Below, one piece after another: positions 1 through 64,000 of a stretch of DNA of 64,000 nucleotides. Under the pieces are notes generated by a model, which was given only the letters and a program-made list of their open reading frames with translations, ran no database searches and was not told the origin of the DNA. The stretch is from contig JAJRBZ010000038.1 in the NCBI GenBank assembly GCA_028679185.1, forward strand, positions 1 to 64,000. Direction: 5' to 3'. This stretch comes from Methanoregula sp. Lineage in GTDB: Archaea; Halobacteriota; Methanomicrobia; Methanomicrobiales; Methanospirillaceae. Within the stretch, counting starts at the first letter, position 1, and the number at the start of each line of letters is the position of its first letter. A program made the translations under genes and the position numbers.

Positions 1-128
1 TAACGTTCAGGCAATGGCAGAAAAACCAGTCTCTCCGGTTATATCATAAACGTACTCCGGAATTTTTTATGTATCATAATCCTGAAAACCTGTTCCGGCT
101 GAATGCAGCCCGTCACCAGCCCGCGCGC

Positions 129-665
129 TTACCCTGTTTTTCCCCCTTTGGAATCCTGTCCCAGCTCTGCCTCCATCCGTTTTGCCCGTTTTGCAAGCAC
201 TTCCAGCAATCTCTCCTCTTCTACTGCATGCCGCTCGTCTGGCGTGGGACTCTCCGGGATCCACGCGGGTTTTGTTTTGTCCAAAAAATAATTCCGGATC
301 GCCCGACGCAGGGCACCGACGGCAAGGATGCCGCAGTGGGATTTTATCATGGGAAGCGTCCCGAGTTCGTCCGAGATATTCTTCCAGCTGATCTGCCAGG
401 CTTCCTCAAGCGTTTTGCCCTTGGCCATAACCGTCATGATGCTGGACGCCGCGATATTTGCAGCACAGCCGTAACTCTCGAACATCGCATCGGTTATCGT
501 CTGGGTCACCCTATCGATCCGCAGGAAGACGGCGATCATATCGCCGCAGGCCAGGCTGCCGGCAACGGCCTCGGCATCAGGTTTCTCCATCCGGCCCAGG
601 TTCTTCGGGTTCCTGAAGAGCTCCAGCACCTTTGGGTTATAAGCAAGGGGAATTCGGCTTGACAT
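129..665 (-). CDS. iscU: IscU/NifU-type iron-sulfur cluster scaffold
   Basis: This 178-residue protein is an IscU/NifU N-terminal-type scaffold on which [Fe-S] clusters are assembled from cysteine-derived sulfur. The three expected ligand cysteines are visible in ACGDM (about residue 40), YGCAAN (about 66) and SHCGILAV (about 111). It carries a charged tail of about 50 residues after the scaffold core, rich in Glu, Lys and Arg, that ordinary IscU lacks; its role is unknown. It starts 4 bases after the iscS stop and is the last gene of dsrE-tusA-iscS-iscU. The family call is strong; the function is inferred from family and operon. Confidence 0.9.
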   Translation of the reverse strand: MSSRIPLAYNPKVLELFRNPKNLGRMEKPDAEAVAGSLACGDMIAVFLRIDRVTQTITDAMFESYGCAANIAASSIMTVMAKGKTLEEAWQISWKNISDELGTLPMIKSHCGILAVGALRRAIRNYFLDKTKPAWIPESPTPDERHAVEEERLLEVLAKRAKRMEAELGQDSKGGKTG

Positions 666-669
666 GGTT

Positions 670-1902
670 TTAACCTCCTTTTTTGAATGGACTCATTGAT
701 CGGATTCGTTTCACCGCTTCATTAAAGCACGGGATAACATAATCGATATCTTCCGGCGTGTGGAACGGTGTGGTCTTCATCAGGATGCTCCCGTGGGCCT
801 CCTCATACTTCCGGTGGATTGCGAGGAGGACGTGGCTTGGTTCCAGCACCCTGCTTGTACAGGCGCTCCCGCTCGACACGTACACGCCTTTCAAGCTCAT
901 CTCTATAGTCAACGCCTCCCCCTCACAGTTCAGGAAGCTGATATTTACATTGTCCGGCGAACGTTTTGACCCGGCCGGGCCGTTGAGAAGGGACTGATCA
1001 ATCGTACTCGTAATACCCGAAATGAGCCGGTCCCGCAACCAGGACATGTGGCTGGTATATGCATCAAAGTTTTCCTGCATGAGCGATGCAGCGGCTGCAA
1101 ATCCTGCGATTGCCGGGATGTTCTCGATCCCTGCCCAGAGCTTCTGGGTGCTGAGCTGCCCGTGGATGACAGGTCTGAGCTCGACACCTTCCCGGATAAA
1201 CAGGGCCCCGGCACCTTTGGGCCCGTACACCTTGTGGCTGGAGAATGACGCAAGGTCAGCACCCGTTGCTTCCAGGTTGAGCGGGATTTTCGTGAATGCA
1301 TCGCAGGCGTCGAGATGCACCTTGATCTCCACGTCCTTATCCTTCACGACATCGACGATAGCCCGGATATCCTGGATGACCCCGATCTCGTGGTTGACGG
1401 GAGCTATACTTACAAGGAGCGTCTCGTTGTCCAGCTGGCTGGAAAGCGCATCTGTATTGGCGAATCCATCGCGGTCTACCGGAATTTTTATGACCCGGAA
1501 CCCGGACTGGGCCAGATATTCGGCCGGGAATACCACACTTAAGTGTTCGATTGCGGAGATAATGATCTTCTTTCTCGTCTTTGCCGCCAGTGCAAGACCG
1601 GTAATAGCGAGGTTATTTGCTTCTGTTCCGCTGTGGGTATAGGCGATCTCATCCGGCTTGCAATGCATTGCTCTGGCAAGGCCGAGAGTGGATGTGTAGA
1701 GAGTCTCGTAGGCTTCCCAGCCTTTCCGGTGGGTGATCGATGGATGGCCCTTCCCGCTGCCCATATATGCGCTCTTCATTACTTCAAGAGCCTGCGGGAA
1801 TACCATACCGGAGTTCTCGGAATCAAGGTAGACCTCGCGATCCGGTATGCCGTGCGATTCCAGGAGGGCGGTAACATCCCGTGACATATCGCTGAATATC
1901 AT
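670..1902 (-). CDS. iscS: Cysteine desulfurase, NifS/IscS family
   Basis: This 410-residue PLP enzyme removes sulfur from cysteine as an enzyme-bound persulfide and passes it to IscU or TusA. The PLP lysine lies in SSHKVYGPKGAGAL (about residue 220) and the persulfide cysteine in SSGSACTSR (about 340). The short active-site loop is typical of the NifS/IscS group I type. The start overlaps the tusA stop by 4 bases (ATGA) and iscU follows after 4 bases, so translation is probably coupled. Many methanogens use sulfide directly, so an intact desulfurase-scaffold pair is informative about sulfur source. NifS versus IscS naming cannot be settled from sequence alone. Confidence 0.93.
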   Translation of the reverse strand: MIFSDMSRDVTALLESHGIPDREVYLDSENSGMVFPQALEVMKSAYMGSGKGHPSITHRKGWEAYETLYTSTLGLARAMHCKPDEIAYTHSGTEANNLAITGLALAAKTRKKIIISAIEHLSVVFPAEYLAQSGFRVIKIPVDRDGFANTDALSSQLDNETLLVSIAPVNHEIGVIQDIRAIVDVVKDKDVEIKVHLDACDAFTKIPLNLEATGADLASFSSHKVYGPKGAGALFIREGVELRPVIHGQLSTQKLWAGIENIPAIAGFAAAASLMQENFDAYTSHMSWLRDRLISGITSTIDQSLLNGPAGSKRSPDNVNISFLNCEGEALTIEMSLKGVYVSSGSACTSRVLEPSHVLLAIHRKYEEAHGSILMKTTPFHTPEDIDYVIPCFNEAVKRIRSMSPFKKGG

Positions 1903-2129
1903 CCTGATACCCCGACATAGATCTCGTAGACATCACCGCTCTTTTCTGTTGCCAGCAATGTATGCCCGACACTCAATGCCCACTCTTTGACATCTGACGG
2001 TGCGGCAGGATCGGTAGCAAGCAGTTTCACTACCTGACCAGGCTGTGCCCTGGATACCGTATCGGCAAGAGCAATGAGCGGTCCCGGGCACGACTTGAAT
2101 TTCGCGTCCACCGTAATATCTGCCATCAT
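1899..2129 (-). CDS. TusA/SirA-family sulfur carrier
   Basis: This is a small TusA/SirA/YedF-fold protein that carries persulfide sulfur on a conserved cysteine. The CPxP signature is present as KSCPGPLIAL near the N terminus. The ORF track starts it at 2171, inside dsrE. I prefer the ATG at 2129, which has a GAGGTG ribosome binding site 7 bases upstream and gives a 76-residue protein, the normal family length. It lies 13 bases after dsrE and its stop overlaps the iscS start by 4 bases. IscS is therefore the likely sulfur donor. The final acceptor is unknown; thiouridine synthesis or DsrE relay are options. Confidence 0.85.
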   Translation of the reverse strand: MMADITVDAKFKSCPGPLIALADTVSRAQPGQVVKLLATDPAAPSDVKEWALSVGHTLLATEKSGDVYEIYVGVSG

Positions 2130-2142
2130 ACCGGGCACCTCA

Positions 2143-2553
2143 TCAGGAGATGAAGAGCGAAACGTTGGCATCTTTCGCTTTTGAAAGGAATGTTGCCGCC
2201 CCGGCTATACCGTCAACGAAACTGTCGAGATCCTCCTGCTTTAAACCGAACATGCCAAGCGTAGTTGAACATGCATAAATTCTGATACGCCCGGTTGCCC
2301 GTCCCTGTTCAAGCACCGTTTTCCAGTCGGGAATCGATCCGTTGGCAAGAGCATCAGTCAGTTTTCCTTCATAGGCTTTGTAGTCGAAACTCACTCCTGA
2401 GGGCTCATACCCTTTTTTCAAAGCAAGCAGTCCCCAGAATGTAAAGAACATCTCCGCATCCCACCCGGAGATTGCCGCGGTAGTTGCAAGCGTGACTGCG
2501 GGGAACAGTTTGTCCATCTTTTCCGATGCCACGATAAGGGCAATTTTTGACAT
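2143..2553 (-). CDS. DsrE/DsrF-like family protein
   Basis: This 136-residue protein has the DsrE/F/H-like fold used in sulfur relay. It opens with a beta strand (MSKIALIVAS) and has a conserved-looking cysteine in IYACSTTLGMFG at about residue 96, a plausible persulfide site. It is the first gene of the sulfur operon and lies about 25 bases downstream of the likely start of transcription. In bacteria, TusA and DsrE proteins exchange persulfide, and their adjacency here supports that role. It is not clearly orthologous to DsrE, DsrF or DsrH of sulfur oxidisers, so no symbol is given. Confidence 0.8.
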   Translation of the reverse strand: MSKIALIVASEKMDKLFPAVTLATTAAISGWDAEMFFTFWGLLALKKGYEPSGVSFDYKAYEGKLTDALANGSIPDWKTVLEQGRATGRIRIYACSTTLGMFGLKQEDLDSFVDGIAGAATFLSKAKDANVSLFIS

Positions 2554-2602
2554 AGGTACACACTTCCACCCTGTGCGGGTATACTGGGGACTGACAATTA
2601 AA

Positions 2603-2613
2603 GATTAATATAG
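2603..2613 (-). promoter_or_regulatory. Probable TATA box of the dsrE-tusA-iscS-iscU operon
   Basis: On the minus strand the sequence reads CTATATTAATC, an archaeal TATA-like element about 50 bases upstream of the dsrE ATG. That spacing predicts a short leader of about 25 bases. A small hairpin (TGCTGC-TTA-GCAGCA, 2618-2632) lies just upstream of it. Confidence 0.4.
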
Positions 2614-2802
2614 TTATTGCTGCTTAGCAGCAGGTGATGCCATCCATGTCTATAGAAAGGCAGAGAAGCGTATCTGGCTGATAACAGGAATCGTTTTTCT
2701 TCCCCGTGCCGATCTCGTACCCCATTCATCCCGGCTCTCCCTGACGTTGTAAACCGTCCGGGATTTTGTAAGGAAGGGTGTACCCTGATCAGAATCTTTA
2801 TG

Positions 2803-2819
2803 GTTAGGTAAAACCTAAC
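2803..2819. promoter_or_regulatory. Palindromic operator upstream of marR
   Basis: GTTAGG-TAAAA-CCTAAC is a perfect 6-base inverted repeat with a 5-base spacer, 17 bases before the marR ATG. It overlaps the expected transcription start region. The same GTTAGGTAAA core recurs before lon at 3276, so it is the likely binding site of the MarR protein encoded next to it (autoregulation). Confidence 0.6.
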
Positions 2820-2836
2820 TAACGAAGGATCGGAGT

Positions 2837-3256
2837 ATGATGGATAGAGAAGAGCAGCTGTTCGAAGTATTTGAAAATTTACTCAGGATCAAAAACGAAT
2901 GCTCCTGCACTATCTTCTCCGAATGCGGATTACCGGATATGACGGTAAAACAGGTCGCCTATCTTAGAACAATTGATGAACAGGAAGAAGTTACCTTCAG
3001 CCGTCTCGCAGAGATCACCAGAAACTCAAAACCGACGATCACCGACATGATCAACAAATTTGTCCGGATGGAATGCGTGTACCGCGAACGTTGCCCTGAT
3101 GACGGGAGGATCCTGTATATCCGCCTGACCGAGAAAGGAAGGAAAATGGCAAAATCCGAACATTACGCCCTCCGACTTATGATTGAACGGATGGTGAATT
3201 CACTGGATAAATACGAGATGGATCTCCTGACTGAGATCCTGCAAAAGGTGAGGTAA
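2837..3256 (+). CDS. MarR-family winged-helix transcriptional regulator
   Basis: This 139-residue protein has the MarR layout: N-terminal helices, a winged helix-turn-helix (about residues 40-100; EITRNSKPTITDMINKF as recognition region, DDGRILYIRLTEKG as wing) and a C-terminal dimerisation helix. MarR proteins are usually dimeric repressors released by a ligand or by oxidation. Cysteines at CSCTIFSEC and near MECVYRERC could make it redox-responsive, which is inference. A palindrome sits at its own promoter and a related site before lon, 55 bases downstream, which suggests it controls both. The ATG has a GGAG site just upstream. Confidence 0.88.
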   Translation: MMDREEQLFEVFENLLRIKNECSCTIFSECGLPDMTVKQVAYLRTIDEQEEVTFSRLAEITRNSKPTITDMINKFVRMECVYRERCPDDGRILYIRLTEKGRKMAKSEHYALRLMIERMVNSLDKYEMDLLTEILQKVR

Positions 3257-3272
3257 TTTTTTTGACCCGCAC

Positions 3273-3297
3273 TTTAGTTAGGTAAATTCAAACTAAA
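3273..3297. promoter_or_regulatory. Second operator-like inverted repeat, upstream of lon
   Basis: TTTAGTT-(11)-AACTAAA is a perfect 7-base inverted repeat that includes GTTAGGTAAA, the same 10-base core as the marR operator half. It ends 14 bases before the lon ATG, inside the marR-lon gap. This points to joint control of marR and lon by the MarR protein. Confidence 0.5.
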
Positions 3298-3311
3298 TTA
3301 CTGAGGTAATT

Positions 3312-5732
3312 ATGCAATCAGCGCAAACGAATGATATACAGGAAAAAATTGTTATACCGCTCTTTGAGATCGTTGTCTACCCGAACAGCCGGACAAAATT
3401 CCAGGTTGATCGGGCTAGCGGAGACCGCATGCTGGCCGCAACAGAGGATCCCGAAGCTGCGTATGCGATCGGCCTGACAGTGAAAAGCGGCACGCGACCT
3501 TCAGAAGTGACTTTTGAGTCGCTGTATAAAACCGGAAACCTGTTCCGGATCTCGCACGTCCAGCCTGCCGAAGACGGGTACCTGATCTGTGTTCAGGTCG
3601 TGCAGAGGGTAAAGGTGGTCTCCCTGTCCGAAAAGGACGGGCAGTTCTATGCCGCATACGTGCCGGTCTCCGACCTGCAGGATCTCGAGGAAGACCTCAA
3701 GGCCCGGATACTGTCGGACATAAAAAACACCATCCATGAAATGAGCAGCCGCTTCCAGGGCTCCGAACAGTTCACACAGCCGATCGACCGGATGGACTCC
3801 GTCGACCAGATCATGGGTTTTGTCATGCCTTTCCTGCCGGTCAACCTTTCCGAGAAGCAGGCGCTTCTTGAGACGGTCTCGGTCCGGCAGCGGTATATCA
3901 CGTTCCTTGAGATCCTCATCAGGACAAAGGAAAATATCACCTTCCGGATAGAAATGGCAAGAAAAGTATCCGATAAGGTAAACAAGTCAAACCGGGAGGC
4001 AATGCTGCGCGAACAACTTAAAGTAATCCAGGAAGAACTCAATGAAAGTGATGGCTCTGGTTCAGGTGACGGAGGATACCGTGAAAGAATTGAAAATTCA
4101 AAGATGCCTGATGATGTGAGAAAAAAGGCGCTCTCGGAGCTCAAGAAACTTGAAACAGGAGGCAGCCAGAACCATGAAAGTTCTGTGATCCGGAATTACC
4201 TTGACCTCCTGCTGGACCTTCCCTGGGTTACAGAAGAGAAAAAGAGCATCGATATCGCAGAGTCCCGCCGTGTGCTTGAGAGCAATCATAACGGGCTTGA
4301 AAAGGTCAAAGAAAGGATCATCCAGCATCTGGCAGTAATGAAATTAAAACAGGAAAAACAAGGATCGATCCTGCTCCTGTCAGGTCCTCCCGGTACGGGG
4401 AAAACGAGCCTTGGAAAGAGCATTGCAGATGCCCTTGGCCGTAAATATGTCCGGATCAGCCTTGGTGGCGTAAGGGATGAAGCAGAAATCCGTGGGCACC
4501 GGAGGACGTATGTCGGAGCACTGCCAGGAAGAATTATCCAGGGAATAAAGCGTGCGGGCACGAAAAATCCTGTCTTCATTCTGGATGAAATCGACAAGCT
4601 GGCAATCTCGTACGCGGGAGACCCTGCGAGTGCCCTGCTCGAAGTCCTTGACCCAGAGCAGAATAACACATTCTCAGACCACTATCTTGAAGTCCCCTAT
4701 GACCTGTCCGATGTATTGTTCATCGCCACTGCCAATTCCCTCGCAACTATCCCGGCGCCGCTTCTTGACCGGATGGAGCATATCGAGATCTCAGGCTACA
4801 CGAAAAATGAGAAGTTTGCCATTGCCAAAGACCATCTGCTGCCAAAGACGTTAGAAGAACACGGCCTTGATGCGGATAAACTCAGGTTTGAAGATGAGGC
4901 CTTAAAAGCAATTATCGAAAAATACACCCGTGAAGCAGGTGTCAGGTGGCTAAAAAAACAACTTGCCAGGACTGCACGGTTTGTTTCCGAGAAGATCGTG
5001 TCGGGAAAGGCCGAACTGCCGTTTGTGGTGACAACGGATAAGCTCCCTGTAATCCTGGGAAAAGAGCTGATCCGGCAGGAAGTTGCACGAAAAGAACCTG
5101 TCCCCGGCGTAGTGACCGGTCTTGCTTGGACCCCGGTTGGCGGAGAGATCCTCTTCATTGAAGGAACGTTCATGCCAGGGACCGGCAAGCTTACCCTTAC
5201 CGGACAACTCGGGGATGTGATGAAGGAGTCTGCAACGATATCGTTAAGCTTAATCCGGTCACGGCTCGCAGGCGCGGAAAGCGGGTTCAACTTCATCACG
5301 AGCGATATACACATCCATGTACCTTCGGGAGCAACCCCAAAGGACGGCCCTTCGGCAGGCGTGACGCTCTTCACTGCCTTAACTTCCCTCATTACCGGAA
5401 AGACCGCTGACCCGAACCTTGCCATGACCGGTGAGATTACCCTGAGCGGCACTGTATTGCCGGTAGGGGGAATCAAGGAGAAGGTCCTTGCCGCTCACCG
5501 GGCGGGAATAAAAAGGTTGATCCTGCCAAAAGAGAATGAAAGAGACCTGGAAGAAGTGCCCGAAGATGTCAGGAGCGAACTAACCTTTGTAACGGTAGAG
5601 ACCATTGAAGAGGTCTTAAAAGAGGCACTGGACATTGACCTGCCAAGACCGGTTGTTTCATATACAGTAAATCGAGGTACACCTGTGCACAATCTTGAAC
5701 CTTCGGTTCAAAAGTCAAAAATGCCTTCTTAA
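3312..5732 (+). CDS. lon: ATP-dependent Lon protease, bacterial LonA type
   Basis: This 806-residue soluble Lon degrades damaged or regulatory proteins using ATP. It has the LonA order: N-terminal substrate domain (about 10-205), coiled coil with LREQLKVIQEEL, AAA+ module with Walker A GPPGTGKTS (about 357) and Walker B VFILDEIDKL, then the protease domain with the catalytic Ser in KDGPSAGVT (about 679) and Lys in GGIKEKVLAAHRAG (about 722). No transmembrane segment is present, so it is not the membrane LonB of most archaea; some methanogens are known to carry this bacterial type. GAGGTAAT precedes the ATG. The operator upstream implies control by the adjacent MarR. Confidence 0.97.
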   Translation: MQSAQTNDIQEKIVIPLFEIVVYPNSRTKFQVDRASGDRMLAATEDPEAAYAIGLTVKSGTRPSEVTFESLYKTGNLFRISHVQPAEDGYLICVQVVQRVKVVSLSEKDGQFYAAYVPVSDLQDLEEDLKARILSDIKNTIHEMSSRFQGSEQFTQPIDRMDSVDQIMGFVMPFLPVNLSEKQALLETVSVRQRYITFLEILIRTKENITFRIEMARKVSDKVNKSNREAMLREQLKVIQEELNESDGSGSGDGGYRERIENSKMPDDVRKKALSELKKLETGGSQNHESSVIRNYLDLLLDLPWVTEEKKSIDIAESRRVLESNHNGLEKVKERIIQHLAVMKLKQEKQGSILLLSGPPGTGKTSLGKSIADALGRKYVRISLGGVRDEAEIRGHRRTYVGALPGRIIQGIKRAGTKNPVFILDEIDKLAISYAGDPASALLEVLDPEQNNTFSDHYLEVPYDLSDVLFIATANSLATIPAPLLDRMEHIEISGYTKNEKFAIAKDHLLPKTLEEHGLDADKLRFEDEALKAIIEKYTREAGVRWLKKQLARTARFVSEKIVSGKAELPFVVTTDKLPVILGKELIRQEVARKEPVPGVVTGLAWTPVGGEILFIEGTFMPGTGKLTLTGQLGDVMKESATISLSLIRSRLAGAESGFNFITSDIHIHVPSGATPKDGPSAGVTLFTALTSLITGKTADPNLAMTGEITLSGTVLPVGGIKEKVLAAHRAGIKRLILPKENERDLEEVPEDVRSELTFVTVETIEEVLKEALDIDLPRPVVSYTVNRGTPVHNLEPSVQKSKMPS

Positions 5733-6006
5733 ACCTCTCTTCTTTTCAACAATCAGAAGTAATGGCTGATTATACATCATATCTGCCAGCCGGACTGTAT
5801 CAAACAGGCTGCCTCCAGGAAGGTTCAATGCGCTGTTTGGATGGTTTCAGACCCAATGGGGTGATTCATGCAGGATGAAAGATTCCCTGCGTCGCGATAC
5901 TAACCCGCGATAGTCAGGTCAGCACGTCACAGAGAGAAAATGGTAAAAACCAGTATCTGATCCGGAAAATTACTAAGATCCCCTGCATCTTTTTGGTGAC
6001 ACATTT

Positions 6007-6186
6007 TTAATCGGTAGTATTAAACCGCTCAAAGTAACATTCACCCGAGGTCAGTTTTTCCCCGGGCTTGAGATCAAGAACGAATTTATCGGCATGGTCC
6101 AGGCACACATATGCCGAACAGCACCCGAATCCCTGGTACCCGATGGCGTCCTTTTCACAGTACTCACATTTCATTTTTTCCGCCAT
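6007..6186 (-). CDS. Small Cys-rich putative zinc-binding protein (59 aa)
   Basis: This ORF is absent from the supplied track because it is just under 60 residues. It starts MAEKMKCEYCEKDAIGYQGF and has cysteines in CEYC, GCCSAYVCLDH and a late GEC. The CxxC...CxxH-like spacing suggests a small zinc-binding fold, of the kind with a paired CxxC and CxxxxCxxH. Codon choice and the ordered Cys/His pattern support a real gene. The ribosome binding site is weak and an alternative in-frame ATG lies four codons in. It sits between lon and hsp20 on the opposite strand. Function is unknown. Confidence 0.65.
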   Translation of the reverse strand: MAEKMKCEYCEKDAIGYQGFGCCSAYVCLDHADKFVLDLKPGEKLTSGECYFERFNTTD

Positions 6187-6292
6187 GGTAATTTCTTCTG
6201 TTCTTCTTTTGATAGATACTTTTCCTGACAGACAATTTTTTTTAAGTGGCCAGAATGTGTGCCTTGTGAAGTCTTTCGAATAAAATAACGAT

Positions 6293-6300
6293 ACTTATAT
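6293..6300 (+). promoter_or_regulatory. Probable TATA box of the hsp20 gene
   Basis: ACTTATAT lies about 75 bases before the chosen hsp20 ATG. The expected start of transcription near 6325 would give a leader of about 50 bases that contains the strong GGAGG site at 6362-6366. Confidence 0.35.
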
Positions 6301-6373
6301 TGGTATGAACATCACTCGTCCTTCTTATCCGGGTGAGATCGCACCTGGGCAACAAAAAAAAGGAGGTAGACAA

Positions 6374-6811
6374 ATGGTACGACGTTTTCACAGATCAATC
6401 TATGATGAACTCGATGATCTCAAAGCATCCATGGACTACCTGTTCCAGCTTGCTTTTGAACCAATTGACAATCCGATGTTGCCTGAAGGAGAAAACCCTG
6501 AGATTGTATGCCTGTACACGCATAACCTGAATGCAGAAGTCACCGACTATGATGATGAAGTGATTGTGACAGTCGACATAATTCCGGGCATCGAAAATTC
6601 AAAAATATCCGTTGACCTGGTCAATCCAGATACTCTGGAAATTACCTGCGATCAGGAAGAAGAGAAAACGGCGGATAATGACCAGAGATCTTTTTCCCTG
6701 CACCATATAATCCCGCTTCCGGACAAGGTCATGACGTACGGGGCGAAATCTACTTTTAAAAACGGCGTGCTTGACATTCATCTCAAAAAAGCTCAGCCGG
6801 AACCAAGGTAA
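6374..6811 (+). CDS. Hsp20/alpha-crystallin small heat shock protein
   Basis: This 145-residue protein is an ATP-independent holdase of the Hsp20 family. The alpha-crystallin domain spans roughly residues 50-140, with VTVDIIPGI in its first strands and the terminal signature GVLDIHLKK, matching the family GVLxVxLPK. The ORF track begins at 6305, but the ATG at 6374 has a near-perfect AGGAGG site 7 bases upstream and is preferred. It has an acidic insertion (DQEEEKTADNDQ) before the last strands. With LonA nearby it makes a local protein-quality-control group, though the two are probably separate transcripts. Confidence 0.88.
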   Translation: MVRRFHRSIYDELDDLKASMDYLFQLAFEPIDNPMLPEGENPEIVCLYTHNLNAEVTDYDDEVIVTVDIIPGIENSKISVDLVNPDTLEITCDQEEEKTADNDQRSFSLHHIIPLPDKVMTYGAKSTFKNGVLDIHLKKAQPEPR

Positions 6812-6903
6812 ACCAAATTCCCGTTAACCCTTTTTCAACGTTTTGAGAAAATAATTATTTGAGATTATAAGATTATTGCCAGGAGGCGAAGGTATGCGTT
6901 GAA

Positions 6904-8127
6904 TCATGTGTGGATTCTCGTCTTTCCCGTACCTTGCAGGCTCTTCTGCGCACCACCGTTGTTACTTCGGGAGAGAAGGTGTAAGAGGTTCTTTGCACCT
7001 TCAAAACCGATGGTCCTCTGACTCCCGTGCATGATATCGAGATGTTCAATACCAAGGGCCTTTGCAACGGGTAGTTCCATCATACCTCCAATCAACAGGT
7101 CGATTTTTTTCTCCTTTAGCTTTTGCACGATAAGATCCTGCCCGGGTTCGATGAGTATTTCACAGCCTGTCAGAGCAAGACTGCGCAGTTTTTCGCTGAT
7201 GTTCGAATCGAAGTCTACAATAATCAGCACGGGATTAATGCCGTTTTCTATAAAAAAACGGGTCATGGAGATTGCCCGGGTGGGACCGCTGACAAGGGCA
7301 ATCCTCCGGTCTTTGAATGACGAATAATCAACATCAAACCGTTCGAGTGGAATATCCGGAATTTGCTCGAGTCCAAGTGCCTTATTTACTCTCTTAAGAA
7401 ACTGCCGGGTTGCATCAACACCAATGGGGAGCTCTTCGATAATCCAGGGTATCCCGCACTTTACGTACAATAATTCTGCAGCATCTTTTCCCGCAGGCTC
7501 ACAGAGCACGACAGTAAGTGCAGCCTTTCCGAGCATTCTGATCTCCTCCAGAGTTGCATCAGCCGTCAGCACGGTATTGACCTTTATGCCGAAAAGTCCC
7601 AGATCCCGGACGATTTCCTGTAAATCCGGACCGCCCCTTAAAAGACCGACCAGGTTAACGGAACGCGGGTCGGTTTCGTCTCTTTTCTCTACGAACTCTT
7701 CGACCAGCCTTGTCAAGGTCTCGCTGTACCCCGTCCTGAAATCACCTTCAAACCCCCCGGCATCAATCCCGATGACCGGTGCGGTGGTTGCGGTACCCCG
7801 GATTGCACTCTGGACATCCTCACCGATAATTTCTGAAGCGCAGCACGACAGGACCGCGATGAGATCGGGATGGAGCTCCCGGTCAAGATCCTCTATTGCC
7901 GTTCTGAGCTTTTGATCGGCACCGAAAATCACATCCTGTTCACCGAGACATGTCGAATAGATTTCCGAAGGGTGGTCGCCCCGCATGCCCATGATATAAT
8001 TAATATGGTATACACAACCTTTTGGCCCGTGCACCAAAACTACGCATTTTTTAATAGAAATGAGTGCTTTGATTGCGCCAAAAAGCTTGCATGTAGCCCG
8101 TGGTATCCTGACTGCCATTCCCGACAT
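6904..8127 (-). CDS. Nitrogenase-like component 1 protein (NifD/NifE/NflD superfamily), stand-alone
   Basis: This protein of about 407 residues belongs to the oxidoreductase/nitrogenase component 1 family. Cluster-ligand-type cysteines appear in RATCKLFGAI, HGPKGCVYH, STCLGEQDVIFG and VLSCCASEIIGEDV, matching the P-cluster or scaffold-cluster positions of NifD/K/E/N and their relatives. Family members bind Fe-S clusters and accept electrons from a NifH-like partner to reduce a substrate or build a cofactor. No nifH, nifK, cfbC or other partner lies in the window, and a zinc-ribbon membrane protein and lon/hsp20 flank it. It is shorter than NifD, with a reduced N terminus. It differs from CfbD in the residues after HGP, so I do not assign cfbD. 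The ATG at 8127 is preferred to the track's TTG. Confidence 0.8.
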   Translation of the reverse strand: MSGMAVRIPRATCKLFGAIKALISIKKCVVLVHGPKGCVYHINYIMGMRGDHPSEIYSTCLGEQDVIFGADQKLRTAIEDLDRELHPDLIAVLSCCASEIIGEDVQSAIRGTATTAPVIGIDAGGFEGDFRTGYSETLTRLVEEFVEKRDETDPRSVNLVGLLRGGPDLQEIVRDLGLFGIKVNTVLTADATLEEIRMLGKAALTVVLCEPAGKDAAELLYVKCGIPWIIEELPIGVDATRQFLKRVNKALGLEQIPDIPLERFDVDYSSFKDRRIALVSGPTRAISMTRFFIENGINPVLIIVDFDSNISEKLRSLALTGCEILIEPGQDLIVQKLKEKKIDLLIGGMMELPVAKALGIEHLDIMHGSQRTIGFEGAKNLLHLLSRSNNGGAQKSLQGTGKTRIHT

Positions 8128-8428
8128 CAATGAACTCTACTTTTGGTAAATGGTACTTGATTATCATGCTCAATAAAAAGAGTATGCATCGTGACTTTTT
8201 TTAAAGAAACAATCAGCGGACTGAACTTTCAAAAAAATGGCAATTTGACCTTTTTTTCACTGGAGTTTTTTTAAGAATAAGTCTGGTTCCGTCGTAGGGG
8301 GCTGGGTAAAAAAGTGGTTTGTTCGGTTACCCTGACATATTTTGGGGGTCTGATACTGTGTTACTAGTGTACACTTCAGTGCTTCAAGCCCTGTCGGCGC
8401 ACTTTGCCAAAAAGAAAAATTTTCAAAA

Positions 8429-8908
8429 TTATCGTGTTGTAGGAAATGAAGCAACAATAGTAGCAAATACCGATAATAAAACAAAGAAAATAACAGCTGC
8501 AACGATAAATGCAACTAAAATAAAAAATATAATCATATGAGCTGTTTTTGTCGGGATAAATGGAATTTCTTTATTATTCATTTTCTTTGACGTTGTATAG
8601 GCATCATATAATCCATAAACCCAGACAATTAATCCAGGAATTATTAAAATAAACAATCCAATTAGTGTTCCAGCAAATATCCCGACACCTTTTGCAGTTT
8701 CTCCATTGTATACCTGTCCTAACCCGGGAATAAAAAAAGAACATATTGTTGCAAGAAACGGATTTTTCTCTTCCGGTACTCTTACTATTTGAACTGCTTC
8801 TTGTTTTTCAACAGGAATATCGATATTTTGTTTTGCACCACAATCATTGCAGAATTTCGAAGTTTTATTTTCAAGTGGTTTCCCACAATCAGAGCAATAT
8901 TTTGCCAT
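8429..8908 (-). CDS. Zinc-ribbon TM2-type membrane protein
   Basis: This 159-residue protein begins with a zinc ribbon (YCSDCGKPL...FCNDCGAKQ; two CxxC pairs in residues 5-25), followed by a linker and a TM2-like region. FIPGLGQVYNGETAKGVG is the typical TM2 helix-turn motif, and DAYTTSKK follows the second helix. A further hydrophobic helix lies near the C terminus (about 125-150). It is most likely an inner-membrane protein with a cytoplasmic zinc ribbon. The biochemical role is unknown. No operon partner is evident. Confidence 0.75.
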   Translation of the reverse strand: MAKYCSDCGKPLENKTSKFCNDCGAKQNIDIPVEKQEAVQIVRVPEEKNPFLATICSFFIPGLGQVYNGETAKGVGIFAGTLIGLFILIIPGLIVWVYGLYDAYTTSKKMNNKEIPFIPTKTAHMIIFFILVAFIVAAVIFFVLLSVFATIVASFPTTR

Positions 8909-9099
8909 TTTCTCTCACGCATGTAATTATAATAATCAAGGAAATAACATTTGTGAAAAAAATTATGATTTAAATATTACAGTCTTGAATTTACCTATGT
9001 ACCTTTGATCGCATGAAATTGCGGTACACCCGACCAAACCAAGGAAAGCCATGAACACCCATAAAACGCCATAATTATAATCAAAAAAAATGTTCCTGA

Positions 9100-9531
9100 T
9101 TAAGCCTCAAGAATCTGTTTCAAATTGACCAGACTTTTCTGGAGCTCTTTACGCATTGATCTTACCATCATTGGAGACAATAACTTAAGGAATCCGTTCA
9201 CTGTTACGTCGTATGCAATGGTAAATCTCAAACCCCCCTTTGTGGGATTGTAGGTATTGTGTTGTTCAATGATTACGGATCCGGATGTAATATTCTTTCC
9301 AAACTTCCCATTTGGCTCGTATTCGGTGGCCTTGGCAGTCCATTGCATTGTACGACCCATCAGGCGGCTGGTACCTTTGAACATCGTACCGATACCGACC
9401 GGTCCCTGAGACGTCTGCTCCGCTTCCGGTATGATTGACTGCCACTGATTCCAGTTCCCTGCATCGGTCGTGAAAGCAAATGCTTTCTCAACCGGACAGT
9501 TAATCTCTACGCTTTCCTCAATTCTTGACAT
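9100..9531 (-). CDS. SRPBCC (START-like/polyketide cyclase) family protein
   Basis: This 143-residue protein fits the SRPBCC/Bet v1-like lipid-binding fold. It opens with VEINCPVEKAFAFTTDAGNW, the usual start of polyketide-cyclase/dehydrase family proteins, followed by alternating strands and a long C-terminal helix (SMRKELQKSLVNLKQIL). The track starts 32 codons earlier, but the ATG at 9531 has an AGGGGAT site and begins at the domain. Such proteins bind hydrophobic ligands; the ligand here cannot be told. It lies downstream of an acyl-CoA synthetase on the same strand with a gap of about 220 bases. Confidence 0.75.
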   Translation of the reverse strand: MSRIEESVEINCPVEKAFAFTTDAGNWNQWQSIIPEAEQTSQGPVGIGTMFKGTSRLMGRTMQWTAKATEYEPNGKFGKNITSGSVIIEQHNTYNPTKGGLRFTIAYDVTVNGFLKLLSPMMVRSMRKELQKSLVNLKQILEA

Positions 9532-9751
9532 CTGAATATCCCCTTTTTCAGATACATGCGCTCGTTGCTGCTCTACTGAGCCCTGAAAAGAAGAAGGGAT
9601 CCTGACCAGCATCACGAATGCCTTCAACTACTGCGAGCAGATGCGGGAGTATGTTTTCCGAATCGGCATAAACATTTCGTTAGCTGGGACTACTGGCAGG
9701 GGAACGCTATTACAGTTTTTTTACCGGCGATGGATAAATCCCATCCGGTTT

Positions 9752-11416
9752 TTATTTCACACCTGCTTTTTGCAGTTCCCGTTCCCGCAGCTTATTCCTG
9801 CGGATCTTACCTGAGATGGTCTTTGGGAGTGTTCCGGTGAATTCTATCGAGCGGGGATACTTATACGGGGCGGTCAGCCGCTTTACCTGTTCCTGCAGGT
9901 CCTTTGCAAGAATATCAGATGGTTCCCAGCCGGGTTTTAACACTACGAACGCTTTGACTATCAGTCCCCGGATTGGATCAGGAGAGCCAACGACTGCTGC
10001 TTCAGCTACTGCCGGGTGCTCCAGTAAAGCACTCTCAACTTCAAACGGCCCGATGCGGTACCCGGACGCCTTGATTACATCATCATCCCTGCCAATGTAC
10101 CAGAAATTTCCTTCCTCGTCCATGGCCGCCTTATCATCGGTATAGTACCAGCCTTTCACAAACGATTTTTTATTTGCCGCTTCATTCCCGAGATATTCCA
10201 AGAACAATCCTACCGGGCGGGGATCTGTTGAGATTGCAATCCTGCCTTCACGGTTGATCCCCACCGGTTTACCGTCCTTGTCATGAAGCTCAATATGCCA
10301 GCCTGGCGCTGGTCTTCCCATTGAGCCCGGGGGGCAGTTCATTTTGGGCAGAGCCCCGATACAGAGCACGGTTTCGGTCTGGCCGTACCCTTCATGGATG
10401 ACAAGCCCGGTTTTTTCTTTCCATTTACGGATCACTTCTGGGTTCAGCGGTTCACCGGCACTCACGCAATACCGGAGCGCTGACAGGTCGAACCGGTCCA
10501 GTTCGAGAAGGACCAGCATCCGGTATATCGTGGGCGGGCAGCAAAACGTGGTGATCCGGTATCTCTTGAGCAGCGGTGGAATCTCGGCAGGATCAAATTT
10601 CCCACGGACATCGTAGATAAAGACCGCTGCGCCTTCGATCCACTGGCCAAAAAGATTACCCCAGGCACTCTTGGCCCAGCCGGTGTCAGAAATGGTGAAG
10701 TGAAGATCTGAAGGCTTCAGGTCCTGCCATAACCGGGCAGTGACAATATGGCCGAGCGGATAACTGTGATTATGCAGTACCATTTTCGGATTGCCGGTAG
10801 TACCTGATGTAAAGAAGATCACGAGAGGATCCGTTGCTTTCGTCTTTTCAGGAAATGTACTATCCAATGCAGAAGACCGTTGTGCCAGAGAAGTACGTTC
10901 TGCTGTATAGCTGATCCAGTCCGGCTGCTCACCATCAACCACCATGCAGCTCAGTGCCGATCCGGATTCCTTCTTTGCAGATGTGACTTTTGGTGCATTT
11001 TCACGAGTAGTGATTACAAGACAAAATCCCCCGGTAGTGAGACGATAGGAAATATCCTTTGCGGTCAGCATTGTCGGTGCAGGAGAATAAACGGCGCCGA
11101 GTTTGATCAGTGCTGTGATGAAAAACCACCATTCCGGAATTCTGGGGAGCATGATCAACACCCGGTCACCATTGCGGATCCCCATGTTCTGCAGTATCTT
11201 TACAATCAGGTCAGATTCCTGCATCAGGTCTGCAAAGGTGAACCTTTTCTCCTCGCCTTTCTGATTAACCCAGAGAAGAGCAGGCCGTGCAGGGTCCTTC
11301 TTTGCCCATTGATCGATCACATCAAAACCGAAGTTATAATATTCCGGCACCCGGATGGAAAAATCCTTGTACACGGATTGATATCCATTCTTTTTCTCCT
11401 CATGTTCAAAGGGCAT
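9752..11416 (-). CDS. AMP-forming acyl-CoA synthetase, medium-chain type
   Basis: This 554-residue enzyme of the adenylate-forming family activates a carboxylic acid with ATP and joins it to CoA. The P-loop-like motif is FFTSGTTGNPK (about 203), the A5 region is EGYGQTE (about 345), the A8 hinge YYTDDKA...GRDDDVIKASGYRIGP (about 420-455), and the catalytic Lys lies in PKTISGKIRRN (about 535). The sequence resembles medium-chain acyl-CoA synthetases, including the type described from Methanosarcina, more than acetyl-CoA synthetase. The substrate (for instance a branched or aromatic acid) is unknown. It is apparently monocistronic. Confidence 0.88.
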   Translation of the reverse strand: MPFEHEEKKNGYQSVYKDFSIRVPEYYNFGFDVIDQWAKKDPARPALLWVNQKGEEKRFTFADLMQESDLIVKILQNMGIRNGDRVLIMLPRIPEWWFFITALIKLGAVYSPAPTMLTAKDISYRLTTGGFCLVITTRENAPKVTSAKKESGSALSCMVVDGEQPDWISYTAERTSLAQRSSALDSTFPEKTKATDPLVIFFTSGTTGNPKMVLHNHSYPLGHIVTARLWQDLKPSDLHFTISDTGWAKSAWGNLFGQWIEGAAVFIYDVRGKFDPAEIPPLLKRYRITTFCCPPTIYRMLVLLELDRFDLSALRYCVSAGEPLNPEVIRKWKEKTGLVIHEGYGQTETVLCIGALPKMNCPPGSMGRPAPGWHIELHDKDGKPVGINREGRIAISTDPRPVGLFLEYLGNEAANKKSFVKGWYYTDDKAAMDEEGNFWYIGRDDDVIKASGYRIGPFEVESALLEHPAVAEAAVVGSPDPIRGLIVKAFVVLKPGWEPSDILAKDLQEQVKRLTAPYKYPRSIEFTGTLPKTISGKIRRNKLRERELQKAGVK

Positions 11417-11825
11417 GATATATCAGAATTGGTTTTTGAGTAGCCTCTCATATTAAGCTATACTGAACCACTCTTTTGGTAAAACCACACGCAGCAACCA
11501 GGATTCCGATGGATGATTCTTTTAATGAAAGAACCTCTCCATTTTGTGTAATCGTCGTCCGGATTCCCCTTGTTTTCCTCATGTTATCCGAATGTATATC
11601 CTCGGTCGTGACGCTCTCAGCCTCATAGATGTAACTGCGGTATCCGGCAGTACTTTGGTACTGGCGTGATACGCATTACTCGGGAATGCTATTCATGCGG
11701 TTCAGGCATTCCACAGTGATGTAAGCGAGGCTCCCGACTCCGTTCAGCAGTGTATTGGCTCTGGCAGGCGGGGTAAAGCATTCCTGACAAAAGAACTTTT
11801 TTTAGCCACCCCTTTTTTGCAGGAA
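11417..11825. other. 409-base gap with a possible decayed minus-strand ORF
   Basis: No convincing gene is present. On the minus strand 11448-11672 is open for 74 codons without a start codon and reads plausibly protein-like (for example YIYEAESV and GEVLSLKESSIGILVAACGF), then ends at TGA and is closed upstream by TAA. This could be the remnant of a lost gene. I do not recognise the family. Confidence 0.3.
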
Positions 11826-12233
11826 ATGTTATCAGTTCCCGATACCCATCTCCCTCATCGGGGAATACGTGCAGTGAACGAATATTTCGAAGCGGGCTTT
11901 ATCACTGAACTTACAGAAGGGGCCATGAAAAAAATAATGGTCCGGGATCACCCGATCCTTCTGGCAATGGCACTTGGACATTATTACGCGGTTGACGCGT
12001 TCTGCCCCCACCTTGAGGGAGACCTGTCGGAAGGAAGTCTCCGGGGTACAATACTCACCTGCCCGATGCATCACTCACGGTTTGATATTCGGGACGGACA
12101 TGTTATCAGGTGGACTGATCTGACCGGCATCAGGTTTTCCATCGATTCACGGGCACACCCTCCACGCCCCCTGAAAAATTACCCGGTCCGGGTGGAAGGC
12201 GAAAAAATCCTTATTTCCCTTGTTAGATTTTAA
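11826..12233 (+). CDS. Rieske [2Fe-2S] ferredoxin-like protein
   Basis: This protein of about 135 residues has a Rieske domain with both ligand motifs: CPHLEGDL (Cys-x-His) and CPMHHSRFD (Cys-x2-His), about 20 residues apart. Rieske ferredoxins of this size carry single electrons, often to oxygenases or, in anaerobes, to unknown partners. The start is uncertain: the track uses TTG at 11817, ATG at 11826 follows AGGA closely, and GTG at 11874 (before NEYFEAGF) has GGGGA upstream and would start at the domain. It is a lone gene between divergent neighbours. Confidence 0.85.
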   Translation: MLSVPDTHLPHRGIRAVNEYFEAGFITELTEGAMKKIMVRDHPILLAMALGHYYAVDAFCPHLEGDLSEGSLRGTILTCPMHHSRFDIRDGHVIRWTDLTGIRFSIDSRAHPPRPLKNYPVRVEGEKILISLVRF

Positions 12234-12305
12234 TGCCCTGCCTGACCTGAACTCTTCGGTTATGGGCGTATGTGGAAAACGACACTAACTGGATCGTGCA
12301 GTGCC

Positions 12306-13568
12306 CTACACCGGATCCCGGAGCAGGGGACAGGTCATGCAGTGCCCCCCTCCACGCCCGCGGCTCAGCTCTGATCCTTCAAATTCCAGCACGTCAATAC
12401 CGGCCTTACGGAAATTCCGGTTGGTAAACGTGTTCCGGTCTGTTGCGATTATAACACCGGGCCTGATAGCAAATACATTATTCCCGTCATCCCACTGCTC
12501 GCGGGCAGCTTCATACGTATCGCCGCCGGTGGGAATGACTTCCAGATGGTCCACGTCCAGTGCGTCTGCAACTGCGCTGAGAAAATTCTCTTCCTTTGTT
12601 ACTTTGAACATTGCCCGCTCGTCTCCTGGCCGGATGCTGTATGCCTGCATGTCGTTCACTACATCGGGAAATACAGTAACCTTATCCACATCAAGCATGG
12701 TAAAGACCGTGTCAAGGTGCATATGTGCCCGATTCCGGCTCATCGTCGTGACAATGATCCGGTCTGCGGCATGCCCGTCAAAAAGTGAATATGCCAGCTG
12801 CTCGATCATCTGACTCTGTGTCCGCTCGCTCATACCTATAAGGACCGTCTTGTTTCCGATGGGCATTACATCACCTCCTTCAAGGGATGAACGGGCATTA
12901 TCCATGATACCGGACTGGTGTTCATTTTCAGGCTGAGGGAACCAGAACCTGAAATCTCCATCCCGGAACATCGGATGATTGTGATATACTGTTGCTGTAT
13001 TGAACGATTCCGGTCTTCGGGCAGGCCAGTACATAGGGTTGATGGAGACCCCGTTATAGATCCAGCTTGAGGAATCGCGGGTAAAGAGTGTGTTGGGAAG
13101 TGGCGGGAGAATAAAGGCATCAGGACCGGCAACAGCGGCGGTGAGCGAGAACCGGGCCAGGCCTTCCATATAGATGCATTCAAGTTCGCTGACAGTGAGT
13201 CCCCCGATAAGATGTCTGGCGAGATCATCAGCTCCCATGTCCATCAGGCAGATCCGCACTGCATCAAGGGCAGAGATACCGACGGACATTCTGGCTGATA
13301 CTTCCTCAATAATCTGCCGGCGGATCTCATATCCTGAAGACAATGTCTCGGCCAGAAGTTCCTGCAGATAATAGACTTTCACACCCTCATTACGAATGAG
13401 GTGTACAAACGCGTTATGTTCGTAGAGTGCCCGGTCAACCCACAGGACATCATCAAAAAGGAAGCTGTCGTGGTTGGACGGTGTAAGCCGCCGGAGACTG
13501 AGGTCAGGCTGGTGCACCATGACCGCGCGAAGCTTCCCTACTTCAGAATATACGCCAAATTCTGTCAT
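12306..13568 (-). CDS. arcA: Arginine deiminase
   Basis: This 420-residue enzyme hydrolyses L-arginine to citrulline and ammonia, the first step of the deiminase pathway. The catalytic cysteine lies at the C terminus in [14 protein letters not shown] (about 411). Other landmarks are [19 protein letters not shown] and [10 protein letters not shown] with catalytic Asp, Glu and His. Length matches the family. GAGGGA precedes the ATG. It follows arcC by 16 bases, so the two are probably cotranscribed. Citrulline would need an ornithine carbamoyltransferase encoded elsewhere. Confidence 0.95.
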
Positions 13569-13584
13569 TTTCCCTCATAACACC

Positions 13585-14499
13585 TTAATCTGGATGTACT
13601 GTTGTTCCTGAATCACCGGCAAGGATTGCCTGAATGTCTGCAAGTGCCCCGATAGCAGCCCGCTTCCCTGTCTTCTCAACAAACGTACAGGCAGCTTCCA
13701 CTTTCGGACCCATGGAGCCTGCCGGAAATTCGTGACGTTTCAGTTGCCCGGGGGTTGTATCCCTGATGAGACGGGCAGACGGTCTTCCCCAGTCAAGATA
13801 CACTCCATTCACATCTGTTGCCATGACGAAAATATCAGCTTTGATCTCCTGTGCGAGAAGGCCGCTTGCAAAATCTTTATCTATGACTGCTTCGACACCT
13901 GTCAGGTTGCGTTCGTTATCCGGCTGGTACATGACGGGAATACCTCCTCCGCCGGTACAGATTACGATTGCTCCCTGCTCAAGCAGCCAGATGATCGGTC
14001 GGATCTCAAAGATCCGTTTAGGTCTTGGTGAAGGAACAACCCGCCTCCAGTGATCCCCATCCTGACGAAAAAACCAGCCTTTTTTTTCCACAATCCGATC
14101 AGCATCGGTTTTTGTATACTGAGGGCCGACAAACTTGGAAGGGTTGGTAAAGGCTGGATCAACAGGGTCAACCTCAATCATAGTAAGAATAGTAGCAAAA
14201 GGGACATCCCCGGGGATCTGATTTCGGAGTTCCTGTTCAATCATATACCCGATCATACCTTCGGTCTGGGCATCGAGAACATCAAGGGGGTAGGGTTCAA
14301 CCCGTGTATAAGCCGCTGCCTGCAGTGCCAGCAGGCCGACCTGTGGTCCGTTCCCGTGCGAGAGCACAAGTTCATATTTTTGTGCCAGCGGTGCCAGTGA
14401 ATGGGCTGCCGTCCGGATATTGATGCGCTGTCTTTCAGCAGTCATCGGCTCGCCCCGTTTCAGAAGGGCATTTCCTCCAAGAGCGATTACGATTCTCAT
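13585..14499 (-). CDS. arcC: Carbamate kinase
   Basis: This 304-residue amino-acid-kinase-family enzyme transfers phosphate from carbamoyl phosphate to ADP, giving ATP, ammonia and CO2. Diagnostic stretches are [12 protein letters not shown] at the N terminus, [12 protein letters not shown] (about 45), CTGGGGIPV (about 182) and [10 protein letters not shown] (about 265). It is the first gene of arcC-arcA. GGAGAG precedes the ATG. With arcA it suggests energy or nitrogen recovery from arginine. No arcB or arcD antiporter lies in the window. Confidence 0.95.
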
Positions 14500-14887
14500 G
14501 TACTCTCCATCATTTTCCGGAAGTACCTGGGAGCTCCTGCCAGAAAATTCTCATGCCTGCTAACCACTTTTGCCTGAAGTCGTTCCTCAGCCCCGGATAC
14601 CATACTGCATGGTTCCTTTTCCTGGATATTTATAGGAACTGATTCCCGGAGTGCGGGGAGATGACTGCCGGGCCGGATAACCTTAAGCCCATTTCCATAA
14701 CCATTCGCCGGCATATCCGGAAAGCCCGGAAATGTTCACCTGTTTCAGTTCCATTTACCTGCCGGCACAATATTTTAACGTGTTCACCGATGGTTGGTGA
14801 AATCAGGATTAATTCGTGGAACCGAATCCATGACCACTGTGTTTTTGAGTCTAAATGCACAACTCATTAAAAAAAACAGTATAACCG
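14500..14887. other. 388-base gap upstream of arcC
   Basis: No gene is supported. On the minus strand CCTATAAATATCC (about 14623-14635) is a TATA-like box that could serve arcC with a leader of about 100 bases. Short ORFs here lack ribosome binding sites and look random. Confidence 0.4.
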
Positions 14888-16513
14888 CTATAGCCTTGCC
14901 TGCTTGCGGAGCCGGGCCCCGAGCCAGGGCAGGAAATCCTTTTTCCTTGACATAACGCCTTCGAGACGGATTGGCAATTTTTTTCCGAAAAGTGCCTCCA
15001 TGAAATCAGGATCTGCTGTCCCCTGAATGTCACTTGATTTTTCCAGCACGTTTGTAAAGAGAACAAGGACCATATCAGTCCCGTATGTTTTTCTCATCCT
15101 TCCGAGTTCATTAAGGATAGCATCATCCCGCTCCCTGTTCCAGGCAAATGACGGAACCATAACCTGGGAAATCAGTATCTTTTTTTCAGAGAGGGTATAC
15201 TCCTTTGTGTCACGGGTGAGAATTATTTCAAGAGGAGTTCCTGAAAGGTCCATTCCCTGTTCTAGCAGGGCGATTCCAAGCTGCTCCGGATCTTCACCGG
15301 AAACAGTGGCAAGGTACTTCACTGCCTTGATGTCCCGGTGGGTCGTGGTTGACATACGGAGAGAAAGTGTATCTGACAGGATGCCGGAGAGCAGTGCACC
15401 TGCACAAGACCGTGAAGGAGTCAGTCCGGATTCCATGAATTTCATGGCAATGATAGTCGATGTCGCTCCCACCGGGTCGTTTAAGAACCGTATCGGTTTT
15501 AACGTAGTGATAGTCCCAAGCCGGTGGTGGTCGATAATTTCGACAATGTCTGCCTCTTCTATTCCATCCACCGCCTGTGAAACTTCGTTGTGATCAAGGA
15601 GGATAACCGATCTCCGCACATCGTCAAGAAGGGTAGTCCGTGTCAGGATACCGGTAAGTGTCCCGGCCGTCGTAACGACACAAGCTGCCCGGAATTTTGA
15701 AGCGGAAACAACCTGACGGGCATGAGCGAATGTATCTGTAAATGTAAGGACCGGGACATTGGTCTCCATCACTTCCCGGGCTGGGAGGGAGAGGTTGATC
15801 ATTTTGCCAATACCGAAGGCATCGAGCGCAGTGGAAAGGACACATATCCCACGTTCTGCAGCAGCTGTGGCAACACGGTCCCCGACCGGGGCTCCTTGAG
15901 CAATAATCAGGCAGGCAATTCCCGCGGAGATGAGCGCGAGCTGGGCTGGTTCATTATCACCTACAACCGCAATGTCATGTGAGGTAATTTTACCGAGCGT
16001 GACTTCAAGGGAATCGATGACAATATATACCCGCCCTTCAAGAATCTGCCGTGTCGATACGATAATGGTTGCATTCAGGATCCGCGCAAGCGACTCAACG
16101 GACAAGGGAGTGATGGCAAGTTCATTAAGGTGAATCGTCTGGATATAGGTCCCGGCCAGAGCATGTTCTCCAACCATTCCGACCGGTTTTCCCGTTTTAT
16201 CCGTTATGACAACGTTCCGTATCCCTTCCTTTGCCATAAGGGTCGCTACATCAACAGCAGGGACATCCTGCGCAAGCGAAAAGACCGGTTTGTAGGTAAT
16301 GTCCGAGAGCTTTGGTTTTACTGAATGTATTAATAAAGGTTCGGGGATGCTGAACCGTTCAAGCATGTACCGGGATTCCGTATTCAGCTCACCACAGCGG
16401 GCCGGGATGTACCTGCCCGGTTCGGACCAGTTTTTAAATTCCGCGTACCCGATAACACTTGCTATGCTGTCCGTATCAGGCTGACGGTGGCCAAAAAGAT
16501 AAATTTTATTCAT
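14888..16513 (-). CDS. Family II (Mn-dependent) inorganic pyrophosphatase with CBS and DRTGG regulatory domains
   Basis: This 541-residue DHH/DHHA2 enzyme hydrolyses pyrophosphate. Metal-binding motifs are FGHRQPDTDS at the N terminus, ILLDHNE (about 318) and EIIDHHR (about 338). The catalytic core is split by a regulatory insert: first CBS domain (about 70-130), DRTGG-like domain (about 140-245), second CBS domain (about 245-305). In characterised CBS-pyrophosphatases these bind adenine nucleotides or diadenosine polyphosphates and switch activity. The C-terminal DHHA2 part holds the substrate-binding arginines (SRKK). The ATG follows GAGGGT. No operon partner is seen. Confidence 0.92.
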   Translation of the reverse strand: MNKIYLFGHRQPDTDSIASVIGYAEFKNWSEPGRYIPARCGELNTESRYMLERFSIPEPLLIHSVKPKLSDITYKPVFSLAQDVPAVDVATLMAKEGIRNVVITDKTGKPVGMVGEHALAGTYIQTIHLNELAITPLSVESLARILNATIIVSTRQILEGRVYIVIDSLEVTLGKITSHDIAVVGDNEPAQLALISAGIACLIIAQGAPVGDRVATAAAERGICVLSTALDAFGIGKMINLSLPAREVMETNVPVLTFTDTFAHARQVVSASKFRAACVVTTAGTLTGILTRTTLLDDVRRSVILLDHNEVSQAVDGIEEADIVEIIDHHRLGTITTLKPIRFLNDPVGATSTIIAMKFMESGLTPSRSCAGALLSGILSDTLSLRMSTTTHRDIKAVKYLATVSGEDPEQLGIALLEQGMDLSGTPLEIILTRDTKEYTLSEKKILISQVMVPSFAWNRERDDAILNELGRMRKTYGTDMVLVLFTNVLEKSSDIQGTADPDFMEALFGKKLPIRLEGVMSRKKDFLPWLGARLRKQARL

Positions 16514-16806
16514 GGGGACCCTCAGGGTGTTTCTCTCAAATCTCTATAGTAAATGATGATGAAAGTACATAAAGTATAGCAAGACAAAGAACGTTCTCTC
16601 CCGTTTCTGCATGATAGTAACGGTTCCTGGATCCAGAATATCGCAGGAAGGCTTCAGATAATCGATTAAAAAAAGCTGTAAGGCTTTCAGCATGAAACTC
16701 ATTAAACGATATTTTCTCTTCCATCCAGGCGGATTAAACCAAGGTAAGATAACAAAAAAATAATGACTTACAGCGCATAGATCCTCTCCATAACCGGGGC
16801 GGGGAT

Positions 16807-17202
16807 ATGTTTTTTGACCAGGTCTGTGTCCAATGCGGCCGCTGCTGTGAGAAATGGGGATGGGGACAGAAAGGTGTTATTGACGATCTCATTTTGTGGA
16901 TGCAGGAGAACCGGCAGGACATCCTGCAGCATGTTTCGATAACGCTCACGAATAAAAAACGGTGTAATGGCAGGGATATTTCGATAAAGGATCTGCCTGA
17001 TATTATCTGTATTGATTACTGGGTAGATCCTGACGGCAGGCTATTGACCCGCTGTCCCTTCTTCCGGCGGGCAGATGACGGAAAAGTATACTGTAAAATT
17101 CATGATACCAAACCAAAAATATGCATCGGCTTCACACCATGGAACGAGGGAATTCGTGATTATGCGCTGAACTGCCCGGCATGCCATAATACGGCACCGT
17201 AA
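16807..17202 (+). CDS. YkgJ-family (UPF0153) cysteine-cluster protein
   Basis: This 131-residue protein has the YkgJ pattern of clustered cysteines: CVQCGRCCEKWGWG near the N terminus, RCPFFRR and VYCKIHDTKPKICIGF in the middle, and LNCPACH at the end. The spacing suggests a zinc or iron-sulfur site. The family has no settled function. The start TTTGTTTTT context has no strong ribosome binding site; ATG at 16807 is the natural start because the first cysteine follows within 7 residues. It is convergent with the decarboxylase gene. Confidence 0.8.
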   Translation: MFFDQVCVQCGRCCEKWGWGQKGVIDDLILWMQENRQDILQHVSITLTNKKRCNGRDISIKDLPDIICIDYWVDPDGRLLTRCPFFRRADDGKVYCKIHDTKPKICIGFTPWNEGIRDYALNCPACHNTAP

Positions 17203-17303
17203 TAGTTGAGAGTCTTTAGTATTTTTTTCACTATTGGCGAAAAGGTCTCATGACAGGTACAGCCAGAAAAAAAACCCTGATGGATCTTCAGACCCGTAAA
17301 AAT

Positions 17304-18491
17304 TTACCTGTTGATATGCACCACTTTTGCCGGGGGGAATCCGTTAAAGAAGGTGGATGAAGCATGGGAATAGGCACCAATATTTTCAGAATATACAAAA
17401 TCGCCGATTTCAAGATCCGGCAGGTCTGCAGAGAGCGTTATGGTATCAAAGGCATCGCAGGTAGGCCCGAAGACGGCTGAGATCTGGGTTTCACCATCAT
17501 GGAACGCCAAAACCGGGTACGTAACGTGGTCAAAAACCTGTCCGGAATACGTGTGATAAACCCCGTCGTTGATATAATAGCAGGGTTTCCCGTCGCGGAA
17601 AGCTTTACCGACCACTTTGGCAACAAGCATACAGGCATTTGCCACCAGGAACCTTCCCGGTTCTGCGAGTATTTCCATATCCGCGGGGAACAACCGTTTA
17701 ATTTCAGCTTCCAGTTTTTTTGCCAGTGTTTTTACGGATTTTACTTCCGGGTGGTACTTAACCGGAAAACCGCCACCGATATCAAGAATCCTGATTTTTC
17801 GGCCGGTCCGTGTTTCTATCTCTTTGATAATTTCTGCTGACAACTGCAACGCCTGGACATAATTCTCAAAATTGGTACACTGACTGCCAACATGAAAACT
17901 TAATCCTTCGACAACAAGTCCCCTGGAAAATGCATCGGCAATCAAATCAACCGCTTCACCAGGATGAGCCCCGAATTTCGAGGAGAGTTCTACCATGGAA
18001 CCTGTGTTGGGAACCCGCAACCTCAAAACGAGGCCGGCGTGAGGTGCATGTAATTTGATTTTTTTCAGTTCTTCATAGTTATCGAACGTTACCAAGGGTT
18101 TGTAGTGGTCAAGGGCCTCAAGGGTCTCTATCGGTTTGATGGTATTTGCATAGATGATCTTATCCCAAATCCAAGCCTGGCGCTCTTTTTTTGGCATCTT
18201 TTTGATATTTTCATAGACGATCATGAATTCGGGCATGGATGCCACATCAAAGCTGCTCCCCATCTCATAGAGCGTCTTTACGATCTCAGGATTTGAATTT
18301 GCCTTTACAGCGTAATACACCTGGATTTTGGGAAGGTGCTTTTTAAATTCCCGGTAATTCGAGCGTATTTTTTCATGGTCAATCACGAAGATGGGAGTTC
18401 CCTGCTCGCGTGCCAGTTTTTGCAGCAATTCCTTCCTCGCCTTTCCAATATGAGGCACTCCGTCATCCTGATCTTTTGGTATAGTTTTCAT
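17304..18491 (-). CDS. Ornithine/lysine decarboxylase (PLP fold III)
   Basis: This protein of about 395 residues is an alanine-racemase-fold decarboxylase of the ornithine/lysine/DAP group. The PLP lysine is in VYYAVKANSNP, with HVGSQC, GGGFPV, EPGRFLVA and the substrate-site Cys-Asp pair GPTCDAFD in the expected order. The GPTCD motif fits ornithine or lysine decarboxylase better than DapF/LysA. The ATG at 18491 follows GGCGGAG and is preferred to the upstream TTG. Homospermidine synthase is directly upstream, so production of putrescine for that enzyme is the likely job, which is inference. Confidence 0.87.
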   Translation of the reverse strand: MKTIPKDQDDGVPHIGKARKELLQKLAREQGTPIFVIDHEKIRSNYREFKKHLPKIQVYYAVKANSNPEIVKTLYEMGSSFDVASMPEFMIVYENIKKMPKKERQAWIWDKIIYANTIKPIETLEALDHYKPLVTFDNYEELKKIKLHAPHAGLVLRLRVPNTGSMVELSSKFGAHPGEAVDLIADAFSRGLVVEGLSFHVGSQCTNFENYVQALQLSAEIIKEIETRTGRKIRILDIGGGFPVKYHPEVKSVKTLAKKLEAEIKRLFPADMEILAEPGRFLVANACMLVAKVVGKAFRDGKPCYYINDGVYHTYSGQVFDHVTYPVLAFHDGETQISAVFGPTCDAFDTITLSADLPDLEIGDFVYSENIGAYSHASSTFFNGFPPAKVVHINR

Positions 18492-18530
18492 TTTCACTGC
18501 TCCGCCCACCTTTATCAATACAAGAGTGAT

Positions 18531-19973
18531 TCATCGCACAAATAAGAAGTTTTTGAATTGCCAGACATCTTCATAGTCATAATTGTTTTCCGGGTTTTCT
18601 TTGAAGTATACCTTCCTGTTTTTTAACGGGGTCCAGTCGGAAGGACCGGAATAGAAATCCCCCAGATATGGTTTTGCAATATCAAGTACACATTCATGTG
18701 GTATATCATCGGGTAGGCAGAACCCCTTTTTCGGGTTTGCAATCATCCACATCACTGCAGTAACCACTCCCAGTGCAACCTGTACGGTGGTTGCATTCTG
18801 GCCGGGTGCAAGGGTCTTTGCTTCCTCAATTGAAAGGATGCTGCCCGTCCACCATGATGTATAGGGATGTCCCATCAGGAGTGCTCCTAAACTATCTGCA
18901 CCGGAAATAATTTCCCGGTCATTCAATATGCGCAATTTTGGCTGCAGTTCGTAATTTCTGCCCCTCAGCTCATGGAGCGATGAAATCGTGTCATCACAGG
19001 GTAAATATGCATAATGAACTGTCGGGCGGTAGATTGCATTGCCATCATTCCAGACAGTCCAGCGGTCTGATATGCCAAATGCTTCACCGTGCCGGATAAC
19101 CATTCCCACTATCTCATGGTGGGGAACCCAGGAACGGACCCACATATTAATCCCCATACGTGCCAGCAGAATCTCGTTCTTTGGCCCGACCGGAGGCACA
19201 TGAGCCTGATCGGGCAGCTCTTTTTCATGCGTGCCCCACCCTATCTCCGCAGGAGCGGTACCTTCTTCCCTGAGTCCTTCAATGCACCAGGTTCCCACAA
19301 ACTCATCGACTTTTTTTGGTGACCGGGAGATCTGGGTGTCCCTCTCTGAGCAGTGAATAACTTTTACACCGGTCTCCATGGCAAGCGAAGCAAAATTCTG
19401 CTTTTGGATCAGGTCTTCCAGGTGGTCGGCATCCGGGGCAATCCCGTCTGCAATCATCCGGCGTGCGATATCGACAAGTCCCTGCCTCGCAAAATGCGAG
19501 ATTAAACCGGGGTTCGCACCGTGGTCAACGACAGATGTGGCACTTTTATGCCAGTCTTTGGTCAGTTCATGGAGTTTCATCTGCCGGTAATACAGGGTCT
19601 TTTCATACGGGCTTGCAGTGAATCTTTCCGCATCGGGATCCCAGGCTTCTACTGATGTGTTCACGTACAGGACATTATTATCATGGCACCATTGCACCAA
19701 CTCGCAGCAGTCGATGTTCCATGCAAGATCGATCAGCAGGCCGCCCGGGGAAAGATATTCAGAAAGAATCTGGCCTAAATTATCCGGCGTGACTTTTCTC
19801 TTGAAAAACCGAAGTCCCCCAGATGTCCAGGCTTTGAGATCATGTGCCTTATCTATAAAATCGATGATCGTGAGATTTTCGAGCGGGATATTTACATGAC
19901 GGAGCAGGATAGGGAGAGTACACTTGCCTACGGCACCATATCCAATCATTAAAACCTTGTTATCAAAATCCAC
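18531..19973 (-). CDS. Homospermidine synthase
   Basis: This 480-residue NAD-dependent enzyme joins two putrescines (or putrescine and spermidine) to make sym-homospermidine. It starts with a Rossmann fold (VLMIGYGAVGKCTLP) and contains the family segments LLIDLAWNIDC, YVNTSVEAW, VVDHGANPGL and TPLKNR near the end. Length matches bacterial homospermidine synthases of the saccharopine-dehydrogenase-like type. The decarboxylase gene follows 39 bases downstream, making a two-gene polyamine operon. Homospermidine binds nucleic acids and cell-surface anions in some methanogens. Confidence 0.9.
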   Translation of the reverse strand: MDFDNKVLMIGYGAVGKCTLPILLRHVNIPLENLTIIDFIDKAHDLKAWTSGGLRFFKRKVTPDNLGQILSEYLSPGGLLIDLAWNIDCCELVQWCHDNNVLYVNTSVEAWDPDAERFTASPYEKTLYYRQMKLHELTKDWHKSATSVVDHGANPGLISHFARQGLVDIARRMIADGIAPDADHLEDLIQKQNFASLAMETGVKVIHCSERDTQISRSPKKVDEFVGTWCIEGLREEGTAPAEIGWGTHEKELPDQAHVPPVGPKNEILLARMGINMWVRSWVPHHEIVGMVIRHGEAFGISDRWTVWNDGNAIYRPTVHYAYLPCDDTISSLHELRGRNYELQPKLRILNDREIISGADSLGALLMGHPYTSWWTGSILSIEEAKTLAPGQNATTVQVALGVVTAVMWMIANPKKGFCLPDDIPHECVLDIAKPYLGDFYSGPSDWTPLKNRKVYFKENPENNYDYEDVWQFKNFLFVR

Positions 19974-20102
19974 ACAAGACCTCCGATTTACTATATTTTT
20001 TTAAATAATCTGTTGTTGGTTTGTTAATATTACATTTAAAACTGATGAGAAAAATTTGTCGCCGTTCAAAAAAGCCGGGGAATGCAGGAAATAATCCTTT
20101 CG

Positions 20103-20120
20103 CCGGCAGAAACCTGCCGG
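20103..20120. repeat. Perfect hairpin upstream of the SepCysS operon
   Basis: CCGGCAG-AAAC-CTGCCGG forms a 7-base-pair GC-rich stem with a 4-base loop. It lies about 130 bases upstream of the small ORF at 20252 and the same distance from the divergent homospermidine synthase start. It may be a regulatory or boundary element; nothing else in the gap is recognisable. Confidence 0.45.
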
Positions 20121-20251
20121 ATTATCTTAAAAAGAATGTATTGTTTCTGCCGTCACTTTTGAGTGTTTTTAAAAAGATTCTTTCCGTATCTGTTATTATT
20201 AAAAAGTGGATACTTATTTCATTGCCTCCCCAATACTAGTAAGGTGATTCG

Positions 20252-20434
20252 TTGTCAAAACGGGCAGTTGATATGGTTTTTCAGGCTACGTATACTCTCA
20301 CCGATCTTCGAATAATTCTCCGTCAGACCGCTCCTTTTCATGATCTCGATGCCGGGCAGAAAGTCCAGGCCCGGCGGCTGCTGGAGAATCTCGAGCATCA
20401 GGTTGCATCATTAAAACAGGAGATGCTGAAATGA
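20252..20434 (+). CDS. Small helical protein translationally coupled to SepCysS
   Basis: This 60-residue ORF starts with TTG after a good AAGGTGATT site and ends in an ATGA overlap with the SepCysS start. It is predicted from sequence to be mostly helical, with two amphipathic stretches (TLTDLRIILRQ and KVQARRLLENLEHQVASLKQEML). The operon position suggests a role linked to tRNA-dependent cysteine synthesis, such as a partner or adaptor, but I recognise no family. It is much shorter than the adaptor SepCysE. Confidence 0.6.
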   Translation: MSKRAVDMVFQATYTLTDLRIILRQTAPFHDLDAGQKVQARRLLENLEHQVASLKQEMLK

Positions 20435-21609
20435 GGTGCGGGGCCGGCATTGAAGCACGTCAGGTAAACGAACTCTTTATTAATATTGACCCCATCCAGG
20501 CAGGGGGCAGGCTGACAGCAGATGCAATGAAAGCTGTTATTGCCTACGGGGACGGGTATTCGGTCTGTGATAACTGCCGAAAGCCAAACCGTCTTGATTA
20601 TATCAACAAACCCCCGATTGCCGATTTCCATAAAGATGTGGCAAAATGGCTGAACATGGATGATGTAAGAACTGTGCCTGGTGCCCGTCGGGGCTTCCAG
20701 GCAGTTGCCCAGACATATGTAGGCAAGGGTGATCCGGTACTGCTTACCAGCCTGTCGCATTATACCGAGTTTCTTGCTATTGAAGAAGCGGGTGGATGCG
20801 TCCGGGAGATACCAGCCAACGAAAACAGGATGATTACACCAGAAGCTACAGCGGTTAAAATCGAGGAAGTAAAGCGTGAATGTAAAAAAGATCCCGTTCT
20901 TGCATTCATAGACCATGTAGATTACCAGTATGGCAACATGCATGATGTGAAAGCGATCACAAAAGTTGCCCGCCAGTATGATATTCCGGTGGTGTATAAC
21001 GGGGCTTATACCGTAGGTATCCTGCCGGTTGATGGCAAAGATATTGGTGCAGATTTCGTTGTCGGATCCGGGCACAAGAGTATGGCTGCTCCGGCACCAT
21101 CGGGGATTCTCGCAGTAACTTCCGAACGTTCCGGTGAAGTTTTCCGCACTACAGCAATTGAAGGTGATGTTACAAAAAGGAAGTTCGGCATCAAGGAACC
21201 GGAGATGATGGGCTGCACACTTATGGGTGCCACACTTGTCGGTATGATGGCATCATTTCCCCAGGTTAAGGAACGGGTAAAACACTTTGACCGGGAACTG
21301 GAGAACAACCGGATTGTATTAGAAGCCCTGCTTTCCATTTCCGGTACAAAGATTCTTTCCCAATATCCGAGGAAACATACCCTGACGCGGATGGACACTG
21401 TTGCATCATTTGATAAAGTGGCAGAAACCCACAAGAAGAGAGGTTATTATTTCTCCAATGCGCTTGAGGAAAAAGGGATAGTTGGTATAATTCCCGGTGC
21501 TACCAAAGTCTGGAAATTCAATACCTACGGGTTGACAACGAAGCAGGCGCAGTATCTTGCCGAAGCATTTATTGCCATTGCGAGTGAGAACGGCCTTTTT
21601 AGTCAATAA
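20431..21609 (+). CDS. pscS: O-phosphoseryl-tRNA:Cys-tRNA synthase (SepCysS)
   Basis: This 392-residue PLP enzyme converts phosphoseryl-tRNA(Cys) to cysteinyl-tRNA(Cys), the methanogen route to cysteine. The PLP lysine lies in GSGHKSMAAPAPSGIL (about 215). Conserved catalytic cysteines appear in YSVCDNCRKPNRLDYI (about 48 and 51) and in EMMGCTLMGAT (about 260). TVPGARRGFQAVAQ and AFIDHVDYQYG are also family segments. The partner SepRS is not in the window. The ATG overlaps the upstream small ORF by 4 bases. The sulfur donor for SepCysS is debated; the isc-tusA cluster lies 18 kb away in this window. Confidence 0.95.
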   Translation: MRCGAGIEARQVNELFINIDPIQAGGRLTADAMKAVIAYGDGYSVCDNCRKPNRLDYINKPPIADFHKDVAKWLNMDDVRTVPGARRGFQAVAQTYVGKGDPVLLTSLSHYTEFLAIEEAGGCVREIPANENRMITPEATAVKIEEVKRECKKDPVLAFIDHVDYQYGNMHDVKAITKVARQYDIPVVYNGAYTVGILPVDGKDIGADFVVGSGHKSMAAPAPSGILAVTSERSGEVFRTTAIEGDVTKRKFGIKEPEMMGCTLMGATLVGMMASFPQVKERVKHFDRELENNRIVLEALLSISGTKILSQYPRKHTLTRMDTVASFDKVAETHKKRGYYFSNALEEKGIVGIIPGATKVWKFNTYGLTTKQAQYLAEAFIAIASENGLFSQ

Positions 21610-22016
21610 TTTTTTTTTAGGATTTTCAAAAATACATTTTCTAAAAAAAAATGTACCGGTATCACCTCATTGCCGACAGGATTTACCGTCCTGTGAAAGT
21701 TACAGCATTACCTTCTCCTGTTCTTTTCTGATACGAAGTCCAGGGGGCTGCTCAATCTGTAATGGAAGTACAGACATAACTACGGATATATATGCAAAAA
21801 CAGCAATACCACCTTTCAGGTTTATCAGTCCTCAATAAAAACCGATACAGGGAGTCATCAGCATGACAGGCGTTGTTGCTGGAATAAGCCATGCAATGGT
21901 GGAACTACTGCCACTGTCACAGAATAAATGCTCTGGGTAGGGTTTATTAATCGCGATGCCCTACGAATCGTTTGTCAAGACAGGAAACCGGTAGTCTGCA
22001 CAAACCTGGGGGAAGT
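21610..22016. other. 407-base gap after pscS, with a T9 terminator
   Basis: The gap opens with nine T residues at 21610-21618 directly after the pscS stop, a typical archaeal oligo-T terminator. The rest shows no gene I can support; GGGTAGGGTTTATTAAT (about 21936-21952) contains a TATA-like element that could serve the PPK2 gene. Confidence 0.4.
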
Positions 22017-23495
22017 ATGTTTGAGAAGTATGATCTGACAAAAACAATCGACGATGCGACATTTGAAAACTCTGTAAATCCATTAAAGGAGCGACTGAGT
22101 ATCCTTCAGCGGACACTTCGCGATCTCAGGATCCCCACCATAATTGTTATCGAAGGCTGGAATGCGTCAGGGATTACCATGTCTACCAGGGAGATTATAC
22201 ACTCACTGGATCCCCGTGGTTTTACCCTTCATGCCATCGACAAAGCTACAGATGAAGAACGGGCGCATCCGTTTATGTGGAGATTCTGGGTAAAAACTCC
22301 CTCGAAAGGTCGTATTGCCCTTTTTGCCCGCAGCTGGTACAGCAGGGCACTTGCAGAAAAACTATCCAGCATTGGCTGGAAAAAGTCGCTCAAAGATGAG
22401 ATTAATTCAATAAATATTTTCGAACGCCAGCTCAGCGACAGCGGTGCAATTATCATTAAATCCTTTTTGCATATCAGCAAAGACGAACAGAAAGTCAGGC
22501 TTCTGGAGCGCGAGAGAAACCCGCTTACGGCATGGCTGGTGACCCCCAGAATCTGGGATTTCCATCATAATTATGATACCTATCTTCCGATTATTGATGA
22601 ATTCATAGAAAAGACAGATACAGAATATGCTCCCTGGCAGATCATTGAAGCTACTGACAGGAAGTATGCCATCTCCAAAATATATTCAAATCTTGTAAAA
22701 ACTCTTGAAAAAAGAGTTGCTTTTGAGGCAGATGAGCGGTCAAAAAAAGGAAGACAGAAAAACATTTCCAAACCCCCGAAAAATCCTGTCCATAGAAGGT
22801 CTTCTGCTGGGTCAGCCTATTCAAAAGAAGACTGCCAGAATATATTAAACAACCTGCAGATCGAAATGCTCGAGATAAATTACATCCTTTTTAAACGGAA
22901 AATTCCGTTCATCATAGTCTATGAGGGATGGGATGCTGCCGGAAAAGGCGGGAACATCACTCGTCTTGCCCGTTATTTCAACCCGCTGGGATATGATGTT
23001 GTGCCGGTTGCAGCACCGAATGACTACGAGAAAGAACACCACTACCTCTGGAGGTTTATCCGGCATTACCCGAAAGCAGGACATTTTGCAATATATGACC
23101 GGAGCTGGTATGGGAGAGTACTTGTTGAACGTGTAGAAGGGTACTGTTCAGAACCGGAGTGGCAACGGGCGTACCAGGAAATCAATGAAATGGAACAGGA
23201 CTATGTCGAGAGCAGTGGTGGGGGAATTGTCAAGTTCTGGCTTGAGATAGACAAGGATGAACAACTCAAAAGGTTCAACCAGCGGGAGAAAGATCCCCTC
23301 AAGCAGTACAAGATAACTGAAGAAGACTGGAGAAACCGGGAGAAATGGGATCTCTATGATGCGGCAGTGGATGAGATGCTGGCCCGTACCAATACCCGGT
23401 ATGCCCCATGGATTGTCATTGAGTCGAACAATAAATGGTATGCCCGGGTCAAGGCCCTCAAGGAAGTCATCAGGGGTACGGAGAAACTCCTATGA
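22017..23495 (+). CDS. Tandem-domain PPK2: polyphosphate:AMP phosphotransferase
   Basis: This 492-residue protein has two fused PPK2 (P-loop kinase) domains, the layout of class II PPK2 enzymes that make ADP from AMP and polyphosphate. The C-terminal domain (about 270-490) is complete: EGWDAAGKGGNI as Walker A, YDRSWYGRVLVERVEG as lid region. The N-terminal domain (about 10-245) keeps EGWNASG and FARSWYSRAL, but the Walker A Lys is replaced (NASGITMS) and the Asp-Arg of YDRSW is ARSW, so it is probably catalytically silent and structural. The ATG at 22017 after GGGGAAGT is preferred to the earlier track start. Confidence 0.92.
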   Translation: MFEKYDLTKTIDDATFENSVNPLKERLSILQRTLRDLRIPTIIVIEGWNASGITMSTREIIHSLDPRGFTLHAIDKATDEERAHPFMWRFWVKTPSKGRIALFARSWYSRALAEKLSSIGWKKSLKDEINSINIFERQLSDSGAIIIKSFLHISKDEQKVRLLERERNPLTAWLVTPRIWDFHHNYDTYLPIIDEFIEKTDTEYAPWQIIEATDRKYAISKIYSNLVKTLEKRVAFEADERSKKGRQKNISKPPKNPVHRRSSAGSAYSKEDCQNILNNLQIEMLEINYILFKRKIPFIIVYEGWDAAGKGGNITRLARYFNPLGYDVVPVAAPNDYEKEHHYLWRFIRHYPKAGHFAIYDRSWYGRVLVERVEGYCSEPEWQRAYQEINEMEQDYVESSGGGIVKFWLEIDKDEQLKRFNQREKDPLKQYKITEEDWRNREKWDLYDAAVDEMLARTNTRYAPWIVIESNNKWYARVKALKEVIRGTEKLL

Positions 23496-23865
23496 GTAAA
23501 TCCGGAATACGGTTTATACCCCCACCGGTGTTTGGAAAGATCGTTTGATTTTTCTGCATCTGCATGCAGTATCGGATAAGCGGAAATTAAAGAAAAATGC
23601 AATGCGACGGTGCCTTGCCAGATTTTATTATTTTATAAAAAGAAAGACTCAAATAAGGAAGACCCAGCGATATCCAGTCCAGAACACCTTTCATCGGGTC
23701 TTCCCTTCTTTTTCTGTTCTGTGACGAGTCCGTCTGCAACAGTTAATGGTACCCTGAATTGCACATACAATACAGGGAAGAAATACAGAAAAAAATTGTC
23801 TCCTTATCGCGATGAATTATATATTCACGGAGACAGGAATCACGAGAAATGCGACGATAGGATTT
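23496..23865. other. 370-base gap downstream of PPK2
   Basis: I see no supportable gene. ORFs on both strands have no ribosome binding sites and improbable composition. The region before 23866 contains AT-rich runs (for example TTTTATTATTTTATAAAAAG) that may include a terminator for PPK2. Confidence 0.35.
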
Positions 23866-24036
23866 TTATTCGGAGGAGACAGTCAGCTGGTTTGAGCATA
23901 TTGTATACAGTATGGTATCCACGTAAACACCAACCGGGTTGATCTCCCTTCGCCAGGTAAGAAATTGTTGGCAGTTGCCATAAATTATGCCTCCGACACA
24001 ATCTTTGGTACATGTATCACATGGTCTGGATGTCAT
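23866..24036 (-). CDS. Small Cys-rich protein with a strong ribosome binding site (56 aa)
   Basis: The track joins this to an upstream extension; the ATG at 24036 has an excellent GGAGGG site 6 bases upstream and gives 56 residues. It starts MTSRPCDTCTKDCVGGIIYG and has four cysteines in a CxxCxxxC...C arrangement (CDTC, DC, NC), then an uncharged tail with one more Cys. The pattern suggests a metal-binding or phage-type accessory peptide. A hairpin-like GGTTC-AATAATA-GAACC (24084-24100) lies in its promoter region. Function is unknown. Confidence 0.6.
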   Translation of the reverse strand: MTSRPCDTCTKDCVGGIIYGNCQQFLTWRREINPVGVYVDTILYTICSNQLTVSSE

Positions 24037-24359
24037 AGTTCCCTCCTTTCTTTTCTTGTATTTTATATTCACGAGATTTTTCAGGTTCAATAATAGAACC
24101 ATAAGGTTATCTGAAATCTAATGGTGTCCTATAAATCAGGATGTATTGTTCTCAATGAAATGTTCATTCGTTCAGGGTGCATTTCAGACTCACCGATTAC
24201 ACAGGAATATGGTGAAAGAATTGCCTTTACGCTACGCTGATCGGTACACCGGCTCTGCAGGGTAGAAAGGAACTAATCCGCTGTTGATAGTACACATAAT
24301 AACAAGGAAAAAAAATTCCTCCGTTACCAAAAAAAAAGTGCCGGAACCACTCATCAGCA
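24037..24359. other. 323-base gap between the small Cys-rich ORF and the radical SAM gene
   Basis: It holds the promoter region of the small ORF, including GGTTC-AATAATA-GAACC at 24084-24100. A 39-codon plus-strand ORF at 24121-24240 (starting MVSYKSGCIVLNEMF) has no clear ribosome binding site; I cannot call it a gene. Confidence 0.35.
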
Positions 24360-25304
24360 TCATCGCAAAGTACTATTGCTTTCACAAAAACCCCTGTGCA
24401 GACCGCTTTCCAACGCACATTGGATTGCAAAATGGTATTCATTGGAAGTAATCCTGCGACAAAGTGAAGGGGGAAGTAATGATTTTCTGTTGCTGCTGGT
24501 ATGCCATGACGGGTGATACTGGTTCATGATATTTACATATGAATCACGCGATATTTCCTGAGCAATCCATGGCAGCACGCTATCAGAGCCTGCAAGATTT
24601 TCCGGGAGCACAAGATGCCGTATAATCATACCATGCATTGCTATACCTTTCTTGTCTATGACCAGATCGCCTACCTGCCGGTGCATTTCTGTAATTCCCG
24701 CTTTCATTATAGCAACGTAGTCCGGCGCATGGGAAAGGGCAATTGCAATGTCGTCACTGCCATATTTCGCATCGGGCATATAGATATCAACAATGCCATC
24801 CAGAAGCCGCAAAGTATCGACGGCATCATAACCCCCGCTGTTATAGACGACAGGGATACGTAATCCCTCCTGTATTGCAATCTTAAGACTTTTTAGGATC
24901 TGGGGCACTATGTGCGTAGGAGTGACCAGGTTGATATTATGACAACCCTGCTTCTGGAGGCAAATCATTATCCCGGCCAGTTTTTCACAGGACACCGGCT
25001 CTCCATTTCCACACTGGCTGATGTCATAGTTCTGGCAGAACTGGCAGGCAAGGTTGCAATGGGTTATAAAGATGGTACCGGACCCGTTGAAACCGACCAG
25101 GGGGGGCTCTTCACCAAAGTGCGGTCCGGAACTTGAAATGACCGGCAGGAGCCCGGTCCGACAAAATCCCCGCTCATCATCAAGACGGTTTACCCTGCAT
25201 TTTCTGGGGCAGACCGTGCATGACTCCAGAAGGTTATACGCCCGGTCGATTCTTTCTTCCAGTTCACCTGACTGGTTTAGAGTGATATATGACGGGTAAT
25301 TCAT
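24360..25304 (-). CDS. PflX-like radical SAM protein (COG1313 type)
   Basis: This protein of about 314 residues has the radical SAM motif CNLACQFCQNY (Cys-x3-Cys-x2-Cys), with N-terminal extra cysteines in CTVCPRKCRVNR and GFCRTG, as in the PflX group related to pyruvate-formate-lyase activating enzymes. HFGEEPPLVGFNGSGTIF, NINLVTPTHIVPQIL and VYNSGGYD are also characteristic. The substrate is unknown; no PFL or glycyl-radical protein is in the window. I prefer the ATG at 25304, before NYPSYITL, over 25328, but both are possible. It lies 70 bases from thiI on the same strand. Confidence 0.85.
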   Translation of the reverse strand: MNYPSYITLNQSGELEERIDRAYNLLESCTVCPRKCRVNRLDDERGFCRTGLLPVISSSGPHFGEEPPLVGFNGSGTIFITHCNLACQFCQNYDISQCGNGEPVSCEKLAGIMICLQKQGCHNINLVTPTHIVPQILKSLKIAIQEGLRIPVVYNSGGYDAVDTLRLLDGIVDIYMPDAKYGSDDIAIALSHAPDYVAIMKAGITEMHRQVGDLVIDKKGIAMHGMIIRHLVLPENLAGSDSVLPWIAQEISRDSYVNIMNQYHPSWHTSSNRKSLLPPSLCRRITSNEYHFAIQCALESGLHRGFCESNSTLR

Positions 25305-25374
25305 TCCCTGCGTCAAGGACCAGCTCATGGAGATCTTCTCTTTTTTATGGTTTTTATGGCATCAAAAGATGATA

Positions 25375-26568
25375 TCAGGTTTCTGATATAATCTCACCGT
25401 TTAATGCAGTAATTAACCTGATATCTGTAAGGGATTTTTTAACAATATCATCAATATTCATTTTCTGCTCGCAGCTTTTTACTGTTTCAAGTACAGCTGC
25501 AGTGGCCGGCATATTCGGTACTGCCCGGCAGGTAAGATCTCCCGGATGAGAAACAAAAGTGCCAATCATCCTGGCAATGGTGACAGTTTGCTCCTTGTCA
25601 TACGTAATAAGCGGGCGAAGTACTGGTACTTGTGTTGCTTCTGAAATGACCGACAGATTGGCCAGAGTCTGGGAAGCCACCTGTCCCAGATTCTCACCAG
25701 TGACGACAGCGAGCGCACCTTCTTTTTGCATCAGGTGGCCTGCCACACGCTGCATGAAACGCTTGCAGATCACACAACGGTACCGCGATGGAATGCGACA
25801 CTGTTCCATAGAATCGAATAAATGTTCGCTGGTCGCGATGACCAGAGTCAGTGGATTTCCACTACACCAGCCCGAAAGTTTCCGGTGATTCGCGATTGCT
25901 GTCTCAGTAACATCCCTTCCTGCCCATCTGCCGGCATCCAGGTGCAGGTGGGTTATCTCACATCCGCGTTTCATCATCAGCCATGAAGCAACCGGAGAAT
26001 CAATACCCGATGAAAGGAGAGCAAGTACTCTTCCCTGCGTCCCCCAGGGTAATCCGCCTGGTGCTGGTATCCGCGAATCGTATATAAGCCCACCGAAGTC
26101 ACGGATTTCGACAAAGAGTTCGTAATCCGGGTTAGTCAGGTCGACCTGAAGACCCGGGATATGATTATAAACTGCAGAACCAATCAGTTTTCCCAGTTCC
26201 TGGCTGTTCAGTCCTGTTTTCTGCTGCCTTTTTGCACGGACAGCAAAACTCATATCTTTATGAAGATTTGTCGATGCCAGGGTAACTGCTTTTGAGCAGA
26301 TATCTTCGAGCCGTATACTTGTCCGTATACAGACACTGACATCAACAATCCCGAAAATCCGGGATACAATATCTGCGATCGTTTCCGGGTTATCTCCGTA
26401 AATCAGGATTCGCCCCCGGGGAGTTTCAAAGTGACAGGTAATACAGGCAACAGAGAGTGCTTTTCTGATGTTTCGCAACAGCATTCCGATAAAATGGTGC
26501 TTTACCGACTCGCTTTTTAAGAATAACTCCCCATATCTCACCATTACGAGTCTTTCAGGCCAGTCCAT
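25375..26568 (-). CDS. thiI: tRNA 4-thiouridine synthase ThiI
   Basis: This protein of about 397 residues has the ThiI order: N-terminal ferredoxin-like domain (MVRYGELFLKS), THUMP domain (about 60-165) and PP-loop AANH domain with SSGIDSPVASWLM (about 180) for ATP binding. It adenylates U8 of tRNA for thiolation. There is no rhodanese domain; cysteines in RYRCVICKRFM (about 260) and CRAVPN (about 345) may be the sulfur-handling or metal sites used by archaeal ThiI. GGGGTGAAGGT precedes the ATG at 26568, preferred over the track start. A sulfur donor such as IscS is encoded elsewhere in the window. Confidence 0.92.
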   Translation of the reverse strand: MDWPERLVMVRYGELFLKSESVKHHFIGMLLRNIRKALSVACITCHFETPRGRILIYGDNPETIADIVSRIFGIVDVSVCIRTSIRLEDICSKAVTLASTNLHKDMSFAVRAKRQQKTGLNSQELGKLIGSAVYNHIPGLQVDLTNPDYELFVEIRDFGGLIYDSRIPAPGGLPWGTQGRVLALLSSGIDSPVASWLMMKRGCEITHLHLDAGRWAGRDVTETAIANHRKLSGWCSGNPLTLVIATSEHLFDSMEQCRIPSRYRCVICKRFMQRVAGHLMQKEGALAVVTGENLGQVASQTLANLSVISEATQVPVLRPLITYDKEQTVTIARMIGTFVSHPGDLTCRAVPNMPATAAVLETVKSCEQKMNIDDIVKKSLTDIRLITALNGEIISET

Positions 26569-26730
26569 ACCTTCACCCCTGTTCGCTGAAGTATTGACGG
26601 TCAAGGGAGATAACCATTGGTGGTTAAGGACAAAGTGGTTATCACAGCATTAAAAAAATCCGCTCAGATAATCCTTAAAGACGATCGAAGAACGAAATCC
26701 TTTAATTTCGCAAATGAATAGTGTACTGAA

Positions 26731-27363
26731 ATGGTAAAAAAGGCTAGCAAAAAAATCGAAGAGGAACCGCTCAAGTTGTTTTATATTTTTTACAACCAGG
26801 AACGATGGGACAACTGGCTGAAAACTCTCAGTGAATCAAGTTTTGAGGCAGATCCCAAGAGTGATGAATTGCCCGAAGGGTTCCGCGTGCTTGACAATTT
26901 CTCAGTAGACATTACTGTATCGGTCTTAAAAATCATAAGGCTCTACCAGAACAAACGCTTCACCTTTGAAGAAGCAGTCGATAAGCTTTCTGAGGTTGAA
27001 ACAATTGTAATGTCTGCGGCCCCGGAAGGTAATCTTGGGGAGATCATTGAGATCCTTCAGCTTCCCAAACTTGTCCTTTTTGCATCCTGCCGGTTGTTCT
27101 TTGCAGGAGGTTTTGACAAGGATATTAAGGTGCTCGTCAAGAAAGGCAGAGCCGAAATTGAAAAGGATATGGAACAGGCACTTGATACAGCAGCAAATAT
27201 TGGAGCAAGTGTGATCGACGGAGCATCATGCTGTGGGAAATACCTGAAAGATGATATCGAACAGACAACGCTTTTTGATGAGTGGCTGATTGAGTGCGAG
27301 CGCATGGGAGAAGCGATGGCCTCTTTAAAAAACTTTGATGAAGGTATAGGAGACGAGGATTGA
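26731..27363 (+). CDS. Conserved archaeal protein, DUF2150-like
   Basis: This 210-residue acidic protein contains FYNQERWDNWLKTL near its N terminus, which resembles the archaeal DUF2150 family; the match is from memory and moderate. It is soluble, mostly helical in appearance, with a Cys pair in DGASCCGKYL. It overlaps the next gene by 4 bases, so the two are cotranslated. Function is unknown. Confidence 0.7.
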   Translation: MVKKASKKIEEEPLKLFYIFYNQERWDNWLKTLSESSFEADPKSDELPEGFRVLDNFSVDITVSVLKIIRLYQNKRFTFEEAVDKLSEVETIVMSAAPEGNLGEIIEILQLPKLVLFASCRLFFAGGFDKDIKVLVKKGRAEIEKDMEQALDTAANIGASVIDGASCCGKYLKDDIEQTTLFDEWLIECERMGEAMASLKNFDEGIGDED

Positions 27364-27812
27364 TCGCTGATCGGGCCCGGTTCCGACATGCAAAAAAGAT
27401 AGAACGGCTTGCTGGTTTTCGCATTCCGGAACTGGCATTTTCCGGAACCATGCTCGAAACTCTTTCATCCCGCCTTGACTATGATTCGTTTGATTTTGCT
27501 GTGAGGCAGCAGGTCCTTGCTTTTTTTAATGATTTCCTCCGCTGTGATTGTAAAAATTCCCCGTTATGCGGGTGCCCGGAGAAAAAATTTGCAAAAAAAG
27601 TAATTGAACTACGGGAAAACGGTCTGGATCACCGGCAGATAGCTGCATTTATGGTGGATGAGTATGGAATAGAAATATTTCCTGCTGATGTCCTTTCGTT
27701 TCTTGAAGAATCAGTTCATGTGCTTGAGGCTATATCAGATGTCGCCTGTTTGCAGGATCGCGGGGAGCTTGCAAAAAAGACTGATGACCATATACGCCTT
27801 ATTGAACGGTAA
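27360..27812 (+). CDS. DUF5814-like archaeal protein with a CxC/C-x-C zinc-like cluster
   Basis: This 150-residue protein starts at TTG within the previous stop codon. The stretch FLRCDCKNSPLCGCPEKKFAKKVIELR has five closely spaced Cys residues and resembles the domain found alone in methanogens or attached to archaeal superfamily II helicases (DUF5814 type). The preceding IPELAFSGTMLETLSSRLD also fits. A nucleic-acid role is possible but unproven. It is coupled to the DUF2150-like gene. Confidence 0.65.
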   Translation: MIADRARFRHAKKIERLAGFRIPELAFSGTMLETLSSRLDYDSFDFAVRQQVLAFFNDFLRCDCKNSPLCGCPEKKFAKKVIELRENGLDHRQIAAFMVDEYGIEIFPADVLSFLEESVHVLEAISDVACLQDRGELAKKTDDHIRLIER

Positions 27813-27885
27813 TATTTTTTGGATCATTCATCGGTGATCAGCACCTATCATCCGGGATTTAATAGTCAGGACGCGAAATATATCT

Positions 27886-28110
27886 ATGAATTTTGCACCA
27901 GTTAAAAAATGGGCGGTATTTTTTTTCGGGATCCTTTGCGCGATTATAATCGCAGATGCTGTTTCTCTGCTGATACTTTCTGTTGCAGGACTTGAAGGAT
28001 GGATGAAGTTTCTGGTGAATTTTGTACTCTATGCCATTTTCTTCTTTGCAATTCTCTATGCCCTGGAAAAAATTTTTCACATCGAATTTTTTGGTTTTAA
28101 TAAGAAATAA
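27886..28110 (+). CDS. Small two-helix membrane protein (74 aa)
   Basis: This 74-residue protein has two hydrophobic helices (WAVFFFGILCAIIIADAVSLLIL and FLVNFVLYAIFFFAILYALE) and a short charged C terminus. No family is recognised. It follows the DUF5814-like gene by 73 bases and could be in the same transcript. Confidence 0.55.
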   Translation: MNFAPVKKWAVFFFGILCAIIIADAVSLLILSVAGLEGWMKFLVNFVLYAIFFFAILYALEKIFHIEFFGFNKK

Positions 28111-28517
28111 TGAACTTCTTATCAGGAAACAAAAAATTATTCCCGCTCATCCAGCAGGACAGAACGGTAAAATGCAGCACAGAAGAGGGGTTTGCTCTGT
28201 TCAGTGCTGGTTGCCGGTCATTTGCCAGCACTGATAATATCCGGGCATCACATCCCTCATAAAAATAAGCATACCCTTATCATACTCCTTTTAAGGCAGG
28301 GGTAAAATGCATTGAACTCTCAGGAAATAACCAAAAATATTATATCCTGGTGCAATTATTTCAGCATCACTGCTTTCCATGATTTTTGAGTCACTAAAGA
28401 GCAGTGCAATTAGCATTACCGGCATGTATATTGCGGGGATGCTAAAAAGAATAGGATGAATTTTTTAGTTGAGGCATCTAATGAAGATCAGGTTGTAATA
28501 CAGGCCACTCTTCAATC
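28111..28517. other. 407-base gap with a 9-base-pair hairpin and a short leader ORF
   Basis: CAGTGCTGG (28202-28210) and CCAGCACTG (28225-28233) make a perfect stem with a 14-base loop, possibly a terminator or structured element. A 21-codon ORF (28456-28521, MNFLVEASNEDQ...) ends in an ATGA overlap with the next gene and might be a leader peptide; it has only a weak ribosome binding site. Nothing else is evident. Confidence 0.35.
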
Positions 28518-29060
28518 ATGAGTGATTTTGGTATGGACACAAAATTGTCATGCCTCATCTGGGGCGTTACCGGTGTTATTTTTGGGCTTATAGCTTTACT
28601 GGTTCCTAATATCCTGCTGCTTGAAACCTTTTATATCATTTTCTGGATTCTGATCGGATTGGGAATTGTCGGTCTTCTTATTCTCGCTATTACTTCAGGA
28701 AGTGACGAATCGCTGTTCTGGTTTGGTCTTTCCTCAGTCTTGCTTATCATTGGCGGTCTTTCATTTTTAGTGAAGTCAATCGTGGCGATCATTTTTCTGC
28801 TTATCATCGCAGGTATCGCGTTTTATAATGGTTTTAATGGCATAACGCTTGCACTCACGCATTCCAGAACCAAATATATCCTTATCCCTGGCATGTTCAT
28901 CGCTGGTACAGCACTGCTTTTCGGACTTGTCTATTACTTCCCCTCATTTTTAGAAAATCTTGTCATTGTTATCCTCGGCAGTTTCGCGTTTATATTTGGT
29001 CTGTTTTCAATAATGATGGGTTTTTTTCAGAAAGATGAGCCAGACAGGTATGAAGCATGA
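28518..29060 (+). CDS. HdeD/DUF308-type membrane protein
   Basis: This 180-residue protein has about six hydrophobic helices with short loops and Gly-rich turns (GVTGVIFGLIALLVPN, IAGIAFYNGFNGI), the pattern of the HdeD/DUF308 family. In enterobacteria HdeD is tied to acid resistance, but most members are uncharacterised. It sits downstream of an intergenic region with no clear TATA box. Confidence 0.65.
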   Translation: MSDFGMDTKLSCLIWGVTGVIFGLIALLVPNILLLETFYIIFWILIGLGIVGLLILAITSGSDESLFWFGLSSVLLIIGGLSFLVKSIVAIIFLLIIAGIAFYNGFNGITLALTHSRTKYILIPGMFIAGTALLFGLVYYFPSFLENLVIVILGSFAFIFGLFSIMMGFFQKDEPDRYEA

Positions 29061-29159
29061 ACTTCTCTATAGCTGTGCATCGAAATTATCAACCGGAAGG
29101 AAAAAAATAACCTCTATCCCGTCTGTCATATTTGTTATGTTCCTGATTTGTGTGTTCCC

Positions 29160-30308
29160 ATGTCATATGATGTCATTGTAATAGGAGCGGGTCCGGCCGG
29201 CAGTGCTGCGGCCCATGAATGTGCCAGACGCGGGCTTTCAACGATCTGCATAGAAGAGCACGGGACGATAGGTTACCCGGTACAATGCGCAGGGCTTCTT
29301 TCGAATACTGCCTTTGAGGAATCGGGTGTATCCGAGCATCCGGTGCTCACAAGGATTTCCGGTGCCCGGGTGGTATCAGGCATGGGCAGTGAAATGCTGA
29401 TTGACGCAAAGACGTCCAAGGCTGTCGTCGTGGACCGGGGGTCATTTGATCGCGAAATGGCAGAGAATGCAGCAAACTGCGGAGCAGAGTATTCCTTAAA
29501 GACAGCAGCTTACGGTATACGCGGGAATTCACTTTTAGTCAGGGGCGTAAAGGGACATGCTGAAATTCCGTTCAGGCTTCTTATTGCCGCAGATGGTCCA
29601 AGAAGTACCATTGCCCGAATCCATAGAATGCCACGGGCAAAAATGTATCTCGCGGGCATCCAGTTAGAGCTGCTTCACGATTGCGATCCCCGGTTTGTAG
29701 AGATCTATCCAGACGCATCACCGGAATTCTTTGGATGGATGATTCCAGCTGGTAACGGAAGGGTGCGCCTTGGACTGTGCGGGCAGTCTCAAGTACCGGA
29801 ACGGTTCACGGCGTTTATAAAAAAGTTTGGTGATCGTGCAACACATCTCGTCACAGGGACCCTCCCGCTGGGTATCATGCCAAAAACGTATGGTCACCGC
29901 ACACTGTTTGTTGGTGATGCAGCCGGGTTTGCAAAACCCACTTCAGGAGGAGGAGTGTATACAGGAATCCGTTCTGCCCGGCATGCAGCTGCAATTGCGT
30001 CATCCTGTTGTGCGAATGATCTGTATACTGATGCAGCCCTTGCAGAATATGAACAACGCTGGCAGGCAGATATTGGACGGGAGCTTGATCTCGGTTTCCG
30101 GCTTTTCCGGTTGCGCCAGAAAATTTCTGCCTATGATATGGACGCGTTAATCCGGGGCCTTAATGATCCTGATATAATCCGCACAATCGTAGACTACGGT
30201 GATATGGACCGGCCAGGCAAACTGGTAAAAAAACTTCTTGGCAAACACGCCATGCTCCGGTGCGCAGGCCCACTGATTCGAACCGGACTTCAGTCGTTAT
30301 TCGAGTAA
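29160..30308 (+). CDS. Geranylgeranyl reductase family FAD-dependent oxidoreductase
   Basis: This 382-residue flavoprotein begins with the FAD dinucleotide fold (YDVIVIGAGPAGSAAAHECARRG) and has the family features YPVQCAGLLSNT, ADGPRSTIAR (about 140) and LFVGDAAGFAKPTSGGGVYTG (about 255). Archaeal relatives saturate the isoprenoid chains of membrane lipids (digeranylgeranylglycerophospholipid reductase) or quinone-like carriers. Which of several paralogues this is cannot be decided. The ATG at 29160 starts directly at the fold and replaces the track start at 29148. Confidence 0.87.
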   Translation: MSYDVIVIGAGPAGSAAAHECARRGLSTICIEEHGTIGYPVQCAGLLSNTAFEESGVSEHPVLTRISGARVVSGMGSEMLIDAKTSKAVVVDRGSFDREMAENAANCGAEYSLKTAAYGIRGNSLLVRGVKGHAEIPFRLLIAADGPRSTIARIHRMPRAKMYLAGIQLELLHDCDPRFVEIYPDASPEFFGWMIPAGNGRVRLGLCGQSQVPERFTAFIKKFGDRATHLVTGTLPLGIMPKTYGHRTLFVGDAAGFAKPTSGGGVYTGIRSARHAAAIASSCCANDLYTDAALAEYEQRWQADIGRELDLGFRLFRLRQKISAYDMDALIRGLNDPDIIRTIVDYGDMDRPGKLVKKLLGKHAMLRCAGPLIRTGLQSLFE

Positions 30309-30534
30309 TATCACGGTACGAAGCCTTTGATAAATAAAGCAGGCTGGGAACTAGTCAAAGGATCTCCGGACGGCCGGGTTTGGTAGAAAAGATTTTATCG
30401 TATTAGCAATATGAACCGGGTATCAGGCAGAGGAGTGAGGGGTGTTTTTGTGATATGGAGTATTGATAAAATATGAAAGGCATTTAAAAATAGAAGTTCA
30501 GGAGACTAAAAAACACTGTTATCCTTCACTTCAG

Positions 30535-32784
30535 TTATTTTCCGGTCTGGAATTTTTGATTTGCCGCAAACCTGTAGGCTCCATTCGGCACAGTAATCTC
30601 AAACCGTGCTCCTTTGCCGGATTCTCCGTTTTCGTTAATGGTTATTCCGGTGATTGAAAGGATCTCCCGTATAAGAAATAATCCGTATCCCGTATTTTTT
30701 CCAAATCCTCGTTGGAATAAATGCTTCTTTGTTTCACTGTCGATTCCACCACCATTATCTTCGCATATGATGGTCAGTTTATTGCCATTTTCACGAGCTG
30801 AAAATTGTATCGAACTGGTATTCTGTCCATGTCTCACTGCATTTTCCAAAAGATTGTAGAAAACCTTTCCTAACAGGGGATCTGCAAAAATCTCAATATT
30901 ACTGAAATGGATCTGAACAGACACCAAACTCAGGTCAAGCAGATTTTGAACATTAACGATTGTATCATGCACATTCTGCCATTGAGGGGCGTGCATCCCG
31001 ATATCCTGATAGTGTTTGGTGAACGTAATCTGCTGGTTGATCCGTTCGGTCGCTGTTGTTTCCTTTTTAATAAAACTGAGAAGTTTTTCATCAGACGCAA
31101 ATTCCTCGGACAACGCCAGGTACCCGGAAAGAACCGTCAGCTGGTTGAGGATATCATGCCTGGTAATACTTGACAGGAGATTCAGTTTCTGGCAGGCAAG
31201 AGCCAGGGCATCTTCCGTCCTCTTGTTTTCTGTAATATCCCGCCCGACGGACTGGTATTCGACAATTGAACCTTTTTTATCAAATATCGCCCGGTCAGAC
31301 CACCGGTGCCATCGGACAGATCCGTCTGGCATAATAATACGATGTGTATCGGTTGCAGAAGGATTCTCCTTTGTCAGTGATGCAAAATGTTCTCTTACCT
31401 GACGGTGATCTTCCTGGGGAATTCTGGGAAAAAATTTTTTCCCAACGATTTCCTGACGTGATTTATTAAAATACTGGCAGTATGCCTCATTTACAAATAA
31501 TTGCATGCCGTCAGGCCGGAAACGCGAAATTAACTCAGACTGATCTTCGACAACATTCCGGTATGTTCTTTCGCTCTTCCGCACCGCTTCTTCTGCCTGT
31601 TTACGGTCGCTTACATCCCTGACAATTGCCTGAAGGAGTGTCTTTCCGCCTATTGTCACACGGTTCAGTGTTATTTCAGCATAGAAAGTAATGCCATCCA
31701 ACCGTGCGAATAACCAGTCGAAAACAGGAGTTATGCCATTGAGAGCCTCTGAAATTTTTTCCAGTCCTTTTTGTTCAGAACTGACGCGATCGGGTTGCAT
31801 TACCGGGGAAAAATCGATCAGCGATCTCCCCAGGATTTCCTGCTTTTTTGTACACCCGAATAGCGATACTGCCCGGTTGTTGCAACTGGTAAATCTGGTA
31901 TTTTCCAAAAGAAAGATTGCATCCTGGGCAGATTCAAACAGCGAACGGTATTGTTCTTCGCTTTCTTTAAGGGATTCTTCTGTTCTTTTGTTTTCGGTTA
32001 TATCCCTGAAAACTTCTATTGCCCCGGTAATATTTCCTTTTGCATCATATAACGGGGATGCGATGAACCAGAGATATGCACCTCTTCCCCCGTTAAGTAA
32101 CGGGAATTCCAATTCAGAAATGAGTTTGTTGTTTTTGCGAATAATAAACGGATATCTCTTTTCGATTTCTTTATCATCGTGGAGAACAAGATCGAGAAGA
32201 AGAGGGTCCTTTTTACCATAAAAAGGCAGAGCATAGATATAATCTCCTTCACCGATTATCGTGGTTTTTTGCACCCCCGTCATTTCCTCCATCGCTTTAT
32301 TCCATGCAATAACCTTTCCTTCAAGATCGATGGCAAAGGTCGCATCAGGAAGGAAGTTGATGAGGTCAGACAACCGCTCCGCTGCGTTTTTATGTGCTTC
32401 GCGTAACTGTTTCCGTTTAACTGCTTTTTTTATGTTATTTGCCAGTTCATCAAATTGAAATCGCGGATCGCTCCCTTTTGTAATATAAAAATCAGCTCCA
32501 TTATTGAGTGCAGCGATAACAACTTCTTCCCTGCCTTTACCGGTAAAAAAAATGAAGGGAATATCGCCCAATTCTGTGTGGACATATTTGAGGAAGGTGA
32601 TGCCATCCATACCGGGCATCTGGTAATCGGACACGATGGCATCGTAGGATTTTAGTTTTTCTGTATCCAGGACTTCATATGCAGACGTTGTTATATCGAT
32701 GGTGAATTCCTTGGATTTTTCCAGAAATATCTTTACTATTTCAAGAAGAACGGGTTCATCATCAACATACAGGACTTTATACAT
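30535..32784 (-). CDS. Hybrid sensor histidine kinase: REC-PAS-PAS-PAS-HisKA-HATPase
   Basis: This 749-residue cytoplasmic kinase has an N-terminal receiver domain (VLYVDDEP; phospho-Asp in IVSDYQMPGMDG, about 52), three PAS domains (about 142-275, 280-400 and 405-530), an H-box SSITRHDILNQ (about 545) and a complete ATPase domain: N-box FYNLLENAVRHG, G1 EDNGGGID, G2 GFGKNTGYGLFL. It has no membrane segment. The REC-first layout is common in methanogens and suggests relay or input from another kinase. The ATG at 32784 follows AGGAGAT; the track start 24 codons upstream is rejected. Ligands for the PAS domains are unknown. Confidence 0.92.
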   Translation of the reverse strand: MYKVLYVDDEPVLLEIVKIFLEKSKEFTIDITTSAYEVLDTEKLKSYDAIVSDYQMPGMDGITFLKYVHTELGDIPFIFFTGKGREEVVIAALNNGADFYITKGSDPRFQFDELANNIKKAVKRKQLREAHKNAAERLSDLINFLPDATFAIDLEGKVIAWNKAMEEMTGVQKTTIIGEGDYIYALPFYGKKDPLLLDLVLHDDKEIEKRYPFIIRKNNKLISELEFPLLNGGRGAYLWFIASPLYDAKGNITGAIEVFRDITENKRTEESLKESEEQYRSLFESAQDAIFLLENTRFTSCNNRAVSLFGCTKKQEILGRSLIDFSPVMQPDRVSSEQKGLEKISEALNGITPVFDWLFARLDGITFYAEITLNRVTIGGKTLLQAIVRDVSDRKQAEEAVRKSERTYRNVVEDQSELISRFRPDGMQLFVNEAYCQYFNKSRQEIVGKKFFPRIPQEDHRQVREHFASLTKENPSATDTHRIIMPDGSVRWHRWSDRAIFDKKGSIVEYQSVGRDITENKRTEDALALACQKLNLLSSITRHDILNQLTVLSGYLALSEEFASDEKLLSFIKKETTATERINQQITFTKHYQDIGMHAPQWQNVHDTIVNVQNLLDLSLVSVQIHFSNIEIFADPLLGKVFYNLLENAVRHGQNTSSIQFSARENGNKLTIICEDNGGGIDSETKKHLFQRGFGKNTGYGLFLIREILSITGITINENGESGKGARFEITVPNGAYRFAANQKFQTGK

Positions 32785-33202
32785 ATTGATCTCCTGAAAG
32801 AACCATATCGATATTGATGTAGCGTTGATATAAAATAATGCAAGGCACCGGTGCAAATCTGGAATTGAAGATTTACACTATCCGGGTCAATGTAAGAAAA
32901 AATCTGAATACGGAACATTTTTTCCGGAAATAAAATGAGGTCTGAACAGCGGGATCGGTCTTCCTGAAGGGGAGTGGTTTTGCCGCCGATTGTAACTCTC
33001 CCGGCAAGGGATGAGAAAAAGCGACCGATTTCCTTTATATGAGCCATGTCTTCATCCGATTACCCTTGCTTAGAGGACCGGGCGGGCTTTCTTTTCAGTT
33101 TCAATAATTGTTGTTATTGCAGTCTTAAGACATTCGTGGCTGACTGCACTCTGCGGGGTTCTGACCGTACCTTTTTTTAGCACCTGTCACCATTATGAGA
33201 TC
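32785..33202. other. 418-base gap with a short kinase-like remnant
   Basis: On the minus strand the stretch at 32964-33000 can be read as GRVTIGGKTTPLQ, close to the PAS-domain segment NRVTIGGKTLLQ in the kinase next door, and lies in an ORF starting MAHIKEIGRFFSSLAG (33047). This is probably the remnant of another PAS kinase. No intact gene is present. Confidence 0.3.
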
Positions 33203-33511
33203 ATGAATTATCCCTTCGGTCATGGATTTGTCACCAGTATTACGCTTATCTGCCGGCATTTCGCACTCCCTCCCGAACAAGCCTGGTTCGGGGCCGGCGA
33301 TCATGTCGAGGGGCTGGTGCTGCCCGAGAAATTTAAAGGTACTGAAATTGAAGAACTCACCACGCTCTTAAAAAAGAAAGTAATCTGGCATCAGCCGGGA
33401 ACTATGGACAAGGAAGATGCAAGAGACGTGATTCTGACGCTGAACCGGCTCGTCATTGCAATTGACCATGAGCTCGGTATTTCAGACGCATCAATCGGTG
33501 AGTTCCGGTAA
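33203..33511 (+). CDS. Conserved hypothetical protein upstream of gyrB
   Basis: This 102-residue soluble protein starts MNYPFGHGFVTSITLICRHF and contains two His residues and one Cys near the N terminus, then a charged helical half (IEELTTLLKKKV, EDARDVILTLNRLVIAIDHEL). I do not recognise the family. It lies 121 bases before gyrB and may share regulation with it. Confidence 0.6.
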   Translation: MNYPFGHGFVTSITLICRHFALPPEQAWFGAGDHVEGLVLPEKFKGTEIEELTTLLKKKVIWHQPGTMDKEDARDVILTLNRLVIAIDHELGISDASIGEFR

Positions 33512-33522
33512 CGGGAGGAATC

Positions 33523-33530
33523 CTTTTATA
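33523..33530 (+). promoter_or_regulatory. Possible TATA box for gyrBA
   Basis: CTTTTATA lies about 103 bases upstream of the gyrB TTG start, implying a leader of roughly 75 bases. The gap also has AT-rich runs nearer the start, so the assignment is tentative. Confidence 0.3.
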
Positions 33531-33620
33531 CCCATTGACGGTATTAACGCCTTATCCTTTAAGTCATCGCACGCCCAATAATTATTATGATTTCAGTACC
33601 ATATTTTTTTATTTTTCTAA

Positions 33621-38184
<4,564 letters not shown>

Positions 38185-38206
38185 TTTCATACAACCGCAC
38201 CCTATC

Positions 38207-38228
38207 TTTTTTTAGTTTTGGTTTTTTT
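38207..38228 (+). terminator. Oligo-T terminator downstream of gyrA
   Basis: Two runs of seven T (38207-38213 and 38222-38228) follow the gyrA stop. Archaeal termination commonly uses such U-rich runs without a hairpin. Confidence 0.45.
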
Positions 38229-38240
38229 CGTGGGGAAGTA

Positions 38241-39664
38241 TTATCGTTGAAACGTGAGTACTGCCACAATTAAACACAAAATCGCTGAAATCACCATAAT
38301 CTGACTGATGGACAGGGCCAACAGAGCCGGACCTGCATCCGGCACAGCACCATTGTAGCCGGCATTGTTCAGCTGGAGCGAAAGGAGAATACTACCTAGT
38401 GAGACACCCAGGGCCATACCAAGGTTCCTGCCTGTGGCAGTAACGCTTGATGCGACTGCAAGGTGCTCTTTTGGAAGAGCATTCATGATAGTAGTATTGT
38501 TCGGGCTCTGGAATAATCCGACACCGATGCCAAAAAACACGAATGAAACAAGAATGCCGGGTACTTCACGGGTCAGGGAAAAGTACGCAAGCATCCCGAA
38601 CGCGATGGTCGTTATCAACATTCCCAATGAAGCGTAATTGCGTTTTGGACGTCGATCATACAATGATCCGGCAACTGGTGCAACAATCACCATAACTGCT
38701 GGGTTGATCAAAAAGACCAGTCCTACCTGGGAAGGGCGGTAAACGAGTACTCCCTCGAAATAAAAGGGACCAACAACAACCATCATAAAATTTGCAACAA
38801 ATGCTATAACGAGACCGAGTACCGAAAGAAGGAATGCCCGGTTTGAAAACAGGGAAAGATTCAGCAATGGCGCCGGGCAGCGTTTCTCGTGCCATATGAA
38901 CATCACGAGCATGCAACAAAAAACCGCTGTCCCGATAAGGACCCCAAATGTAATTGCGGTATCAGCAGCCAGGCTCCCGAGCACAAGAATAAGGGACACA
39001 AATACTCCCATCAGCGCTGCTGATCCGTGCCAGTCGAAATTAAACTGCCCAATGTGACGGGTATCGAACCGCAGGTACATCAGTGCTGCAATGATAAGCA
39101 ACACACCCAGGGGAATATTAATAAAAAAGATATACTGCCACCCAAGGGAATCCACAATAAATCCCCCAAGGACCGGGCCGGCAATACTGCCAATTGCAAC
39201 AGTTGATCCCAGATACCCCATAGCCCGACCTCGCTGTGATGACGGTGTAGTGTCAAAGATCAAAGCTGATGAGATAGAAAAAAGCATTGCTGCTCCGGCA
39301 CCCTGCAGGATCCTGAAAAAGATTAGTTCAGCAAGGTTTACTGATAATCCGCAGGCAAGCGAGCTTGCCGTGAAGATAACCCAACCCATAAAAAAAGCCG
39401 TGCACGACCGATATAGTCGGATACCTGTCCAAATACAAGCAGAAGACTTGTCATGGTGATCAGATATGCTGTGATAGCCCACTGGGAATCGGATAAGTCA
39501 GCAAAAAAAAAGCGCGTCATGGAAGGTAGTGCAATATTTACAACAGTGCCGTCAATGACTGCCATCAGGACAGCAAAGAGAACGATGAAGAGAACTGCAT
39601 AACAATGGCCATAGCGTGATGATCCACCTTGGTTCTCATCCTCAACTGACCTGCCAGCGCGCAT
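38241..39664 (-). pseudogene. Frameshifted DHA2/EmrB-type MFS multidrug transporter
   Basis: Two overlapping ORFs together make one drug:H+ antiporter of the 14-helix DHA2 type. The upstream part (from 39664) encodes the first helix and motif A (QVSDYIGRARLF), and the downstream part (to 38241) carries the rest, including RILQGAGAAM, the motif C-like GPVLGGFIVD and the later helices. The frame breaks at a run of seven A on the plus strand (39390-39396); adding one base restores GRARLFFMGWVIF. It is either a real one-base deletion, phase variation at a homopolymer, or a sequencing error. If real, the protein is inactive. The fused length of about 474 residues is normal. Confidence 0.8.
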
Positions 39665-39802
39665 TTTGCAATTCTTATTTAACTACGTATGTGTCAGGTT
39701 TCACGATTGTCATAATGGTCCATTCCGTATCCATTATGGGCTGATTCCAGAAGAGTAATGGGTTTTTTTATAAAAGATTACACATCGTTATATGGTGCAC
39801 CG

Positions 39803-40219
39803 ATGTTCAGGAAGATCATTGAGATTACGACTCAACGGGAAGGAGAGATAATCGATATTACTCCGGAGATAAAAAAAGCTGTCCATGACAGTAAAGTACA
39901 TGATGGACTTGTCCATCTCTTTGTACAGCACTCTACGGCGGCACTCACGACAATCGAGTTTGAACCCGGAGTACTTTTGGATCTTAAACGATCACTGTCG
40001 GTCCTTGCCCCGGATAATGCTGAATATGCACACAATGCAAGGTGGGGTGACGGAAACGGGCGTTCCCATGTTAAGGCCGCTCTTGTCGGCCCTTCCCTCA
40101 CTATACCGGTTGACCGGGGAACCCTGATGTGCGGGACATGGCAGCAGATAGTCCTGATTGAGCTTGATGTTAACGCAGGCCGAAAACGGGAAGTGGTGTG
40201 CACGATTCTGGGAAATTAA
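39803..40219 (+). CDS. YjbQ family (UPF0047) protein
   Basis: This 138-residue protein belongs to the YjbQ/UPF0047 family, a trimeric beta-barrel fold; some members show thiamine-phosphate-synthase activity in vitro, which is not proof of role. Family segments are VHLFVQHSTAALTTIEFE, HNARWGDGNGRSHVKAAL and GTWQQIVLIELD, with conserved His and Glu residues that form a putative active site. The ATG at 39803 is the family start; the track starts 15 codons earlier. It diverges from the MFS gene. Confidence 0.88.
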   Translation: MFRKIIEITTQREGEIIDITPEIKKAVHDSKVHDGLVHLFVQHSTAALTTIEFEPGVLLDLKRSLSVLAPDNAEYAHNARWGDGNGRSHVKAALVGPSLTIPVDRGTLMCGTWQQIVLIELDVNAGRKREVVCTILGN

Positions 40220-40487
40220 TGAGGTGCTGCGTGCGCCGGATAAATGCTCAATGGAAGCTTAATGTATACCAGAATATTTCTTCCAGCTGCTCCATTACAC
40301 CAGAAATGTGAATCCATCCGGACAGTTATTGGAGCATCCCCGCGTTCTGTAAAGTGGCAGTACAGGTGAATGTCACGGTTCACCGAGGTATCCTGCAAAT
40401 GAATTTCGTAGTATCACATAAAAAATGATTCTGACGACGCTGATCTGTTTGTCATCTCATCGTGTCTGTTCCCTGCCCTTTCCCCGA

Positions 40488-40745
40488 TTATTCAGTGAAC
40501 GCAATATAGAGCGCGGCAGCAACAAACAGGTATCCACAGATCCTCAGAAGGACAAAAGTAACTTCAGGAAACAGGGTAAGCCCGAGCAATGTGTTGAGGT
40601 GCGATAATCCAAACATTCCAAATGCAATTCCGATAAACAGCGCACCAATAGATTCCCTTTTCCGATATACGAAGTATCCCAGCAGGAGGATGGCTGCGCA
40701 CAGGATAAGGTTTACCAGGACAATGGGATCAGGAACGAAAGCCAC
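40488..40745 (-). CDS. Small three-helix membrane protein (85 aa)
   Basis: This 85-residue protein starts at GTG and is almost entirely three hydrophobic helices (VLVNLILCAAILLLGYFVY, IGALFIGIAFGMFGLSHL, VTFVLLRICGYLFVAAALYI). No family is recognised. A GGTGA-like site lies upstream. It is convergent with YjbQ. Confidence 0.55.
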   Translation of the reverse strand: MAFVPDPIVLVNLILCAAILLLGYFVYRKRESIGALFIGIAFGMFGLSHLNTLLGLTLFPEVTFVLLRICGYLFVAAALYIAFTE

Positions 40746-41029
40746 AGTTTTTTGTTCACCGATTTCCTCTTGGTGTTGTCTGTATTAAAGATATCACACC
40801 GCTCTGGTTAGGTGTGAGGGAAGACGGGCTGGTTATTTTGAGAAAACCGGTTCGTCCGATCCGTACCGCCCTGCGTGGAAGCATGTAAGATCCTATGGCG
40901 GAACATAAGTTAAAAGCCCTGTGGATTATCGCTTTATTACATGCAGGAAGGGAATTAAGAAAAATTTTATATCTTCACTACCTATCCACATGACTACTCA
41001 GTCAAATTTTAAAAAAGAGAGTGTCTGTT

Positions 41030-42262
41030 ATGCTCTACCGTACAGTCCCCAAAACCGGTGATAAACTCTCTGTCCTCGGCTTCGGATATATGCGGCTGCC
41101 ACAAAAAAAAAGCGGCGGTATTGATGAAGAACGTGCCATCCGCCAACTAAGATATGCCATTGACAACGGGGTAAATTATGTTGACACGGCACCTGCCTAT
41201 CATTTCGGAAAAAGTGAGAAAGTGCTTGCCCGTGCACTCGCAGATGGTTACCGGGAAAAAGTCCGGATTGCAACAAAACTCCCTCCATGGTCAGTTCATT
41301 CCCGGGATGATATGGACAGGATTCTTTCATCACAACTTGCCACGCTCCATACCAGTCATATTGATTATTACCTCCTGCACAGTCTGTCGAAGGTTACCTG
41401 GGAGAAGATGAAAAATCTCGGTGTACGGGAATTCCTCGATTCTGCAAAAAAAGACTCAAGAATAAATAATGCCGGTTTTTCGTTCCATGGTGACACCGCA
41501 ACATTCAAAGAAATTATTGATTCGTATGACTGGGAATTCTGCCAGATTCAGTATAATTATCTTGATGAGCACATCCAGGCCGGCACTGAAGGGCTTTCTT
41601 ATGCGGCAGGAAAACAGCTCGGCGTAATGATTATGGAGCCGCTCCGTGGTGGTAACCTTGCAGGACCGGTACCGGATGAGATAAAAAGAATTTGGGATGA
41701 ATCATCTGTTAAACGATCCCCGGCCGAATGGGCGTTTCGCTGGGTATGGAACCATCCTGAAGTTACCGTTGTCCTTTCCGGGATGAACGATGAAATCCAT
41801 ATTGATGAAAACCTTCGCATCGCACAGGACGCTATCCCGAATTCACTCTCACCGGCAGAACTTGACAGCATTGCCCGTGTTCGCGATATGTTCCAGCAAC
41901 GAATGAAGGTCGGTTGCTCGGGCTGTGGGTACTGCATGCCATGTCCTGCAGGCGTTGATATCCCGGGCTGTTTTTCCCTTTATAATGCCCATCATCTTTT
42001 TCCTCAAGACCGTAGTGCAAAATTCCAATATTTGGGCCGTCATGGCGGTTTACTCTCTCCCGTTTCTTATGCCGGTCTGTGCAGGCAATGCGGTAAATGT
42101 GTAAAGAGCTGCCCCCAGCATTTGAGTATCCCCGATCATCTCCAAGACGTATCAACAGACATGGAGGGTATGATGGGTGTAATTGTCCCGTTGCTTAAGG
42201 GTGGTCTCTGGTGTATGAATCAGATCGGGCGTATCGGGCAGATTTTTGCGTTCAACAAATAA
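41030..42262 (+). CDS. Aldo/keto reductase with C-terminal ferredoxin-like domain
   Basis: This 410-residue protein has an aldo/keto reductase barrel (VLGFGYMRLPQK, YVDTAPAYHFGKSE with catalytic Asp and Tyr, ATKLPPW) followed by a cysteine-rich segment: CSGCGYCMPCPAGVDIPG and CRQCGKCVKSCPQ, two [4Fe-4S] motifs. This fusion is common in anaerobes and suggests electron transfer between ferredoxin and a carbonyl substrate; the substrate is unknown. The ATG at 41030 is preferred to the track's GTG at 41021. Confidence 0.9.
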   Translation: MLYRTVPKTGDKLSVLGFGYMRLPQKKSGGIDEERAIRQLRYAIDNGVNYVDTAPAYHFGKSEKVLARALADGYREKVRIATKLPPWSVHSRDDMDRILSSQLATLHTSHIDYYLLHSLSKVTWEKMKNLGVREFLDSAKKDSRINNAGFSFHGDTATFKEIIDSYDWEFCQIQYNYLDEHIQAGTEGLSYAAGKQLGVMIMEPLRGGNLAGPVPDEIKRIWDESSVKRSPAEWAFRWVWNHPEVTVVLSGMNDEIHIDENLRIAQDAIPNSLSPAELDSIARVRDMFQQRMKVGCSGCGYCMPCPAGVDIPGCFSLYNAHHLFPQDRSAKFQYLGRHGGLLSPVSYAGLCRQCGKCVKSCPQHLSIPDHLQDVSTDMEGMMGVIVPLLKGGLWCMNQIGRIGQIFAFNK

Positions 42263-42367
42263 CCCGGGTTATTACACAGGTATAGCGCACTGTAATTCTT
42301 CTTTTATCAAAAACCGGATCCAAAAAATGATTTTTTATTGATTTTCAGACATTTATTTTCGGGTGCG

Positions 42368-43297
42368 TCAGTTCGAGCCGGGGATCCGTGGAATCTCCCG
42401 CATCGATTTTACCAGGAAAAATCCTACTACCCCAAACGTAATCACCGGTGATATCCAGAACGGGATATGAACGCTGAACCCCTCCATGATCATAATAATT
42501 CCAAGGAATAATATTGAGTACATTGCACCGTTCTTTAAATAACGGTATTTTTTGATATTTTCAACATTACGCACGGTGAGTTCACGTACGACAAATGCCC
42601 CGATACCATTGCCGATCAGAATCAGGGGGACTGCCATGGTGAATGCGAATGCACCGATGACCCCGTCAATTGAGAATGTGGCATCGATAACTTCCAGATA
42701 AAAGATTTTGCTGAGATCTGACATGTCGGAAGAACGGAGCATCTTTTCCTCAGCGAGTTCAGCATTCTTTCTAAATCCATGCACGATAAAAAAAGCCGTG
42801 GAGCCTACAACAGATCCAAATGCAATAAGTGGACTTTTTTCCAGAGCGAACCAGACAAGACAGGTCAGCAGGACAGATACAAGAGCAAAGAACCAGACAC
42901 CTTTTGTGGCAATATAGCGCTCTCCCGTCAGGCCGAAATTTTTATTTTCCAGAAACAGCCAGTTAAGGAACAAAAAAAGCAAAAACGTCCCCCCGGCCAT
43001 CAGAAGAATAGGAGCAGACTGTTCGATGGATGCAATAACTATCGGATCACTTGTGAGTGTGGCGGTGAATGCCTCCAGCGGGCTGAGCGCGGGGGCAGAT
43101 GCCCAGACAATCAGCCAGGGCAACAGCCCCCGAACCGCAAAAACCGCAAGTATCAAGCCCCAAAGTAAAAACCAGCGTTTTGCCCTTTCACTCATAGTGC
43201 TGAGCACTTCGGCATTGATAATGGCATTGTCAATGCTGGTAATGGTCTCAAACAAAACGAGACCTGCAATAACAAGGATGATGGTAAGGATGTCCAT
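42368..43297 (-). CDS. DUF475 (TerC-like) integral membrane protein
   Basis: This 309-residue protein has about eight or nine transmembrane helices. It keeps ETITSIDNAIINAEVLS near the N terminus and FYLEVIDATFSIDGVIGAFAF in the middle, each with acidic residues inside a helix; this is the pattern of DUF475 and the TerC group. TerC-like proteins are linked to metal (manganese) export in some bacteria, so ion transport is a reasonable guess only. No operon partner is seen. Confidence 0.82.
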   Translation of the reverse strand: MDILTIILVIAGLVLFETITSIDNAIINAEVLSTMSERAKRWFLLWGLILAVFAVRGLLPWLIVWASAPALSPLEAFTATLTSDPIVIASIEQSAPILLMAGGTFLLFLFLNWLFLENKNFGLTGERYIATKGVWFFALVSVLLTCLVWFALEKSPLIAFGSVVGSTAFFIVHGFRKNAELAEEKMLRSSDMSDLSKIFYLEVIDATFSIDGVIGAFAFTMAVPLILIGNGIGAFVVRELTVRNVENIKKYRYLKNGAMYSILFLGIIMIMEGFSVHIPFWISPVITFGVVGFFLVKSMREIPRIPGSN

Positions 43298-43550
43298 GAA
43301 TCACACTATAAAGGATTTTTTGCAAAAAAAAATGTACTGGAGGAACAATACCATTATGCCTGTTAAACGATACCAGCTGGGCTTTTTTACCGCAAATTCC
43401 ATACGTATTCTCATTAGTCCGGGATCCTGAAGATTCCTGAAGGTTGATGGTCCATTACAGGATCAACTGATCTCCCTGGTCAACGGGGAGTGTCCAGAAT
43501 CCCGTATGGCCGGACAGCGAGCAACCAGGGCAACTATGACACAGTAATAA

Positions 43551-43562
43551 TTGATATATATA
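43551..43562 (+). promoter_or_regulatory. TATA box just upstream of the degenerate kinase gene
   Basis: TTGATATATATAAT lies about 25 bases before the ATG at 43582, and the gap has no ribosome binding site. This spacing suggests a leaderless transcript, common in archaea. Confidence 0.45.
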
Positions 43563-43581
43563 ATTGTATTACAGAATGTAA

Positions 43582-45984
43582 ATGGATCAGAACGTCAGTC
43601 TGGTGAAGTTGGTTGCAGTGATATCGGTTCTTTATATTGATGATGATCAGGTCTTTCTGGACTTTGGCAGGCAGTATATGGAACAGGATACGAATATTAA
43701 AGTGAATACAGTCCTTTCTGCGAGAGAGGCCCTTCAACTTCTGAAAACTGATGTGTTTGACGCGATAATTTCTGAATATGAAATGCCGGACATTGATGGA
43801 ATTCAGTTACTCAAAACCGTCCGTGAAAAATTTTCAAAAATTCCTTTCATAATTTTTTCTGACAAAAACAGGGAAGAGATCTTCATTGAAGCTATCAACA
43901 ACGGTGCTGACTATTATGTCAAAAAAGGTGGAGATCCCAAAACCCAGTTTGCCGAATTATCCTTCAAGGTCCGGCGTGCTGTTGAATTTCAGGAAAGCGA
44001 ACGGAAAATTGCCCGCCTCAACCGTATAGATTCTGTTCTCCGCCGGATCAATGAGGCGGAAGTAGATATCCATGACCGGATGCAGTTAATGCAGGAAGTC
44101 TGCAAAATCATGGTCAAGGAGGGAGGATTTTTACTGGCCTGGGTCGGATTTGAGAATCCGGAAACCCGCAGGGTCAGAAGTATTGTTGCGAGCGGGGCAG
44201 TAGATGATTTTTTTGTAATGATTAGAACAGCATCCGATGATATTGTGAATGGGCAGGGACCAACTGTTAATGCAATCAGAACGGGAAAGCATATCATATG
44301 CAACAATATCACGGCATTTCCCGACATTGGGATGTGGGAAGAATATGCTATCAGGAAGGGGTACAGGTCCGCTGCCGCATTCCCGTTAATTATTGGGAAA
44401 ACAGCACGAGGGGCGATCACCCTTTACTCCGGTGTCAGTAACTTTTTTACCGATGCTGAGATCCGGTTACTCACCGGAATTTCAGAAGATATCTCGTTTG
44501 TGCTTACGACATTGGAAACGGAGGATACAAACAGAAGGGTTCAGGAGAAATTGGAATATTCAGAGCATCGATTATCTGAAATTATTAATTCTCTCCCGGC
44601 TGCGACATTTGCCATAGATACAAATGATACGGTGATTCTCTGGAACAAAACAATGGAGAAACTCACAAAGGTCAGTGCCGGGCAGGTACTTGGACGACGC
44701 AATTACGAATATTCTTTCCACCTGTTTGGAGAACGAATTCCCGGACTTCTTGATCTGGTTTTTGAACCTGATGCGGAACTGGAGAAATACCATTACACGG
44801 CTATAGAACGGACTGATACTACTGTCAGGGCAAAAATACATCGCCCCCGCCTCAAAGGCACCCCATCTATTCTTGAGATTATTGCTTCTCCTTTATATGA
44901 CCAGCAGGGGCAGCTCTCCGGTGCGATTGAATCGATATATGATATCACGGAAATCAATAAAAAAGATGAAAAATTTCATCGGTTATTTGAAAATAGTGAT
45001 TATGGTATTCTTATCCTCGAATCTGATACAAACAAGATTATTGATGTAAATCCGTCTGTTCTTACTCTTACAGGGTTTTCGCTGGAATATCTGATCGGCA
45101 AAACCATTGAGGAAACTGGTTTTTTTAAGGAAAAATTTCTGGCTGAACAATTCTATGCAGAGCTGAAAAAAACAGGAAATATACTATTCAAAGACATCCC
45201 GCTGGAGACAAAAAGCGGCATGATTATTGACGTGGAATTTATATGCAGGGTAATTTCCCTGAACGATCATTCGGTCACAGAGTGTTCTATTCACGACATA
45301 TCTGATCGGAAGCGGACTGAAAGTGCCCAGGTCCTCTCCAGAAAAAATCTCAATACATTGTCCAGCATGATCCGGCATGATATCCTGAATCAGCTTATGG
45401 TTGTCAGCGGTTCTCTTGAACTTGCATCCTATGTCCTGCAGGAACCTGATGTATTAAAACATCTCAATCGTGCTCAGACAGCAACAAAAACCATACAACG
45501 ACAGATAATATTCACCAGGGAATATGAAAATCTTGGTGCAGATGTCCCGGACTGGCAAAGAATATCAACTGTTGTCCACAGGGCATTCTTGGAAGTTGAA
45601 GCAGATACAGTGAGTCTGAACATAAAGGAGGATAATTTTGATGTCTTTGCAGATCCGCTCTTTGAAAAGGCTTTTTATCTTTTGTTCAATTATGTACACA
45701 AATACGGGGAAAAAGTTACAAGAATCGACGTCTTTAATGTCTGCACAGGTACAGAACTTATCATAACGATTGCTGATAACGGGACAGGGATTTCACCGGA
45801 AAACAAACCCCATCTCTTTGAATGGAGAGCAGGGAATGAAAAGACCCTCAGTCTCTTTCTGGTACAGAAAATTCTTTCAAGTACCGGTATAACAATCCGT
45901 GAGACAGGAGAGTTCAAAAAAGGAACACGGTTTGAAATTATTGTTCCGAAGGATGGCTTTCGTACCGGATCAATTCAACCCTGA
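43582..45984 (+). CDS. REC-GAF-PAS-PAS histidine kinase with degenerate active sites (probable pseudokinase)
   Basis: This 800-residue protein has REC (about 14-130), GAF (about 155-310), two PAS domains (about 330-450 and 455-575) and a kinase core. The receiver phospho-Asp is replaced by Glu: FDAIISEYEMPDIDG, where both neighbouring paralogues read SDYQMP. The H-box is kept (SSMIRHDILNQ), but the N-box reads FYLLFNYVHKYG where paralogues have FYNLLENAVRHG, losing the metal-binding Asn, and the G2 box reads GNEKTLSLFL instead of GKNTGYGLFL. It probably binds or relays signals without ATP-dependent phosphorylation, or is phosphorylated in trans. The reading frame is intact, so it is not an ordinary pseudogene. 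Confidence 0.9.
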   Translation: MDQNVSLVKLVAVISVLYIDDDQVFLDFGRQYMEQDTNIKVNTVLSAREALQLLKTDVFDAIISEYEMPDIDGIQLLKTVREKFSKIPFIIFSDKNREEIFIEAINNGADYYVKKGGDPKTQFAELSFKVRRAVEFQESERKIARLNRIDSVLRRINEAEVDIHDRMQLMQEVCKIMVKEGGFLLAWVGFENPETRRVRSIVASGAVDDFFVMIRTASDDIVNGQGPTVNAIRTGKHIICNNITAFPDIGMWEEYAIRKGYRSAAAFPLIIGKTARGAITLYSGVSNFFTDAEIRLLTGISEDISFVLTTLETEDTNRRVQEKLEYSEHRLSEIINSLPAATFAIDTNDTVILWNKTMEKLTKVSAGQVLGRRNYEYSFHLFGERIPGLLDLVFEPDAELEKYHYTAIERTDTTVRAKIHRPRLKGTPSILEIIASPLYDQQGQLSGAIESIYDITEINKKDEKFHRLFENSDYGILILESDTNKIIDVNPSVLTLTGFSLEYLIGKTIEETGFFKEKFLAEQFYAELKKTGNILFKDIPLETKSGMIIDVEFICRVISLNDHSVTECSIHDISDRKRTESAQVLSRKNLNTLSSMIRHDILNQLMVVSGSLELASYVLQEPDVLKHLNRAQTATKTIQRQIIFTREYENLGADVPDWQRISTVVHRAFLEVEADTVSLNIKEDNFDVFADPLFEKAFYLLFNYVHKYGEKVTRIDVFNVCTGTELIITIADNGTGISPENKPHLFEWRAGNEKTLSLFLVQKILSSTGITIRETGEFKKGTRFEIIVPKDGFRTGSIQP

Positions 45985-46164
45985 TAAAAAATCCGGAAAT
46001 GAAGACAATTTTTTCACCATCTCAGCTGCTTTTTTATAGAATCAATTGAACTGTTTGTGATGAATTTGTTATCACCGTTACCCAGTCTTTCCGGTTACGA
46101 ATATATCAGTTCTGGTACAAACGAACATAAAAATAAATCCTTAACGGAACAATATTAAAATTTA

Positions 46165-47943
46165 ATGATTTCGCTCCTTTATGCAGATGACGAGCCGGAT
46201 CTGCTTGATCTCTGCAAACTTTTTCTTGAGCGGGAAGGAGAGTTCTCTGTAACTACAGTCACTTCTGCCAATGAGGGGTTGAAGATCCTTGCTGACGGGA
46301 AGATTGAGGGCATAATTTCTGATTACCAGATGCCGTTAATGGACGGGATTGAATTCCTTAAACAGGTAAGGAGGGATTACAAGGATATTCCATTCATCCT
46401 CTTCACCGGCAAAGGACGCGAGGAAGTTGTTATTGAAGCCATCAATAATGGTGCTGATTTTTACCTCCAGAAGGGGGGAGATCCACGTGCCCAGTTCAGC
46501 GAACTAAGTCATAAAATGAGGCAGGCAATCCGGAGGAAAAAGGCAGAGGAAGATCTTCGCATGATGAAAGCAACTGTGAGTAATGCTGCTGAAGGCATTC
46601 TCTGGATTAACCAGGATGGCGGGATCACATTTTTCAATGATACTATCTGTTCCATGCTTGGCTATTCCCGGGAGGAATTTGCCTGCCTCACGATACAGGA
46701 TATTAATCCAGGGTTGTTTGAGAACCATATACTTTCCCTCTGGGAACGGGTGAAAGAAAGGAACTATAATACAGTGCAGGATAAGAACAGGAAAAAAGAT
46801 GGATCAACAATTCCCGTCGAAATTCTTCTTAATTACATCGAATTTGGTTCAAACGCATACGTTTTCGCATTTGTCAGGGATATTACCGACCGAAAAAGGG
46901 CTGAGGATGAACTGAAGTCTGCCTATGAAAAGAATCAGGGGCTCATGGATTATGCAAATGATGCAATTTTTATCGCAGACACTGAAACCGGTATGCTGCT
47001 TGACGCAAATAAAAAAACACAGGCAATGATTGGAAGGACACTTAAAGAAATCCAGAGAATGCACGAAAGTGAACTACACCCAAAAGAAGAAGAGGAAAAA
47101 TACCGGGCCTATTTCAAAAAACATGCCTTTGAAGGGACGGGATTACAAGAGGAGGTCGTTGTAGATAAAAATGGTAATCATATCCCGGTCATTGTCAGCG
47201 CTACAATACTCTATGTTGGAGGACGCCGCTGTCTGATGGGGATATTCCATGATATCTCAGATATCAAAAAGGCGCATGATTCCCTGCAACTCGCCAATAA
47301 AAAACTCAACCTGCTTGCAGAGATCACCCGGCACGATATCAGGAATAAACTTACCATACTCGGGGGGTATCTTGAACTGTTCAACGATCACCCGCCGGAA
47401 CCCCAGCACTCCATGTATCTTGATAAGCTGAAAACTGCAGTCACGATGATCACAGCAAATATTGAGTTCACCAAACTCTATCAGGATCTTGGAGTGGTCG
47501 CACCGTCCTGGCAGAAAGTCAACGAAACGTTTTATAAAGCCTGTACCCACATTGACATAAAAAAAATACGGTTCGAATCTGAAAAAGATGAACTGGAGAT
47601 ATTTGCCGATCCCCTGCTTGAAAGGGTATTTTACAACATTGTGCAGAATGCTGTAGAGCATGGTACCAGGGTATCTGTTGTCAGACTTTCATGGTCTGAA
47701 ACAGCCGATGGTCTTCTCATCCGACTGGAAGATGACGGGATAGGTATTCCTGCGCAAGACAAGGAGACAATTTTCGAGAGAGGATTTGGCAAGAATACCG
47801 GGCTGGGATTATTCCTTTCACGGGAAATCCTGTCAATTACCAATATTACAATAAAAGAATCCGGGGAATTCCAGCATGGTGCCCGTTTTGAAATGTTAGT
47901 GCCAAAAGGCATATATCGCTTTACCAGAACCCGGGATCATTAA
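46165..47943 (+). CDS. REC-PAS-PAS sensor histidine kinase
   Basis: This 592-residue kinase has a receiver domain (LLYADDEPD; phospho-Asp in IISDYQMPLMDG, about 52), two PAS domains (about 135-250 and 255-370), an H-box AEITRHDIRNKL (about 390) and intact ATPase motifs (N-box FYNIVQNAVEHG, G1 EDDGIGIP, G2 GFGKNTGLGLFL). It is closely related to the kinase at 30.5 kb and is 180 bases downstream of the degenerate one. No ribosome binding site is evident; an AT-rich element about 30 bases upstream suggests a leaderless or short-leader transcript. Confidence 0.92.
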   Translation: MISLLYADDEPDLLDLCKLFLEREGEFSVTTVTSANEGLKILADGKIEGIISDYQMPLMDGIEFLKQVRRDYKDIPFILFTGKGREEVVIEAINNGADFYLQKGGDPRAQFSELSHKMRQAIRRKKAEEDLRMMKATVSNAAEGILWINQDGGITFFNDTICSMLGYSREEFACLTIQDINPGLFENHILSLWERVKERNYNTVQDKNRKKDGSTIPVEILLNYIEFGSNAYVFAFVRDITDRKRAEDELKSAYEKNQGLMDYANDAIFIADTETGMLLDANKKTQAMIGRTLKEIQRMHESELHPKEEEEKYRAYFKKHAFEGTGLQEEVVVDKNGNHIPVIVSATILYVGGRRCLMGIFHDISDIKKAHDSLQLANKKLNLLAEITRHDIRNKLTILGGYLELFNDHPPEPQHSMYLDKLKTAVTMITANIEFTKLYQDLGVVAPSWQKVNETFYKACTHIDIKKIRFESEKDELEIFADPLLERVFYNIVQNAVEHGTRVSVVRLSWSETADGLLIRLEDDGIGIPAQDKETIFERGFGKNTGLGLFLSREILSITNITIKESGEFQHGARFEMLVPKGIYRFTRTRDH

Positions 47944-48164
47944 AAATTTTCAATCCAATAACGTGATGACAAGCTTCATTGTGTGCAGTCATGCGCAGGG
48001 CACTATCGTACTTTCGTGAATAAAGCAATGAAAATATTCATATACGTTTGTAAGCGTCAGATAGTAATCTGCCGGACTGGGAATAATCCGCAATTACCCG
48101 GATACTAATCCGGCGGGGATCGCGTTCCCATCAGCAAGTAAAAAAAATTACGACGATGATCACA

Positions 48165-48428
48165 CTAATCAAGAGGGATTGTCTCAAGCTGTGACACGAG
48201 CTCCCAGATCCTGGTTCTGGCGTGAATCGGCATATTGGGATCATTGGAGATTTCATCAATCTTTGAAATCGCCTCCGCTGCACGTAGTCCCATTGCCTTT
48301 GAATTGTTAATAAGCAGCATCCGGGTTTCGTCTGCAACGCGCCGGATGTTTCGGGGTATTGAGCTGTCTTCCTGAATGCGTTGCAGCATAAGAATACAGT
48401 TTTCCATAGTTTTGTCGGGGTTGGGCAT
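48165..48428 (-). CDS. UPF0147 family protein
   Basis: This 87-residue helical protein is a member of the archaeal UPF0147 family: [18 protein letters not shown] at the start and [17 protein letters not shown] followed by [28 protein letters not shown] site lies before the ATG at 48428; the track's longer ORF runs through the promoter region and is wrong. It diverges from the p27-like gene 79 bases away. Function is unknown. Confidence 0.87.
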
Positions 48429-48507
48429 GGTATCACCTACCTGTGTACCTGTAGTTAATATGAGGAACCGACATATATAACTTAAATATTGATTTGACGG
48501 TGATTGA

Positions 48508-48900
48508 ATGCCGGTACGTAAGGAAGATGAAATCATGGCTGAACACCTCCTTAAGGGAGGGAAGATGCTTGAAAAGTCCTGTAAAACCTGCGGTTGCCCG
48601 CTCTTTGAAGTCAAGGGAAAGACTCTTTGTGTTGTCTGTGAAGAGCGTGACTCTTCCCTCCAGCAGGCAAACAGCACAGCCGCGCAAGAAAAGGACTACG
48701 GCTTACAGGCCGGGATTGAAGGTTCAAGTCTGCAGGGTAAATTATCTCAGGAAAACACTGTACTCGCAGATGAACTTGCAGGTACAATCCTTGCTCTCTG
48801 CAGGCGTATACAGTCCGAAAAGGATCCAAACCATTGTCTCACGTTAATGAATTCAGTAAAAACAGGCACCGAAGCGCTTCAGATCCTGTGTCAGTTATAG
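48508..48900 (+). CDS. p27 autoantigen (Sjogren/scleroderma autoantigen 1, ZNRD2) zinc-ribbon family protein
   Basis: This 130-residue protein has the family zinc ribbon: [26 protein letters not shown]...KTLCVVCEE with two CxxC pairs (about residues 25-45), then a Gln-rich linker and a C-terminal helical region. GGTGATTGA precedes the ATG. Its function in archaea is unknown. The stop overlaps the convergent hef stop by 10 bases. Confidence 0.85.
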
Positions 48901-51128
48901 GAATGGCGGCAGAGATCATAGATCTTTTGCGCGGTCTTTTCCCCTATACCTTTTATTGCTGATAATTCCCGCAGTTCGGCATTTGCAATTGCCTGCACGG
49001 ATCCCAGGTGATTGAGCAGCAGGCGGGCGTTTTTCATACCTATCTCGGGGAATGCAGAAATGATATACTCCTGTTCCTGTCGGACAGAACGGTGGGATTT
49101 ATTCGGGTGAATCTTCCTCACACCCCGCTCGCTATCCTCGCGTTTTGCGAGAACAAACAGCATGTTTGCAGTATCTTTTTCATCACGGGTGAACAATAGT
49201 GAGACCCCCATATCAATAGTAAGTGCGGCAAGCACACCCTTAATCGCGTTTGGATGAATGTCACGCTGGGTGTACAAATCTCCTCCCTCAATAATCACAA
49301 CCGGGCGAGGTACAACTTCAGCCATTGCTTTAACCTGTCCAAGTAAATCCCTGTTAATTAATGTATCAACAAAATCACGGGCTGTTTTTCGCTCGATAAG
49401 GATCCGGTCACCAATTGCATAATCACCATGGGGAAGTCGTTCGAGCCTGATAGCGGCACCCAGTTCTGAGAGCACCTCCACAACTTTTGAAGATGTCTCG
49501 CGATCGTCGATGACAATTCTTGGTCCCTGAACAGTGAACTCATCGATACTTGCCTGTTCGGGCTGTGCGTGTTTTTGCTGTAAAGGAGGTGTGTTGACCA
49601 GTGCCCGCATGCTCTTATGCATCATGGTCTCTTTACTCTGACTGACATGCCGGAAGACTTCATCTGAAGTCCCTTTTGTAACAAGAACAACCACCCTGCC
49701 AGCCCGTGACCTGCCTGTCCTGCCTTTGCGTTGAATGGAGCGGATTTCAGATGGGACTGCTTCATAAAAGATCACCAAATCAGTTGAAGGCACATCAAGA
49801 CCTTCCTCACCTACTGAAGTCGCGATCAGGACTTTAAACTCACCTTCACGAAATCTTGTCAATGCTGCGATCTGTTTTTTTTGTGAGAGGCCTTTCTCGG
49901 CATCTTTTGTGGCCTGTCCCACAAAGCGTTCGCAGGGAATACCATTTTTCACGAGGTAATCCACCAGGAGCTGAACAGTATCCCGGTAGGTAGCAAAAAT
50001 AATGATCCGGCTGTCCGGATATGTTTTCATTTGTTTGCGTACCAGTTCCAGTGTGATATCAGGTTTTGGGTGAAGTTCCTTCGTCCATTCAAACGTCCGT
50101 TGGAAAAGTTCCCGAAAGGATGGATCCTTACTCAGGCTCTGGCTTGCCTTACTTCCCCCGGATCCTGTACCTTCAGCAACCAGTTTGGTAAGATACCCTT
50201 TCAGTACTTCGCTTCCCTGGGACTCAGCAAGCGTAATCGCGTGCTTAAGCTTCATGCATGCAGCGTATACAGATGCTGCCGAATATGCCACAGGGTCATG
50301 GCTGGCGATACGCTGCTGGATCTGAGCGTTTATGGAATTCAGTGCTTTCATTGTCAGTTTCTCGCGTTTTGGTACAGTAAAGTGAAGTGATGAAAGCAGT
50401 GCAAGACGCTCATCTATAAGTGCATTGATAACTGATACAGCTGCTTTAAGTTCCCCGGGAAGATCGATACCAATATATTCAATATCCCGCTCGAATACAT
50501 AGGGGCGGACATCGGGATCATTTTCTGTCCGGTTTTCTATATGCGTTATGCCCAGATTAGTGCACACCTCCTGCACTTTTTCCTGAACACCTCCCGGCGA
50601 TGCCGTCATTGCAAGAATCAGGGGTTTATGTGCAGTGTTGAGATACCTTTGTGCAAGAAATACATACGCATAATTTCCAACTGCGCGATGACATTCATCA
50701 AAAATAAGAAGTGTTACATCCTCAAGCGTGTAGCGTCCGGCAATAAGGTCATTTTTTACCACCTGGGGTGTTGCAAGAATTACCGTAGCCCGGTTCCAGT
50801 CAATTGTGCGCTCATCCGGAGGTGCTTCACCGGTGAACATGACAAAAGGTGAATCTTGCGAATCCTCATGTCTTTTTGCGAGAAGGTAGCGTTCAAAAAA
50901 ACGCAGGTGCTGCTCTACCAGTGGTTTTGTAGGAGCGAGCATAAGCATTCGTCCTCCTTCGTTATAGAGCCGCGACGCAGCAACAAGGAGCGCGACGGCA
51001 GTTTTTCCAAGACCGGTTGGCAGGATAACCATCGTATTTGCATCCAGTGCCCGCATCGCGATAGAGAGCTGGTACTCCCGCGACTCAATACCTTCAGGTT
51101 TGATGAGGGGGTGGCTGATGAAGCTCAT
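48891..51128 (-). CDS. hef: Hef-type helicase-nuclease (FANCM/XPF relative)
   Basis: This 745-residue protein joins a superfamily II helicase (Walker A LPTGLGKTAVA at about 38, motif II LIFDECHRAVG, motif VI QRKGRTGRSRAG) to an XPF-type nuclease with the ILIERKTARDFVDTL catalytic signature (about 580) and a C-terminal helix-hairpin-helix pair. Archaeal Hef processes stalled replication forks. It lies 5 bases after glyS, so the two are probably one transcript. Length is near that of other Hef proteins, so all three domains appear complete. Confidence 0.93.
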   Translation of the reverse strand: MSFISHPLIKPEGIESREYQLSIAMRALDANTMVILPTGLGKTAVALLVAASRLYNEGGRMLMLAPTKPLVEQHLRFFERYLLAKRHEDSQDSPFVMFTGEAPPDERTIDWNRATVILATPQVVKNDLIAGRYTLEDVTLLIFDECHRAVGNYAYVFLAQRYLNTAHKPLILAMTASPGGVQEKVQEVCTNLGITHIENRTENDPDVRPYVFERDIEYIGIDLPGELKAAVSVINALIDERLALLSSLHFTVPKREKLTMKALNSINAQIQQRIASHDPVAYSAASVYAACMKLKHAITLAESQGSEVLKGYLTKLVAEGTGSGGSKASQSLSKDPSFRELFQRTFEWTKELHPKPDITLELVRKQMKTYPDSRIIIFATYRDTVQLLVDYLVKNGIPCERFVGQATKDAEKGLSQKKQIAALTRFREGEFKVLIATSVGEEGLDVPSTDLVIFYEAVPSEIRSIQRKGRTGRSRAGRVVVLVTKGTSDEVFRHVSQSKETMMHKSMRALVNTPPLQQKHAQPEQASIDEFTVQGPRIVIDDRETSSKVVEVLSELGAAIRLERLPHGDYAIGDRILIERKTARDFVDTLINRDLLGQVKAMAEVVPRPVVIIEGGDLYTQRDIHPNAIKGVLAALTIDMGVSLLFTRDEKDTANMLFVLAKREDSERGVRKIHPNKSHRSVRQEQEYIISAFPEIGMKNARLLLNHLGSVQAIANAELRELSAIKGIGEKTAQKIYDLCRHSYN

Positions 51129-51133
51129 AAGTT

Positions 51134-52873
51134 TCAGGTATTTGCAAGGGAAGCAAAGGAGATCTTTCCATCCACAAGGCCCCTGATTGTTTCAGGTGAC
51201 TCAGGGATTGCTATGCGTACTTGTTTCATGGTGTCACGATCCCGGAGTGTTATCGTATTGTCCTCTTTGGTATCGTAATCAACCGTGATCGCAAATGGCG
51301 TGCCTATCTCGTCCTGGCGCCTGTAACGGCGTCCGATTGCGCCGCTGTCATCATATTCAGCGAGTATACCCGTCTTATGTAATTTTTGTGTAATTTCGTA
51401 TGCTATACTATCAAGGCCGTCACGGATCATGAGCGGAAAAACAGCGACCTGAACAGGAGCGACTTTTGGTGAAAGGCGCAAAACGGTCCTGGTTTCACCA
51501 TCTGCTATGTCCTCATCATATGCCTGTTCCAGAACTGCGTAGCACATCCGGTCAATCCCGTACGAAGGCTCGATCACGTGAGGGACAATATCCTCCCCGC
51601 GTATTTCAATTACTTCATCGCGGACTTCGAACAGACTGGCAGGAATATGGATTTTTTCACCTTCTATCTCGATGTCTGCCCCTTTCTGCGTAGGTGTTGC
51701 GGTTTTGAGCGCAGCAAAGATCGCATTTGCTTTTGCACGGTACTGTTTGCCAAGCACGCTCATGTTCGGGATTATTCGCCGGCATTCGGTTTTCTTTGGC
51801 TTATCATACTGAATGAACACCGTCATTGGGCTGCCACTTTGTGTTGCATGAGCGTTTAAATCATAGTCTGTCCTGTCTGCAATACCTACTGTTTCCACCC
51901 AGCCAAAACGCCGGGAAAATACTTCAGCGTCCCAACAGTCAGTCGCGTAATGCGCCCGTTCATCAACAAGGTGCTGACGGAACCGTAATCGTTCCGGTTT
52001 AATTCCGATTGTGACCAGAAGATCATGAGTCAGAGCGACGTAATAGGCAACATACTCGTTGGCGATTATACCTCTGGCAACAGCTTCCTGCATCGAGATT
52101 TCTACAGGTCCTTCGCATTTCTGCTGCTGGACATGGGTAAGCAATGGCATCCGGTAATCCGCGTAGCGTCTGAATGAAGGGTGACGGTTTTTCTCATCCG
52201 GGTGGACAAAGATTTCTGCTTCTGCCTGAGTAAACTCACGGAGCCGGATCATTCCCTGCCGGGGCGAAATCTCGTTCCTGTAGGATTTGCCGATCTGTAC
52301 TGCCCCAAAGGGAAGTTTGTCCCGGTAGAACCTGAGGAGGCGCGCGAAATCAACAAACATTCCCTGGGCGGTTTCGGGACGCAGGTAACCAACTCTCTGT
52401 GAACCCGGGCCAATTGTCGTCGAAAACATCAGGTTGAAATTGAATACTTCAACATCTCCCAGCTCTGCTTCACACGAAAGGCATTTGCAGGATTTGATTG
52501 CTGCAGCGATGTCCTCATTTGTCATGACTGATGCGTTGCGAATATTTCCCCCTTCAGCAACATGGTCAGCTCGCAGGTATTCCTTGCAATGCGGGCACTG
52601 GCACATCTTATCAGAAAAGCCTTTCACGTGTCCGGATGCGATAAAGACATCCTCCTGTGCAATTGTCGGGCATTCGATCTCGTAATAACCTTCCCTTATG
52701 ACGTAAAAATCCCGCCATATATCCTCGATCCGTCGCTTCATCATTGCGCCGAGCGGACCGTAATCGATGAATCCCGCCACCCCGCCATAGCATTCCGAAG
52801 TGGGCCAGATAAATCCACGGCGTTTGGCAAGTTCCATCACGTTTTCAAAAACATCATTAGAAGCCGGTATCAC
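51134..52873 (-). CDS. glyS: Glycyl-tRNA synthetase, class II archaeal/eukaryotic type
   Basis: This 579-residue homodimer-type enzyme attaches glycine to tRNA(Gly). Class II motifs are visible: FIDYGPLGAMMKRR (motif 1 region), SYRNEISPRQGMIRLREFTQAEAEIF (motif 2) and EPSYGIDRMCYAVLEQA (motif 3). A zinc site is likely in MCQCPHCKEYL...CKCLSCE. The C-terminal anticodon-binding domain (about 465-570) includes GAIGRRYRRQDEIGTP. It starts with GTG at 52873. It forms an operon with hef. Confidence 0.96.
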   Translation of the reverse strand: MIPASNDVFENVMELAKRRGFIWPTSECYGGVAGFIDYGPLGAMMKRRIEDIWRDFYVIREGYYEIECPTIAQEDVFIASGHVKGFSDKMCQCPHCKEYLRADHVAEGGNIRNASVMTNEDIAAAIKSCKCLSCEAELGDVEVFNFNLMFSTTIGPGSQRVGYLRPETAQGMFVDFARLLRFYRDKLPFGAVQIGKSYRNEISPRQGMIRLREFTQAEAEIFVHPDEKNRHPSFRRYADYRMPLLTHVQQQKCEGPVEISMQEAVARGIIANEYVAYYVALTHDLLVTIGIKPERLRFRQHLVDERAHYATDCWDAEVFSRRFGWVETVGIADRTDYDLNAHATQSGSPMTVFIQYDKPKKTECRRIIPNMSVLGKQYRAKANAIFAALKTATPTQKGADIEIEGEKIHIPASLFEVRDEVIEIRGEDIVPHVIEPSYGIDRMCYAVLEQAYDEDIADGETRTVLRLSPKVAPVQVAVFPLMIRDGLDSIAYEITQKLHKTGILAEYDDSGAIGRRYRRQDEIGTPFAITVDYDTKEDNTITLRDRDTMKQVRIAIPESPETIRGLVDGKISFASLANT

Positions 52874-53113
52874 TCGTTACCACATCTTTGTTATTTCAAA
52901 TTGTGTAATTTAATTGTCCTTTGCTTATATTATAACTCTCGTCATAAGAGCGTGAAAAAATGGCAGGATTGAAGTGTTTGCTACGTGTTAATGGAATTTC
53001 ATTCGCTTAAAATTGAAGAAGGATGAAATGTTACTATTGAATAATTTAAAAATTGGAGTAATTAAAAAGAATACCAACCTCATTCTAATTATCAGTTACG
53101 TGGAGATGCTGCA

Positions 53114-53371
53114 ATGAGTCATTTTGTATTCCGGGTAAAAAATGATGTGGAACTAAAATCCCGTTTGTTATATTCCCTTCTTGGTGAGGACCCGTCATAT
53201 TCCGTTAAAGAATACAGGGAGGAACCCGATCCTGCAGACAATAATTATCAGATCATAAGTCTGACATCGTATGAAAAAGGTCCGTATTGCTATTTAAAGA
53301 AAATACTGAGTGAATATATGAAGAATAACGAACTCGAATGCCTGAATGTATTCTATTCAGATCGTTCCTGA
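53114..53371 (+). CDS. Hypothetical small protein (85 aa)
   Basis: This 85-residue protein starts MSHFVFRVKNDVELK and has an acidic Asp/Glu-Pro patch (EEPDPADNN). GGAGATG lies 5 bases upstream, so translation is credible. I do not recognise a family. Its codon usage looks ordinary. It has a wide intergenic region on each side. Confidence 0.55.
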   Translation: MSHFVFRVKNDVELKSRLLYSLLGEDPSYSVKEYREEPDPADNNYQIISLTSYEKGPYCYLKKILSEYMKNNELECLNVFYSDRS

Positions 53372-53496
53372 TAATACAATCAGAATGAATTGCATAAAAA
53401 AACAGATATGGATAAAATTTGTGTAAAAAATCCAGGCAGCAGTAAAAATTCTGCATTAATTTAAAGTTTTTTTGGTTGAACAATGCGTAAGGATAG

Positions 53497-53506
53497 CATT
53501 AAATAG
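53497..53506 (+). promoter_or_regulatory. Probable TATA box of the Cmi4-like gene
   Basis: CATTAAATAG lies about 50 bases upstream of the ATG at 53550, compatible with a leader of about 20 bases. The longer track start at 53472 would put this box inside the gene, which argues against that start. Confidence 0.4.
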
Positions 53507-53549
53507 AAGGCGAAGTATTGTATATCCTAATCCCATAACGGGGTATGCA

Positions 53550-54158
53550 ATGACTGAAGACAAACGTAAAGTACAGCTTCTAAAACTCTTCAGTACCATT
53601 TCTGGCAAGACAAAGATCGTTGAGCCAATGAAGAATATCCATGGTACACTTAGAGATAGTGACGCTATCGAACGCGAGGTTGCGCTCGTAATGAGAGAGA
53701 TTACAGAACAGGGAATCTTCAAAACCTCATTAAAACCTATCCAGCTGGCAAAACTTGTCACCTCGTTTTATGCCGGGAAGAATGATACTGAAATTGCCCG
53801 CCAGCTTGGTGATGAAAAGCTCAGCAAAACAGTCGCACGTGCCCGGGTGAGACTGAAACTCTTCCGTGAACTCGACTTCAAGATGCCTTTTGATAAGGAG
53901 AAGATGGAAAAACTGATCGACGCCGGTAAAACCATGAAAGAGGTTTCAGAGGAACTTGGTGTCAGTCCATCGACACTCCGGGAATACAGGCATGTGATAG
54001 AGGAGCAGGAAGATCCAACCATTGACCCGTATATTGACCGGGTCCGTGATGTTATGGAAGATCGTGATCTGTCAGAACAGATGACCCGAAGCGCGACTGC
54101 GGACAACCTCGGAGATTCCATCGATATCTCAGAAGCTGAACTGATAGATGTAGTGTAA
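53550..54158 (+). CDS. Cmi4-like (conditioned medium-induced) archaeal HTH protein
   Basis: This 202-residue protein resembles the archaeal conditioned-medium-induced protein 4 family, named from haloarchaea. It has two helix-turn-helix-like stretches: YAGKNDTEIARQLGDEKLSKTVARARVRL (about 85-115) and LIDAGKTMKEVSEELGVSPSTLREYRHVI (about 135-165). This resembles sigma-like or DNA-binding regulators, so a role in transcription is likely but unproven. The C-terminal tail is acidic. Confidence 0.8.
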   Translation: MTEDKRKVQLLKLFSTISGKTKIVEPMKNIHGTLRDSDAIEREVALVMREITEQGIFKTSLKPIQLAKLVTSFYAGKNDTEIARQLGDEKLSKTVARARVRLKLFRELDFKMPFDKEKMEKLIDAGKTMKEVSEELGVSPSTLREYRHVIEEQEDPTIDPYIDRVRDVMEDRDLSEQMTRSATADNLGDSIDISEAELIDVV

Positions 54159-54189
54159 AGGCAGCATTTCCCTTTACGCATCCCCCCCC

Positions 54190-54195
54190 TTTTTT
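54190..54195 (+). terminator. Oligo-T run after the Cmi4-like gene
   Basis: A C8 run followed by six T lies about 30 bases after the stop codon and would serve as a weak archaeal terminator. Confidence 0.35.
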
Positions 54196-54275
54196 AGAGA
54201 GCATTCACTCTTGAACAGCAATCACTCACCAATTCAAATGATAAATTTCATCCGAATGAAACATGATCTGTATGT

Positions 54276-54950
54276 ATGCAACTTACCTGGCTCGGGCATG
54301 CATGTGTCCTCCTCACCGGATCAAAAAAGGTCCTGATTGATCCTTTCATTGAAGGTGGAAGTGTTATCGGGACACAACCGGACATTGTTGCCGTTACGCA
54401 TGGGCATGATGATCATCTGGGTGAAACACTGGAGCTTTCAAAAAAAACCATAGCGATTACCGAAATTGCAAAGTATCTGGTATTAAAAGGAATCCCTGCC
54501 GAAGGTATGAATATTGGCGGAACGATATTCGTTGACGGAGTGGCATTCACCATGACTCCGGCAATCCATTCTACCTGGATTGAAGAGGGCGGGATCCCTA
54601 TTACAGGTGGAACTGCTGCCGGCTTTGTTATCCAAATGGATGGCGCCAAAATATATCATGCAGGAGATACCGCACTTTTTTCAGATATGAAATTAATCGG
54701 AAATCTGTATCATCCTGATGTCGCATTACTCCCGATTGGTGGCCGGTATACCATGGGTCCTGCAGAAGCTATGATTGCTGCGAATTTCATAGGTGCCAAA
54801 ACGGTCATACCTATTCATTATAATACCTGGGATAAGATCAGGGCAGATCCAATGCAATTCAAGACGGCTATTGAAAAGACTACAGATATCAGGGTAAGTG
54901 TACTGCGGCCCGGTGAAAGTATAATTATCGAAGATGGAAAAGTAACATAA
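54276..54950 (+). CDS. UPF0173 metal-dependent hydrolase (MBL fold)
   Basis: This 224-residue protein belongs to the metallo-beta-lactamase superfamily, UPF0173 group. It starts MQLTWLGHACVLLTG and has the metal motif THGHDDHLGET (about 48), with further His/Asp ligands in AIHSTWI, YHAGDTALFSDMK and PIHYNTW. The substrate is unknown, but members are usually hydrolases of phosphodiester, ester or lactone bonds. It is monocistronic. Confidence 0.88.
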   Translation: MQLTWLGHACVLLTGSKKVLIDPFIEGGSVIGTQPDIVAVTHGHDDHLGETLELSKKTIAITEIAKYLVLKGIPAEGMNIGGTIFVDGVAFTMTPAIHSTWIEEGGIPITGGTAAGFVIQMDGAKIYHAGDTALFSDMKLIGNLYHPDVALLPIGGRYTMGPAEAMIAANFIGAKTVIPIHYNTWDKIRADPMQFKTAIEKTTDIRVSVLRPGESIIIEDGKVT

Positions 54951-55051
54951 AAAGACTTAATAAAAATCTGAACACGGATATATTTTAAAAAAAATTACTG
55001 CGTATCACTAAAGACCAAGTTTTCATGATATCCCACATCTAATCAAAGGAT

Positions 55052-56008
55052 ATGATACTTCTGTGCAGGGCACACGTAATCACTATCGTCCCATGTATAT
55101 GCCTGATACTTGCTGCCACCGGATCTGCATCCGGTATGATTTCAGCGTATATGGGAGAAACTATTGACCTCCAGGGATATTCAGGCGGGAGCCCCACGAT
55201 ATATCTTTTCGTCACCGGGCCTAATCTGCCGGTAAATGGTGTTGCACTACATGATATCAGCGCCCGTGCAGATGAAGGGCATTTTACCATCGTCAGTGTT
55301 GATAATAATGATCGTTGGGATTACAGGTGGAGTACCAATGCAATCGGTGGGCGTCTTGACGCGGGAACGTATACGGTTTGGGCTGTGGACAGACCAAATG
55401 ACCTTTCAAGGCTTGCAGTTGCCGGTTACACAACAATAACTGTGATGCTTACGACTCCGACTGTTTCCGTTAGTACACCTGTTTATCCCGGTACACTCGA
55501 GCTTACTACCTCACCGGAAGGCGCTTTTGTAACGATCGGTGATGCATACCAGGGGCTCACTCCTCTGACAATACGGGGAATCGAGCCGGGAAGTTATCTG
55601 ATAACCTTCTCAAAAACCGGATATGTCACCCTTTCCACACCAGCGCGGGTGGAACCCGGAAAAACAACAGACATAAAAGGGATGCTCGATCCATCAACCG
55701 GTTCACTGGCGATTAATACGAGTCCGCCAGGCGCCCGAATCCTCATCGATACTGCTGAATGGGGAACAGCCCCGGTTGTGATCTCAAACCTTACTTCTGA
55801 AAACCACACGGTTACCGTGATAAAAGAGGGATATCTTACAGCTCAACATACCGTGCAGATTATTCACGGTCAGACGATACCTTGGGATGTCATGCTTGTT
55901 CCTGCTTCACTCACAACAGGAACATTACAGGCAGCTGGGAATGTACCGGGATTCCTCATGGGATTTGCCATCGTTATCCTGTTAGGGATATTCTATCGTT
56001 CACAATAG
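55052..56008 (+). CDS. Secreted or surface protein with two PEGA domains
   Basis: This 318-residue protein has an N-terminal signal peptide (VITIVPCICLILAATGSASG), an extracellular beta-rich region (about 30-140) that includes YLFVTGPNLPVNGVALHD, two PEGA domains (LELTTSPEGAFVTIGDAY and LAINTSPPGARILIDTAEWG, each with the SPxGAxxxxD motif) and a C-terminal membrane helix (GFLMGFAIVILLGIFY). It is probably anchored in the cell surface. PEGA domains are common in surface-linked proteins of Methanomicrobiales; function is unknown. Confidence 0.85.
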   Translation: MILLCRAHVITIVPCICLILAATGSASGMISAYMGETIDLQGYSGGSPTIYLFVTGPNLPVNGVALHDISARADEGHFTIVSVDNNDRWDYRWSTNAIGGRLDAGTYTVWAVDRPNDLSRLAVAGYTTITVMLTTPTVSVSTPVYPGTLELTTSPEGAFVTIGDAYQGLTPLTIRGIEPGSYLITFSKTGYVTLSTPARVEPGKTTDIKGMLDPSTGSLAINTSPPGARILIDTAEWGTAPVVISNLTSENHTVTVIKEGYLTAQHTVQIIHGQTIPWDVMLVPASLTTGTLQAAGNVPGFLMGFAIVILLGIFYRSQ

Positions 56009-56138
56009 CAACCATCACTGGAAAGCGGTCCGATGGAATTTTTTTCCATACATAAAAAAATTAATACTGACAGCGGAAAAATATACGTCTCTAACTATCA
56101 GAGAAATTATAGCCATAGAGACGGAATTTGTAAAGAGT

Positions 56139-56345
56139 ATGGATGCGTTTGAAATCCTGATGGTAATTGCACTCGGGTCCCTGGCAGGGACCGGAATCGG
56201 TATACTCATTGGATTAATAGTCAATACGCAGAAAAAAGAAGGTTCTGGAATTATCAGAAATGACAAAAATATTACAATCGGATTGATTATTCTATGCTCT
56301 TTCATTTGCATTGTCGTCATTGGGTATTTTTCGTTGTTTGATTGA
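56139..56345 (+). CDS. Small two-helix membrane protein (68 aa)
   Basis: This 68-residue protein has two hydrophobic helices (EILMVIALGSLAGTGIGILIGLIV and IGLIILCSFICIVVIGYFSL) separated by a charged loop with NTQKKEGSG. It is unrelated to the preceding PEGA protein as far as I can see. Confidence 0.5.
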   Translation: MDAFEILMVIALGSLAGTGIGILIGLIVNTQKKEGSGIIRNDKNITIGLIILCSFICIVVIGYFSLFD

Positions 56346-56832
56346 GTTCTGACTTCCCGACCAGTGTAGCAGGCTCAGGCATGTAATATTTATTGCATCT
56401 TTCAAGGATGAGGAGATATTCACAACCATGATACTGAAAAAGACAGCAAAACTCGCGAGAGGTAAAATTTCGTATTGCACCTTTTGATCAAAAGCGCATA
56501 ATCGCGTTCGGTTGGCATTTGGCAGGGGCGTATGTATGATATGTCTCCCCCTGAAAAACAATCCTTTAACACAATACGTTTTTCAATTTTATATGATACT
56601 ACCGGGCAGGCCTGCCGGACGGTCTGATCATCCAGGCCATGTCTGCAGAGCGTACTGCCCCCCCCTCTTTGGTGGCTCTTGTTCATGAATAAAAATAACC
56701 TGGTTGTCCTGAATTATGATCGGGATTCTGTCACTTCCTGAAGATCCCTGCCTGTCGGTGCAGATGAACTGGAGATACCACGACAACAAAAAACATATAT
56801 AGACATAGAATGATGACACATTGGTGTAAAAG
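56346..56832. other. 487-base gap before the DUF1059 gene
   Basis: No gene is supported; ORFs on both strands lack ribosome binding sites. There is a C8 homopolymer near 56657 and a palindromic GGCAGGCCTGCC near 56613. The DUF1059 promoter is at the end of the gap. Confidence 0.35.
56794..56801 (+). promoter_or_regulatory. TATA box of the DUF1059 gene
   Basis: CATATATA lies about 32 bases before the ATG, which would give a leader of a few bases. There is no ribosome binding site between. Confidence 0.45.
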
Positions 56833-56997
56833 ATGCCGTCCTTTGAATGTTTTGGTAAGAACTGTGGGTTTCATACTTCCGCTCCCTCCGAAGCTGAACT
56901 GATGACAAAAATTGCAGAACATGCAAAAACTGCACATAAGATGGATCCAATCCCGCCTGATATTTTGGTAAAGGTGAAGGCTGCAATTAAAAAGTGA
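56833..56997 (+). CDS. DUF1059 small protein (54 aa)
   Basis: This ORF is too short for the supplied track. It reads MPSFECFGKNCGFHTSAPSE and continues to VKVKAAIKK, matching the DUF1059 family of small Cys/His proteins: Cys at CFGKNCGFH and His at AEHAKTAHKMD form a likely zinc-type set. The family has no known function. A TATA box lies close upstream, consistent with a nearly leaderless transcript. Confidence 0.8.
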   Translation: MPSFECFGKNCGFHTSAPSEAELMTKIAEHAKTAHKMDPIPPDILVKVKAAIKK

Positions 56998-57066
56998 AAA
57001 TTCCGATATTTTCACACCTTCTTTTATATCTTGGATAAATCGGAAATTAATAAAGTTGGTTTAACT

Positions 57067-57276
57067 ATGGAGATTCACAAGATCGGAATTAATGCAATGC
57101 GGCACAAAGAGTTAATCAACCGACTGTCCGAGTTACTGGAGGTTTCCGGCATTGGTCCATATATCAGCACGTCAGAATTGATTGATTTGATCGCAGATGA
57201 ACCTACATTCACAAAAAAAGAATGCGTTTATCTTGGATTGTATCTGGCAGCAACGAATCAAGATGATAAACATTGA
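57067..57276 (+). CDS. Hypothetical small protein (69 aa)
   Basis: This is a 69-residue protein if it starts at the ATG at 57067 (EIHKIGINAMRHKELINRL); the track uses TTG at 57031 and adds 12 residues. It has an acidic helix (SELIDLIADEP) and a Cys in KKECVYLGLY. No clear ribosome binding site precedes either start. No family is recognised. Confidence 0.5.
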   Translation: MEIHKIGINAMRHKELINRLSELLEVSGIGPYISTSELIDLIADEPTFTKKECVYLGLYLAATNQDDKH

Positions 57277-57340
57277 TAATTTCTTTTTTAAAACTCATAG
57301 TGTTGTGGTGCGGTTCTGTTAATGGAGATGAGAATGAATT

Positions 57341-57553
57341 ATGGTTCGTCGTGTAGTTGATCTGGATGCTGCATATGTAAAAGCGTTGGGAAAAAAAAGA
57401 GCGTTATCCGATGAAAAAAAAGGTATAAACGGTTTTGTACTATCGAAAAAGAATGAAGAGCGGCTTGCAGCTGCAGCGCGTGTTGGTGAGTCAATAAATG
57501 ATGTGATCAGCCGGATTTTGGATGAGCGTGATGGAAAAAAAGATAAAGAATAA
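57341..57553 (+). CDS. Small basic protein, possible ribbon-helix-helix regulator (70 aa)
   Basis: This 70-residue protein has a basic N terminus (MVRRVVDLDAAYVKAL) and ends with AARVGESINDVISRILDERDG, whose second half resembles the last two helices of ribbon-helix-helix regulators. GAGATGAG lies upstream of the ATG. The RHH assignment is tentative; an antitoxin-like role is possible, but no toxin gene is next to it. Confidence 0.5.
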   Translation: MVRRVVDLDAAYVKALGKKRALSDEKKGINGFVLSKKNEERLAAAARVGESINDVISRILDERDGKKDKE

Positions 57554-58193
57554 CATATCTTGATTAAACTAAAAAAAGGTTTGTTTTTTTAAAATTTTGA
57601 ATTTAACCATTGGATTATCAGCATCCCAATAGCAGCATTTTGAGATGGATGAAAAAAGTGAAGAACTTTATTTCGCGTAATGTCGGAAGGTCTTCTGGTT
57701 TCGTGTAGGTTTGAACGTGGCATTATCCGATCGTTGAACGGGTTTTTGTTGCGATGCCAGCAACAATATATTTATTGATCGGGCAGCATCAATTTACAGA
57801 CCAGGCAATACTGCCAGGGAATTGCCAACCACTTTTGTATTTTATTTTTCGTGACCTTGATATGCGCCCGATGCATAGCTCCGTGGTTGTTCGGGCATTG
57901 CCTGGAAGACGACTTCATAGAATGGTATACCATTTTCAAAAGGATAAATTTAATCAGAAGGAGAAACAAAGAGATTTTGCATATTAAAAGACTGCGTTAT
58001 AATTTGTTTTCACTCCATATTACAATTAACAGCCAGTTACTATGGAGTAATACATAATGTAACGCAGAACGGTCAAGTAAGCCGTATATTAATAAATCCC
58101 TTAAAAAATGATAATTATCGGCAAAGACAAAGGAAGGGTTTAAAAAAGGTAATTTTTTACTATGTAGTCAGAAGAGGAGAAGTGAGACAAGCG
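57554..58193. other. 640-base AT-rich gap upstream of pcn, with terminators and a hairpin
   Basis: It starts with the AT-rich terminator-like AGGTTTGTTTTTTTAAAA (57577-57594). ORFs such as 57754-57987 have poor composition and no ribosome binding site. The centre holds the imperfect hairpin described separately. GTATATTAATAAA (58084-58096) and TTTAAAAAAGG (58139-58149) are TATA-like elements for pcn. Confidence 0.45.
57992..58067. repeat. 76-base imperfect hairpin between the small RHH-like gene and pcn
   Basis: Outer arms CTGCGTTA (57992-57999) and TAACGCAG (58060-58067) and inner arms ACTCCATA (58012-58019) and TATGGAGT (58041-58048) are each perfect inverted repeats of 8 bases. The 12- and 11-base spacers between them are also partly complementary, and the loop is 21 bases. 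This could be a structured RNA, a regulatory hairpin or a MITE-like insertion. I saw no second copy in the window. Confidence 0.6.
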
Positions 58194-58937
58194 ATGTTAA
58201 AAGCAACGATTGATGCAGATATGTTCAGGGAATTTATCGATGCGATTTCGGCTCTCGTTCCTGAGTGCAGGCTGCACGTTGATGAGGATGGGATCTCTAC
58301 AAGAGCAGTTGATACGGCTAATGTGGCAATGATCGGAATCGAGCTGAAAAAAGAGGCTTTCGATTCCTATAAAGCAACAAAAAGCCAGCTGGGGATTGAT
58401 ATATCCAAGATGAAAAATATTTTCGGGATGGCAGGTAAGGGAGATCTGATCAGTCTTGAGCTTGCTGATAATGCCCAGAAAATGTCAATCTCTGCTCACG
58501 GATATCATTACTCGATAACTCTTCTGGATACGAACACGATACGGAAGGATCCAAACCCTCCCACCATTAATCTTCCAGGAAAGATTGTTATTACCGGTGA
58601 TGATTTCAATAATGCGATGAAAGCAGCAGCGGTAATCTCAGATAAGATTGCTCTCGGAATCAACCCAAAAGAACAAACATTTTACCTTATTGCTGAAGGA
58701 GATACCGACAATATCCGCCGAGAATTTGGTAAAGATGAACTTAAATCACTGACAGCAGTTGAAGCACGTTCACTCTTTTCGCTTGATTACCTGAAAGATA
58801 TGGGTAAGGTAATGAGCAAGGCTTCAGAAGTGGAAATATATCTTGGTATCGACCATCCGGTCAGGTTCTCCTTTGTCATTGCAGGAGGCAGCGGCCATGT
58901 TGAATACCTGCTGGCACCTCGGATAGAGGCCGACTGA
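58194..58937 (+). CDS. pcn: DNA polymerase sliding clamp (PCNA)
   Basis: This 247-residue protein is the archaeal PCNA, a ring that holds DNA polymerase and other enzymes to DNA. It starts MLKATIDADMFREFIDAISALVPECRL, has FDSYKATKSQLGIDISKMK (about 60-75) and the interdomain loop region LLDTNTIRKDPNPP, and ends EYLLAPRIEAD. The ATG at 58194 is preferred to the GTG at 58182. The stop overlaps the primase gene start by one base (TGATGG), so pcn and priL are coupled. Confidence 0.96.
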   Translation: MLKATIDADMFREFIDAISALVPECRLHVDEDGISTRAVDTANVAMIGIELKKEAFDSYKATKSQLGIDISKMKNIFGMAGKGDLISLELADNAQKMSISAHGYHYSITLLDTNTIRKDPNPPTINLPGKIVITGDDFNNAMKAAAVISDKIALGINPKEQTFYLIAEGDTDNIRREFGKDELKSLTAVEARSLFSLDYLKDMGKVMSKASEVEIYLGIDHPVRFSFVIAGGSGHVEYLLAPRIEAD

Positions 58938-60031
58938 TGGATTTTAGGCCATCAGCAAAGGAACTTTCCCATTTCCCCTTTTTAAAAAAAGCACAGGACT
59001 ATATTAAAGATATTTTTCCTCCTCTTGAGGTCCTGCTCAAACAGGAGCGGGGAAAAATTATTACAGATCTCGCTTTAACACGTATCAGCCATGCGTTATC
59101 CCAGAAAAGATCCTTTATATCTCATTTTCAACAGCGCCATGAAGATGAAATAGCCAGTTTTGTCGTTTCGCGGATTATTGCATCCTGCATTCAGGATAAA
59201 AACCTTTTTGACCGTCTTGCACGATATGAAGCGGAACGTGCATATTATTTCCTGGTTTCAGAAATAGGAACAGAAAACGGAGAGAGGGGGTGGAATGAAA
59301 ATACTCCCCTTGACGAAGAGGGTTACAGCCCCCTTTCGAAATATATTGCTAATGAATTCAGGATAAATATCTCAAGCGACCGCATGCCGCTTGCCGATTA
59401 TGTGGAGATTGCGGCACCCCTGCATGATGCACGGTTTAAACTGGTAAACCGGAGAGTTCAGCAGGGATATGTGGAGATAAAAAAAGAAGAACGATATGAA
59501 TTACTCCGTGAACGCATACGTGTTTTTCTGCGTCGTGACCTGCCATTTAAAATCCCAAAACCCCTCTGCGAACAACTTGACCCTGTGGCAGAACCGGTAA
59601 AAAAAGTGTACCAGGAGCAGATGCTCCAGCAATTCGGTGCCATCGATGAGGATGCATTCCCCCCCTGCATGAAGGCATTGATTCTGGCACTTACCTCAGG
59701 GACCAACCTGACCCATGCAGGACGATTTGCACTGACGACGTTTATTCATGCTGTGGGTATGGATGTCATCTCAATTGCCCGGCTTTATGCACGATCACCG
59801 GATTTTGATGCAGAAAAAACGATGTACCAGGTGGAGCATATAACCGGCCGGGGAGGAACAGGCACAGAATATTCTCCTCCTGCCTGTGCCGCTATGATGA
59901 CAACCGGGCTCTGCGTTCATCAGGATGGATTATGCGAGAAAATCAGTCATCCGCTGAGTTATTACAAAGTCAGAAAAAAAGACATGGCAAAAACCAAAAA
60001 AACACCAGAGACAAATCCCAATGTAATTTAG
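58937..60031 (+). CDS. priL: DNA primase large subunit
   Basis: This 364-residue protein is PriL, the regulatory subunit of archaeal primase that binds the catalytic PriS and an [4Fe-4S] cluster. The C-terminal domain keeps the cluster cysteines in YSPPACAAMMTTGLCVHQDGLCEKI and a family segment ALTSGTNLTHAGRFALTTF. The start overlaps pcn by one base. The stop overlaps the convergent small membrane gene by 4 bases. PriS is not in the window. Confidence 0.93.
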   Translation: MDFRPSAKELSHFPFLKKAQDYIKDIFPPLEVLLKQERGKIITDLALTRISHALSQKRSFISHFQQRHEDEIASFVVSRIIASCIQDKNLFDRLARYEAERAYYFLVSEIGTENGERGWNENTPLDEEGYSPLSKYIANEFRINISSDRMPLADYVEIAAPLHDARFKLVNRRVQQGYVEIKKEERYELLRERIRVFLRRDLPFKIPKPLCEQLDPVAEPVKKVYQEQMLQQFGAIDEDAFPPCMKALILALTSGTNLTHAGRFALTTFIHAVGMDVISIARLYARSPDFDAEKTMYQVEHITGRGGTGTEYSPPACAAMMTTGLCVHQDGLCEKISHPLSYYKVRKKDMAKTKKTPETNPNVI

Positions 60032-60222
60032 GTAATTTTTTCATTTACCAGGTATCCGGCCCCTGAAAGGAATAAAATAAAGATCACAATTGCTGCCAGG
60101 TAGGCCACTCCCGTGACAGTTACCATCGGTAAAATAACGAGCATTACTATCAGGACGAGAAAACCTGAAACACCTATGATTACATCAAGGAGTCGTGCAT
60201 CCATTGGAATACTTTTCGCCAT
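60028..60222 (-). CDS. Small two-helix membrane protein (64 aa)
   Basis: The credible gene is the 64-residue part starting MAKSIPMDARLLDVI at 60222, with helices VIIGVSGFLVLIVMLVILPMV and VAYLAAIVIFILFLSGAGYL. The track's longer ORF covers part of the thiN gene on the other strand and is wrong. The stop overlaps priL by 4 bases, in convergent orientation. Family is unknown. Confidence 0.5.
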   Translation of the reverse strand: MAKSIPMDARLLDVIIGVSGFLVLIVMLVILPMVTVTGVAYLAAIVIFILFLSGAGYLVNEKIT

Positions 60223-60313
60223 GAAAGAATATATGTATATCCGAATCAGCAGAATCCTTCCATGAAAGCAAAAGGCACCCTTAATATCAGCGCTGCATAT
60301 CAATGGTACATTT

Positions 60314-60871
60314 ATGAACGATCCAGGCCGGGAGCGTAGTGATGTGCTTGAAAAACTTGCACAGGCAGCCGGACTGCTTGAAGAGTCTTTGGATGTCCGG
60401 CTCATTCCTGCACGTGGAGCAATGCTTGCGTATGCCATCAGGGGTGCACGGGATAGTAATGGTGTTGCGGCTGTGCAGGGTGGCATTGTACCTAAACAGG
60501 GAAAGGCCTATGTTGCAGGACCCTGTGCATTTGGCGTGGAAGCGGATATCGCTCGAATAGTTCTTACTGCAATGAGATTTGATCCACAGATGCGTTGTGC
60601 CGTGACCCTTCGTTTTTCCAGAAATGTGCTGAGTGTCATTGAGAACCTGCTCCTTGAATGTACTTCGTTTGACACTGCACAGGAACCTCCCGGAATAAGT
60701 ACGATGGACTGGGGTGTTGCGTACTGCTGCAAAGAGGGCGTACCTGACGTATGCTATGATTACGGAGGGAAAGGAAAAGAAGGCACCATACGCCTTTTTG
60801 GTGAAAAACCAATCGACGTAACGAACAATATTATTATGATATCGAACCGCATTATACATATCGAACTTTGA
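60314..60871 (+). CDS. Thiamine-phosphate synthase family protein (ThiN domain)
   Basis: This 185-residue protein is a ThiN domain alone. Characteristic stretches are YAIRGARDSNGVAAVQGGIV (about 36-56), RCAVTLRFSRNVLSVIENL and DVCYDYGGKGKEGTIRLFGEKPIDV. ThiN forms thiamine phosphate from HMP-PP and HET-P; archaeal ThiDN proteins carry the same domain. It may be a synthase or a regulator. The minus-strand ORF at 60287-60859 is a shadow. It is followed closely by rps17e. Confidence 0.85.
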   Translation: MNDPGRERSDVLEKLAQAAGLLEESLDVRLIPARGAMLAYAIRGARDSNGVAAVQGGIVPKQGKAYVAGPCAFGVEADIARIVLTAMRFDPQMRCAVTLRFSRNVLSVIENLLLECTSFDTAQEPPGISTMDWGVAYCCKEGVPDVCYDYGGKGKEGTIRLFGEKPIDVTNNIIMISNRIIHIEL

Positions 60872-60882
60872 GGGAATTACAC

Positions 60883-61074
60883 ATGGGAATCAAACCATCA
60901 TACATCAAAACGCTTGGTACTGATCTACTGGCTAAACAGCGGGAATATTTCTCCAGTAACTTCGATGAAAACAAGCAGCAGCTTGCCAAATCTGCAGTAA
61001 TTGATAGTAAACGTGTCCGGAACCGTGTTGCCGGTTACATCACGAGAAAAATAAATACCAAGAGACGCTCATAA
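60883..61074 (+). CDS. rps17e: 30S ribosomal protein S17e
   Basis: This 63-residue basic protein starts MGIKPSYIKTLGTDLL and continues with KSAVIDSKRVRNRVAGYITRKIN, diagnostic of archaeal S17e. The track's ORF begins 5 codons upstream; the ATG at 60883 with GAGGGA upstream is the family start. It follows thiN by 11 bases and precedes dapA by 8, so all three are probably cotranscribed. Confidence 0.93.
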   Translation: MGIKPSYIKTLGTDLLAKQREYFSSNFDENKQQLAKSAVIDSKRVRNRVAGYITRKINTKRRS

Positions 61075-61082
61075 CCTTATTC

Positions 61083-62015
61083 ATGTTCGAAGGTGTCCTT
61101 CCAGCAATCATAACCCCTTTTAAAAGGAACTCTGCGATGGACCTTGATGTCCAAGGTCTGAAAAGCAACATCGGTTTTCTCTTTTCCTGTGGTATCCACG
61201 GAATTGTCCCCTGCGGGTCTACTGGCGAATCAGCAACACTGACTTTCGAAGAGCATGAAAAAGTCATTAAGATTGCCGTTGATAAGGTAAACGGCAAAAT
61301 TCCTGTGCTTGCCGGTACTGGTTCCAACAACACAGCAGAAGCGGTAAGGCTGACCAAAGCTGCAAAGGACATCGGAGCGGATGGTGTTCTTGTTATCAGC
61401 CCGTATTATAACAAGCCAAACCGTTCAGGACTTATCAAGCATTATACCAAACTTGCCGACCTCGATATACCTGTTGTCATGTATAATGTCCCGGGACGCA
61501 CCGGACAGAACCTTGAACCTGATCTGGTTGCAGAGCTCGCCAGGCATCCCAATATTGTCGGGATAAAAGAAGCGAGCGGCAATATCGGGCAGATGTCCCG
61601 CATCATTGAAGAAACACAGGATGAGGATTTTATTCTGATTTCCGGTGATGACAATATTACACTGCCTGTTATGGCCCTTGGCGGTGCAGGTGTCATCTCA
61701 GTTGCGGCAAATGTAGACCCCCTGCGAATGGTCGCCATGTATGAGGCAATGAAAAAGGGAGACTACCAGAAAGCACTTGTCCTTCACTTCGCGTTGTCGC
61801 CTCTCCTCAGATCGATGTTCATCGATACAAATCCGATTCCGGTTAAAAAGGCGGTTGAACTTCTTGGTATGGCGGGTGGTCCGGTCAGACTTCCGCTCGA
61901 CGATCTTGATGAAAAGAAGACAGAACAACTCAAAAAAATTCTCTCCACCATACCCAAAAAAAGTGCTCCAAAATCCTATGGGATTCTAAAGAAACCTGTA
62001 AAACCGGCACGGTGA
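61083..62015 (+). CDS. dapA: 4-Hydroxy-tetrahydrodipicolinate synthase
   Basis: This 310-residue TIM-barrel enzyme joins pyruvate and aspartate semialdehyde in lysine/DAP synthesis. The Schiff-base Lys lies in NIVGIKEASGN (about 160), the active-site Tyr in VVMYNVPGRTG (about 132) and the Thr pair in GSTGESATLT (about 43). It is followed by dapB and, further on, asd. The C terminus has about 15 extra basic residues (PKKSAPKSYGILKKP). Confidence 0.95.
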   Translation: MFEGVLPAIITPFKRNSAMDLDVQGLKSNIGFLFSCGIHGIVPCGSTGESATLTFEEHEKVIKIAVDKVNGKIPVLAGTGSNNTAEAVRLTKAAKDIGADGVLVISPYYNKPNRSGLIKHYTKLADLDIPVVMYNVPGRTGQNLEPDLVAELARHPNIVGIKEASGNIGQMSRIIEETQDEDFILISGDDNITLPVMALGGAGVISVAANVDPLRMVAMYEAMKKGDYQKALVLHFALSPLLRSMFIDTNPIPVKKAVELLGMAGGPVRLPLDDLDEKKTEQLKKILSTIPKKSAPKSYGILKKPVKPAR

Positions 62016-62023
62016 ACTGAAAT

Positions 62024-62788
62024 ATGATAAAAGTGGTTGTATGTGGCGCCTTTGGCCGCATGGGGCAGACAATCGGACGGATGGTCAACGAGTCTTCCGA
62101 TCTCGAGCTGGTCGGGGGCATTGACCTCAAACCAGGTTCATTCTTCGGTACAGATATTGTTGAGTCAAAGAATGCCGAGGCATTTCTGCAACGTGCCAGA
62201 CCTGATGTTCTTATCGACTTTACGATAGCAAATGCCGCAGTCGGGAACGTAAAGATGGCTGCCCGCAACAAGGTAGCGCTTGTTGTAGGTACCACCGGGT
62301 TTACGAATGAACAAAAAACAGAGATGGAAAAAGCTATTCAGGGTACTGTACCTGCAGTCATCTCCAGTAACTTTTCGGTGGGTGTCAATATTTTCTGGCA
62401 GCTGCTGAGGGATGCGGGAAAACTTTTAAAAGATTATGATATTGAGGTGATCGAAGCCCATCACCGGAACAAAAAGGATGCCCCAAGTGGCACAGCAAAA
62501 ACAATCCTGCAGATTCTGGATGAGGAAGCTGGTTTGCGGAAAAAGATATATGGTCGCGAAGGTATGACGGAACGTAAGGATGAGATTGGTGTTCATGTCA
62601 TACGGGGTGGTGATATTGTCGGTGATCACAAAGTTTTGTTCTCGAAAAATTTTGAGACAATTGAACTTTCCCACAGGGCATATGACAGGTCGGTCTTTGC
62701 TAACGGGGCTCTCCATGCTGCACGCTGGGTTGTCGGTAAAAATCCAGGTATTTATGGTATGAAAGATGTCCTGAACCTGAAAAAATAA
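62024..62788 (+). CDS. dapB: 4-Hydroxy-tetrahydrodipicolinate reductase
   Basis: This 254-residue NAD(P)H enzyme catalyses the next step after DapA. It starts with the Rossmann motif VVCGAFGRMGQTIGRMV and has the catalytic His/Lys region IEAHHRNKKDAPSGTA (about 148) and VGTTGF and SSNFSVGVN segments. It lies 8 bases after dapA. A seven-T run (62789-62795) immediately follows the stop, an archaeal-style terminator. Confidence 0.95.
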   Translation: MIKVVVCGAFGRMGQTIGRMVNESSDLELVGGIDLKPGSFFGTDIVESKNAEAFLQRARPDVLIDFTIANAAVGNVKMAARNKVALVVGTTGFTNEQKTEMEKAIQGTVPAVISSNFSVGVNIFWQLLRDAGKLLKDYDIEVIEAHHRNKKDAPSGTAKTILQILDEEAGLRKKIYGREGMTERKDEIGVHVIRGGDIVGDHKVLFSKNFETIELSHRAYDRSVFANGALHAARWVVGKNPGIYGMKDVLNLKK

Positions 62789-62795
62789 TTTTTTT
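62789..62795 (+). terminator. Oligo-T terminator after dapB
   Basis: TTTTTTT follows the dapB stop directly and is followed by an A-rich run. It separates dapAB from the ferredoxin genes. Confidence 0.45.
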
Positions 62796-62990
62796 AAAAA
62801 AAAACCTTGACAATAGCACATCATTTTTTGATTTTACAGATTTTTTTCCCTGTTGCAGCTGATACTGCAACACGTATCCTGATGCATTTTTATAAGAAAA
62901 AATACACTGAAACCTTCGATTATATTCTTGCATTTGAGGATGATACAATCGAAACCTATTTTTTATCTTTTGGTTAACATATACGATGAA

Positions 62991-63173
62991 GTGAATGCAT
63001 TGGTTGCAATCGTTGACACAAGTAAATGTACCGGATGCGAAACATGCGTAAATGAATGCCCCGCATCCGCAATTGTCATAGAGAACGAAAAAGCCAAGGT
63101 TGACAAAGACATGTGCGTTGATTGTCAGACATGTGTGGATGTCTGCCCTTCTGAAGCAATACTCGTGGAGTGA
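62991..63173 (+). CDS. 2[4Fe-4S] ferredoxin, first tandem copy
   Basis: This 60-residue ferredoxin has two [4Fe-4S] motifs: [12 protein letters not shown] and [12 protein letters not shown], with the bacterial-type fold. I prefer the GTG at 62991 ([12 protein letters not shown]), which aligns with the start of the second copy, over the track's ATG at 62928. It is a low-potential electron carrier, possibly for reductive steps in methanogenesis or biosynthesis; the partner is unknown. The stop overlaps the start of copy two by 4 bases (GTGA). Confidence 0.88.
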
Positions 63174-63352
63174 ACGGTTTGGTAGCAGTCGTGGACAAGG
63201 ATAAATGCTCCGGTTGCGAGACCTGCGTCAGTGAATGCCCGTCATCCGCAATTTCAATGGACAACGAGAAAGCAAAAGTCGATAAAGACATGTGCGTTGA
63301 CTGCGAAACATGTGTTGACGTATGCCCTTCTGAAGCTATTCATATGGAGTGA
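63170..63352 (+). CDS. 2[4Fe-4S] ferredoxin, second tandem copy
   Basis: This 60-residue ferredoxin is 47 of 60 residues identical to the preceding one by my alignment. Its motifs are [12 protein letters not shown] and [12 protein letters not shown]. It starts with GTG overlapping the first copy's stop. The similarity suggests recent tandem duplication. The two differ mostly in surface residues and near the first cluster (for example TSKC versus DKDKC), so slightly different potentials or partners are possible. Confidence 0.88.
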
Positions 63353-63621
63353 AAAGGAGTATTATCCGGTCTGCCACTCATTGTATCAGATTCCTTTAAA
63401 GATACAGCGTCTGCAGGTTAAAAAAATCCTCCTTTCTCTATTGAAAAGTATAAAACAGGTAAAAAAAATTCTTAATCCAATTCCTCGTCGATGGATTCTG
63501 GTGGTCTGTGTTTCTTGGAAGCTAAAATTTAAAAAACAACGTTTTTATTATCACAGGAGAAATGGAATTTTACAACCCGCCATTTTTCTACGGGATTACA
63601 GACATACAGGACCTGACACAT

Positions 63622-64000
63622 ATGATCAATGTTGGAGTGCTCGGAGCTACGGGTGCGGTTGGTCAGCGATTTGTTGAACTATTAGCGAATCATCCATGGT
63701 TCAATCTTTCGACTCTCGCCGCTTCTGAACGCAGTGCGGGACAGCCTTATGGAAAGATTGTGAACTGGCGTCTTGAGACTCCATTTCCAGAAAAGATCGC
63801 GAAAATTAAAGTGACTCACACATCACCAAAAGCGATGAAGGATGTTGATCTGGTCTTCTCCGCCCTTCCTGCAGATATTGCACGGGATACAGAAAATGAA
63901 TTTGCCGATGCCGGGATAGCAGTCTGCAGTAATGCGAGTTCCCACCGGATGGAACCTTCCATACCGCTTGTTGTTCCCGAAGTCAATCCTGATCATCTTG
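63622..64000 (+). CDS. asd: Aspartate-semialdehyde dehydrogenase (partial, runs off the window)
   Basis: The first about 126 residues are present and the gene continues past 64000. It starts MINVGVLGATGAVGQRFVEL, the NADP-binding fold of archaeal Asd, and has the active-site Cys in AVCSNASSHRM. It feeds the dapA reaction and threonine/methionine synthesis. An in-frame ATG at 63562 with GGAG just 2 bases away would add 20 residues; the family start favours 63622. It lies 269 bases after the second ferredoxin and probably has its own promoter (TTTTTATTAT at about 63542). Confidence 0.93.
   Translation, partial: MINVGVLGATGAVGQRFVELLANHPWFNLSTLAASERSAGQPYGKIVNWRLETPFPEKIAKIKVTHTSPKAMKDVDLVFSALPADIARDTENEFADAGIAVCSNASSHRMEPSIPLVVPEVNPDHL

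Follow-up and report, generated by a model that had tools for sequence, protein, structure and literature searches.

A candidate homodimeric, nitrogenase-like reductase encoded by a single orphan gene in Methanomicrobiales

We describe an orphan nitrogenase component 1-like gene (NflD-like, P0001) from a methanogen lineage. In our best explanation, to which we assign a probability of roughly one half, its product would be a homodimeric, nitrogenase-like, ATP-dependent, CfbC-driven and cluster-bearing reductase. The gene was found in a 64,000-nucleotide stretch of DNA (hereafter, the window), which comprises bases 1-64000 of contig C70 in a 2.1-Mb archaeal MAG of Methanoregula; the nearest gene-bearing relatives of this genome are Methanoregula MAGs as well. 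The gene occupies positions 6904..8127 on the minus strand, with its ATG at 8127 and its stop codon at 6904-6906, and encodes 407 aa. The following evidence concerns the protein and its predicted cluster-binding residues, its place in the nitrogenase family tree, and the genes that surround it or could serve it in the genomes that carry it.

Family membership, cluster-type residues and predicted fold

The orphan protein scored 285.9 bits on the Pfam profile PF00148 (Oxidored_nitro; cut-off 28.6; E = 6e-85), the match running from residue 13 to 383 and across profile positions 1-392 of 399. A chance match is therefore excluded, and the protein is a member of the nitrogenase component 1 superfamily. 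Within that superfamily, it fell below every NCBIfam equivalog cut-off: the best-scoring model was NifE (TIGR01283, 140.3 bits vs. a cut-off of 505.1), while BchB reached 133 bits (cut-off 490) and CfbD (TIGR03282) 68.3 bits (cut-off 268.4).

A convergent Hsp20 gene flanks the orphan gene on one side, and an unrelated gene of 159 aa lies 298 bp upstream on the other. In whole-genome profile searches, the orphan was the sole hit of PF00148 in the window, and PF00142 had none there; this bears out an earlier note on this DNA, which had reported no nifH, nifK or cfb gene within the 64 kb. At 129-2553 on the minus strand, a NifU_N (IscU-like) gene, a class V aminotransferase gene resembling cysteine desulfurase and a DsrE-like gene stand in a row. 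We discarded these neighbors and Hsp20 as partners, as they are not conserved beside orthologues. Elsewhere in the window, at 12306-14499, inspection by eye suggests an arginine deiminase gene next to one for carbamate kinase; such a pair serves arginine fermentation and is seldom seen in a methanogen.

Residue correspondences were read from a family-wide alignment that included NifD, NifE, CfbD and BchB. The same note had listed four cysteine motifs in NifD/K/E/N-like positions (CKLFGAI, HGPKGCVYH, STCLGEQD, and VLSCCASE). All four are present in the translation, and the positions proved right for Cys13, Cys38 and the Cys95-Cys96 pair. Cys13 (codon 8089..8091, minus strand, as are all codons given here) is the first P-cluster-type cysteine, aligned with NifD C62 and NifE C37, where CfbD has Ser. 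Cys38 closes the HGPKGC motif (residues 33-38, codons 8014..8031) and takes the NifD C88 position, and Cys96 (codons for Cys95-Cys96, 7840..7845) takes that of NifD C154, with Cys95 as an extra cysteine of the clade. The STCLGEQD cysteine is not conserved, since certain orthologues carry Ala, Ser or Gly instead. Judging from the alignment, the more telling invariant cysteine is Cys209 (7501..7503), missing from the note's list, which aligns with the cofactor ligand NifD Cys275 / NifE Cys250 and has no equivalent at that position in CfbD or BchB.

A histidine is also retained: His367 (7027..7029), in the motif LDIMHG, aligns with the histidine of NifE LDINHGR and archaeal NifE DHNHDR. It sits two columns from NifD His442, and the His442 column itself holds Ile in the orphan protein. 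Cys13, Cys38, Cys96, Cys209 and His367 were invariant in all 53 members checked, as well as in two distant homologues, in genomes G439 and G540. Cys95 and Cys96 are both kept in 53/53 members and read Ser-Cys in the two distant proteins. We dropped His362 as a candidate ligand, since it was conserved in only 31/53. As far as the accessible text of PMC3464626 goes, the archaeal single-subunit NflD (methanogenesis marker 13, i.e., CfbD) has two such cysteines, and that text names no clade of single-gene proteins in which all of the cysteines are present.

An AlphaFold2 model built on 13 sequences from the window and the loci had a mean pLDDT of 79 and a pTM of 0.80, with low-confidence loops around residues 40-70. 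Its best PDB matches were chains of nitrogenase K, NifN, NifE, NifD, BchB and Mar (MarDK), with TM scores of 0.70-0.77, and holo-NifEN with bound L-cluster was among the matches. Homology and the predicted model together establish the fold class.

Phylogenetic position and distribution

From three data sets, we built trees of CfbD, the orphan clade and the two paralogue groups D and K, and rooted them on CfbD. A group of D plus K that excluded the orphan clade was recovered with support values of 87/95, 99/99 and 99/96, and the orphan protein branched outside both Mar clades. The G439 and G540 proteins branched in between. CfbD sequences formed a separate 100/100 clade without the orphan, and the same genome has a CfbD gene of its own, so the orphan is not CfbD; in the unrooted tree, CfbD is the lineage nearest to the orphan.

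Forcing the orphan together with NifE was rejected (AU p = 2.4e-6, lnL loss of 112). The protein thus falls inside neither the CfbD nor the NifE clade, the two placements that had been named as speaking against an uncharacterized clade; such a clade is what the tree, the NifE test and the equivalog scores point to. Joining the orphan clade to all K proteins was not rejected in any data set (p = 0.31, 0.21, 0.24), joining it to all D proteins was rejected in one of three (p = 0.17, 0.017, 0.085), and joining it to VnfE plus the D proteins of a nitrogenase-like system on contig C18 (described below) was not rejected (p = 0.10).

The preferred place of the orphan clade, as read from these sequences, would accordingly be before the D/K duplication, with a root that rests on the long CfbD branch. 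The placement of CfbD in the tree has been called unreliable (PMC12176620), and this caution applies to the orphan clade too. A branch external to D and K, combined with the full cysteine set, means that the orphan may preserve a stage in nitrogenase evolution. Tentatively, and with the odds against it, the clade and the G439 and G540 lineages could predate the D/K duplication as a living homodimer whose P-cluster would be symmetric and whose active site would already hold a cluster derived from NifB. Both the position close to this duplication and the complete P-cluster cysteine triad with a Cys275 equivalent go beyond what the earlier note had foreseen.

We surveyed the clade in a sample of 394 genomes from the window's own phylum. 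Orthologues occurred in 56/232 Methanomicrobiales genomes, with identities of 52-89% in the sample of relatives; about three quarters of the genomes of this order are without the gene. Copies in f7, a different family of this phylum, were nested among the Methanomicrobiales sequences in the tree and were probably acquired by transfer. Two deeper homologues occurred, in G439 and G540. A further match (222 bits, in G416) was rejected as a clade member: a Cys209 counterpart is missing from it, and a further component 1 gene as well as a NifH gene adjoin it. That locus (L140, G416:C123:15062-18607) comprises two divergent component 1 genes and NifH, then an ABC transporter permease gene, with methyltransferase and FAD-dependent oxidoreductase genes upstream.

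Mo-nitrogenase NifK was present in 38 of the same 232 genomes, with no overlap with the 56 carriers (hypergeometric probability 9e-6, a value that ignores relatedness and genome size). Both genes occur within genera g1, g5 and g27, never in the same genome.

Genomic context and competing explanations

The genome of the window holds seven other PF00148 places: a pair on C18, a short pair each on C28 and C32, and a CfbD gene at C70:84033, distinct from the orphan and 20 kb past the window end. Searches with PF00142 recovered three true NifH genes, one beside each component 1 pair, and a NifB gene is on C94. With three NifH genes in the genome and none near it, the gene is therefore an orphan only in its neighborhood. 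The C18 system (L015, G000:C18:14701-18195) encodes NifH and two component 1 proteins (473 and 484 aa), which branch in the tree as sisters to VnfE and VnfN; it is possibly a group VI nitrogenase-like system and was also found in f7 and in several Methanomicrobiales genomes. At C28:1260-4171 (L016) and C32:5305-8234 (L017), a CfbC-type NifH gene is followed by a short component 1 pair, nflD and nflK, and the C32 NifH passes the NCBI CfbC model (405.8 vs. a cut-off of 402).

Nearly every Methanomicrobiales genome checked had one copy of this CfbC-type NifH-nflD-nflK locus. Methanomicrobiales carriers of the orphan gene usually had exactly one NifH, adjoining nflDK, and in single-NifH genomes that NifH was usually the CfbC-type one, as was the case in most of the carriers with complete genomes. 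If such an organism makes F430, the same NifH must therefore serve CfbD. The earlier note had suggested that the protein may act as a homodimer, together with a distant NifH-like partner. The usually single, CfbC-type NifH and the lack of a shared component 1 partner lend indirect support to both halves of this suggestion. A partner in a recognized pathway, which had been thought to count against an uncharacterized system, was found in part, in that the single NifH belongs to the F430 pathway.

The gene neighborhoods bring in the first competing explanation. In Methanoculleus-type genomes, the orphan gene ends a co-directional run of cfbA-cfbE-cfbD-cfbB-ilvE and itself, at about 11 loci (complete or almost so in L050, L051, L053, L064, L146, L148 and L150, and cut by contig ends in L141, L145, L147 and L149). 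In the genome of the window, cfbA, cfbE, cfbD and cfbB are on the same 86.5-kb contig as the orphan gene, about 18-22 kb past the window end. This linkage keeps an F430-linked role alive and could mean a tetrapyrrole substrate: the protein might be a second CfbD-like enzyme, homodimeric and CfbC-dependent, that modifies F430 or a related Ni/Co tetrapyrrole. CfbC being the only NifH in most carriers, a presumed homomeric nature like that of CfbD, the proximity to CfbD in the tree and the position of the G439 homologue behind cobD, with cbi genes nearby, all agree with this. We nevertheless regard it as rather doubtful, as the orphan keeps a Cys275-type ligand and the third P-cluster cysteine that are missing in CfbD and BchB, and about three quarters of Methanomicrobiales genomes do without the gene. 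Moreover, outside Methanoculleus-type genomes its position varies, and most carriers, Methanoregula included, have no adjoining cfb genes; the G439 homologue even belongs to a genome with neither an mcrA match nor CfbD. In the f1 genera g22 and g29, molybdopterin genes and a PP-loop gene are found in the vicinity, but in other orientations or with gaps, and we claim no operon there. No NrpR-type operators (GGAA-N6-TTCC) were found upstream of the orthologues.

The G439 locus (L160, G439:C41) bears on several of the readings. In this genome, which is 97% complete, the order is cobD, the homologue, the sole NifH gene close behind, and a convergent NifB-like gene, with corrinoid/cbi genes nearby; we found no mcrA match, no CfbD and no other component 1 gene. 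The NifB-like protein scores 262 against a NifB cut-off of 344 and is missing the RPG motif, and it keeps the radical-SAM CxxxCxxC, HPC and HCxxC cysteines. As neither MCR nor any other component 1 protein was detected in this genome, the homologue is the obvious client of this NifB-like protein. The locus is a candidate minimal nitrogenase-like system with one NflD, one NifH (NflH) and one NifB-like gene.

Of the 34 genomes checked, which included carriers as well as non-carriers, 33 had NifB itself; its presence does not depend on the orphan gene, because methanogens need NifB for MCR activation (PMC12176620). We found no match to MCR alpha (mcrA) in the Methanoregula MAG, which is probably an assembly gap given its completeness of 97%. 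The presence of NifB, and the use of L-cluster-like clusters in methanogen MCR activation (PMC12176620), would also suit a NifE-like scaffold or carrier that takes an [8Fe-9S-C] cluster from NifB and hands it to a client, such as the MCR activation complex. NifE is the top NCBIfam model, at 140 bits, and the protein has the NifE-like LDI-M/N-HG motif and the Cys250 equivalent. We consider this role unlikely: joining with the NifE clade was rejected (p = 2e-6), MCR activation is needed also by the majority of Methanomicrobiales, which have no such gene, and G439 has a homologue but no mcrA match, so that the client would be missing there; the adjoining NifH in that genome suits a redox enzyme.

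A less likely possibility still is a D- or K-type subunit of an ordinary heterotetramer with a distant partner, such as NflK of the CfbC locus. In Methanomicrobiales carriers, nflD and nflK are retained next to CfbC, so nflK could serve as the K subunit there, and trees that join the orphan clade with K were not rejected. However, the f7 carriers (G232, G250, G259 and G267) show no nflK, the f7 genomes being without nflDK, and this pair does not track the orphan gene, being equally present in genomes without it (G033, G040). Judged from draft genomes, no component 1 partner is constant across carriers. G005 and, at 85% completeness, G250 have only the orphan and CfbD as component 1 genes; the single-contig genome G540 has only its homologue and CfbD, and G439 only its homologue. 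Other carriers are without the C18 pair. Finally, family cut-offs, the tree and the residues exclude a CfbD duplicate, a NifE fragment, MarD and BchN/B.

We thus return to the homodimeric, CfbC-driven reductase as the preferred reading. The orphan protein would act as a single catalytic subunit, two identical copies forming the dimer. Cys13, Cys38 and Cys96 of both subunits would hold one P-cluster-type (or [4Fe-4S]) cluster at the interface, and in each subunit Cys209, probably with His367, would bind an [8Fe-9S-C]-type cluster made by NifB, or a related one. The NifH-like protein of the genome would deliver single electrons at the expense of ATP; for most carriers this donor could only be CfbC, which F430 biosynthesis uses as well. 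The data show the family and, by homology and a model, the fold class; they also show strictly conserved ligands, no consistent K partner, NifB along with a usually single CfbC-type NifH, and a preferred tree position outside D and K. The homodimer, the cluster types, CfbC as donor and a catalytic instead of a scaffolding role are what we infer.

Two papers from 2025 (PMC12176620; PMC12552129) give CfbD as the sole homodimeric, or homomeric, representative of the Nif family and put the members with large clusters after the D/K duplication. The orphan clade is, within this known superfamily, an apparently homomeric variant with a ligand set so far attributed to heteromers, and we found no described function or clade name for it in the open-access literature. 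It offers a direct test of whether large clusters preceded or followed the split into two subunits. If the pre-duplication reading is true, the clade would represent a missing intermediate between CfbD and the heterotetrameric nitrogenases, and in G439 one gene each for NflD, NflH and NifB would make up a complete minimal system. As a target, the clade involves one small gene, and the methanogen groups that have it are known and in part cultivable.

Comparison with known systems

The closest parallel is CfbD, likewise a single-gene component 1 protein of methanogens that has no K partner and is served by CfbC. In contrast to the orphan, which has both ligand sets, CfbD has only two cysteines of the P-cluster triad, and a counterpart of Cys275 is missing. 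NifE and VnfE share with the orphan the cysteine triad, the Cys250 equivalent, the LDI-x-HG motif and the best NCBIfam score. NifE, however, is a subunit of the FeMo-cofactor maturase, whereas the orphan has no NifN partner, and none of the Methanomicrobiales carriers tested has a nif operon. Compared with NifD/NifK, the Cys275 equivalent is kept, but the His442 column holds Ile, with a His two columns on, and there is no NifK partner.

The methylthio-alkane reductase MarDK, a D/K heteromer with a NifB-type cluster (PMC12552129), resembles the orphan in being nitrogenase-like and in having the P-cluster triad and a Cys275-type ligand; the orphan differs in having neither a K subunit nor a neighborhood with O-acetylhomoserine sulfhydrylase. 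The MCR activation complex (McrC, Mmp7; PMC12176620), in turn, consists of unrelated proteins outside the component 1 family that are found across methanogens, and it explains the presence of NifB in methanogens without nitrogenase.
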